This document shows positions 1 through 34,712 of a stretch of 34,712 nucleotides of DNA, one piece after another. Origin of the DNA: Lentimicrobiaceae bacterium (GTDB lineage Bacteria > Bacteroidota > Bacteroidia > Bacteroidales > F082); NCBI GenBank assembly GCA_015061335.1, contig SUWT01000021.1:1-34712 (forward strand), given 5' to 3'. A program made the translations under genes and the position numbers. Under the pieces are notes generated by a model. It saw only the letters and a program-made list of their open reading frames with translations. It was not told where the DNA came from and made no database searches. Every line of letters starts with the position of its first letter. The stretch's first letter is position 1.

Positions 1-851
1 TAGGCTGGTCGCGGCTCTCGGTGTTTTCAATCAAGATTTCCTCTTCCTCGCCTGTGTATGGATCTTTGTATTGGTAACGGAGACGAACTCCCGATTCCAC
101 CTTGTTAACGTTCTGACCGCCAGCGCCTCCGCTTCGGAATGTATCCCAAGAGATCTTTGAAGGGTCAATTACGACTTCGATAGAATCGTCGACGAGAGGT
201 GTCACGAAGACAGAGCTGAACGATGTCATACGTTTGCCTTGTGCGTTGTATGGAGAGACACGGACGAGACGATGCACGCCGTTTTCACCTTTGAGATAAC
301 CGTATGCGAAGTCACCGTCTATTTCCATAGTGACAGTCTTGATACCAGCTTCATCACCTTCAAGTAAGTTACTGATTCTTACCTTATAATTATGAGACTC
401 GGCGTAACGCATATACATACGCATAAGCATCTGTGCCCAATCCTGCGACTCAGTGCCGCCAGCTCCCGAATTGATTTTCAAGACGCAGCTCATCTGGTCG
501 GCTTCTTCGTGAAGCATATTTCTGAATTCTAAATCTTCAACAAGTTGAACTGTGGTTTCATATTGTTTGTCGACCTCTTCTTCTTCGGCTTCACCTTCTT
601 TGGCGAACTCGAACAAGACGCCGAGGTCGTCGTTGGCTTTGATGATTTCCTCGTAAGCTATAACCCAACTCTTGACATCACGGAGCTTACGCATTATAAC
701 TTTACCGTTCTTTGGGTCATCCCAAAAACCATCAGCATTGGTCTGTTCGTCTAATTCTTTAATCTGCATCAACTTACCGTCGATGTCAAAGATACCTCCT
801 CAAGGATTCAATCCTCTTACTTAACTCTTTGCAGTTTTCTATTGTTATCAT
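1..851 (-). CDS. prfB: Peptide chain release factor 2 (partial, programmed +1 frameshift)
   Basis: Class I release factor that hydrolyses peptidyl-tRNA at UGA and UAA stops. The 3' end lies beyond the left edge of the window. Translation starts at ATG 851-849, reads 21 codons (MITIENCKELSK...RRYL), meets an in-frame TGA at 788-786, and continues in the +1 frame from GAC at 787-785. The downstream frame is open to the edge and holds the catalytic GGQ (bases 121-113, about residues 244-246) in SGGAGGQNVNKVESG. The stop-recognition tripeptide, SPF in E. coli, is SPY here (about residues 199-201); its 45-residue distance to the Gln matches E. coli. An open-frame search for uninterrupted genes misses it because of the frameshift and the missing 3' end. 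The family assignment is secure. Confidence 0.97.
785..800 (-). promoter_or_regulatory. Programmed +1 ribosomal frameshift site of prfB
   Basis: On the minus strand the bases read AGGAGG TAT CTT TGA C: an internal Shine-Dalgarno-like hexamer, three bases, the slippery CTT codon and the TGA stop followed by C. Composition and spacing match the known bacterial prfB autoregulatory site. When RF2 is scarce the ribosome pauses at TGA, slips +1 on CTT and reads GAC, so RF2 controls its own synthesis. Confidence 0.97.
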
Positions 852-875
852 CTATATAGTATTAAAATTAAAATG

Positions 876-883
876 CAAAGATA
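876..883 (-). promoter_or_regulatory. prfB promoter, -7 box
   Basis: TATCTTTG on the minus strand matches the Bacteroidetes -7 consensus TAnnTTTG and lies 24 bases before the prfB ATG. A clear TTTG -33 box is not visible; the upstream bases are T-rich. Confidence 0.6.
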
Positions 884-906
884 CGAAAAAAACATTCACA
901 TTAATT

Positions 907-942
907 AAAAAAAGTACCGTCACAATCATCATGCGACGGTAC
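907..942 (-). terminator. Intrinsic terminator after the deoxyhypusine-synthase-like gene
   Basis: The arms GTACCGTC (914-921) and GACGGTAC (935-942) form an 8-bp stem with a 13-base loop. On the minus strand the stem is followed at once by seven T (913-907). It ends transcription of the gene at 978-2012 just before the prfB promoter. Confidence 0.85.
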
Positions 943-977
943 CATTTTTAAATATTCTGTAACTTTATCTCAGAAAT

Positions 978-2012
978 TTATTCATAAAGTTTTTGCCAAT
1001 TCTTATACTCTCTTTCCTGCCATGGTCCGTTGTGATATACGTATGATGCAATCAAAGGAATGACTGTAGTACCTTCTGCGTAAACCATTTGTTGGAGTTG
1101 GTGGCTTACCTTACCCCATGAACCAGCTTCGAGTAATGTTGATGATGAACATGCTCCATCACGAACATCAGCGACAGTGATTTGTATAGCGTATTTGTGC
1201 ATCGGGACTTCATAGCCAAGAATTTCTGCACATACTACTGTATCTTGTGCAAAATTCTTAGGAGTACCGCCACCGATCATGAACAAACCTGTTTCAGGAG
1301 CTTGCATCTTGATTTGTGTCAATTCAACGAAATCCTTCACAGAGTCGATAGACAAATATTTTTCTCCTTTTTGCATACGCTCCCACTGGTGTTTACCAAT
1401 ACCAAAACCTGCTGATGAATCGCTGAATGCTGGAACGAAGATCGGAACACCACATTCATAACATGTTTGGATCAAACTGTCCTTCTTAACAGCTTTACCA
1501 TTGTGTAACCATTTGCCAATTTCATATATGAATTCACGTGATGAATATGGACGTGCTTCAAGCATATTAGCTAACTCGTATGTTGAGTGGTCACAAGCTT
1601 GAAGCTCTTCTTCATCGATATATGTATCATAAATACGGTCTATATAGAGTTCACGCAATGTCGTATCTGGAATAACGTTCTCTTTTTCACCAATGTAGTG
1701 CTTGTATCCAAGAGCTTCAAATAAATCCATGTCAATGATAGATGCACCTGTAGCTACAACTACGTCAATCATTTTGTTACGAACCATGTCAACATAAACT
1801 TGCATACAGCCAGCAGCTGATGTTGATCCTGCCAATGTCAAAATATTGGTACATTCCTTTTCCTTACACATCATCATTAAAATGTCAGCTGCACGTGCTG
1901 TATCACGCGAAGTAAATGACATATTACGCATTGCATCAACTAATTGTGTTGAATCATAACTCTTTATGTCGATGTGTTTAATAACATCCTTTAATAAATC
2001 TTTTTTCTCCAT
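978..2012 (-). CDS. Deoxyhypusine synthase family protein (probable polyamine-modifying enzyme)
   Basis: 344 residues, close to the usual length of deoxyhypusine synthase (DHS) family proteins. Visible hallmarks are the Rossmann-type segments LTLAGSTSAAG and DVVVATGASI, and the C-terminal EAGSWGKVSHQ, which matches the EAVSWGKI motif of eukaryotic DHS that carries the catalytic Lys (here about K301). DHS proper moves the aminobutyl group of spermidine to eIF5A by an NAD-dependent step. Bacteria lack eIF5A, and bacterial homologues are thought to make polyamines such as homospermidine or related guanidino compounds. The substrate here is therefore an inference. It is a single gene with its own promoter and terminator, and no polyamine gene is adjacent. 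Confidence 0.88.
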   Translation of the reverse strand: MEKKDLLKDVIKHIDIKSYDSTQLVDAMRNMSFTSRDTARAADILMMMCKEKECTNILTLAGSTSAAGCMQVYVDMVRNKMIDVVVATGASIIDMDLFEALGYKHYIGEKENVIPDTTLRELYIDRIYDTYIDEEELQACDHSTYELANMLEARPYSSREFIYEIGKWLHNGKAVKKDSLIQTCYECGVPIFVPAFSDSSAGFGIGKHQWERMQKGEKYLSIDSVKDFVELTQIKMQAPETGLFMIGGGTPKNFAQDTVVCAEILGYEVPMHKYAIQITVADVRDGACSSSTLLEAGSWGKVSHQLQQMVYAEGTTVIPLIASYVYHNGPWQEREYKNWQKLYE

Positions 2013-2049
2013 TGTTATTCTGTTTAAAATAATAATTCATTTTAAAGCG

Positions 2050-2081
2050 CAAAAATACATTTTATTATTTAATTTCGCAAA
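2050..2081 (-). promoter_or_regulatory. Promoter of the DHS-like gene
   Basis: On the minus strand TTTG (2081-2078) and TATTTTTG (2057-2050) are separated by 20 bases, a full match to the Bacteroidetes -33/-7 promoter. It lies about 40 bases before the ATG at 2012. Confidence 0.8.
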
Positions 2082-2164
2082 TAAAACAAAATCATATTTT
2101 TAATGTTATGAAAAAAATAGTAATTTTACAGCCTTATTTATTAAATAATCAATTTTTGAACAAT

Positions 2165-2653
2165 ATGAAAAAAACATTCCTGCTATTACTTGCTGTATTA
2201 TCCTTATTATCATGTGGTAACTCTAAAAAAGAAAATAAAAATACCGAAAATACTCAGCAAGAACAACAAGAGATTATTATTGAAAAGGAAAGTATAGTAA
2301 AATCATTGGATTACAAAAAATTTCTAAAAGAAATATGGGATATTGAAAAGTACCCTGACTCCTTTGCTTACAAAGCAGAACTCCCTTGTATCATCGACTT
2401 TTATGCAGATTGGTGCGGACCTTGCAAAAGAGTAGCACCCATAATGGAGGAAATAGCTAAAGAATACGAAGGAAAACTATTGGTTTACAAAGTTAATACC
2501 GATAATGAACGCAAATTATCTACAATCTTTAGAATAAGTAGCATCCCAACGGTATTTTTTATGCCTAAAGACGGTCAACCTAAAACTCAGGTTGGAGCCC
2601 TAAGCAAAACAGAATACAAAAATATCATAGACCAATACCTCGTTAATCAATAA
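2165..2653 (+). CDS. Thioredoxin-fold lipoprotein
   Basis: 162 residues from ATG 2165. An in-frame ATG at 2108 would add 19 residues, but the start at 2165 puts a canonical lipoprotein signal (MKKTFLLLLAVLSLLSC) at the N-terminus, with lipobox Cys at residue 17, so it is preferred. A charged, low-complexity linker (KKENKNTENTQQEQQE) follows. The C-terminal thioredoxin domain has the redox motif WCGPC in FYADWCGPCKRV and the cis-Pro loop SIPTVFF. It probably works as a membrane-anchored periplasmic thiol oxidoreductase; the partner is unknown. Its neighbour at 2667 follows after 13 bases and is probably co-transcribed. Confidence 0.92.
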   Translation: MKKTFLLLLAVLSLLSCGNSKKENKNTENTQQEQQEIIIEKESIVKSLDYKKFLKEIWDIEKYPDSFAYKAELPCIIDFYADWCGPCKRVAPIMEEIAKEYEGKLLVYKVNTDNERKLSTIFRISSIPTVFFMPKDGQPKTQVGALSKTEYKNIIDQYLVNQ

Positions 2654-2666
2654 ATGCATAATCATA

Positions 2667-3272
2667 ATGTATAACATCTTCCCTACCGCATACCTGCCTT
2701 CTATCCATTATATGTCACTGTTTCTAAAAACAGAATCACCTTCTATAGAATTGTTCGAATCATACAAGAAACAATCGTGCAGAACCAGGACTAACGTCAT
2801 GACTGCCAATGGAATACAAACACTTACCGTACCTATAGTAAAAGTCAATGGAAATCACACTCTCACAAAAGACATTGAAATAGCTTATAAAGAACCTTGG
2901 CAACATATTCATATGCGATGCCTCGAATCAGCATACAGAAAATCTGCATATTTCGATTATTACTTCCCTTATTTTGAAAATATCTACAAACAAAAATTCA
3001 AAACCCTCATAGAACTTAACGATTACTCTCTAAAAGTAATCCTAAAACTAATGAAAGTAACAAAAGATTATTCCTATACTAATGATTTTGACAAAATAAA
3101 CGACAATGACGACTATAGAATATCATTATCAAAAACAGATGGAAACGAGATAGAAATTCCAAAATACTATCAAGTGTTTGCCGACCGCCATGGTTTCATT
3201 CCAAATCTATCAATTGTAGATTTACTTTTCAACGAGGGACCAAGCTCTTCTATTATCATTAACAATATCTGA
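2667..3272 (+). CDS. WbqC-family protein
   Basis: 201 residues. It resembles the WbqC-like family by its opening YNIFPTAYLPSIHYMS, the TLTVPIVK strand and the WQHIHMRCLESAYRKSAYFDYYFPYFE segment typical of Bacteroidetes members. The biochemical role of this family is not established; members occur near surface-polysaccharide genes and also as housekeeping genes in Bacteroidetes. No signal peptide or membrane segment is seen, so it is probably cytoplasmic. It follows the thioredoxin lipoprotein by 13 bases and converges with the 7TM-HD gene, the two stops being 6 bases apart with no clear terminator between them. Confidence 0.8.
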   Translation: MYNIFPTAYLPSIHYMSLFLKTESPSIELFESYKKQSCRTRTNVMTANGIQTLTVPIVKVNGNHTLTKDIEIAYKEPWQHIHMRCLESAYRKSAYFDYYFPYFENIYKQKFKTLIELNDYSLKVILKLMKVTKDYSYTNDFDKINDNDDYRISLSKTDGNEIEIPKYYQVFADRHGFIPNLSIVDLLFNEGPSSSIIINNI

Positions 3273-3278
3273 TATCCA

Positions 3279-5345
3279 TTATACCGGATATGCTATTCTG
3301 ACATGATATATATTCATTAGTTTTTTCTTAAACACCTTCTTGACCATAGTAATATCACGGAAGGTAAGATCCGTATTAATAAACTGATTATCATTAACTT
3401 GAGCATCAATAATAGTATCAACCAGTTTACTGATGGATTCTTCCGTCTTATCTTTCAGACTACGTGACGCAGCCTCTACTGAATCGGCCATCATCAGAAC
3501 CGCGGTCTCTTTGGAAAATGGAATAGGTCCATGATAACGAAAATCTGCTTCATTGACATCGCCATCTGGATTCTCTCTAAGTTCCATCTGATAAAAATAC
3601 TCTGTCCTTCGAGTTCCATGATGCGTTCTAACAAAATCTATAATATCTTCTGGTATATGGAATTTTCTACATATCTCTATGCCATCCAACACGTGATTAA
3701 TAATGATCTGCGCACTCTCTATATTTGAAACATCATCATGATAATTAAATTTATTCACCTGATTTTCAGTGAAATACAAAGGATTATTAATCTTACCTAT
3801 ATCATGATACATTGCTCCTGTACGCGCCAACAACATATTACCACCAATCTTATACAAAGCCTCTTCACAAAGATCCGCCACCTGCATAACATGTTGGAAT
3901 GTGCCTGGAGCCTCCGACGACAATCTTATCAACAATGGCGAGTTCGTATTACTTAACTCCAAAAGCGTCAGATCAGTAACAAAACCAAAAAATCTTTCAA
4001 ACAGAAAAGACAATGGCAAAGTCAACATCGTAAACAATGTATTCATCGCAAACCTACCTACATCCTGCATACTCAAACCTTCAACGCTGCCTTCAAAAAT
4101 AAGCGACATCCCTAACTTCACTACAATATATGATATAAAAATCACAAACGATGTCAAAAAATATCTCGATCTTGAAGTATTACTAACCAAAATAAAGATT
4201 GAAATCATCGACACTAAAAACTCTAATAAGAAAAATTGAAATGCGTTCGGAGCTGCCAAACTTATTATCAATAATGTCAAAGTTTGAACATAAATAGATG
4301 TTTTAGCGTCAAAGAAAGTTAATAATAACATCGACAATATCGTTATAGGCATCATAAATATCATGGTCGGATAATGCCTTATTACCAAAAAAGATGGAAT
4401 GATAATCAGCAACATCATCACAAGAATCATTGTCAGAGAATTATTCTCATTGACGACATCTGGCCTTAACAACTTAAGTCCTAAAAACAAGAATATAAAT
4501 ATAATACAGACTATTACAGCCTGACCGTAAAAATTCATATTTTTATTGAAGAAATTATCAGCACCTAGACTATCGTACTCAATTCTTAATGAATTAAGAA
4601 TATTATACTTCTCGTCTGTTATAACCTCTCCTTCAGATATTATCAACTCATCTTTCTGTATCATTCCAAAGGTAAGCGAAATAGCCGATAATGCCTGTTC
4701 CTCAGCCTGATTCGTCAACTCTTCCGAATAAAACACATTCTGATTCAGATACACAAGTAAAAGTCTGTTTATCAATACATCATCAACTTTTACATCCATC
4801 TCTGAGAGAATCTCAGAAACACGTTCTGAAGCCGTCTTCATAGTGTAAAAATCACGAATCTGTTTAGTACGTACAAATCTATCTTTCACCACATCAATCA
4901 TTGACTCTGGTTTCATTCCATCTCGTATTGAAGACTGTGATATAATACCAACATTCTCAATAGTGTCATACAACATCTTCAGTACATTCAGATTTGTCAG
5001 CTTGTCCGCCTCCTTACCATTCCATTGATTCTCAAAATCTACCAGCATCCTTACCCTATTATTTCCTGTCACCTCTGTATCATAGATATATATTGGATAA
5101 AAATCCTTCAGTGCCTCTTCTTTCTCCTGCTTCAATTGTTCATCTGTCTTGTAAATAGGAAAGTTAAAAGGCGCATATAAAGCCTCATGTTGCCATGGAC
5201 GCATTTTCTGGAATTCATATTTAAATTTTACAGATCTTGGCATCTGCCATATCACAACAACAATAGCAATAATAAAAACCAACACCTTCATTATTATCTG
5301 ATAAGAATGTGCCATTCTTGTCAAAATATTGGATATCTTATTCAT
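3279..5345 (-). CDS. 7TM-HD family phosphohydrolase (PgpH-like, probable c-di-AMP phosphodiesterase)
   Basis: 688 residues from ATG 5345; the longer frame would begin at TTG 5366 and is less likely. The order is: one N-terminal membrane helix (about residues 18-35), an extracytoplasmic region of about 230 residues resembling 7TMR-HDED, a block of seven membrane helices (about 275-470), and a cytoplasmic HD domain with FQHVMQVADL and the metal motif YHDIGK (H514, D515). This is the architecture of Listeria PgpH, which hydrolyses cyclic di-AMP. Bacteroidetes homologues are usually annotated only as HDIG proteins, so the substrate is inferred from architecture. It is transcribed alone and diverges from the NlpC/P60 gene across about 105 bases. 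Confidence 0.9.
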   Translation of the reverse strand: MNKISNILTRMAHSYQIIMKVLVFIIAIVVVIWQMPRSVKFKYEFQKMRPWQHEALYAPFNFPIYKTDEQLKQEKEEALKDFYPIYIYDTEVTGNNRVRMLVDFENQWNGKEADKLTNLNVLKMLYDTIENVGIISQSSIRDGMKPESMIDVVKDRFVRTKQIRDFYTMKTASERVSEILSEMDVKVDDVLINRLLLVYLNQNVFYSEELTNQAEEQALSAISLTFGMIQKDELIISEGEVITDEKYNILNSLRIEYDSLGADNFFNKNMNFYGQAVIVCIIFIFLFLGLKLLRPDVVNENNSLTMILVMMLLIIIPSFLVIRHYPTMIFMMPITILSMLLLTFFDAKTSIYVQTLTLLIISLAAPNAFQFFLLEFLVSMISIFILVSNTSRSRYFLTSFVIFISYIVVKLGMSLIFEGSVEGLSMQDVGRFAMNTLFTMLTLPLSFLFERFFGFVTDLTLLELSNTNSPLLIRLSSEAPGTFQHVMQVADLCEEALYKIGGNMLLARTGAMYHDIGKINNPLYFTENQVNKFNYHDDVSNIESAQIIINHVLDGIEICRKFHIPEDIIDFVRTHHGTRRTEYFYQMELRENPDGDVNEADFRYHGPIPFSKETAVLMMADSVEAASRSLKDKTEESISKLVDTIIDAQVNDNQFINTDLTFRDITMVKKVFKKKLMNIYHVRIAYPV

Positions 5346-5419
5346 TTTCAATATTTTATTTAACAATAAAAAAATTATTCTTCTTTAATAAAAACAACTG
5401 CTAATATACATTTTTTTTG

Positions 5420-5427
5420 TATCTTAG
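5420..5427 (+). promoter_or_regulatory. Possible -7 box of the NlpC/P60 gene
   Basis: TATCTTAG, one mismatch from TAnnTTTG, lies 23 bases before ATG 5451. The T-run just upstream offers no clear -33 box. Confidence 0.4.
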
Positions 5428-5450
5428 CATTCATTTATAATATAAAAAAA

Positions 5451-6167
5451 ATGAGATACGGTATTTGTCCATTATCTGTTGTTCCTATGAGAAAAGATGA
5501 TTCACACCAAAGTGAGTTAGTCTCGGAACTTTTGTTTAACGATATTTATGAAGTTATTGAAGAAAATTCGGAATGGCTCAAGATAAGATGTTCATACGAC
5601 TCATACGAAGGCTGGATAAGAAAGTTGCAGCATCAAGAAATATCTGATAATGAATACGATGCATACTTAAACAAAGAAAAATTCATTATCAATAGTCCTT
5701 TTACTATCTATAAAAGCAGTATTTTGAGTTTTGGCAGTATTGTATCAGAGCGTATATCTGACAGCATCCCTATGCGAAATATCTTCGATCCTAAAATAAT
5801 GGTAGAATCAGCAATGAAATTGCTCAACATACCTTATCGATGGGGTGGCAAGAGTATCATGGGTATCGATTGCTCCGCATTTGTTCAATTATGTGCAAAG
5901 GTCGCAGGATACCAATTACCTCGCGATGCGTCACAGCAAGTCAATCAAGGCAAAATTATCAGGCTTAACGACGCTCAGGCTGGAGATCTAGCTTTTTTTG
6001 AAAATGATAATCACAATATCACTCATGTTGGAATACTACTCTCCAACGATCGTATAATACATGCTTCTGGAGTGACTCGTATCGATTTCATTGATAAAAA
6101 AGGCATTTACAACAAAAATATTAACTGTCATACACATAATTTAAGTGTAATAAAACGAATCATATAA
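5451..6167 (+). CDS. SH3-like / NlpC-P60 cell-wall peptidase
   Basis: 238 residues. The N-terminal 60 residues look like a bacterial SH3 domain (EENSEWLKIRCSYDSYEGWI). A second small beta region follows, then an NlpC/P60 domain from about residue 115. The catalytic triad is visible: C141 in MGIDCSAFVQ, H192 in ITHVGILL and H204 in RIIHASG. RWGGKS before the Cys is typical of gamma-D-glutamyl-diamino-acid endopeptidases such as YkfC. No signal peptide is seen, which suggests cytoplasmic recycling of murein peptides, as proposed for YkfC, rather than attack on the wall. It is a monocistronic gene divergent from the 7TM-HD gene. Confidence 0.9.
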   Translation: MRYGICPLSVVPMRKDDSHQSELVSELLFNDIYEVIEENSEWLKIRCSYDSYEGWIRKLQHQEISDNEYDAYLNKEKFIINSPFTIYKSSILSFGSIVSERISDSIPMRNIFDPKIMVESAMKLLNIPYRWGGKSIMGIDCSAFVQLCAKVAGYQLPRDASQQVNQGKIIRLNDAQAGDLAFFENDNHNITHVGILLSNDRIIHASGVTRIDFIDKKGIYNKNINCHTHNLSVIKRII

Positions 6168-6182
6168 TTTTTTTCAAAAGAT

Positions 6183-6214
6183 TTTGTTTTTTTTATAAAG
6201 TATATTTATATTTG
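6183..6214 (+). promoter_or_regulatory. Promoter of the P5C dehydrogenase gene
   Basis: TTTG (6183-6186) and TATATTTG (6207-6214) are 20 bases apart, a full match to the Bacteroidetes consensus. The expected transcript starts around 6220 and leaves a leader of about 30 bases. Confidence 0.8.
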
Positions 6215-6251
6215 TACCCATGAAAAAATTAATATTAAAAAAGAGAATATT

Positions 6252-7880
6252 ATGAATAATGCATTATTTCACTTTGCAAAACCTGCAAACGAAGCTGTAA
6301 AAGAATACAGACCTAATAGTCCTGAACGTTTAGAATTAATCAAAGAACTTGAGAAACAATCAAGCGAAGCTATTGAGATACCTATTATAATAGGTGGTAA
6401 AGAAGTCCGTACCGGTGATATGGGCGAAGTCGTTATGCCTCATAATCATCAACATGTAGTTGCAAGATACCACAAGGCAGGTGAGAAAGAAGTCAACATG
6501 GCTATTGAAGCAGCATTGGATGCTAAGAAAGAATGGGAGAACACTCCATGGGTTGAACGCGCTTCCATCATGGCTCGCATTGGTCAACTCATCGCCACAA
6601 AGTATCGTGCCAGAATCAACGCATCATGTATGCTTGGTCAAAGCAAGAATGCTTTCCAAGCCGAGATTGACTCTGCATGTGAAACAATTGATTTCTTCCG
6701 TTTCAACAATTACTACGCCGGCAATCTTTATTCTGAGCAACCTTCTTCAACACCTGATCAACTCAACAGGTCAGAATACCGTCCATTAGAAGGCTTCATA
6801 ATGGCTGTAACACCTTTCAACTTTACGTCAATAGCTTCCAACCTCAACATGACCCCTGTTTTGATGGGTAACACAACTATCTGGAAGCCATCTACAACAG
6901 CTTTATTATCTAACTATCATTTAATGCAGATCTTCATGGAAGCAGGTCTTCCTGCAGGTGTCATCAATTTCTTACCTGGCAAAGGATCTCTCATCGGTAA
7001 CGTTGCTCTCAACAACCCTAATCTCGCGGGCATCCATTTCACAGGTTCAACAGCAACATTCCAAGGATTATGGAGAGGTGTAGGTGCTAACATTCAAAAT
7101 TATAAATCATATCCTAGATTAGTTGGTGAGACCGGTGGTAAAGATTTCATCTTTGCACATAACTCAGCTAACGCTCGTGAAGTAGCTACCGCTATAGTAC
7201 GCGGCGCCTTCGAATATCAAGGTCAAAAATGCTCAGCCGCTTCTCGCGCTTATATCCCAGCATCTCTCTGGAATGATATTAAACAATATGTTGGCGAAAT
7301 GCTCAGCACTATCAAAATGGGTGATGTAACAGACTTCACAAACTTCGTCAACGCCGTCATCGATGAAGCTTCTTTCGACAACTGCAAAGGTTATATCGAC
7401 AGAGCCAATGCCGCAAACGATGCAGAAGTCATTTTCGGTGGCAAATGCGACAAAACCGTAGGTTATTTTGTAGAACCAACAGTTATCCTAACAACAAATC
7501 CTAAATACGAGTCTATGGAACAAGAGATCTTTGGACCTATCATCACCATTTACGTTTATGATGACAAAGACTTCATCGAAACTTTAGAACTATGCGACAG
7601 CACATCACCATACGCATTGACAGGTGCATTCTTCGCATACGATCTTAAAGCACAACAAATCGCCAATGACAAACTTAAATATGCAGCAGGAAACTTCTAT
7701 ATCAACGACAAACCAACAGGTGCTGTTGTAGGATGCCAGCCTTTTGGAGGATCACGCGCCTCTGGAACAAACGACAAGGCTGGAGGTCTATGGAACCTCA
7801 TCCGCTGGACAAACCCTCGTTCAATAAAAGAAACTTTCGTTCCCGCAACAGACTACGGTTATCCTTTCTTAGCAAAATAA
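6252..7880 (+). CDS. pruA: Delta-1-pyrroline-5-carboxylate dehydrogenase
   Basis: 542 residues. An NAD-dependent aldehyde dehydrogenase that oxidises L-glutamate gamma-semialdehyde to glutamate, the last step of proline degradation. Visible motifs are the oxyanion-hole Asn in VTPFNF (N190), GSTATFQ for nucleotide binding, the general base Glu in LVGETGGKDF (E293) and the nucleophile Cys in YQGQKCSAASR (C327). EYQGQKCSAASRAY and the C-terminal QPFGGSRASGTNDKAGG are typical of the P5C dehydrogenase branch. Length matches the stand-alone bacterial enzyme; there is no fused proline dehydrogenase and none adjacent. The start is supported by the promoter at 6183-6214. A hairpin follows the stop at 7897. 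Confidence 0.95.
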   Translation: MNNALFHFAKPANEAVKEYRPNSPERLELIKELEKQSSEAIEIPIIIGGKEVRTGDMGEVVMPHNHQHVVARYHKAGEKEVNMAIEAALDAKKEWENTPWVERASIMARIGQLIATKYRARINASCMLGQSKNAFQAEIDSACETIDFFRFNNYYAGNLYSEQPSSTPDQLNRSEYRPLEGFIMAVTPFNFTSIASNLNMTPVLMGNTTIWKPSTTALLSNYHLMQIFMEAGLPAGVINFLPGKGSLIGNVALNNPNLAGIHFTGSTATFQGLWRGVGANIQNYKSYPRLVGETGGKDFIFAHNSANAREVATAIVRGAFEYQGQKCSAASRAYIPASLWNDIKQYVGEMLSTIKMGDVTDFTNFVNAVIDEASFDNCKGYIDRANAANDAEVIFGGKCDKTVGYFVEPTVILTTNPKYESMEQEIFGPIITIYVYDDKDFIETLELCDSTSPYALTGAFFAYDLKAQQIANDKLKYAAGNFYINDKPTGAVVGCQPFGGSRASGTNDKAGGLWNLIRWTNPRSIKETFVPATDYGYPFLAK

Positions 7881-7896
7881 ATCATTTATAATATCT

Positions 7897-7924
7897 GTAG
7901 AGACGATGTGAAAATCGTCTCTAC
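7897..7924. repeat. REP-like hairpin between the P5C dehydrogenase and C25 peptidase genes
   Basis: The 11-base arm GTAGAGACGAT is perfectly mirrored by ATCGTCTCTAC after a 6-base loop. No T-run follows, so it is a poor intrinsic terminator. The core resembles the GTAGAGACGC palindromes that I recall as widespread in intergenic DNA of Bacteroidetes and cyanobacteria. It may therefore be a repetitive extragenic palindrome; copy number cannot be judged from one window. Confidence 0.65.
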
Positions 7925-7938
7925 TTCCATTACTACTT

Positions 7939-10900
7939 ATGAAAATAATTAAACAATACTTGTTCTTAATAGCATTAATATGCTTATTAACATTCACATC
8001 CAAGGCACAAAACGCAAAATATCAATTTGACAACAATTTTCCTGAAGGCATCTCAACAAACAATTCCTCTAAATCAGGACTCAGCATACGTCATGGCATC
8101 AATACTATATCTATAGATAATGTAAGCTTCAATGACATTTCCGGTCAGATTATCAGCATGAGCGGCTTGTTTCTTTCTAACGAAGCTGGCAAACCTAACC
8201 TACCTGTTATAAGCAGTCATATCGCAATTCCTAAGGGTGCCGAAGTATCTTTCACAATTAAGAATTCTAAAACCAAAACCTTAAAAGACATTGACATACT
8301 TCCTGCAGCAGAACCTCAACTAGATAATGATAACAGTCCTACCAAACACATTAAGGATAACAATATATATGACAAGAACTCCTTCTTCCCTGAAAACCAA
8401 GTCGTTATTTCAGACAAAATGTATATCAGAGATATAGAGGTCGTCATGCTAAGCATTACACCATTCCAATATAACCCTATCACCAAAGAACTTATTGTCA
8501 CATACGATATGGAAATAGAAGTTAATTTCAAAGGTGGTGACAGAAATATTGGAGATGTACGATACAGAAATAGCGCATGGGAACAGATCATCCAAGATAT
8601 GATAATTAACAACGACATCTTAGATAAAGTTGATTATCAAAAATTTATTAAAGATGCCATCGATCGTAATGCGGAAGGCTGCGAATACCTGATCATCTGC
8701 CCTGATAATGAGGAGATGTTACAATTAGCCGACTCCCTTAAACTTTTCCGCAACCAACAAGGCATACTCACCAAAGTCGTCAATATTGCAGAATGCGGCG
8801 GTAATGACGAAGATGCCATCAAGAATTACATTCATAATGCATACTCCAATTGGGAGATTCCTCCTTCAGCAGTACTACTTTTCGGTGATCATGACACCGA
8901 CGGCACAAAAGGTATAGTATCTCATGTAATGTACAACCATATAGACGAGAGTTATAACCCTTATATCTCTGATAACATCTACGGCGATGTCAACAACGAT
9001 CATCTTCCTGATATAGTAATTGCTCGTATTACAGGACGTGACTACGATGAGATGTATCATATGATAAACAAAAATCTATCATACGAGCGTCAGCCTCCTA
9101 CAAACTTCCACTTCTATGACAAACCTATTACCGCTATGGGTTATCAATTGGAACGTTGGTTCCAGCTATGCTCCGAAGTGGTCGGAGGCTTCTGGAGAAA
9201 TGCTTTGGGAAAGCATCCTACACGTCAAAACGCAATATATGAAGGCACTCCAGGATCTAGATGGTCAACTTACGAAATGACCAATGCTGTCGTCAACTAC
9301 TTCGGACCTACAAGCCTGGACTATATTCCTACAACAATGTCACACCTCACCGAATGGGACGCCAACTCAACCTCCGTCAATGAAGCTATCAATCAAGGGG
9401 CATTCTTGATACAACACCGCGACCACGGAGAAAAAGAACTATGGGGCGAGCCTTCATACAGTATCAGTGCTATCAAAAAACTGACAAACAAAGACCTAAC
9501 TTTCGTAATGTCAAACAATTGTCTAACCGGAAAATTCGACTATGGCGGCTCTGACGGCTGCTTCGCCGAAGCATTCCACCGCCATCAATACGGAGCCCTA
9601 GGACTTATCGCAGCAACTCAAGTATCTTATTCCTTCGTCAACGACATCTATGTATGGGGTGTTTATGATAATATGTGGCCCGATTTCATGCCTAACTACG
9701 GCACTGAACATCCTAGCAACTTCATCTTACCTTCATACGGCAACGCATCGGGAAAATATTTCTTGCGCCAATCATCATGGGTATATGGCGATTACACAAA
9801 AGAAATAACGTATTATCTCTTCCATCACCACGGCGATGCTTATATGAATCTATATACCGAAATGCCTCAGCATCTCGAAATCAGCTCTTTACCCGTAATC
9901 AAAGAAAATTCCTCAGAATACACTATAAAAGCAGATAAAGACGCTACCATTTGCCTCAGCGCAAATGGAGAAATAATTGGACTCGGCATAGCGACAGGCG
10001 ATAATCAAATAATAAATATCACCCCTCAACAACGCAATACCGAAATAGTACTCACAGTCACAAAACAAAACTATTACAGACATACCGAAATAATAAAAGT
10101 AATACCTTCTACAGGACCATACCTCATTTTCGATGATTGCGTATTAAACGATGAAAATAACAATAATCAGGCTGATTTCAACGAAATGTCAGAATTGAAT
10201 ATCGCTCTCCATAATGTCGGAACAGAAGCCATATCAAATATAAATGTGACATTACATTCCGACTCACCTTACGTAGAAATATTGAATAACAATAATACAT
10301 TCGGTAATATCAATGTAAATGAAATAATCAGCCTAGAAAACACATTCAAAATTAAAATCAAAGATAATGTTCTTGATCAGACCAAGATATATTTCAATAT
10401 GGAAATGACTAGTGGTGATATGCATTATACTGACAGATTTTACATCACAGCAATGGCACCTGTAATGTTTGCTTCAGAAAAAAGCATGACAGACCTCAAC
10501 GACAATCATATCAATGGTATTAACAAAGGTGAAAGCGCCAAATTCACCTTTAAGATCAAAAATGAAGGTCATAGCAATAGCGATACTATCGCTGTGTATT
10601 ATAACATCATGGCTCCTTTCGTTAAGGTAGAAGAAAATCCCATACTCATCGAGGGCTTATCGGCATTTGATAGTATAAATATTACATTCATCATCAATGT
10701 TGACTCTGTCGATTGTCCGGAAGGAGCAGTCTTAAGAGATATTATTGAAGTTAAATCAGGATATTATACATACGAAGATGAAGCTAAAACCAGTCTCGGA
10801 AATATAATAGAAGATTTTGAAGATAAAGAGCTTAACACTTCTGTAAGATGGGCTAACAATGGATCGAGGCCATGGGTTCGCGATGATAGCGAATCATTTG

Positions 10901-11730
10901 AAGGTGAATATAGTTTTAAATCAAGTTCCGATAACACTTCTTCAATATCAAGATTGATGTTAGGCATAGAAACAGAATATGATGGTCATATCTCATTCTA
11001 TTTCAAGAATCCAGGCGAAAATGACAATCTTAATTTTAGTATTGACAATGATATAACTGAATCGATAAATAGCAATGAATGGCAGTACATTGAGTACAAT
11101 CTTGAAGCAGGAAACCATTTAATACAATGGACATTTAAGAATGACGACGATGAAGGCCACGCTTTTATTGATTTAATAAAATTACCTGCCGCACCTGTAT
11201 TTATATTACAAGGTATTGAAGGTGACGATTTCATCGTCATTGACACTGCTTATAGCAGCAGTTATACTGTCGATTATTTTGAAGATGCAGAATATTTCTG
11301 GTCTATAGAACCGGAAGATGCGGCGGTAATGACAGCCAACAACAATAGTATTGAACTATTGTGGAATAATGATTTCGTCGGCAAGAACTTATTATTATCA
11401 GCATACGCCAAGGATGAGGATGGCACTTCCGGTAATATTGTAAGAAAAACAATTAATTTCAGTCATGTATCTATTGATGAAATAGAATCTGAAGACATCA
11501 GTATTTACCCTAATCCTGCGGATAACAAGATAATTATTAAACTTCACGACAAACAGATCGAGTCTGCACAGATTGAAATTATCGATACTATAGGAAGAAG
11601 TATTTACATTAACAACACTTCATCAAACAACGAAATAAGCATAGATGTCAGCAATCTCAGCAAGGGAATATATTTCATAAAGCTGAATACCGATGACAGA
11701 CAATATATCCAGAAGTTTATCAAGAATTAA
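7939..11730 (+). CDS. Gingipain-like C25 family cysteine peptidase with T9SS sorting domain
   Basis: 1263 residues, secreted. A signal peptide (MKIIKQYLFLIALICLLTF, cleavage near SKAQ) is followed by a propeptide-like beta region to about residue 240 and a C25 catalytic domain beginning at EYLIICPDNEEML. Catalytic residues by homology with gingipains are H496 in HRDHGEKELWG and C528 in VMSNNCLTGKFD, with GCFAEAFHR downstream. Two CARDB-like beta domains (about 730-960) and a jelly-roll segment beginning IIEDFEDKEL (about 955-1080) follow. The C-terminal 75-80 residues are a type A T9SS sorting domain (IYPNPADNK at about 1189, ending GIYFIKLNTDDRQYIQKF). The protein is therefore predicted to cross the outer membrane through T9SS and be anchored or released at the surface. 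Cleavage specificity cannot be predicted. Confidence 0.93.
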   Translation: MKIIKQYLFLIALICLLTFTSKAQNAKYQFDNNFPEGISTNNSSKSGLSIRHGINTISIDNVSFNDISGQIISMSGLFLSNEAGKPNLPVISSHIAIPKGAEVSFTIKNSKTKTLKDIDILPAAEPQLDNDNSPTKHIKDNNIYDKNSFFPENQVVISDKMYIRDIEVVMLSITPFQYNPITKELIVTYDMEIEVNFKGGDRNIGDVRYRNSAWEQIIQDMIINNDILDKVDYQKFIKDAIDRNAEGCEYLIICPDNEEMLQLADSLKLFRNQQGILTKVVNIAECGGNDEDAIKNYIHNAYSNWEIPPSAVLLFGDHDTDGTKGIVSHVMYNHIDESYNPYISDNIYGDVNNDHLPDIVIARITGRDYDEMYHMINKNLSYERQPPTNFHFYDKPITAMGYQLERWFQLCSEVVGGFWRNALGKHPTRQNAIYEGTPGSRWSTYEMTNAVVNYFGPTSLDYIPTTMSHLTEWDANSTSVNEAINQGAFLIQHRDHGEKELWGEPSYSISAIKKLTNKDLTFVMSNNCLTGKFDYGGSDGCFAEAFHRHQYGALGLIAATQVSYSFVNDIYVWGVYDNMWPDFMPNYGTEHPSNFILPSYGNASGKYFLRQSSWVYGDYTKEITYYLFHHHGDAYMNLYTEMPQHLEISSLPVIKENSSEYTIKADKDATICLSANGEIIGLGIATGDNQIINITPQQRNTEIVLTVTKQNYYRHTEIIKVIPSTGPYLIFDDCVLNDENNNNQADFNEMSELNIALHNVGTEAISNINVTLHSDSPYVEILNNNNTFGNINVNEIISLENTFKIKIKDNVLDQTKIYFNMEMTSGDMHYTDRFYITAMAPVMFASEKSMTDLNDNHINGINKGESAKFTFKIKNEGHSNSDTIAVYYNIMAPFVKVEENPILIEGLSAFDSINITFIINVDSVDCPEGAVLRDIIEVKSGYYTYEDEAKTSLGNIIEDFEDKELNTSVRWANNGSRPWVRDDSESFEGEYSFKSSSDNTSSISRLMLGIETEYDGHISFYFKNPGENDNLNFSIDNDITESINSNEWQYIEYNLEAGNHLIQWTFKNDDDEGHAFIDLIKLPAAPVFILQGIEGDDFIVIDTAYSSSYTVDYFEDAEYFWSIEPEDAAVMTANNNSIELLWNNDFVGKNLLLSAYAKDEDGTSGNIVRKTINFSHVSIDEIESEDISIYPNPADNKIIIKLHDKQIESAQIEIIDTIGRSIYINNTSSNNEISIDVSNLSKGIYFIKLNTDDRQYIQKFIKN

Positions 11731-11762
11731 GATCTTTTTAGAATCAGGCGATCACAATTTCC

Positions 11763-11797
11763 ATTATAGGGAAGCAATAATATTGTTTCCCTATAAT
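11763..11797. terminator. Long palindrome after the C25 peptidase gene, possible terminator
   Basis: A 17-bp stem around a single central A (11780): 11763-11779 pairs with 11781-11797, with one G-T pair. The strongest block is TATAGGGAA against TTTCCCTATA. It lies 33 bases after the stop of the C25 peptidase gene. The tail is AT-rich but not a pure T-run, so termination is likely but not certain. Confidence 0.6.
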
Positions 11798-11843
11798 AAT
11801 ATTATATCTATCAATTATTTACAAGGTTTTTTTCCATAAATAA

Positions 11844-11968
11844 ATTCACCCCTAAAAACGAACATTTCGTCCCTAATAATTTAAACATTAAAATAAATTC
11901 ACCCCTATAATTAGAATTTCGCCCCTCTAATCATAATTTCACCCCTAAAATTTGATATTTCGCCCCAA
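11844..11968. repeat. Six-copy alternating TTCACCCC / TTCGCCCC array upstream of acyl-CoA synthetase
   Basis: The 301-base gap 11731-12031 holds, after the palindrome, six degenerate copies of ATTTCRCCCCTAA. The Cs preceding the variable base fall at 11847, 11868, 11900, 11920, 11940 and 11961, so steps are 21, 32, 20, 20 and 21 bases. The variable base alternates A, G, A, G, A, G. The second copy reads CGTCCC. Such spacing puts copies on the same DNA face, as in a protein-binding array, but decayed tandem duplication is equally possible. A weak -7-like TTAATTTG follows at 11995-12002, 30 bases before ATG 12032. Confidence 0.7.
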
Positions 11969-12031
11969 ATAAATCTTTCAGGGATTTTTTATTGTTAATT
12001 TGCAAAAGGAACGGATAAACAATTATAGAAA

Positions 12032-13804
12032 ATGGAAGAGAAAAGATTATTTGACATTTTAAAAATGTACATCAGAAAGTACCCGGAACAAGAGGTTGCA
12101 TTAGCAAGAAAAGAAAATGGTTCCTGGAAAAAATACAGTGTACAAGAATATATCGAAATAACCAATTATCTCAGCTATGCTTTTATAGAATTAGGCATAA
12201 AGAAGGATGATAAAGTTGCTATTATTTCAGGTAACCGCCCTGAATGGAATATGCTTGATATGGCTATCATGCAACTTGGTGCTATAACAGTGCCGGTATA
12301 TCCTACGATAAGTAAAGAAGATTATAAATACATCATCAACGACTGCGGTGTTAAGCTTGCTGTTGTAGAAAACACAGGCATCATGAATAAGATTGAGGAT
12401 GTCAAGGATGAGATTCCAAATCTTAATATGATATATACTTTCTTCAAAGGTGACAAATATCAGACTTTTAACGATTTAGTTGAATTAGGAAAGCAGCATC
12501 AAAATCCGGAAGAACTTCAGAAACGTGAAGAAGCCGTTGATGAGAAAGATTGTGCTACCATCATATACACCTCTGGCACTACAGGAACACCCAAAGGCGT
12601 TATGCTATCGCACTCCAACATCATGAATCAGATTCATAACTTAAAGCAGACACCATCGCCATGGTCTAAAAAAGCTTTCAGTTTCTTACCTATATGTCAC
12701 GCTTACGAGAGAATGTTGGTGTTCTTATACCAATACCTCGGCATGTCGGTATATTATGCGGAAAGTCTAGCCACTATAGCCTCTGACTTAAAAGAAGTAC
12801 AACCGACCATGATGAGTGCTGTTCCACGTCTTTTAGAAAAGATATATCTCAAGGTAAAACAGACAGGCAAGAATAACAAAGGCATCAAGAAGATGATCTT
12901 CATATGGGCACTGAATGTTGCGGAGCAATATAAGATCGACCCATGTAATCGTACATGGTTCTATAACCAAAAGTTAAAGATTGCCGATGCTTTAGTTTAT
13001 AAAAAGATACGTCAGACCTTAGGTGCAGAGAATTTTGACATTGTGGTGTCAGGAGCCGCCAGCATACAGCCAAACATAGCATCATTTTTCTCAGCCATTA
13101 AAATGCCTATTTATGAAGGCTATGGAATGACAGAGTGTTCCCCTGTTATCGCCGTATCATGCAACGAACCACATGGCAGAGAGATTGGTTCTGTAGGTTT
13201 CGCATTACCTGGTGTAGAAATTAAAATAGCTGATAACAAAGAAATTATTTGTCGTGGTCATAATGTCATGATGGGATATTATAACAAACCAGAATTGACA
13301 AAAGAAATTATCGATGAGGACGGCTGGTTACACACTGGCGACCTTGGAGAGATTAACGAATATGGACAGGTGAGGATAACCGGCAGATTAAAGAATCTAT
13401 TCAAGACCTCATTAGGAAAATATATCAACCCTGATATCATAGAAGGTAAGTTTAACGAATCTGGTTTTATTGAAAACATTGTTGTTCTTGGTGAGAACGA
13501 GAAGTTCGCTGGAGCTCTTATAGTACCTGACTTTGCATTTTTAAAGACATGGTGTCAGAAACACGAGATAAAATACAGCACACCACAGGAAATGATAAAG
13601 AATAAGGATGTCATCAACCGCTATTCAGAGGAAGTCAAGAAGATAAATCAGAATTTTGGTGACACAGAAAAGATAAAACGTTACGAACTCATTGCCGATG
13701 AATGGAGCATCAACAATGGTATTTTAACACCTACTTTAAAAGTAAAACGTTCTGTCGTCAAAGAAAAGTATAAAGAACTTATCACAAAGATGTTTAAAGA
13801 TTAA
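12032..13804 (+). CDS. Long-chain fatty acid--CoA ligase (AMP-forming)
   Basis: 590 residues. It activates fatty acids to acyl-CoA through an acyl-adenylate. The adenylate-forming hallmarks are visible: the P-loop TSGTTGTPKG (residues 180-189), the A5-type motif YGMTE (364-368), WLHTGDLGEINEYGQVRITGR with the conserved Asp, and GRLKNLFKTSLGKYINP at the hinge to the C-terminal domain. HAYERM in the middle of the protein is typical of long-chain ligases of the FAA1/FadD15 type found in Bacteroidetes. The C-terminus reaches the expected LTPTLKVKRSVVKEKY. It is preceded by the repeat array at 11844-11968 and followed by a strong bidirectional terminator. No membrane anchor is seen. Confidence 0.94.
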   Translation: MEEKRLFDILKMYIRKYPEQEVALARKENGSWKKYSVQEYIEITNYLSYAFIELGIKKDDKVAIISGNRPEWNMLDMAIMQLGAITVPVYPTISKEDYKYIINDCGVKLAVVENTGIMNKIEDVKDEIPNLNMIYTFFKGDKYQTFNDLVELGKQHQNPEELQKREEAVDEKDCATIIYTSGTTGTPKGVMLSHSNIMNQIHNLKQTPSPWSKKAFSFLPICHAYERMLVFLYQYLGMSVYYAESLATIASDLKEVQPTMMSAVPRLLEKIYLKVKQTGKNNKGIKKMIFIWALNVAEQYKIDPCNRTWFYNQKLKIADALVYKKIRQTLGAENFDIVVSGAASIQPNIASFFSAIKMPIYEGYGMTECSPVIAVSCNEPHGREIGSVGFALPGVEIKIADNKEIICRGHNVMMGYYNKPELTKEIIDEDGWLHTGDLGEINEYGQVRITGRLKNLFKTSLGKYINPDIIEGKFNESGFIENIVVLGENEKFAGALIVPDFAFLKTWCQKHEIKYSTPQEMIKNKDVINRYSEEVKKINQNFGDTEKIKRYELIADEWSINNGILTPTLKVKRSVVKEKYKELITKMFKD

Positions 13805-13810
13805 AACAAA

Positions 13811-13859
13811 ATAAAGTAATAAGGTTTGGACTTCTAAAGTCCAAACCTTATTACTTTAT
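13811..13859. terminator. Bidirectional terminator overlapping the end of the T9SS cargo gene
   Basis: A perfect 23-bp stem (13811-13833 with 13837-13859) around the 3-base loop CTA. On the minus strand the stem is followed by ATTTTGTTTT-like sequence, suited to termination of the gene at 13834-15219; on the plus strand it lies 6 bases after the acyl-CoA ligase stop. The loop bases are the minus-strand stop codon TAG, so the 5' arm encodes the last eight residues (DKVIRFGL, the first only in part). Confidence 0.9.
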
Positions 13860-15219
13860 CCGCATAAATATTTCCCGCCTTATCTTTCACAATAAGCAAA
13901 TACATTCCGGAAGGGAGATCTTCAAGATCTATTTCATTTGTATTATAAGTGCGAATATATTGTCCATGAACATTATACAGATCAACAAAATCTATTTCTA
14001 CATTCTCTATCATTACTTTTCCGTTTGTCGGATTTGGATGGATGTCCAATGATGATTCTTCTGTATATATTTCTTCCTCTGATACAAATCCAACACATAG
14101 CGGCTCAGATTCACTATCGCCATAAACTGCTGTGACACAGTATTTTATATCAGTATTTGACTTAAAATCCAAGTAATATGTAATACACTGAGATTCTATT
14201 TCTTTAATCAATTCTCCATTAGCATAGACTCTATATCCTGTTAGTGTTTTATCCGAATCTAAGCTAGTTGTTTTACCATCAGAATTTTCAATTATAGTCT
14301 GAATAGATAAATTACCAAAGTGTGATGCAAAATAATTATCCCATGCCTCTTCACCTAATTTGATCCAGTTATCTTCATCTCCTTCATCACTTTCATCCAC
14401 AGGAAAAATATAATAATCTGTACCATTAGATGCAAATCCAACCCATAATTCTTTTTCTGAATCTACGTAAATATCTTCTTTTATATCAATATAATCCCAC
14501 ACTCCATTTTCGTATGTAGAAACAATCAAACTATCATTATCTAGAAGTTCTTCATATATCAGATTAAATTCATCGTTCGATTTATTCCATATCTTAAGTA
14601 TATGCTCATTATTCTCTGATAAAAAAACGAAACCAACTTTTTTGATTCTCCATCCATCATAATCCTTGATATCATCTTGTGTAAATCTATGAGCCATATC
14701 TCTTTCTTGTTGAATTCCAATTGAAAGTGCATTAATGCAATAACCATTCGACCATGATAGAAGATGTTCGTCTAACACAATAGATTCAGGTGTATTCCAC
14801 GTTAGAAAAGTATAATTTGAAAACAAAGTACTAACGTTACTAATTTCCAAATTGGTAATAGTTGGAAGTTCGTCTTCAACAGTTTCATTTGTCAGATAAT
14901 AATTTCTTAAAGAAGAATTGTCCTCATTTAGATTTTCTTCTAATGCAAATAATGATTTCAATGCTGTTGAATTATTAGCTGTTGTATATTCTCCATGAAT
15001 CCATTGCGGAACATGCTGATATAAAATTGTAGAATCTATAGAACTAACCACATAATAATCAGAACTAAGAATAGTAGGTTGAACAAAAACATTCACACTA
15101 TCAATTTTGTTTCCCACGATAGTGTTCATCACTAAACTTGTAGCTTGTTGTTTTGTAATCTGTGCATTTATATTCAACGATATGCAGATTGCGATAAATA
15201 AGGTAAAGAAACGTCTCAT
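13834..15219 (-). CDS. Secreted protein with T9SS type A sorting domain
   Basis: 461 residues with a signal peptide (MRRFFTLFIAICISLNINAQ). The middle is not a recognised enzyme. It holds acidic beta-rich sequence, including GWRIKKVGFVFL and ELWVGFASNG, which resemble adhesin jelly-roll modules of T9SS cargo, and a fibronectin-III-like segment (TGYRVYANGELIKEI to YCVTAVYGDSESEP). The C-terminal 75 residues form a type A sorting domain with HPNPTNGKVMI, VDLYNVHGQ and LPSGMYLLIV. It is predicted to be exported by Sec and T9SS to the cell surface. It follows the PorE-like gene by 44 bases but has its own promoter-like element. A role as surface adhesin or ligand binder is inference. Confidence 0.88.
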   Translation of the reverse strand: MRRFFTLFIAICISLNINAQITKQQATSLVMNTIVGNKIDSVNVFVQPTILSSDYYVVSSIDSTILYQHVPQWIHGEYTTANNSTALKSLFALEENLNEDNSSLRNYYLTNETVEDELPTITNLEISNVSTLFSNYTFLTWNTPESIVLDEHLLSWSNGYCINALSIGIQQERDMAHRFTQDDIKDYDGWRIKKVGFVFLSENNEHILKIWNKSNDEFNLIYEELLDNDSLIVSTYENGVWDYIDIKEDIYVDSEKELWVGFASNGTDYYIFPVDESDEGDEDNWIKLGEEAWDNYFASHFGNLSIQTIIENSDGKTTSLDSDKTLTGYRVYANGELIKEIESQCITYYLDFKSNTDIKYCVTAVYGDSESEPLCVGFVSEEEIYTEESSLDIHPNPTNGKVMIENVEIDFVDLYNVHGQYIRTYNTNEIDLEDLPSGMYLLIVKDKAGNIYADKVIRFGL

Positions 15220-15243
15220 AATAGTTATTTTTTAATTTCGGTT

Positions 15244-15251
15244 CAAATTTA
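15244..15251 (-). promoter_or_regulatory. Possible promoter of the T9SS cargo gene
   Basis: TAAATTTG on the minus strand matches TAnnTTTG and lies 24 bases before ATG 15219, between the two minus-strand genes. A -33 box is not clear because the upstream bases are inside the neighbouring gene end. Confidence 0.5.
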
Positions 15252-15263
15252 TTAAAAAAATCA

Positions 15264-16958
15264 TTATATTTTTTTTATTTCTACTCTTCTGTTGATTGTT
15301 CTATATTCATCAATATCATTTGGAACCAGAGGTTTAGAAGCGCCCAAGCCAGTAGTTTTTATCCTATCAGACGACACACCTTTATTAATTAGTGCTTCCA
15401 TAACAGCATCAGCTCTTTTTTTCGACAGAACAATATTATAATCAGCATCACCCATATCATCGGTATGTCCAATAATTTCTATTTTTAAATCGGGATAAGT
15501 ATTTAACATAGTGACTATCAGATCCACAGTCGTTTCAGAAGACAGAGACAGTTCCGAGCTGTCGAAATCGAAATAGATATTATTCAGCACAATAGTTTCC
15601 TGACGATTTAATTTCTCGGCATAAAGGTCTTCATCAGAAGGCAAAGATAATTCTACAGGACGAGGTCTAAAATTCTCATCAAGGTCAAATTTATAAATAT
15701 CGTATGATTTACCATCATCTTTATCTGAAGAGATAAATGCTGTTGAAGCATCATTAGAGATGACGATATTAATCTCATCGGCGTGAGTATTAAGGGGATA
15801 GCCAAGATTTTGAGGTTTTGTCCACTCTCCCCTATCGTTTCTTTGTGACATAAACAAGTCGTAGCCTCCCATTCCAAGGTGGGTATCTGAGGAGAAATAG
15901 AGTGTTTTTCCATCATGATGTATAAAGGGAGCCATTTCATTTCCTTTGGTATTTATCACAGAATCAAGGCAATAAGGTTTCGACCATTCATTATTATCAT
16001 TTAAATGAGAAATAAAAATATCTGATGTTCCTAGTTTTTTATCAGCTCTCACGAAGAAAAGATCCTTTCCATCATAACTCACACAAGGTTGAGATTCCCA
16101 TTCTGACGAATTTATAGATCTAATATTAATTGGTTGCGACCAGTTTCCATTTTCATAATACACATAATAAATATCACAGCTTCCGTATGGATCGGCACAA
16201 GCCGAGAAATAAATTTTATTATCATCATAAGAGATATTAGCGGCACCAATTTTATTGACATTTGATAACAAGAGCTGGGGCATAATCCAAACGGAGTCGT
16301 ACAAAGTGCTCACAAAAACATTCTCTTCGAAAAGATCATAATGAGAATCATTGATTTTATATTTCTTTGTAAAGATAAGTTTATTATCATTGACATAAAA
16401 TTGGTTAACATATTCATCGTCGGAAGAGTTAACGACATTCCCAATATTTATAGGATTATAATTAACGGGATTTTCCACCAATGATTTTTGAAATTCAGAT
16501 AGAATTAATTGATGTTCTGCGATTTCACGGAGGTGTTTTTTCTGATTTTCCAGAGAGAGATACCAATTAAGTATTTTGATAGAGTTATCGAAGCATAAGA
16601 ATTCAGCATATAGTTTTGACAGAGAGATAGCTATTTTAGGGAAGTCCATGGAATCTATTTCAAGGATACGTTCATACGATAATAGAGCCGTTGTATCATC
16701 ATTCAATTCATGGCACAATTCAGCTTTGAGTAGTAATGCATCTGTAAAGTTTTCATCAAGGGAGAGAGCCTTATCAGCGAGTTCTAAAGATTTATATTTA
16801 TCATTATCGAATAGTTTTACAGCTTTTTGAAAACATTTAACGGCTTTTTTAGATTTAGAGTTATACGATTGTGCCAGAGATTCTTCGGAGAAGAATAACA
16901 TCAGAAACAACAGTGGAATATATTTTAACATTTTTAGGAGGGAAGTATTCATTTTCAT
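15264..16958 (-). CDS. TPR / PD40 beta-propeller / OmpA envelope protein, PorE-like
   Basis: 564 residues from ATG 16958. A signal peptide ends at SEESLAQ (about residue 30). TPR-like helices follow (FQKAVKLFDNDKYKSLELADKAL, DALLLKAELCHELND), then WD40-like PD40 repeats (DGKDLFFVRADKKLGTSDIF, DGKTLYFSSDTHLGMGGYDLF and NDASTAFISSDKDDGKSYDIY regions), and a peptidoglycan-binding OmpA domain from about residue 455 (FDFDSSEL, GHTDDMGDADYN at about 497, TINRRVEI). This order recalls P. gingivalis PorE, a T9SS component, and related OmpA/TPR proteins, but the carboxypeptidase-regulatory domain of PorE was not recognised and no lipobox Cys is seen. Function in T9SS is inference, helped by its cargo neighbour. 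ATG 16931 is an alternative start because a terminator abuts 16958. Confidence 0.85.
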   Translation of the reverse strand: MKMNTSLLKMLKYIPLLFLMLFFSEESLAQSYNSKSKKAVKCFQKAVKLFDNDKYKSLELADKALSLDENFTDALLLKAELCHELNDDTTALLSYERILEIDSMDFPKIAISLSKLYAEFLCFDNSIKILNWYLSLENQKKHLREIAEHQLILSEFQKSLVENPVNYNPINIGNVVNSSDDEYVNQFYVNDNKLIFTKKYKINDSHYDLFEENVFVSTLYDSVWIMPQLLLSNVNKIGAANISYDDNKIYFSACADPYGSCDIYYVYYENGNWSQPINIRSINSSEWESQPCVSYDGKDLFFVRADKKLGTSDIFISHLNDNNEWSKPYCLDSVINTKGNEMAPFIHHDGKTLYFSSDTHLGMGGYDLFMSQRNDRGEWTKPQNLGYPLNTHADEINIVISNDASTAFISSDKDDGKSYDIYKFDLDENFRPRPVELSLPSDEDLYAEKLNRQETIVLNNIYFDFDSSELSLSSETTVDLIVTMLNTYPDLKIEIIGHTDDMGDADYNIVLSKKRADAVMEALINKGVSSDRIKTTGLGASKPLVPNDIDEYRTINRRVEIKKI

Positions 16959-16959
16959 T

Positions 16960-16998
16960 AAAAAAGCAATGAAGATTTTACAAGAAAACCTTCATTGC
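16960..16998 (-). terminator. Intrinsic terminator of the ffh-folD operon
   Basis: On the minus strand GCAATGAAG (16998-16990) pairs with CTTCATTGC (16974-16966), the stem being extended by TTTT/AAAA inside, and six T follow at 16965-16960. It lies between folD and the PorE-like gene. Its T-run ends only two bases before the first ATG of the latter. Confidence 0.88.
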
Positions 16999-17031
16999 GA
17001 CACATCTACATATTAAGAAATTGATTAAGAT

Positions 17032-17910
17032 TTACTTTTTATTAGATTTAGCTGCCTTAAGAGTATTATAGAGCAGTGAAACTATTGTCATAGGTCCCAC
17101 GCCGCCTGGTACTGGAGTTATTTTAGAAGCTTTTTTATACACCTCTTTGAAATCGACATCACCGACGATATGGTAACCTTTTTCAGAGTTATCTTTAATA
17201 CGATGGATACCCACGTCAATAACTACTGCACCCTCTTTAACCATATCAGCTTTTACGAATTCGACTTGACCGACGGCCACTATAAGGATATCGGCTTGTA
17301 CTGTTAATTCTTTAAGGTTTTGTGTTTTAGAATGGCATATTGTCACAGTAGCGTCGGTACCTTTACGAGACAACATTACACTGATAGGAGTCCCCACTAT
17401 ATTGGAGCGTCCGATTACCACAACATGTTTACCGGCTATTTCCACTCCGCTACGTTTCAGCAGTTCTTTTATACCGAAAGGTGTAGCTGGGTGGTAGCAA
17501 GGTTCTCCGAGTTGCATAAGTCCGATATTACACAAGGTAAAGCCATCCACGTCCTTATTAGGGTTTATTGATTGAATGACTTTAGTTTCATTGATATGTT
17601 CGGGCAGAGGGAGTTGTACTATATAGCCATCTATTTCGTCGTCCTTATTAAGGAAGTCAATAATATTGAGTACTTCTTCTTCAGTAGCATTAGAGCTGAG
17701 TTTATAAACGGAAGAGATCATTCCCACTTTATGGCAGGCTTTTTCTTTAGAAGTCACATAAGTGAGGCTTGCTTCGTCGTCACCTACTAAAACAGCTGCC
17801 AGATGAGGTGCGCCTATGCCTTTATCTATCATTTCAGCCACTTCAGCAGCTATCTCTTTTTTCATTGTTTCGGCGATAAGTTTGCCGTCTATGATTTTAT
17901 CATCAGCCAT
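17032..17910 (-). CDS. folD: Bifunctional methylenetetrahydrofolate dehydrogenase / methenyltetrahydrofolate cyclohydrolase
   Basis: 292 residues, full length. It interconverts 5,10-methylene- and 10-formyl-tetrahydrofolate for purine and formyl-Met-tRNA synthesis in the cytoplasm. The catalytic motif SLTYVTSKEK (Y51, K55), the substrate loop DGYIVQLPLP, the dinucleotide motif VVIGRSNIVGTP and the family signature TPVPGGVGPMT are all present. It lies 11 bases after ffh on the same strand and is ended by the terminator at 16960-16998, so ffh-folD forms an operon. Confidence 0.97.
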   Translation of the reverse strand: MADDKIIDGKLIAETMKKEIAAEVAEMIDKGIGAPHLAAVLVGDDEASLTYVTSKEKACHKVGMISSVYKLSSNATEEEVLNIIDFLNKDDEIDGYIVQLPLPEHINETKVIQSINPNKDVDGFTLCNIGLMQLGEPCYHPATPFGIKELLKRSGVEIAGKHVVVIGRSNIVGTPISVMLSRKGTDATVTICHSKTQNLKELTVQADILIVAVGQVEFVKADMVKEGAVVIDVGIHRIKDNSEKGYHIVGDVDFKEVYKKASKITPVPGGVGPMTIVSLLYNTLKAAKSNKK

Positions 17911-17921
17911 AATATAAGTTT

Positions 17922-19256
17922 TTATCGTTTATTTCTCATTTGAGACATCATTTGCATCATTTTTTTAGCTCCACCTGTCGTCATCATTCTCATCATTTTT
18001 GAAGTCTCTTCGAATTGTTTTATAAGTCTGTTAACTTCTACGATATCGGTCCCGCTACCCATTGCTATTCTTCTACGGCGGCTACCGTTGAGGATTTTAG
18101 GGTTTTCTCGTTCTGCAGGTGTCATAGAGCTTATGATAGCTTCGATACTTTTAAAGGCATCTTCATCAATATCCTCATCGCTTATTTTATTCATACCTGG
18201 TATCATAGCGGCGAGGTCTTTTATATTACCCATGCGTTTGATTTGCTGGATTTGTTTCAGGAAGTCATTAAAGTTAAACTCATTTCTGGCGAGTTTTTTC
18301 TTAAGTTTAGCGGCTTCTTCAGCATCGAATTGTTCCTGAGCTCTTTCCACGAGGGAGACGATATCGCCCATACCGAGGATACGGTCGGCCATACGTTTAG
18401 GATAGAAGATGTCGAGAGCATCCATTTTTTCGCCGAGACCTACAAATTTGATAGGTTTATCTACCACCGAGCGTATTGTAAGAGCGGCGCCGCCACGTGT
18501 ATCGCCATCGAGTTTAGTGAGCACCACTCCATCGAAGTCGAGGCGATCGTTGAAGGCTTTGGCGGTATTAACAGCGTCCTGACCCGTCATTGAGTCAACG
18601 ACGAACAATGTTTCATGAGGAGTCACAGTAGCTTTGACAGCAGCTATTTCATTCATCATCTGCTCATCGACTGCGAGACGACCAGCGGTATCTATAATAA
18701 CAACATTTTTGTTATGATCCTTAGCATATTTAATAGCATTCTCTGCTATCTGTACAGGGTTTTTACTTTCTATTTCAGAATATACCTCTACACCTACTTG
18801 TTCGCCCAAGACTTTAAGCTGATCGATAGCAGCAGGACGATATACGTCGCCAGCTACCAACAAGACGCTCTTACCTCTTTTGCTTTTCAAGAAGTTGGCG
18901 AGTTTAGCGGAGAATGTAGTCTTACCAGAACCCTGCAAACCTGCTATCAAGACTATAGCAGGATTAGCTTTAATGTTAATTTCAGTATGTTCACCACCCA
19001 TAAGTTCAGCGAGTTCATCGTGAACTATCTTAACCATAAGTTGTCCGGGTGATACAGAAGTTAATATTTTTTGGCCTAACGCTTTTTCTTTTATAGTGTT
19101 AGTAACATCTTTTGCTATTTTATAACTGACGTCAGCGTCAAGAAGAGCCTTACGGACTTCTTTTAGTGTTTCAGCGACATTGATCTCTGTGATTTGACCC
19201 TGACCTTTTAAAATTTTAAACGAACGTTCTAGTTTCTCACTTAATCCTTCAAACAT
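17922..19256 (-). CDS. ffh: Signal recognition particle protein Ffh
   Basis: 444 residues, the usual length. It is the GTPase that binds signal sequences of nascent membrane proteins with 4.5S RNA and docks to FtsY. N domain about 1-90; G domain with P-loop GLQGSGKTT (106-114), DTAGRL and TKLDGDTRGG; Met-rich M domain from about 325 with GMNKI and the RNA-binding RRRRIAMGSG. The C-terminal tail is Met/Lys-rich (MMRMMTTGGAKKMMQMMSQM). It is the first gene of the ffh-folD operon with a full-match promoter directly upstream. Confidence 0.98.
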   Translation of the reverse strand: MFEGLSEKLERSFKILKGQGQITEINVAETLKEVRKALLDADVSYKIAKDVTNTIKEKALGQKILTSVSPGQLMVKIVHDELAELMGGEHTEINIKANPAIVLIAGLQGSGKTTFSAKLANFLKSKRGKSVLLVAGDVYRPAAIDQLKVLGEQVGVEVYSEIESKNPVQIAENAIKYAKDHNKNVVIIDTAGRLAVDEQMMNEIAAVKATVTPHETLFVVDSMTGQDAVNTAKAFNDRLDFDGVVLTKLDGDTRGGAALTIRSVVDKPIKFVGLGEKMDALDIFYPKRMADRILGMGDIVSLVERAQEQFDAEEAAKLKKKLARNEFNFNDFLKQIQQIKRMGNIKDLAAMIPGMNKISDEDIDEDAFKSIEAIISSMTPAERENPKILNGSRRRRIAMGSGTDIVEVNRLIKQFEETSKMMRMMTTGGAKKMMQMMSQMRNKR

Positions 19257-19274
19257 GATCTTCTATTTTGGGTG

Positions 19275-19306
19275 CAAAGATAATTATAATTTATAAATAA
19301 AGCAAA
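19275..19306 (-). promoter_or_regulatory. ffh promoter
   Basis: On the minus strand TTTG (19306-19303) and TATCTTTG (19282-19275) are 20 bases apart. The -33 box abuts the stop codon of the preceding gene (19309-19307), so ffh is transcribed independently of it. Confidence 0.82.
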
Positions 19307-21181
19307 TTAATAAGAATTAAATAAATCGAAGTGATACTGCATATAAGCCTTTCCATCCATAACGACACTATCGCTTATATCGTCTGGAAGTGTATTATTG
19401 ATAAAGCCATATATGTTAGAATAGACAAATTCACCTTCTGAGGTTTTCCATCCCAGTCCATTATTCAGCTCAAAGAATGCAAATGGTCTATAACATTCAC
19501 CGAAGACATTCTTACTCCAGAAGAATTCATCATGAGTTTGTCCTAACTGAGCCAATATTGTTGAAGGCAGATCAGTATTTCCACAGATTTTATCGAAGGT
19601 AGAACCTTTGAGAGAGTCTAAGAGAGGTTCACCGTACAAAAGCATTGGAATTTTATGATAGTCAAAAGATTCCATTCTATGATTTTTATATGAAGGATGA
19701 CTATGATCAGCCACGAAAATAAAGAGCGTGCTATCGTACCATTCTTGTTGACGAGCCTTATCCATGAATAATTTAATAGCTATATCGGTATAATGGGCTG
19801 AGTTGACGTAAGATTTCTCCAATTTAGGCCATTCTATTTCATCGAATATTTTAGGGAAGTCGTAAGGAGAATGGGTACTTTGTGTAAACAAGGTACTGAA
19901 GAAAGGCTGAGGTTCATCTTTTAGTTGATCGACATACCAAGGCATGATGTCTGTATCGTGATATCCAAGTTTCCCTTTCACGAAGTTTTCGTTAATATCG
20001 CGAGCTTCCACAATTTCATCGAACTCGTTATATCGCAGATATGACAATATATTACCATAATTCAGTTCTCCTCCGAAGTAAAAACTAGTATAATAGCCTA
20101 ATGAATCCATTTTTTTTACCAGAGAAGGTATTGCATAATATTTATCAGGATGATTGGTGATGGTAGTCACAGGCATTCCCGGAAGACCTCCGAACAATGA
20201 TGACATTGCTTGTTGGGATCTATTTGCGCTAGCATAGAAATTTGTAAAAAGAAGTCCATCTTTTTCCAGTTCACGGAAGTTGGGAGTAATGCCCGCTTCT
20301 CCTCCCAGTGATTCTATCAAATCGGCGGACCAGCTTTCGAGAAGAACAACTATTATATTAGGTTTATCAATCTTAAGTATTGATTCAGTTGATTTACAAG
20401 GAACTTCGTGAAGTTTACGGCTAATAGTCTCTGCCGACTGCATATCCATGTAATTAAAATGCGCTCTCGTTTCAACTTTTTTGGAGTTTAGGATATTTTC
20501 CACAAGATAATAAGCAGGATTGACGGTCAGCTCATTAGCGAATTTATGAGAGCTATAATACACCTTACTTGAGGTGATTGGTATTTCATTAAAGCCACCT
20601 CTCATTCCGAGGAACAGTAATGCCACTACGAGGACAGCACTTCCAGAAAAAACATACACATTAGCTTTCTTCTCTTCAACATTTACATTCTCATGCTTTG
20701 GTTCAACCCATTTACTATAGAGCCAGCAGAATAATATCGTAAAGACGGTCCAAAGCACAATAAGTAACAAAGCTTGTTCAGTTTCGGCAGAATTAATAAC
20801 TTCCGAAGGCTCCTTAAGATACATTAAAGCTCTGTATGACAATTTAGTACGCCATTCGCCATAGATTCCTATATCACCCATTGCTATAAGAACATAAGCA
20901 CCTATAAGGAAATAGATAAACCATCGTAAAGAAGGAAAGAGTGTATTTTTATTAACAGCGAGAGACACGAACATAAACACAGCCGGTATCGCCAGCATAA
21001 AAGATGCAGATGCTATATCAAGAGGTATGGCCTTCCAAAAAGCCTTCAATATCTCATTAAAGGGTATATCAGCGAAAGTTACAAGATGCCAATAGTAAAT
21101 CAGGAAGACTATTCTCATCACAACAAAAAGCAGCATAAATAGTGCCAGCATCTTAAGTAATGTAGTCCATATTTTTTTCAT
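19307..21181 (-). CDS. LTA-synthase-family membrane phosphotransferase/sulfatase
   Basis: 624 residues from ATG 21181 (MKKIWTTLLK); the longer frame would start at TTG 21214 and is less likely. Five membrane helices lie in the first about 210 residues, followed by an extracytoplasmic alkaline-phosphatase-superfamily domain. Metal and catalytic features match the LtaS family: E282 in VVLLESWSADL, STHSPYDFP, and VADHSHPSY. The nucleophile position, Thr in LtaS, appears to be Ser (S322 in ANRSQQAMSSL). Gram-negative members transfer phosphoglycerol or phosphoethanolamine to periplasmic glycans or lipids; the true donor and acceptor are unknown here. It lies downstream of yggS, with 36 bases between stop and ATG, and is likely co-transcribed. 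Confidence 0.9.
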   Translation of the reverse strand: MKKIWTTLLKMLALFMLLFVVMRIVFLIYYWHLVTFADIPFNEILKAFWKAIPLDIASASFMLAIPAVFMFVSLAVNKNTLFPSLRWFIYFLIGAYVLIAMGDIGIYGEWRTKLSYRALMYLKEPSEVINSAETEQALLLIVLWTVFTILFCWLYSKWVEPKHENVNVEEKKANVYVFSGSAVLVVALLFLGMRGGFNEIPITSSKVYYSSHKFANELTVNPAYYLVENILNSKKVETRAHFNYMDMQSAETISRKLHEVPCKSTESILKIDKPNIIVVLLESWSADLIESLGGEAGITPNFRELEKDGLLFTNFYASANRSQQAMSSLFGGLPGMPVTTITNHPDKYYAIPSLVKKMDSLGYYTSFYFGGELNYGNILSYLRYNEFDEIVEARDINENFVKGKLGYHDTDIMPWYVDQLKDEPQPFFSTLFTQSTHSPYDFPKIFDEIEWPKLEKSYVNSAHYTDIAIKLFMDKARQQEWYDSTLFIFVADHSHPSYKNHRMESFDYHKIPMLLYGEPLLDSLKGSTFDKICGNTDLPSTILAQLGQTHDEFFWSKNVFGECYRPFAFFELNNGLGWKTSEGEFVYSNIYGFINNTLPDDISDSVVMDGKAYMQYHFDLFNSY

Positions 21182-21217
21182 ATTACTTCTTCGATTATTA
21201 GTTATAAAAAACAACGA

Positions 21218-21892
21218 TCAAACAATATTATAGTTTCTCGCGCCGAAGATCTTACTTCCGACCCTTACCATGGTAGCTCCTTCTTCTATAGCGATAGGGT
21301 AATCGTCAGACATTCCCATAGAAATCTCTTTAAAAGAAGTATCATCTTTAAAGTAATTTTCCTTGAGGATATCGTAGATTTTTTTCAGTGACTTAAATTC
21401 ATTTCTGATTTGAGTTATGTCTTCAGTAAATGTCGCCATTCCCATGACTCCGACTATACGGACATTATTCATTTGTTTAAAGGTGTCTGATTCAAGGATT
21501 TGTTTAGCCTCATCTATATCCAAGCCGAATTTTGTTTCCTCTTGGGCAATATGGAATTGAAGCAAGCAATTGATGACACGATTATTTTTAGCGGCTTCTT
21601 TATTAACGGCTTCAAGTAATGACAAGCTGTCGATAGAATGGATCAATGACACAAAGGGTGCTATATATTTTATTTTGTTAGTTTGTAGATGACCGATAAA
21701 GTGCCATTGTATATCTTCCGGAAGTTGTTGATATTTCTCGCGCATTTCCAGAGCCTTATTCTCGCCGAATATCCTTTGTTCTGCGTCATAAGCTTCTTGA
21801 AGATCGGATATTGGTTTTGTTTTAGAAACAGCTATCAGCGTTACATTTTCAGGTATATTTCTCCTTATGGAATTCAGATTTTCTTTTATCAT
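21218..21892 (-). CDS. YggS/PLPBP family pyridoxal-phosphate homeostasis protein
   Basis: 224 residues. It binds pyridoxal 5'-phosphate and helps keep vitamin B6 and amino-acid pools balanced; it is not a racemase despite its fold. The PLP Lys is K24 in LIAVSKTKP. Also present are WHFIGHLQTNKIKY, SIDSL, FGLDI and, for the phosphate site, SMGMSDDYPIAIEEGATMVRVGSKIFG. It is the first gene of a likely operon with the LTA-synthase-family gene. Confidence 0.96.
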   Translation of the reverse strand: MIKENLNSIRRNIPENVTLIAVSKTKPISDLQEAYDAEQRIFGENKALEMREKYQQLPEDIQWHFIGHLQTNKIKYIAPFVSLIHSIDSLSLLEAVNKEAAKNNRVINCLLQFHIAQEETKFGLDIDEAKQILESDTFKQMNNVRIVGVMGMATFTEDITQIRNEFKSLKKIYDILKENYFKDDTSFKEISMGMSDDYPIAIEEGATMVRVGSKIFGARNYNIV

Positions 21893-21912
21893 AGCTCAAA
21901 ATTTTAAAACCA

Positions 21913-21920
21913 CAAAAGTA
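21913..21920 (-). promoter_or_regulatory. -7 box of the yggS-like gene
   Basis: TACTTTTG on the minus strand matches TAnnTTTG, 20 bases before ATG 21892. A TTTG lies 17 bases further upstream, slightly closer than the usual spacing. Confidence 0.65.
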
Positions 21921-21977
21921 AGAAAAAAGAATTATGTCAAAAGTTTTTTTCAGAAGAAATAATTACAATGATAAGGA

Positions 21978-23183
21978 TCAAATAGTTTTAGATTTCTTGT
22001 ATGATTTAAGAAATCTAGATAATATAGAACCTATTATCATTAAATAGACTGACCAAAGGATTATAGTTCTAGGATAATTTATCTTATCGAGTCTTTGTTT
22101 AATGATGGTATCATTTTCATGACGAGTTATAGGATTAAGGTATAAAGATGTTCCATCATCAAATTTAAGCACTGTTCTTACATAATTATCGTCATCATTG
22201 ATTATGTAAGAAGCCTGGATTACATTTTTTTGTGTTTTTAGGATTTTTGCATTTTGACCTATAAACACTGCCTCTTTGATAGGTTTTGATGCGGAGATGA
22301 CAAGCGTATCGTCTTTTAGAGCAGCTTGTTTAAGGTAAGGAAGATTTTTTTCAAGTCGTTTTTGTTTTTGTTGGTGAGTTTCATCATTTATTATTGGGAA
22401 GTCAACACCAACAGCATTACCATTTTCCAAAGCGGAGAGTAGTTGTTCAGCCTCATTTTCAGCGGCATTTATCATTGTAAAACGAGTTGCTATATCTGTA
22501 ACATCAGTAACGTCATGAGAATCATCATTAGCGATTAGATATACCAGATGACCATTAGACAAAGCCGAATCCCAGTGAGCTGTAGAGATTCTGAATCCGT
22601 TAAGGACTTCCATAAGTTTATAGTTACTCAGATATTTCATATCATCCACTTTGTATCCACCTTTGACGAAGGAAGGATGTGCAGGAATTGCCATTCTGCA
22701 TTGGTCAGCGAGTTTGTTGAGTGTATGCTGTTTCATGCTAAGATTTTGAAACACGAAATAATCTATAAGTCTCACTTTTTCAGCATCGAGACATAGTTGA
22801 TGAATTTTAAATACGCCATAACCATGTTCATAAGCGGGAATATAAGATGGATGAGATGAGTTATATTCATTGATTTTATTATAGTCGGAGATACCCACGT
22901 GGTCAAATCCCATCATAGAATAAACGCTATCTAACATTTCATTAGAGTTAACTCTTCCGTTTGTCAATCCGGCGAATTGTCGGGTATGTGCGTGGAAGTT
23001 AGCCTGTTGCCAATGGGAAGGGTTCATATTTTGGTATGGATTATGAAGATAATCGCCATGGAACGGTTCTGGTTCCTTAAAGGAATAAGATGGAACGAAT
23101 AGACTCATTATCACAATGATTGAGACTATAGATAGTAATAGATACAATATAGTTTTAACAGATAACTTCAAGAATGTTTTCAT
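21978..23183 (-). CDS. Membrane-anchored PHP-domain protein
   Basis: 401 residues. One N-terminal membrane helix (about 10-30), an extracytoplasmic body and a C-terminal helix (about 372-392, TIILWSVYLMIIGSILSRFL). The body starts with the PHP metal motif NFHAHT, and later has GFDHVGISDYN, MAIPAHPSF and the C-terminal NDDSHD, all expected of a PHP (polymerase and histidinol phosphatase) metallo-phosphoesterase. Bacteroidetes have several such uncharacterised two-helix PHP proteins. The substrate is unknown. It is separated from the upstream lipoprotein gene by a hairpin and from yggS by 85 bases containing a promoter, so it seems to be its own unit. Confidence 0.85.
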   Translation of the reverse strand: MKTFLKLSVKTILYLLLSIVSIIVIMSLFVPSYSFKEPEPFHGDYLHNPYQNMNPSHWQQANFHAHTRQFAGLTNGRVNSNEMLDSVYSMMGFDHVGISDYNKINEYNSSHPSYIPAYEHGYGVFKIHQLCLDAEKVRLIDYFVFQNLSMKQHTLNKLADQCRMAIPAHPSFVKGGYKVDDMKYLSNYKLMEVLNGFRISTAHWDSALSNGHLVYLIANDDSHDVTDVTDIATRFTMINAAENEAEQLLSALENGNAVGVDFPIINDETHQQKQKRLEKNLPYLKQAALKDDTLVISASKPIKEAVFIGQNAKILKTQKNVIQASYIINDDDNYVRTVLKFDDGTSLYLNPITRHENDTIIKQRLDKINYPRTIILWSVYLMIIGSILSRFLKSYKKSKTI

Positions 23184-23204
23184 AAAAGAGAAATAAAATA
23201 GGGA

Positions 23205-23225
23205 ATAGGCAACTCTGTTGCCTAT
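23205..23225 (-). terminator. Hairpin after the collagen-like lipoprotein gene
   Basis: ATAGGCAAC (23205-23213) and GTTGCCTAT (23217-23225) form a 9-bp stem with a 3-base loop. On the minus strand it is followed by TCCCTATTTTATTT, so it is a moderate intrinsic terminator between the lipoprotein and PHP genes. Confidence 0.65.
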
Positions 23226-23246
23226 AAAATATCCACCTGTTTATAA

Positions 23247-23777
23247 TTAATCAGCCAAATTGAAGAGCTTTTTGACTGTTTCATAGTCACTTAGGTCTTC
23301 ATTGATATATTTAGAATACATATTAGCATCTATCAATACCACTTTAAAGGTCAGATTTGTATTATAGAGGGTACATGGATTTTGATATTGTTGCAAGTCG
23401 GAGTTAGTCCAGAACAATGTTAAGCCGTAGTCATAATAAACTGTTTCAATTGTTGAGGAGTAAGATTCGTTAGGATACAGAGTCAGTGGGAGTTGATGCC
23501 AGCCGTAGAAATCATTACTAGGGCTTTCCATATATACCAGCACTGCTCCATAATCTACCATATCGAGGTCTATTTGATCCCATTCCAAATCCACAAACCA
23601 GTTTAAGGCGTTTTCATCCCAGAACCAATCCGGGGCTGTTGTTTCGACTATTGCAGACTCGACATTAGCGTTACCATCGTGACCAGGAGGGCCTGGTTCG
23701 CCTTTAGGTCCTACGCAGGACACCATTGTAAATAAAGACATTACGAAAAATAAGGTAAAAGTTCTAATTGTGCTCAT
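23247..23777 (-). CDS. Lipoprotein with a short collagen-like repeat
   Basis: 176 residues. The signal MSTIRTFTLFFVMSLFTMVSC ends in a lipobox with Cys at residue 21. Directly after it come four to five Gly-X-Y triplets (GPKGEPGPPGHDGN), then a beta-rich domain of about 135 residues without recognised family (aromatic-rich: DWFWDENALNWFVDLEW). Bacteroidetes genomes hold many small lipoproteins of this layout; their role is unknown. The collagen-like stretch is too short for a stable triple helix by itself and probably acts as a spacer. It diverges from the EamA gene. Confidence 0.82.
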   Translation of the reverse strand: MSTIRTFTLFFVMSLFTMVSCVGPKGEPGPPGHDGNANVESAIVETTAPDWFWDENALNWFVDLEWDQIDLDMVDYGAVLVYMESPSNDFYGWHQLPLTLYPNESYSSTIETVYYDYGLTLFWTNSDLQQYQNPCTLYNTNLTFKVVLIDANMYSKYINEDLSDYETVKKLFNLAD

Positions 23778-23802
23778 AACATTATATTTTATGTAAATAA
23801 TA

Positions 23803-23820
23803 AAAATAACACGTTATTTT
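23803..23820. promoter_or_regulatory. Palindrome in the divergent promoter region
   Basis: AAAATAAC and GTTATTTT flank a 2-base centre (AC) midway between the divergent lipoprotein and EamA genes. Its right arm overlaps the EamA -33 box. It could be an operator; AT-rich palindromes also arise by chance. Confidence 0.35.
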
Positions 23821-23851
23821 GTTCAAATATCATGCCATTTTTTTATTTTTG
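23818..23851 (+). promoter_or_regulatory. Promoter of the EamA transporter gene
   Basis: TTTG (23818-23821) and TATTTTTG (23844-23851) are 22 bases apart, near the consensus. The -7 box ends only 4 bases before ATG 23856, and an upstream ATG at 23832 lies before the -7 box, so the transcript is probably nearly leaderless. Confidence 0.6.
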
Positions 23852-23855
23852 CAGC

Positions 23856-24743
23856 ATGAAAGGAAAGAATTATATTGTACACATAGGTGGTGTTATTGCG
23901 ATGATTTTCTGGGGTTTATCATTCATTTGGTCAACACAGGTTTTTAAATCATTGAATCCTACAACCACAATCTTCTTCAGGTTAATAATTTCCAGTGTAT
24001 TTTTAAGCACTTTATTATTCATTTTCAAGTTATTTGAGAAAGTCAATAAGAAGGATTTGAAATTATTTGCCATTGCTGCGCTTTTTGAACCATTTTTATA
24101 TTTTATTTTTGAAAGTTATGGTTTAATGAATTCGTCACCAGTAATCAGTTCTGCCATAATAGCCACCATTCCGCTATTCACTCCTATTGCAGCATATTTT
24201 TTTCTTAATGAGCGACTTACCGGGTGGAACATTTTAGGTTTTATAGTATCATTTTTTGGTGTAATTTTCATGTTGGTCAATAGAAACTTAGAATTAACCA
24301 TATCGACTAAAGGCGTTCTATTTTTATTCAGTGCGGTTGTTGTAGCCGTAGGATATTCCATATCGTTGAGAAAGCTAACATTATTATATAAACCATTGAC
24401 TATCACTTTAGTACAGAATGTAATAGGCATGATATATTTCATTCCCGTAGTATTAGTCATGGAAAGATTTGAACCTTCGAACATAGCAAACATCGGATCA
24501 TACATAATACCTTTATTGTCATTAGGTATATTTGCCAGTTCTGTCGCATACGCTTTATGGGCATTTGCTTTCAGCAAGTTAGGAGCAGCCAGAGCTAATA
24601 TTTACAGCAATTTAATACCGGTCTTCACTGCAATATTCAGTTGGATCATATTGAGTGAGACAATGGGCTTACAGAAAATAATAGGTATTCTACTTGTGAT
24701 AGGCGGTTTAATTTTATCACAAACTAAATCTAGAGAAAAATGA
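23856..24743 (+). CDS. EamA/DMT family transporter
   Basis: 295 residues from ATG 23856; an ATG at 23832 would place the start upstream of the -7 box and is rejected. About ten hydrophobic helices in two EamA repeats of five. Repeat 1 has the typical opening GGVIAMIFWGLSFIWS and repeat 2 the closing LIPVFTAIFSWIILSE. Members export or import metabolites such as amino acids and nucleobases; substrate cannot be read from sequence. The stop TGA overlaps the ATG of the SpoU methylase gene (ATGA), implying translational coupling. Confidence 0.92.
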   Translation: MKGKNYIVHIGGVIAMIFWGLSFIWSTQVFKSLNPTTTIFFRLIISSVFLSTLLFIFKLFEKVNKKDLKLFAIAALFEPFLYFIFESYGLMNSSPVISSAIIATIPLFTPIAAYFFLNERLTGWNILGFIVSFFGVIFMLVNRNLELTISTKGVLFLFSAVVVAVGYSISLRKLTLLYKPLTITLVQNVIGMIYFIPVVLVMERFEPSNIANIGSYIIPLLSLGIFASSVAYALWAFAFSKLGAARANIYSNLIPVFTAIFSWIILSETMGLQKIIGILLVIGGLILSQTKSREK

Positions 24744-25528
24744 TAACAAGCAAGGCTAATCCAAAGATAAAGAATGTTGTAAAGCTTCAGAAAGCTTCGG
24801 AGCGCAGAGATCAGAACAGGATTATTATAGAAGGCAGGAGAGAGATAGAAAGGGCTATTCTTTGTGGTTTCATAATAGATACATTATTTATATGTAACGA
24901 GATTAAGGATTACAGTTCAGAGCTCATGGATCGAAGCTCATGGATCAAAGCTAACATCATTGAGGAGGTAAGTCTTGAAGTTTTTGAGAAGATTGCTTAT
25001 CGTGAAGGCAGCGACGGGCTTTTAGCTGTTGCCATTCCAAAATACGCAGATATAAAGGATTTTAAGCCTAAGAAGGATCCATTAATTATAGTTTTAGAGA
25101 CTGTTGAAAAGCCAGGTAATTTAGGAGCTATTATGCGTACTGCAGATGCTGCAGGCGTTGATGCGGTGATTATAGCTGATCAACGAACCGACCTATACAA
25201 TCCCAATGCGATAAGAGCAAGTATAGGAACCATATTCAGCGTTCCATTATTTTCATGTTCATCGGAAGAATGTATAGAATGGCTTAAGGAGAATGATATT
25301 AAGATATTTTGCACGTATCTTAAGGCATCGATTGATTATTTAGAAGCAGATTTCACAAAAGGATCTGCTATAGTTATGGGAACGGAAGCAACTGGTATTT
25401 CTGACATTTGGGTTAAAGCTGCGGATCAGAATCTCATTATACCTATGAATGGCATTGCCGATTCACTTAATGTTTCGGTTACTACAGCGATTGTCGTTTT
25501 TGAAGCGATAAGACAAAGAAGAATTTGA
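24740..25528 (+). CDS. TrmH/SpoU family RNA 2'-O-methyltransferase
   Basis: 262 residues, SPOUT fold. An N-terminal substrate-binding domain (MITSKANPKIKNVVKL, RIIIEGRREIERAI) is followed by the methylase domain with the three SpoU motifs: EKPGNLGAIMRTADAAG, IVMGTEATGIS and IPMNGIADSLNVSVTTAI. It uses S-adenosylmethionine to methylate ribose 2'-OH in rRNA or tRNA. The layout is closest to the RlmB/TsnR type, but the target base is not determinable. It overlaps the EamA gene by four bases. Confidence 0.92.
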   Translation: MITSKANPKIKNVVKLQKASERRDQNRIIIEGRREIERAILCGFIIDTLFICNEIKDYSSELMDRSSWIKANIIEEVSLEVFEKIAYREGSDGLLAVAIPKYADIKDFKPKKDPLIIVLETVEKPGNLGAIMRTADAAGVDAVIIADQRTDLYNPNAIRASIGTIFSVPLFSCSSEECIEWLKENDIKIFCTYLKASIDYLEADFTKGSAIVMGTEATGISDIWVKAADQNLIIPMNGIADSLNVSVTTAIVVFEAIRQRRI

Positions 25529-25580
25529 GAAGCATAATTCATAGTTTTTTAAAAAAGCTCAACACATTGATTTTTTTTTG

Positions 25581-25588
25581 TATCTTTG
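25581..25588 (+). promoter_or_regulatory. -7 box of the FakA-DegV fusion gene
   Basis: TATCTTTG follows a T-run; the expected transcript start near 25595 excludes the in-frame TTG at 25578 and makes GTG 25614 the likely start. Confidence 0.65.
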
Positions 25589-25613
25589 CAAATTGAGCAA
25601 AAAGATTATTTAC

Positions 25614-27401
25614 GTGAACAATACGATTTCAGAAATAAACGGAGTGCAGTTATACAATAGCTTTATTGCCGGTGCGCAGAAGATATTTGAGAACCAGGTA
25701 CTTCTCAACAATATAAATTTTTATCCTGTACCTGATGCAGATACAGGGACAAATCTGGCTTCTACCATGTACAGCATAGTGAACACTGTGAAGCCAACAA
25801 AAAACATCAAAGAAACAGCCTTAGCTTTAGCAGATGCCGCATTAGTTGGAGCCAGAGGCAACTCAGGGATTATATTTGCTCAGTTTTTATATGGATTCAG
25901 CAAGGACATAAAAGGTCAGGAAACGATGAATCTCAAAGAATTTTCTGAGAATATGCATATTGCTTCTGAATGTGCCTATTATGCTTTGGCGAAGCCCAAA
26001 GAAGGCACTATGATTTCCGTTATCAGAGATTGGGCTGTTTTTCTCTGTGAAAACTATGATACGACAGATGACATCACGACATTACTTCTTAACGCATTGA
26101 CCGTTGCTATGGAATCGCTTAAAGGGACTGGCAAGTTTATAGCCGCGAAAGCGAAGACCATAGTAGATGCTGGTGCTAAAGGTTTTGTGGTTTTTTTAGA
26201 AGGCATGTGTGAATATTTTCATAGTGGAGAGAAGACCGTACAGGTCGCCAATGCAGAAATCATTGATTCAGAATGGCTTGGAGAAGACAACCATGAAGAT
26301 ATAACATTCCGTTATTGTACAGAGGCACTTTTGATTGGAGAGAATCTGGAGAGAGAGAAACTATCATCTATGATAGAGTCAATGGGTGATTGTTTGGTAA
26401 TAGCCGGATCAAACAAAAAGATGAGGCTTCATATTCATACCGACGAGCCTTGGATAGTATTAGAAAAGGTTCAAATGATAGGAAGAGTTGTATATCAAAA
26501 GGTTGAAGACATGGTGATGCAACACGATTTAGTTGCAAATCGTAAGAGCAAGATTGGAATCTTGTCAGATAGTTCTTGTGATATACCGAAAAATCTGCTA
26601 GAAAAGTATCAGATACAAACCATACCACTTACTGTTAGTTTTGGTGATGAGTTTTATTTGGATCAGTTGACGATAAAGCCTAAGCAATTTATTGACAAGC
26701 TGGTAAAATCGACAGACATACCTAAGTCATCACAGCCAAGTTTAATGGATTTTACCAACAGGTACAATTATCTCACGACGCACTACGATTCTATTGTCAG
26801 TGTTCATCTCAACGGCAAGTTCAGTGGTATGATTAATAGCAGCAGGAAAGCTGCTGCCGCGGTAAGTAAGACCTCGGGAAAGAAGATTGATATTATTGAT
26901 AGTCATAATGCTACAGGAGCATTGGGATTGACAGTACTCAGGACGGCTGAGGCTGCCATAGAAGGAGTTAGTCATGAAGATTTAGTAGTAAAGGCAGCTG
27001 AGTGGGCAGACAAGACCAAGTTATTTGTTTCATGTATCAACACACAATATCTGATTAGCAGTGGTCGTCTGAGCACATTTAAAGCCCTATTGCTCAAATA
27101 TCTAAGGATCAAGCCATTATTCACCATTAATACAGAAGGTGATTTGAAGCTTAAGACATTCTCATTTAGGAGCAAGGACAATTTCAAAAAGATTTTAGGT
27201 TTGATAAAAGAGAACTACGAGCACAAGAAGATATGGAATTATTGCGTAATGCATGTCGATAATCCTGATGCAGCACAATATCTTAGTGAAGTCGTTGAAA
27301 AGCTTACGGGGAGAGCACCTTTATACATTGAAGATGCCTGTCCGATGCTTGCGAGTAAAGTTGGACCCAAGGCTGTTGCTGTCGCTATTATGGAGGAATG
27401 A
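25614..27401 (+). CDS. FakA-like DhaL/middle domain fused to DegV (FakB-like) protein
   Basis: 595 residues from GTG 25614; no earlier ATG exists and the in-frame TTG 25578 overlaps the promoter. Residues 1-200 are a DhaL kinase domain with the nucleotide/metal motif FYPVPDADTGTNL (D41, D43) and ALVGARGNSG. Residues 220-305 match the FakA middle domain (FRYCTEALLI, DCLVIAG, LHIHTDEPW, KVEDMVMQHD). From about 310 a complete DegV domain follows (ILSDSSCDIP, SSQPS, LNGKFSGMINSS, YLISSGRLSTFKALL, IKPLF). FakA phosphorylates fatty acids bound by FakB (DegV) proteins, so the fusion probably makes acyl-phosphate in one polypeptide, with DegV in place of the FakA C domain. It converges with the acyl-ACP thioesterase gene, 3 bases apart. 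Confidence 0.9.
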   Translation: MNNTISEINGVQLYNSFIAGAQKIFENQVLLNNINFYPVPDADTGTNLASTMYSIVNTVKPTKNIKETALALADAALVGARGNSGIIFAQFLYGFSKDIKGQETMNLKEFSENMHIASECAYYALAKPKEGTMISVIRDWAVFLCENYDTTDDITTLLLNALTVAMESLKGTGKFIAAKAKTIVDAGAKGFVVFLEGMCEYFHSGEKTVQVANAEIIDSEWLGEDNHEDITFRYCTEALLIGENLEREKLSSMIESMGDCLVIAGSNKKMRLHIHTDEPWIVLEKVQMIGRVVYQKVEDMVMQHDLVANRKSKIGILSDSSCDIPKNLLEKYQIQTIPLTVSFGDEFYLDQLTIKPKQFIDKLVKSTDIPKSSQPSLMDFTNRYNYLTTHYDSIVSVHLNGKFSGMINSSRKAAAAVSKTSGKKIDIIDSHNATGALGLTVLRTAEAAIEGVSHEDLVVKAAEWADKTKLFVSCINTQYLISSGRLSTFKALLLKYLRIKPLFTINTEGDLKLKTFSFRSKDNFKKILGLIKENYEHKKIWNYCVMHVDNPDAAQYLSEVVEKLTGRAPLYIEDACPMLASKVGPKAVAVAIMEE

Positions 27402-27404
27402 TAA

Positions 27405-28136
27405 TTATAATATAATTCCCATCAGCACCACCTTTCCGTCATCTTTTTTGATTGAAAAATACGTTCCGTCTTCGCGTTTTTTTCTGTAAATCGATAAGGT
27501 TTCACCTTCGAAGCTCTCATTAATATATGAGACCTCTATCTCTTTTAATGACATATTTTCCAATTCTTTGACAGAGAATGTGTCGAGGAGCATAGTGATA
27601 TAAGTGACGTTATTTGTATGATGAGTGACGTCAATGTCTCCAGATCGTATTAATCTTTTATATACAACATCATTTTCCGTAAAATCATCTTTAAATCTTC
27701 TAAATTTCTCTTCAATGGATTTCTCTGTAATCCAGTCTATATCATTAGGATAGGATGTTGTCTCCACTTTTCTCAGAGTACGAGTAGTTGCATCAATGAT
27801 GACCCATTCGGTAATTCCATTGATTAATATTTCATTATCCTTAATTATTTGATAGCAGCGATTGCAGCGAACTCCATCAGCACCCATCGGCCATGTTCTT
27901 ATCGAGACATCATCGTTCCAAAGTGGCAGTTTATTAATCTTGACTTTTGTCTTGGTAATAACCCACATCGCATTATCTTTCTCAAGGAGTGAGAAATCGT
28001 CGATGCCCAAAAACATGGCATGACGGCTTGCCACATCTTGAAACGACATTAATATAGCCTCTGTTCTAAGACGCATCAGGCTATCGCATTGTCCGGAAAG
28101 GACTGTGGTATTAAGAGTAAATTCGTTCTTTTTCAT
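27405..28136 (-). CDS. Acyl-ACP thioesterase (FatA-like)
   Basis: 243 residues, double hot-dog fold. It hydrolyses acyl-ACP to free fatty acid. The N-terminal hot-dog shows LMRLRTEAILMSFQDVASRHA and WVITKTKVKINKLP with WNDDVSIRTWP; the second starts near 150 and carries GDIDVTHHTNNVTYI. In plant and Bacteroides enzymes this motif reads D-x-D-x-N-x-H-x-N-N; here the catalytic Asn position is Thr (T171) while H173, N175 and N176 remain. The acidic residues in SYINESFEGETL (residues 203-214) correspond to the other active-site strand. Its promoter at 28199-28206 faces away from the lipid kinase gene. Its neighbours handle fatty acids and lipids. Confidence 0.9.
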   Translation of the reverse strand: MKKNEFTLNTTVLSGQCDSLMRLRTEAILMSFQDVASRHAMFLGIDDFSLLEKDNAMWVITKTKVKINKLPLWNDDVSIRTWPMGADGVRCNRCYQIIKDNEILINGITEWVIIDATTRTLRKVETTSYPNDIDWITEKSIEEKFRRFKDDFTENDVVYKRLIRSGDIDVTHHTNNVTYITMLLDTFSVKELENMSLKEIEVSYINESFEGETLSIYRKKREDGTYFSIKKDDGKVVLMGIIL

Positions 28137-28150
28137 GATTCCTTTTTAAT

Positions 28151-28185
28151 GTCAACAGTCAACAGACAACGGTCAACGGTTGAGG
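28151..28185. repeat. Heptanucleotide repeat, GTCAACA family
   Basis: Five heptamers in strict register: GTCAACA, GTCAACA, GACAACG, GTCAACG, GTTGAGG. It sits in the predicted 5' untranslated region of the thioesterase mRNA. The same family recurs at 31734-31768 and, inverted, at 29291-29304. Confidence 0.85.
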
Positions 28186-28198
28186 GTTAATATCTTTA

Positions 28199-28206
28199 CA
28201 AAAATA
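28199..28206 (-). promoter_or_regulatory. -7 box of the acyl-ACP thioesterase gene
   Basis: TATTTTTG on the minus strand matches TAnnTTTG. It lies 62 bases before ATG 28136, so the leader would include the heptamer repeat. Confidence 0.5.
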
Positions 28207-28261
28207 ACAATAATATAGTTTAATAAAATATACTTTCAATAAAAAGCGATAATATTTCAAT

Positions 28262-28295
28262 TTTGTTCATCATTACTAAATTATTGTTACTTTTG
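28262..28295 (+). promoter_or_regulatory. Promoter of the lipid kinase gene
   Basis: TTTG (28262-28265) and TACTTTTG (28288-28295) are 22 bases apart, 17 bases before ATG 28313. The rest of the 176-base divergent gap 28137-28312 is AT-rich sequence without other features. Confidence 0.6.
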
Positions 28296-28312
28296 CAAAA
28301 AACATTTTTGTA

Positions 28313-29221
28313 ATGAAGCATATCTTTATTGTCAATACCGTTGCAGGAAGTGAGTCTTGTCTTAACATTGTCAGGGAAGGTATCGCAAAATGCAAAAAAG
28401 CTATTGACTATGAAATATACACTCCAGATTCACCCTCTGACTCCATCAATTATATAAAGAGATATTTAGAGAACCATTGTGAGGAAGAGGTACGTTTTTA
28501 TGCATGCGGCGGTGATGGAACAATAAACAAAGTAGCTACAGGAATAGTAGGATTTCCTAATGCAAGCATGGCTGCACTTCCTTTCGGGACAGGCAATGAC
28601 TATGTGAAATATTACGGTTCCGCAGAGAAGTTTAAAGATGTATGTAGCGTAATTCATGGCGAAGAAAAGCTTGTTGACATCATGAAAGTCAATGAGAGAT
28701 ATGCTTTAAACTCGACACATTTCGGATTGGATAGCGTAGTTGCCAAGGCGATGAACAAACTCAGACGCAATATCATTTTCGGAAAGAAAAGAGCCTATCC
28801 TTTTGCGGTTGTTTGGGGTTTCATTGCAGGGATGCGTAACAGATGTATCGTTTATGCCGATGGCGAACAGCTCAACACTACCGACATTTTATTATGTACA
28901 GTCAGTAACGGGAAATATGTTGGCGGTTCATATTTTAATGCTCCAAACTCGCTCAACGATGACGGACTGCTTGAAGTCTGCTTAGTCAAACCTGTAGCAA
29001 GATTAAAGTTTTTGGGCTTGATAAAGTATTATGTCGCGGGCACACATATCGGCAATCCTAAGTTCAAAGACATCGTCGTTTATCGTCAAGCGAAGAGAGT
29101 GACGATTGAAGGTCCCGAAGGATTCTGCGTTTCCATTGACGGCGAGATTTATAAAAACAGCCACATCGAGATTGAGAATTTAGAAAAGAAGATAAGATTC
29201 GTAGTACCGAGGGAAAATTGA
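28313..29221 (+). CDS. Diacylglycerol kinase family lipid kinase
   Basis: 302 residues. The DAGK catalytic signature is complete: FIVNTVAGS at the N-terminus, GGDGTIN (66-72) for ATP, and LPFGTGND (89-96). The C-terminal beta-sandwich has the expected DDGLLEVCLVKP and SIDGEIY. Family members phosphorylate diacylglycerol, sphingoid bases or ceramide; the lipid cannot be chosen from sequence, though sphingolipids are common in Bacteroidetes. It is soluble or peripherally membrane-bound. Its last codons run into a GAAAATTGAAAATTG repeat. It diverges from the acyl-ACP thioesterase gene and lies near the FakA-DegV fusion. Confidence 0.9.
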   Translation: MKHIFIVNTVAGSESCLNIVREGIAKCKKAIDYEIYTPDSPSDSINYIKRYLENHCEEEVRFYACGGDGTINKVATGIVGFPNASMAALPFGTGNDYVKYYGSAEKFKDVCSVIHGEEKLVDIMKVNERYALNSTHFGLDSVVAKAMNKLRRNIIFGKKRAYPFAVVWGFIAGMRNRCIVYADGEQLNTTDILLCTVSNGKYVGGSYFNAPNSLNDDGLLEVCLVKPVARLKFLGLIKYYVAGTHIGNPKFKDIVVYRQAKRVTIEGPEGFCVSIDGEIYKNSHIEIENLEKKIRFVVPREN

Positions 29222-29224
29222 AAA

Positions 29225-29304
29225 TTGGCTGTCAGCTGTCAGCCATCAGCCATCAGCCATCAGCTCTTAGCAAGAAAATCGTGGATAAGGTCTGTTGTCT
29301 GTTG
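29225..29304. repeat. Heptanucleotide repeats, TCAGCCA family and inverted GTCAACA family
   Basis: 29225-29266 holds TTGGCTG, TCAGCTG, three TCAGCCA and TCAGCTC in 7-base register; 29291-29304 holds TCTGTTG twice, the reverse complement of CAACAGA. Both lie in the 140-base gap 29222-29361 between the converging lipid kinase and PepSY genes. No clear terminator is present there. Confidence 0.85.
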
Positions 29305-29361
29305 ACAGCCGAAGGCTCTCTCCCGTAGTTGATGCGTCTTAATCGAATTGAAAATTGAGAA

Positions 29362-30198
29362 TTATTTCTTCTTTCCGAATTTTCTCTTGAAGAAAAGATA
29401 ATATCCCGTTAATGGCAAAGTCGCTCCTATCATAGCTGCCAAGAACCATAAGATGCGTGTCGTCATTCCGCCCCAGCTGCCGACATGGATGGCTCGAATA
29501 GTCTTTCTCGAAATGAGTTCTCCGAAAATTTCATTAAAGCCGTCGCGATACCATTCGAACGACCATGTCAAGCCCGTCAACGCCATCGCGAGGATAAGCA
29601 AGGCTGCATATATTCCTCCCGCCACATGAAGATCGTAACAGAATCGTCGCCAGCCTTTTCTTACATTGATGCTAAGTCGGGTCTTGAGATTCTTGATATT
29701 ATTAGGAATCCAGATTATTATTCCCGTGATTATTATTATCACCATGAGCAGCGTACTCACACCTACTATCATCTTTCCCCAGAAGATGCCTCCATCTTGC
29801 GGACGTGAGTCCATCAGCCAACGATGAAGTCGGAACATAGTCCTGAAGAAAGGAAGTCGCTCCGGCTGTCCTTTAATCTCACCCGAATACTGATCGACAA
29901 AAACAGCGGCATGTTTCGGCTTGGAGAGATTCACCTTATAACAACGTTCGGCTTCTTCCGACACCACTACATTTTTTATCTCCACATCATCAGCGAGCGT
30001 AGGTTCAACCATCGCCATCACTTGTTCGATGGATAAGGCATCATCAGACACCTTATCCACGAAATAATATTCTTTCTGAACCTTTTCTGTTATCTCTTTC
30101 TCGAAGACAAGCATCGCTCCTGAGAAACATATCACCGACATCACCAGTCCTAACGGCATCGACAACCAGATATGCAGTTCCTTGAAAATCTTTCTCAT
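29362..30198 (-). CDS. xusC: PepSY-associated membrane protein, XusC-like
   Basis: 278 residues from ATG 30198; a longer frame would begin at TTG 30207. Four membrane helices: about 12-32, 145-168, 195-215 and 240-262. A PepSY-like periplasmic region lies between the first two (IEQVMAMVEP, VDQYSGEIKG). Conserved His occur in KELHIWLSMPLG, RLHRWLM, YDLHVAGGIYAAL and AIHVGSWGG, as expected of PepSY_TM proteins, several of which are inner-membrane siderophore-iron reductases. It is the last of three minus-strand genes, 12 bases after the DUF4374 lipoprotein gene, matching the xusABC order known from Bacteroides thetaiotaomicron. The symbol is by synteny and family, not by tested function. Confidence 0.85.
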   Translation of the reverse strand: MRKIFKELHIWLSMPLGLVMSVICFSGAMLVFEKEITEKVQKEYYFVDKVSDDALSIEQVMAMVEPTLADDVEIKNVVVSEEAERCYKVNLSKPKHAAVFVDQYSGEIKGQPERLPFFRTMFRLHRWLMDSRPQDGGIFWGKMIVGVSTLLMVIIIITGIIIWIPNNIKNLKTRLSINVRKGWRRFCYDLHVAGGIYAALLILAMALTGLTWSFEWYRDGFNEIFGELISRKTIRAIHVGSWGGMTTRILWFLAAMIGATLPLTGYYLFFKRKFGKKK

Positions 30199-30210
30199 AA
30201 AAATCAATTA

Positions 30211-31638
30211 TTAATTTAAAGGCAACAAACGACCTACTCCGCTGATTTGTGTTGCTTCTACGGTGAGACCTTTCTCCGCCACGCCCGTATTTATATCAAT
30301 GGCATAAACCGCAGGATAAGAATTTGTTGTAGTCACCGCCATATAAACCTTTCCGTCTTCCGAATAAGGAGCGTTGCCGAAGCCGGAGAGCACATCTGCT
30401 GATGGAAGTCCCGTCACATTTGTCAAAACACCTTCTTCTGCATCGAAGATAGCGAGTTTGTCGGCGACCATATCGTTGGCAGGTGTTATTGGTCTGTCGT
30501 ACATCAGCATCAGAAACTTATCATCGCCTACGTGCCAAGTACGCAAGAATGAAAGTCCTCCCGACAAGGATTCGAAATCGACATAATAACTCTCGTCGAA
30601 CGACTCTGTTCCATTCTTGATACGCATCACGCCTGCCGGAAGTGTAGTCTGCTGACGCACGTCTTTCATCGACTTGGCGTATGATGGCGAGAACACATAT
30701 ATGTCGCCATTGTCGGCAGCCCATGTCATCTGATAATACTGTGATTTTCTACGACCGCAGGCATAACTTATCTTGTCGGTCTTAATGAGTTTCTTTCCGA
30801 AAAGATTCTCGTCATCGAAGATAGCGATCCAACATTCGTTAGGATATTGTGTCCATTGAAGCTCATCAACATCATATGCTCCGCTACCCGATCCTCCCGG
30901 TTCTGTAGTAACAAGATCTTCATTGCCAGGTAAAATCCATTGACCATCACCGTCCTTAACACCATACTGACTCAATCCCATAGGAACGGCCGCTGTAAAC
31001 AATTTGCCGTCACGCTCCTGAATGCCGGCGAGTGTCACATATTCTCCATTGCCAAGGAAGTTCTCGGAGAGATAGTTCTCTTCCAAAGTGTTGTTAGTAG
31101 TATAAGTCTCTGCATAGACATCTAACTTAGAAACTAAGAAAGACTGCGGAATATAACCGTTTTCGTCAGCCCATTCTGTAGGACCGTCGCCGGTGGAGAA
31201 TGTCATCACATAATCATCATAGATGCCGTATGTGGTAAAACGACGCACTGCATATTCTCCGGAGCGAGCCTTGAGATTATAATCTGAATCCATGATAAAA
31301 GAGCGTGTCAATCCCGCATTGCCTTGATTATAAGACAAAGCGTAAAGATATTTGTCCTTATAAAATACCCATTGTGTTGCACCGTCATTGACCAAACCGT
31401 TCTCCATTCCGATAGTACCACTATCGAGAGAGGTAGCAGTCAACAGGGCGTTAGTCGTGGTGTTAGAAAATTGTCCTTGCGATGCAACGACATACGTTCC
31501 TTTTTCATTATCATCAGGATTGGTAGGGTCGTCGTCATCAGGATTACAGGATGAGAATAATGAAATCATTGCAATAGCAGCAAAAGCTGTAGCGTAAATA
31601 CGCATAGAAGTCTTAAAATTTTTGATAGTTTTTTTCAT
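30211..31638 (-). CDS. xusB: DUF4374 surface lipoprotein, XusB-like siderophore-binding protein
   Basis: 475 residues. The signal peptide ([16 protein letters not shown]) ends in a lipobox with Cys31, followed by [12 protein letters not shown]; such an acidic stretch resembles the Bacteroidetes surface-export signal. The rest is beta-rich and propeller-like ([33 protein letters not shown]), consistent with the DUF4374 family. B. thetaiotaomicron XusB is a DUF4374 lipoprotein that binds enterobactin-type siderophores, and it also lies between a TonB receptor and a PepSY protein. The gap to the upstream receptor gene is 232 bases and is filled mainly by heptamer repeats, unusual for an operon. 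Ligand is inference. Confidence 0.88.
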
Positions 31639-31660
31639 TGTTTATTATATTTATTATATT

Positions 31661-31848
31661 AGTTTAAAGTTTAAAGTTTAAGGTTTAAAGTAGTTCAAAG
31701 TCTATAGTTAAAAGTTTTAAAGTTTATTATTGGGTCAACGGACAACAGTCAACAGACAACAGTCTTTGTCCACATTCCTAATTCCTAATTCCTAATTCCT
31801 AACTTCTAATTCCTAATTCCCTTAAACCTTAAGCATTAAACCTTAAAC
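31661..31848. repeat. Chain of four heptanucleotide repeat families between xusA- and xusB-like genes
   Basis: In order: AGTTTAA x3 then GGTTTAA (31661-31688) with decayed copies to about 31725; GTCAACG, GACAACA, GTCAACA, GACAACA, GTCTTTG (31734-31768); ATTCCTA x4, ACTTCTA, ATTCCTA (31774-31815); CTTAAAC, CTTAAGC, ATTAAAC, CTTAAAC (31821-31848). Every block has a 7-base period although the units are unrelated. The gap 31639-31870 holds no gene. Confidence 0.9.
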
Positions 31849-31870
31849 CAAAACATTTAATTTTCAATTG

Positions 31871-34303
31871 TTAATTCATCTCTCCTCCCAAAGCGATTCG
31901 TACTTTCGCATAGAAAGCACGTCCCGCTTTTTGAAGACTGAAGTTGTCGTACAAATCTTCATCAGTGATGTTACGACATTCCAAAGAGAGATTATATCTT
32001 CCATTTTTCAAAGAATAATTCAGAGCTACATTATGCGAGAATTGATTAGGCACCATAAACTCGTCCTTGTTAGTTCCGATGCGCGACGAATAATAATAGA
32101 ACTTATGCAGATAATAATTATCATAAATCACTGACAAGTCATTGCCTTTTTTCATGAAGTCGTTCCATGTGAAAGTTATGTCGGCATCGGTGAAAAAATA
32201 CGGGATGTTAGGCATTCTGTCCTTATAGCCGAGATTCGGCATCGACTCAGTTCCGAGAGCAATCGGCATATTATCACGTATGTCCATATAAGTGACGTTA
32301 CCTCCTACAGAGAGCCATTTCGAGAAAGAATAACGTAATGAAGCATTACCGCCTATCGTCTTGACTCTACCATAATTGATATATGTAGCAGCCGACTTGC
32401 CGCCGCTAATGTCGACGATATTACGTTGGATATAATCGCGAGTGTCGTGATAAACGAGTCCGCCTTCTACATAAATGTTATGATTATTACTCTTATCCAA
32501 ATAGAAATTATAACTGATGTTGAAATTGAAATTGTGACTATTCTCCGGACGTATGCCGATGTCGCCCATCTCTAAATCTTCGTCACCGAACATCTCTTCA
32601 ATAGTCGGGAGACGATAAGCTTTTTCGTAAGAAATCTTCGTCTGCAACTCAGGAACGATGAAATACGTGCCAGCCATTCCATAGCCGAAAGCATCTTCCT
32701 TGCGAGTCGTCCTCACGAAATCGGAGGCGTTTTCATCCACGGCGATTGGACCTGATACAAAGAGATTATAATGTTTTGCAAAGACAGAGACATTCCATTT
32801 GTGACTTGGCATAAACCTGTATTGAAAGCCTGCTATGTTTTTACGAGTCTCCTTGTTTATAGGGTCGGTTTGTTCTTCGGCGGCGAGCAATGAAGTGTTG
32901 GAGCGGGTGAACGCATTGAACACATTGTTAAATGTAAAGAGATGAGCGTGACCGATGCGATAATTTAAAGTCGCGGTGGTATTCCAATTGTCGTTGTCGG
33001 AACGCGAATACTGATACGACTGTTCACCCGGAGAATTAAGTCGTTTCGTCTCACCCAACCAATTATATTTATATTGAGAAGTATCTACGTTATAGTTTTC
33101 GTTTTTGTTATAATTCGCTGTCAACGTAAGATCAAGGTTTGGTATTATCAAATCTCTTTTGACATATTCCATCGAAGGCATGATAGAGTTGCCGTGACGA
33201 TGTTTAGCGCCATAGACGATTTCTTGACGCACTCCGGTCTGTATCTCCTTATACATCTGCGAATATGTCATGCCGAATATCAATCTGTCGGTCCATTTCT
33301 TTCTGACGATTCCCAACTTCGCGATGACAGCTTCATTATGATAAGTATCGTTGAAACGCTCTACATGTTCTTTCTTTGTCTTATCGATGAGACCCGTCTC
33401 GAAATTCTCCACCGGAGCATCGACCATATAGTTGTTATCGGAATAATTTTGGAAAGCGTTGATTTCCCATTTAATACCATTCTCGAAAGTCTGACCTGCG
33501 TTTATCGTAGAGCGATGAGTGTTGAACGAGCCGTAAGAATATGAAGCGTCGGCGAACCATGAACGACGTCTTTTGTCGGTGACGATATTTATCACGCCGC
33601 CGATGGCATCGGAGCCGAAGCCTACCGGAACCACGCCTCTATATATTTCTATGCGTTCCGCGAAATTTACAGGAATGTTGTTGAGCGAGAAAGAGCTGCC
33701 CACGCCTTCCTGAGGCACGCCATCTATGAACACCTTGACATGTTTTCCGGAGAATCCGTTGAGCATGACAGAGAGGTCGGAGCCAACGCCACCCGACTCA
33801 CGCATCTTCAATCCCGGCGACTTGGAAAGAGCATCGCTGATATTCTTGGAAGAATTCTGCAAGCTGCGAGTATCGACAGCCACAGCATTGAAAGCGGAAT
33901 TCTTAACACGTTCAATACTTGAAGAAGTGACGACAACTTGCTCAAGCATGATGTTATCTTCTTTCAAGACAAAATGAATATTGACAGGAGAACCAGATTT
34001 TATTACTACATTCTTCTCTTGATTCTCATATCCGAGCATGCTTACGCATAGTACATGTTCACCGTGATGCAGTTTAATATGAAAATCGCCATTCTCATTG
34101 GTGACAGTTCCGAGAGAAGAATTCTTTATCGCCACGGTGGCGAAGGCAACAGGAACTCCTTTTTGGTCAACTACCTTGCCCGAAACCGAGATAGCTCCAG
34201 TGATTTCTTCATCGGTAGGATTAGCGTAGGAACAAATAGTTATAGCTAACAACAGATTTAGTAACAATAATCTTTTAGTCTTTTTGAGAAGTATATTCAG
34301 CAT
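31871..34303 (-). CDS. xusA: TonB-dependent outer-membrane receptor, XusA-like
   Basis: 810 residues. Signal peptide (LLLLNLLLAITICSYA), then a carboxypeptidase-regulatory-like domain (about 40-115: SGKVVDQKGVPVAFATVAIK, MLGYENQEK), a probable TonB box LEQVVVTSSS, a plug (about 130-240: VMLNGFSGKHVKVFIDG, RIEIYRGVVPVGFGSDAIGG, INIVTDKRR) and a 22-strand-type barrel ending in the aromatic-rich FYAKVRIALGG. It lacks an adjacent SusD, arguing against glycan uptake. Gene order with a DUF4374 lipoprotein and a PepSY protein supports ferric xenosiderophore import as in B. thetaiotaomicron XusABC. The -7 box is at 34326-34333. No clear Fur site was recognised. Confidence 0.88.
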   Translation of the reverse strand: MLNILLKKTKRLLLLNLLLAITICSYANPTDEEITGAISVSGKVVDQKGVPVAFATVAIKNSSLGTVTNENGDFHIKLHHGEHVLCVSMLGYENQEKNVVIKSGSPVNIHFVLKEDNIMLEQVVVTSSSIERVKNSAFNAVAVDTRSLQNSSKNISDALSKSPGLKMRESGGVGSDLSVMLNGFSGKHVKVFIDGVPQEGVGSSFSLNNIPVNFAERIEIYRGVVPVGFGSDAIGGVINIVTDKRRRSWFADASYSYGSFNTHRSTINAGQTFENGIKWEINAFQNYSDNNYMVDAPVENFETGLIDKTKKEHVERFNDTYHNEAVIAKLGIVRKKWTDRLIFGMTYSQMYKEIQTGVRQEIVYGAKHRHGNSIMPSMEYVKRDLIIPNLDLTLTANYNKNENYNVDTSQYKYNWLGETKRLNSPGEQSYQYSRSDNDNWNTTATLNYRIGHAHLFTFNNVFNAFTRSNTSLLAAEEQTDPINKETRKNIAGFQYRFMPSHKWNVSVFAKHYNLFVSGPIAVDENASDFVRTTRKEDAFGYGMAGTYFIVPELQTKISYEKAYRLPTIEEMFGDEDLEMGDIGIRPENSHNFNFNISYNFYLDKSNNHNIYVEGGLVYHDTRDYIQRNIVDISGGKSAATYINYGRVKTIGGNASLRYSFSKWLSVGGNVTYMDIRDNMPIALGTESMPNLGYKDRMPNIPYFFTDADITFTWNDFMKKGNDLSVIYDNYYLHKFYYYSSRIGTNKDEFMVPNQFSHNVALNYSLKNGRYNLSLECRNITDEDLYDNFSLQKAGRAFYAKVRIALGGEMN

Positions 34304-34325
34304 AGTAAATTTGTATTTTCGATTG

Positions 34326-34333
34326 CAAAAGTA
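34326..34333 (-). promoter_or_regulatory. -7 box of the xusA-like gene, inside a short palindrome
   Basis: TACTTTTG on the minus strand matches TAnnTTTG, 23 bases before ATG 34303. It overlaps the 12-base palindrome AAAAGTACTTTT (34327-34338). No clear -33 TTTG is present, as often where an activator or repressor controls the promoter. Confidence 0.55.
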
Positions 34334-34522
34334 CTTTTAAGATAAGAATTGCATCATCATCAGATTTTGGTATTTTTAAAAAACATATTAACGATAATTT
34401 GGGATATAGTTCAGTGTTTATTTCAGAATCTACATCTTTTCGCCATACTTTACCCAAGATTATCAAATCAAAATCATTCTTTGTCTAAGAAAAATAACGA
34501 AAACAAAAAAAATAATCCTTAA

Positions 34523-34553
34523 TTGTTTTATTATAGAATTATTATTATATTTG
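34523..34553 (+). promoter_or_regulatory. Promoter of the partial gene at the right edge
   Basis: TATATTTG (34546-34553) is a full -7 match; ATTG ends 20 bases upstream as an imperfect -33 box. The leader to ATG 34630 is about 70 bases. The 326-base gap 34304-34629 otherwise shows only AT-rich sequence. Confidence 0.6.
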
Positions 34554-34629
34554 CACACTTTATTTTATATATTAGGTAACACGTTCTTTTATTTATAAAT
34601 TAATCCATTACTAATTAAAACAAAAAACT

Positions 34630-34712
34630 ATGAGGAAATTATTTACTATTTTATTGTCTTTCAACCTGTTATGGGGGGGGACTTTTAAAATCCCAAGATG
34701 TAGGCAGCGTCT
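34630..34712 (+). CDS. N-terminus of a secreted protein with an eight-G run (partial)
   Basis: ATG 34630 starts MRKLFTILLSFNLLWGG, a signal-peptide-like sequence, then meets eight G (34673-34680). Read as given, the frame continues TFKIPRCRQR to the window end without a stop. With seven G it would read LLKSQDVGSV, which looks like a normal signal-peptide end (compare KAQ/KSQ cleavage sites in Bacteroidetes). With nine G it stops after DF. The run is therefore either a phase-variable tract or a one-base sequence error. No family can be assigned from 28 codons. Confidence 0.6.
   Translation, partial: MRKLFTILLSFNLLWGGTFKIPRCRQR

Follow-up and report, generated by a model that had tools for sequence, protein, structure and literature searches.

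The window analysed here, a stretch of 34,712 nt, carries eight period-7 arrays, located with TRF (minimum score 30) in three gaps between genes. Genes, gaps, arrays and the composite blocks to which many of the arrays belong are arranged as follows.

27405-28136, minus strand: acyl-ACP thioesterase gene (PF01643, Pfam)
28137-28312: first array-bearing gap (this and the other gaps from ORF list and Pfam)
28151-28177, plus strand: GTCAACA array (TRF), about 14 nt upstream of the thioesterase start codon; no composite shown
28313-29221: diacylglycerol kinase gene
29213-29306, minus strand: composite block type 1, overlapping the stop codon of the diacylglycerol kinase gene (BLAST, alignment)
29213-29227, plus strand: GAAAATT module of block 1, a short array absent from the preliminary description and overlapping the stop codon of 28313-29221 (TRF)
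29222-29361: second array-bearing gap
29228-29264, plus strand: GCTGTCA/GCCATCA (TCAGCCA) module of block 1 (TRF and autocorrelation)
29239-29264: TCAGCCA array (TRF)
29280-29306, minus strand: inverted GTCAACA module of block 1 with its tail, CGTGGATAAGG on the plus strand (sequence, TRF)
29290-29304: GTCTGTT array, the inverted GTCAACA block (TRF)
30211-31638: DUF4374 gene (Pfam)
31639-31870: third array-bearing gap
31661-31870, plus strand: composite block type 2, between the TonB receptor and DUF4374 genes (BLAST, alignment)
31661-31726, plus strand: AGTTTAA module with degenerate continuation (TRF)
31734-31764: GTCAACA array (TRF)
31734-31773, plus strand: GTCAACA module with non-repetitive tail; CAACAGWCTTTRTCCAC at 31757-31773
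31774-31820, plus strand: ATTCCTA module (TRF and autocorrelation)
31820-31849, plus strand: CCTTAAA module (TRF)
31871-34303: TonB receptor gene (Pfam)

How robust is the period of seven within the window? A stricter autocorrelation score retained period 7 at 29228-29264, 31661-31688 and 31774-31820 only; 31734-31764 passed at period 14 only, and 28151-28177, 29290-29304 and 31820-31849 failed. Over periods 4 to 24, no run in the window passed unless its period was a multiple of seven, and one in-gene period-14 run lies at 24921. When the window was simulated 100 times with an order-3 Markov model, one period-7 run arose in total. The arrays in three gaps are real and lie where the preliminary description had put them; the inverted GTCAACA block that it reported is likewise confirmed by TRF, without passing the stricter score. 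Pure chance as the origin of the arrays is rejected by autocorrelation, period scan and Markov simulations alike.

The modules of both blocks are found at other places too, mostly in the same order and joined by non-repetitive linkers. Read on the minus strand, block 1 has the form [GTCAACA]n - GACCTTATCCACG - 15 nt - [GCTGATG]n - GCTGACAGCC - [AATTTTC]n, and BLAST and alignment place it at two further sites, C14:73876-73960 and C99:10991-11083 (C numbers denote contigs). Block 2 begins with [AGTTTAA]n - AGTAGTTC...AAAGTTTATT - [GTCAACA]n, then GTCTTTGTCCACA, and proceeds with [TTCCTAA]n - [CTTAAAC]n - AATTTTCAATT; parts of it lie at seven other places, the module order being mostly that of the window. 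Some variation in order and content is seen: at C99:6354 AGTTTAA comes after the GTCAACA module, the copies on C6 and at C117:3685 are devoid of the GTCAACA and TTCCTAA modules, and the six stretches of block 2 that we aligned have ragged ends and varying content. The junction CAACAGWCTTTRTCCAC, which includes the non-repetitive tail, is present in 22 copies in its own genome, one of them within tilS, against 0 for the control; of the 12 genomes in the genus with at least three GTCAACA-dimer matches, 11 contain it. The junction TTTAAAGTAGTT of the AGTTTAA module was found nine times in an 847-kb sample of the genome (reversed control, 0).

This sample, out of 2.58 Mb, was drawn from contigs C1-C28 and C97-C117, chosen by number rather than randomly, with at most 20 kb from each save for C6, C14 and C18, which were included whole. 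It contains 54 period-7 arrays, where simulated gap sequence would lead one to expect 0 and where periods other than seven and its multiples reach at most 11 each; with harmonics removed, periods 8 and 12 come next among the non-multiples, with eight arrays each. Array length varies, and the arrays are imperfect. The repeats are also not limited to the present locus, as the GTCAACA dimer has 96 matches genome-wide, some of which overlap inside a single array, and its reversed control has none. The dominance of period 7 in this sampled third of the genome supports the earlier proposal that the arrays share a copying mechanism and are not a product of chance. It does not extend to every relative: period 7 is dominant in the stretches from genomes G059 and G023, but in those from G009 period 8 is the commoner (13 versus 11), and in G067 the two are close (9 of period 7, 6 of period 8). 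The G009, G059 and G067 stretches come from contigs with known GTCAACA or tail matches, which biases their densities upward. Other periods being just as frequent was the result named beforehand as refuting the idea, and it is thus partly seen in the sister species G009 and G067.

The units themselves are less diverse than they appear. The 24 unit families fall into six groups at a Hamming distance of one, against 15.8 expected; GTCAACA and TCAGCCA belong to one such chain, and AGTTTAA on the other strand differs from CTTAAAC by one substitution. The initial characterization of five units as unrelated is therefore an overstatement, all the more as several of them are neighbouring modules of a composite. 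An 'RTT' core common to all units was considered (20 of 24 versus 14.9 expected, p 0.02) and left unused because the motif had been picked by eye.

With respect to genes, called as ATG ORFs of at least 100 aa, 41 of the 54 arrays are intergenic though 89% of the sample is called coding. The remaining 13 lie within such ORFs; Pfam domains were found in five of the six array-bearing ORFs scanned, and TilS carries its array in-frame. Confinement to gaps is hence a property of this window and not of the genome, and the absence from genes that had been suggested is not supported. Overall, copies occupy gaps, gene ends, a 5' leader and in-frame protein loops. In the sample, 16 of 40 arrays abut or overlap a stop codon, where 7.8 are expected (p=0.0005), as do 7 of 24 arrays in G059 (p=0.03) and 0 of 4 intergenic ones in G067; a start codon is within 10 bp of 4 of 40 (5.3 expected). 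Divergent gaps hold only 2 of the 40 (p 0.004 against their share of gap length), a depletion absent in G059 (4 of 24). Inside ORFs, 32 of 35 TGTTGWC dimers from three genomes have their largely stop-free strand as the coding one, and in codirectional gaps the orientation relative to the gene strand is biased 16 to 1 for AARTTGA (two-sided p about 0.0003) and 26 to 8 for TGTTGWC (p about 0.003). With ATG ORFs taken as genes, a call can extend across a stop-free array that precedes the gene, which inflates both the count on the stop-free coding strand and the orientation bias in gaps. For TTAAACY, in which either strand contains stops, orientation is unbiased (12 to 9). AATTAGG also has stops on both strands and is oriented 5 to 0, which does not fit an account of the bias by stop codons and ORF calling.

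What do related species carry at the same sites? Within the genus (99 genomes, including this one), at least three GTCAACA-dimer matches are found in 12 genomes, one in 7 and none in 80. The gap of the thioesterase leader was readable, with both flanking genes, in eight of nine relatives, one genome being compared per species. All eight have some array there, only short ones in L051 and L052 (L numbers denote the loci of relatives); the arrays are GTCAACA-type in five and of another family in L052, L054 and L057, and in the tree each of these three has a GTCAACA locus as its sister. In the L054 genome the octamer dimer GGAGTDATGGAGTDATG is matched eight times, four of the matches constituting the leader array and four lying elsewhere, and in that of L057 nine times; there are none in G000 nor in the genomes of L052, L058 and L059. 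L051 and L055 have 11 and 7 octamer matches, yet their leader is still GTCAACA. A similar picture emerges for TilS, which is essential in model bacteria. Repeat-like inserts, of families differing by species, are present in every related species with the loop recovered (loop 1 in eight species, loop 2 in six, loop 3 in nine), while loops 1 and 2 are short and free of such repeats in the other aligned rows of the genus. Families in loops and leaders were assigned by eye, loops were recovered by pattern, and array sites of sister species may be orthologous and hence not independent.

Thus, the same modules and linkers occupy many unlinked sites of one genome, and the family at a given site differs between sister species. 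With a probability of roughly one half, we consider these arrays to be dispersed, lineage-specific repeats, built of tandem 7-nt (sometimes 8-nt) blocks and short linkers, which spread by array-to-array copying in combination with slippage and are pruned by selection. The 96 dimer matches, the 22 copies of CAACAGWCTTTRTCCAC and the recurring blocks argue for dispersal and not independent birth; the presence of at least three dimer matches in so few genomes of the genus argues for lineage-specific amplification; and the preference of in-ORF dimers for the stop-free strand and of arrays for stop codons argues for selection. We infer that array-bearing sites are rewritten by ectopic copying from other arrays of the same genome. 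Such copying could be template switching or gene conversion, seeded by a common short repeat; new sites would be seeded likewise, from chance microhomology, and the number of units would be tuned by replication slippage. Selection would then purge gene-breaking copies, leaving those between genes, those abutting stop codons and those forming stop-free, frame-keeping loop inserts. More tentatively, repeat sites may be persistent slots whose content is replaced by the short-repeat family that happens to abound in that genome at the time, a self-reinforcing process that would preserve position and frame and would need no dedicated transposase. If so, gene ends, leaders and even the loops of TilS would be continually rewritten. 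Some observations sit less comfortably with array-to-array copying. Part of the difference between families at a site could stem from drift of a single ancestral array, as units within groups are one substitution apart; module order is not strictly fixed, and half of the octamer matches in the L054 genome are the leader itself. Array-to-array copying also leaves the preference for seven without account, and no copying event was observed in the comparison of one genome per species.

A dedicated mobile element, with the composites as non-autonomous units moved in trans by a transposase or reverse transcriptase, appears unlikely. Recurring composites with linkers and copies within genes do resemble insertions, and genes for Y1 transposases (in G009, G059, G063, G067, G073 and G075) and RVT_1 (in 7 of 11 related genomes) exist in this group. 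However, the Y1 family (PF01797) is unmatched in G000, G055, G058, G066 and G071, RVT_1 (PF00078) in G000, G063, G073 and G075, and Ku (PF02735) in 11 of 11 genomes, where genome completeness of 79-100% means that a gene could have been missed and the transposase search covered Y1. None of the three has a match in the genome of the window, so that they were dropped as required machinery, and the ragged ends and varying content of the block-2 copies also speak against an element. The same 0 Y1 matches in five genomes separate the repeats from REP/REPIN-RAYT systems, although 70 of the 99 genomes of the genus, and 5 of 14 controls, have PF01797; with regard to MITEs, which are marked by terminal inverted repeats and target-site duplication, the six aligned stretches of block 2 show ragged ends.

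It is similarly improbable that the blocks are selected 3' or 5' UTR elements, for instance sites of RNA-binding proteins, as PMC4679880 proposes for the TAACTGA repeats of Beggiatoaceae. Such a role would fit the gene-strand bias of AARTTGA and TGTTGWC, the adjoining of stop codons and the arrays in all eight thioesterase leaders, but the swapping of families at one and the same site means that sequence is not conserved, no more than one GTCAACA match is found in 87 of the 99 genomes of the genus, and TTAAACY is unbiased, as expected if the bias only mirrors stop codons and ORF calling. About equally doubtful is independent slippage, with each array born in place and seven favoured by how much DNA the polymerase holds, a proposal of Mrazek and co-workers in 2007 according to PMC4679880 and PMC4692102. 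While the dominance of period 7 in three genomes and the imperfect, variable arrays agree with it, it leaves unexplained an identical non-repetitive tail at 22 places and a recurring module order, one family at dozens of sites in one species group and hardly elsewhere in the genus, and the commoner period 8 in G009. Given the linkers common to distant sites, slippage as the sole process is disfavoured; it remains as a changer of copy number. An artefact of metagenome assembly is highly improbable: the draft genome consists of 143 contigs and records of relatives bear MAG in their titles, but frame-keeping inserts lie inside a conserved gene in the genomes of nine species, and arrays lie in the same leader in eight relatives from separate records.

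Heptameric simple repeats are a known class (PMC4692102, PMC4679880), and the preliminary comparison with them was apt. The long SSRs of PMC4692102, among them GGGAATC of Xanthomonas and GGGGA(C/T)T of Nostoc, are described there as 7-nt tandem units, mostly intergenic and near ORF ends, that occupy the same gaps in relatives with altered sequence. Our arrays share these traits and the non-coding bias, and they share period-7 over-representation in the sample but not in the G009 stretches; divergent gaps are under-represented as in that class in our sample and not in G059. Unlike the one G-rich family reported there, many mostly A+T-rich families coexist in one genome here, with linker-joined composites, in-frame copies in conserved genes, and period 8 as well. 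Several heptamer families per genome are also described for the cyanobacterial STRR repeats of Calothrix PCC 7601 (PMC4692102). The STRR host is of a different phylum, the closest named relatives here being Bacteroidales, and the likeness is one of description; a 50 kb plasmid stretch of Trichormus variabilis contained no period-7 array and a single period-28 array. The TAACTGA direct repeats, heptamers too, occur in five Bacteroidetes, in which some gaps also held other heptamer repeats, and form one family mostly upstream of start codons (PMC4679880); here, many families lie more often at stop codons, and only 4 of 40 arrays are close to a start codon, the thioesterase-leader array being about 14 nt away. 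Heptamer composites or family swapping in gene loops of Bacteroidetes were not found in the open-access literature searched, partly among top matches only. Rickettsia palindromic elements likewise insert in-frame into protein genes, with longer palindromic units than the tandem heptamers or octamers of the present repeats. The small dispersed repeats of cyanobacteria, reportedly described by Elhai in 2008 as very small dispersed units without genes of their own, are alike by description only.

The frequent period 7 of bacterial tandem repeats has been reported as unexplained, polymerase slippage being the standing idea (PMC4692102 and PMC4679880). Movement of arrays from one site to another is indicated by the linkers that distant composites share and by the swapping of families at fixed positions; this makes a second process besides slippage open to testing. 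Short intergenic repeats would then also supply new peptide segments to conserved proteins in a lineage-specific manner. A link of the CTTTRTCCACA tail to DnaA boxes was dropped because TTATCCACA (8 in the sample) and TTGTCCACA (9) are no commoner than TTATTCACA (10) and TTTTCCACA (14). As for phage carriers, (GTCAACA)3 was found in four IMG/VR records, all of which have a period-7 array of their own.

A run of TRF over the whole window recovers the heptamer arrays that the preliminary description had placed in three gaps, as seven period-7 arrays from 28151 to 31849; a short GAAAATT array at 29213 goes beyond its list of units. Under a stricter autocorrelation scan of the window (periods 4 to 24), three of the seven are retained at period 7 and only multiples of 7 are found. 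As the chance level, simulating the window 100 times with an order-3 Markov model gave one period-7 run altogether. The flanking genes, from ORF calls and Pfam, are:

27405-28136, minus strand, acyl-ACP thioesterase gene
28313-29221, plus strand, diacylglycerol kinase gene
29362-30207, minus strand, PepSY protein gene
30211-31638, minus strand, DUF4374 protein gene
31871-34303, minus strand, TonB receptor gene

How far do these arrays extend beyond the locus? The genome that carries it (2,579,427 bases in 143 contigs, the window being contig 108) has Bacteroidales records as its nearest named relatives, by title mostly metagenome-assembled and from herbivore guts. It contains 96 matches of the dimer GTCAACAGNCAACRG (47 and 49 on the two strands, some overlapping in one array) and 0 of the reversed control, so the blocks are not restricted to the window locus. 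Our sample of this genome, 847,013 bases in 49 sequences after joining and with the window included, holds 54 period-7 arrays, and with harmonics removed no period outside the multiples of 7 exceeds 8; 0 are expected in simulated gap sequence. The earlier proposed priority of period 7 thus holds in this sample, but not in the genus member G009, with 13 period-8 and 11 period-7 arrays in 157 kb. Sister species are mixed in this balance: period-7 and period-8 counts are 33 and 1 in G059 (193 kb), 9 and 6 in G067 (200 kb), 19 and 0 in G023 (100 kb), 5 and 0 in G020 (92 kb), 3 and 0 in G011 (120 kb), 2 and 0 in G018 (100 kb) and 1 and 1 in G015 (88 kb), with neither in the 20 kb scanned of G014. 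Scans of 50 kb each gave no arrays in E. coli K-12 and, in a Trichormus plasmid, no period-7 array and one of period 28.

Array density within the sample is very uneven, from 0.2 to 1 per 10 kb on the three longest contigs sampled to 6 on C99 (L153) and 9 on C117 (L170), the latter only 5.3 kb long. By far the longest period-7 array there is a 489-bp AGAATGA array in a convergent gap (C100 (L154):14953-15441). Long hexamer arrays of GCCATT/GCCATA type lie at a contig end or on short contigs (C6:296-383, L034:3615-3678, L037:2303-2366).

The units had been regarded as unrelated, a view that our comparison does not sustain. Chaining units that differ by a single substitution reduces the 24 families of the sample to 6 groups, as against 15.8 (s.d. 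2.9) for random gap heptamers, with 0 of 300 draws as low as 6; GTCAACA and TCAGCCA share one group, AGTTTAA and CCTTAAA another. Two-substitution chaining, a figure without a control, merges all 24. Furthermore, searching the sample by BLAST with the gap sequences yields long, ordered matches between sites, in which single arrays are joined by linkers into two types of composite block:

29213-29306, minus strand, block 1: GTCAACA array, ACCTTATCCACG tail, spacer, GCTGATG array, GCTGACAGCC, AATTTTC array
31661-31870, plus strand, block 2: AGTTTAA array, AGTAGTT linker, GTCAACA array, TCTTTGTCCACA tail, TTCCTAA array, CTTAAAC array, AATTTTCAATT

The order of block 1 recurs on other contigs at C14:73876-73960 (82% over 87 bp) and C99:10991-11083 (78% over 94 bp). 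Portions of block 2 are found at C6, C14, C27, C99 (twice) and C117 (twice), with module order mostly retained; at C99:6354 the GTCAACA module precedes AGTTTAA, and at C6 and C117:3685 AGTTTAA passes directly to CTTAAAC, the intervening modules being absent. We count 22 genomic copies of the junction CAACAGWCTTTRTCCAC and, within the sample, 9 of TTTAAAGTAGTT, with 0 for either reversed control.

That each array arose by independent slippage is quite improbable, as this gives no account of identical linkers at distant sites. Our preferred reading, to which we give a probability of about one half, is that arrays are copied ectopically to other arrays, a step that we infer, while slippage would act alongside and selection would disfavour damaging copies. 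A dedicated enzyme moving the arrays seems unlikely: Y1 and RVT_1 genes are present in some related array-rich genomes, but the genome studied here (92% complete) has no match to Y1 transposase, RVT_1 or Ku. The class of heptamer repeats as such is already known, since passages of PMC4692102 describe similarly placed heptameric repeats in Xanthomonas and Nostoc, with a polymerase-length idea for heptamers, and parts of PMC4679880 report TAACTGA repeats in Beggiatoaceae, Cyanobacteria and five Bacteroidetes, some with other heptamers alongside. Among the papers listed in searches of an open-access library, none was found on the composites, on in-frame inserts in genes such as tilS or on family swapping at fixed sites.

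Intergenic gaps hold 41 of the 54 arrays; contrary to their supposed absence from genes, the other 13 lie inside ORFs of at least 100 aa. Pfam domains are present in five of six such ORFs scanned, namely TilS (PF01171, PF11734), a biotin ligase, a methyltransferase, an HlyD protein and a bPH_5 protein. The inserts typically encode peptides such as TDNRQQTTDNR and SRQPSANSQ; one array that covers residues 3-10 of its ORF may reflect a miscalled start. The tilS insert comprises both array and tail, the non-repetitive sequence after a GTCAACA array. We recovered TilS in 38 of 40 genus genomes and for 7 of 9 further handles. Within a 30-locus alignment, in which one row ends before loop 2 and the stretch between loops 1 and 2 was read in part, only G000 (the genome carrying the window), G055 and G009 have inserts in loops 1 and 2. 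With further species added, we obtained loop 1 from 8 array-rich species, loop 2 from 6 (five GACAACA-type, G009 octamer) and loop 3 from 9, with at least three repeat families, all assigned by eye.

Repeat families in TilS loop 1, by genome
G000: TCAGCCA
G009, G073, G075: octamer AAGACTAC, with further heptamers in G073 and G075
G055: GAGTCAAC-type and a hexamer
G058: GAGACTAC-type
G059, G067: GTCAACA-type with a tail variant

At L169:6591-6663 (tilS), octamer AGATTCTC arrays encode SDSQILKLSDSQILRFS, and the corresponding loop of relatives carries different octamer families. Other TilS loops of GTCAACA-poor genus members (e.g. L221, L237, L242) contain in-frame inserts that look repeat-like by eye, with peptides such as PEPVEGP, FERSEAESRN and ERSEWRNL.

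Families also differ at the thioesterase leader, where both genes are adjacent in 8 of 9 relatives (loci L051, L052 and others). GTCAACA-type arrays occupy the leader in 5 of the 8 (short in L051), a AACAATTGACAGTT repeat that of L052, and a GGAGTTATG-type octamer those of L054 and L057. A tree built from both flanking proteins, and read with outgroup L078, pairs each of L052, L054 and L057 with a GTCAACA locus as its sister, which implies at least three changes of leader family under that topology. Matches of the octamer dimer number 8 in the genome of L054, 9 in that of L057, 11 in that of L051 and 7 in that of L055; the genomes of L053 and L056 have one each, while G000 and the genomes of L052, L058 and L059 have 0. 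Four of the 8 for L054 overlap one another and are, by coordinates, the leader array itself.

With respect to genes, 16 of 40 arrays in our sample lie against or across a stop codon, where 7.8 are expected (p 0.0005), and 4 a start codon (5.3 expected); at stop codons G059 has 7 of 24 (3.7 expected, p 0.03) and G067 0 of 4. In codirectional gaps of our sample, G059 and G067, the gene strand carries AARTTGA at 7:1, 5:0 and 4:0, TGTTGWC at 16:3, 6:4 and 4:1, and TTAAACY at 7:5, 5:3 and 0:1. As AARTTGA and TGTTGWC offer stop codons mainly on the gene strand and TTAAACY on both strands, this bias is compatible with stop-codon selection, with ORF calling as a caveat. AATTAGG is a misfit, at 5:0 on the gene strand despite stops on both strands.

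Among 99 genus genomes, including our own, GTCAACA has at least 3 matches in 12 (range 3 to 184), one in 7 and none in 80. The tail junction is present in 11 of the 12 (exception G102), a count in which eight of nine added locus-derived handles duplicate genomes that have G handles, with identical coordinates; within one 40-genome set it is confined to G000 and G009. The DnaA box consensus is TTATCCACA. The GTCAACA-module tail CTTTGTCCACA, sometimes TTTATCCACA, resembles it (window 29280-29289 and 31765-31773; C117:2794-2810), and across the sample the frequency of these words does not exceed that of other DnaA-like words. Arrays of (GTCAACA)n also occur on four viral-collection contigs of IMG/VR (L248-L251).
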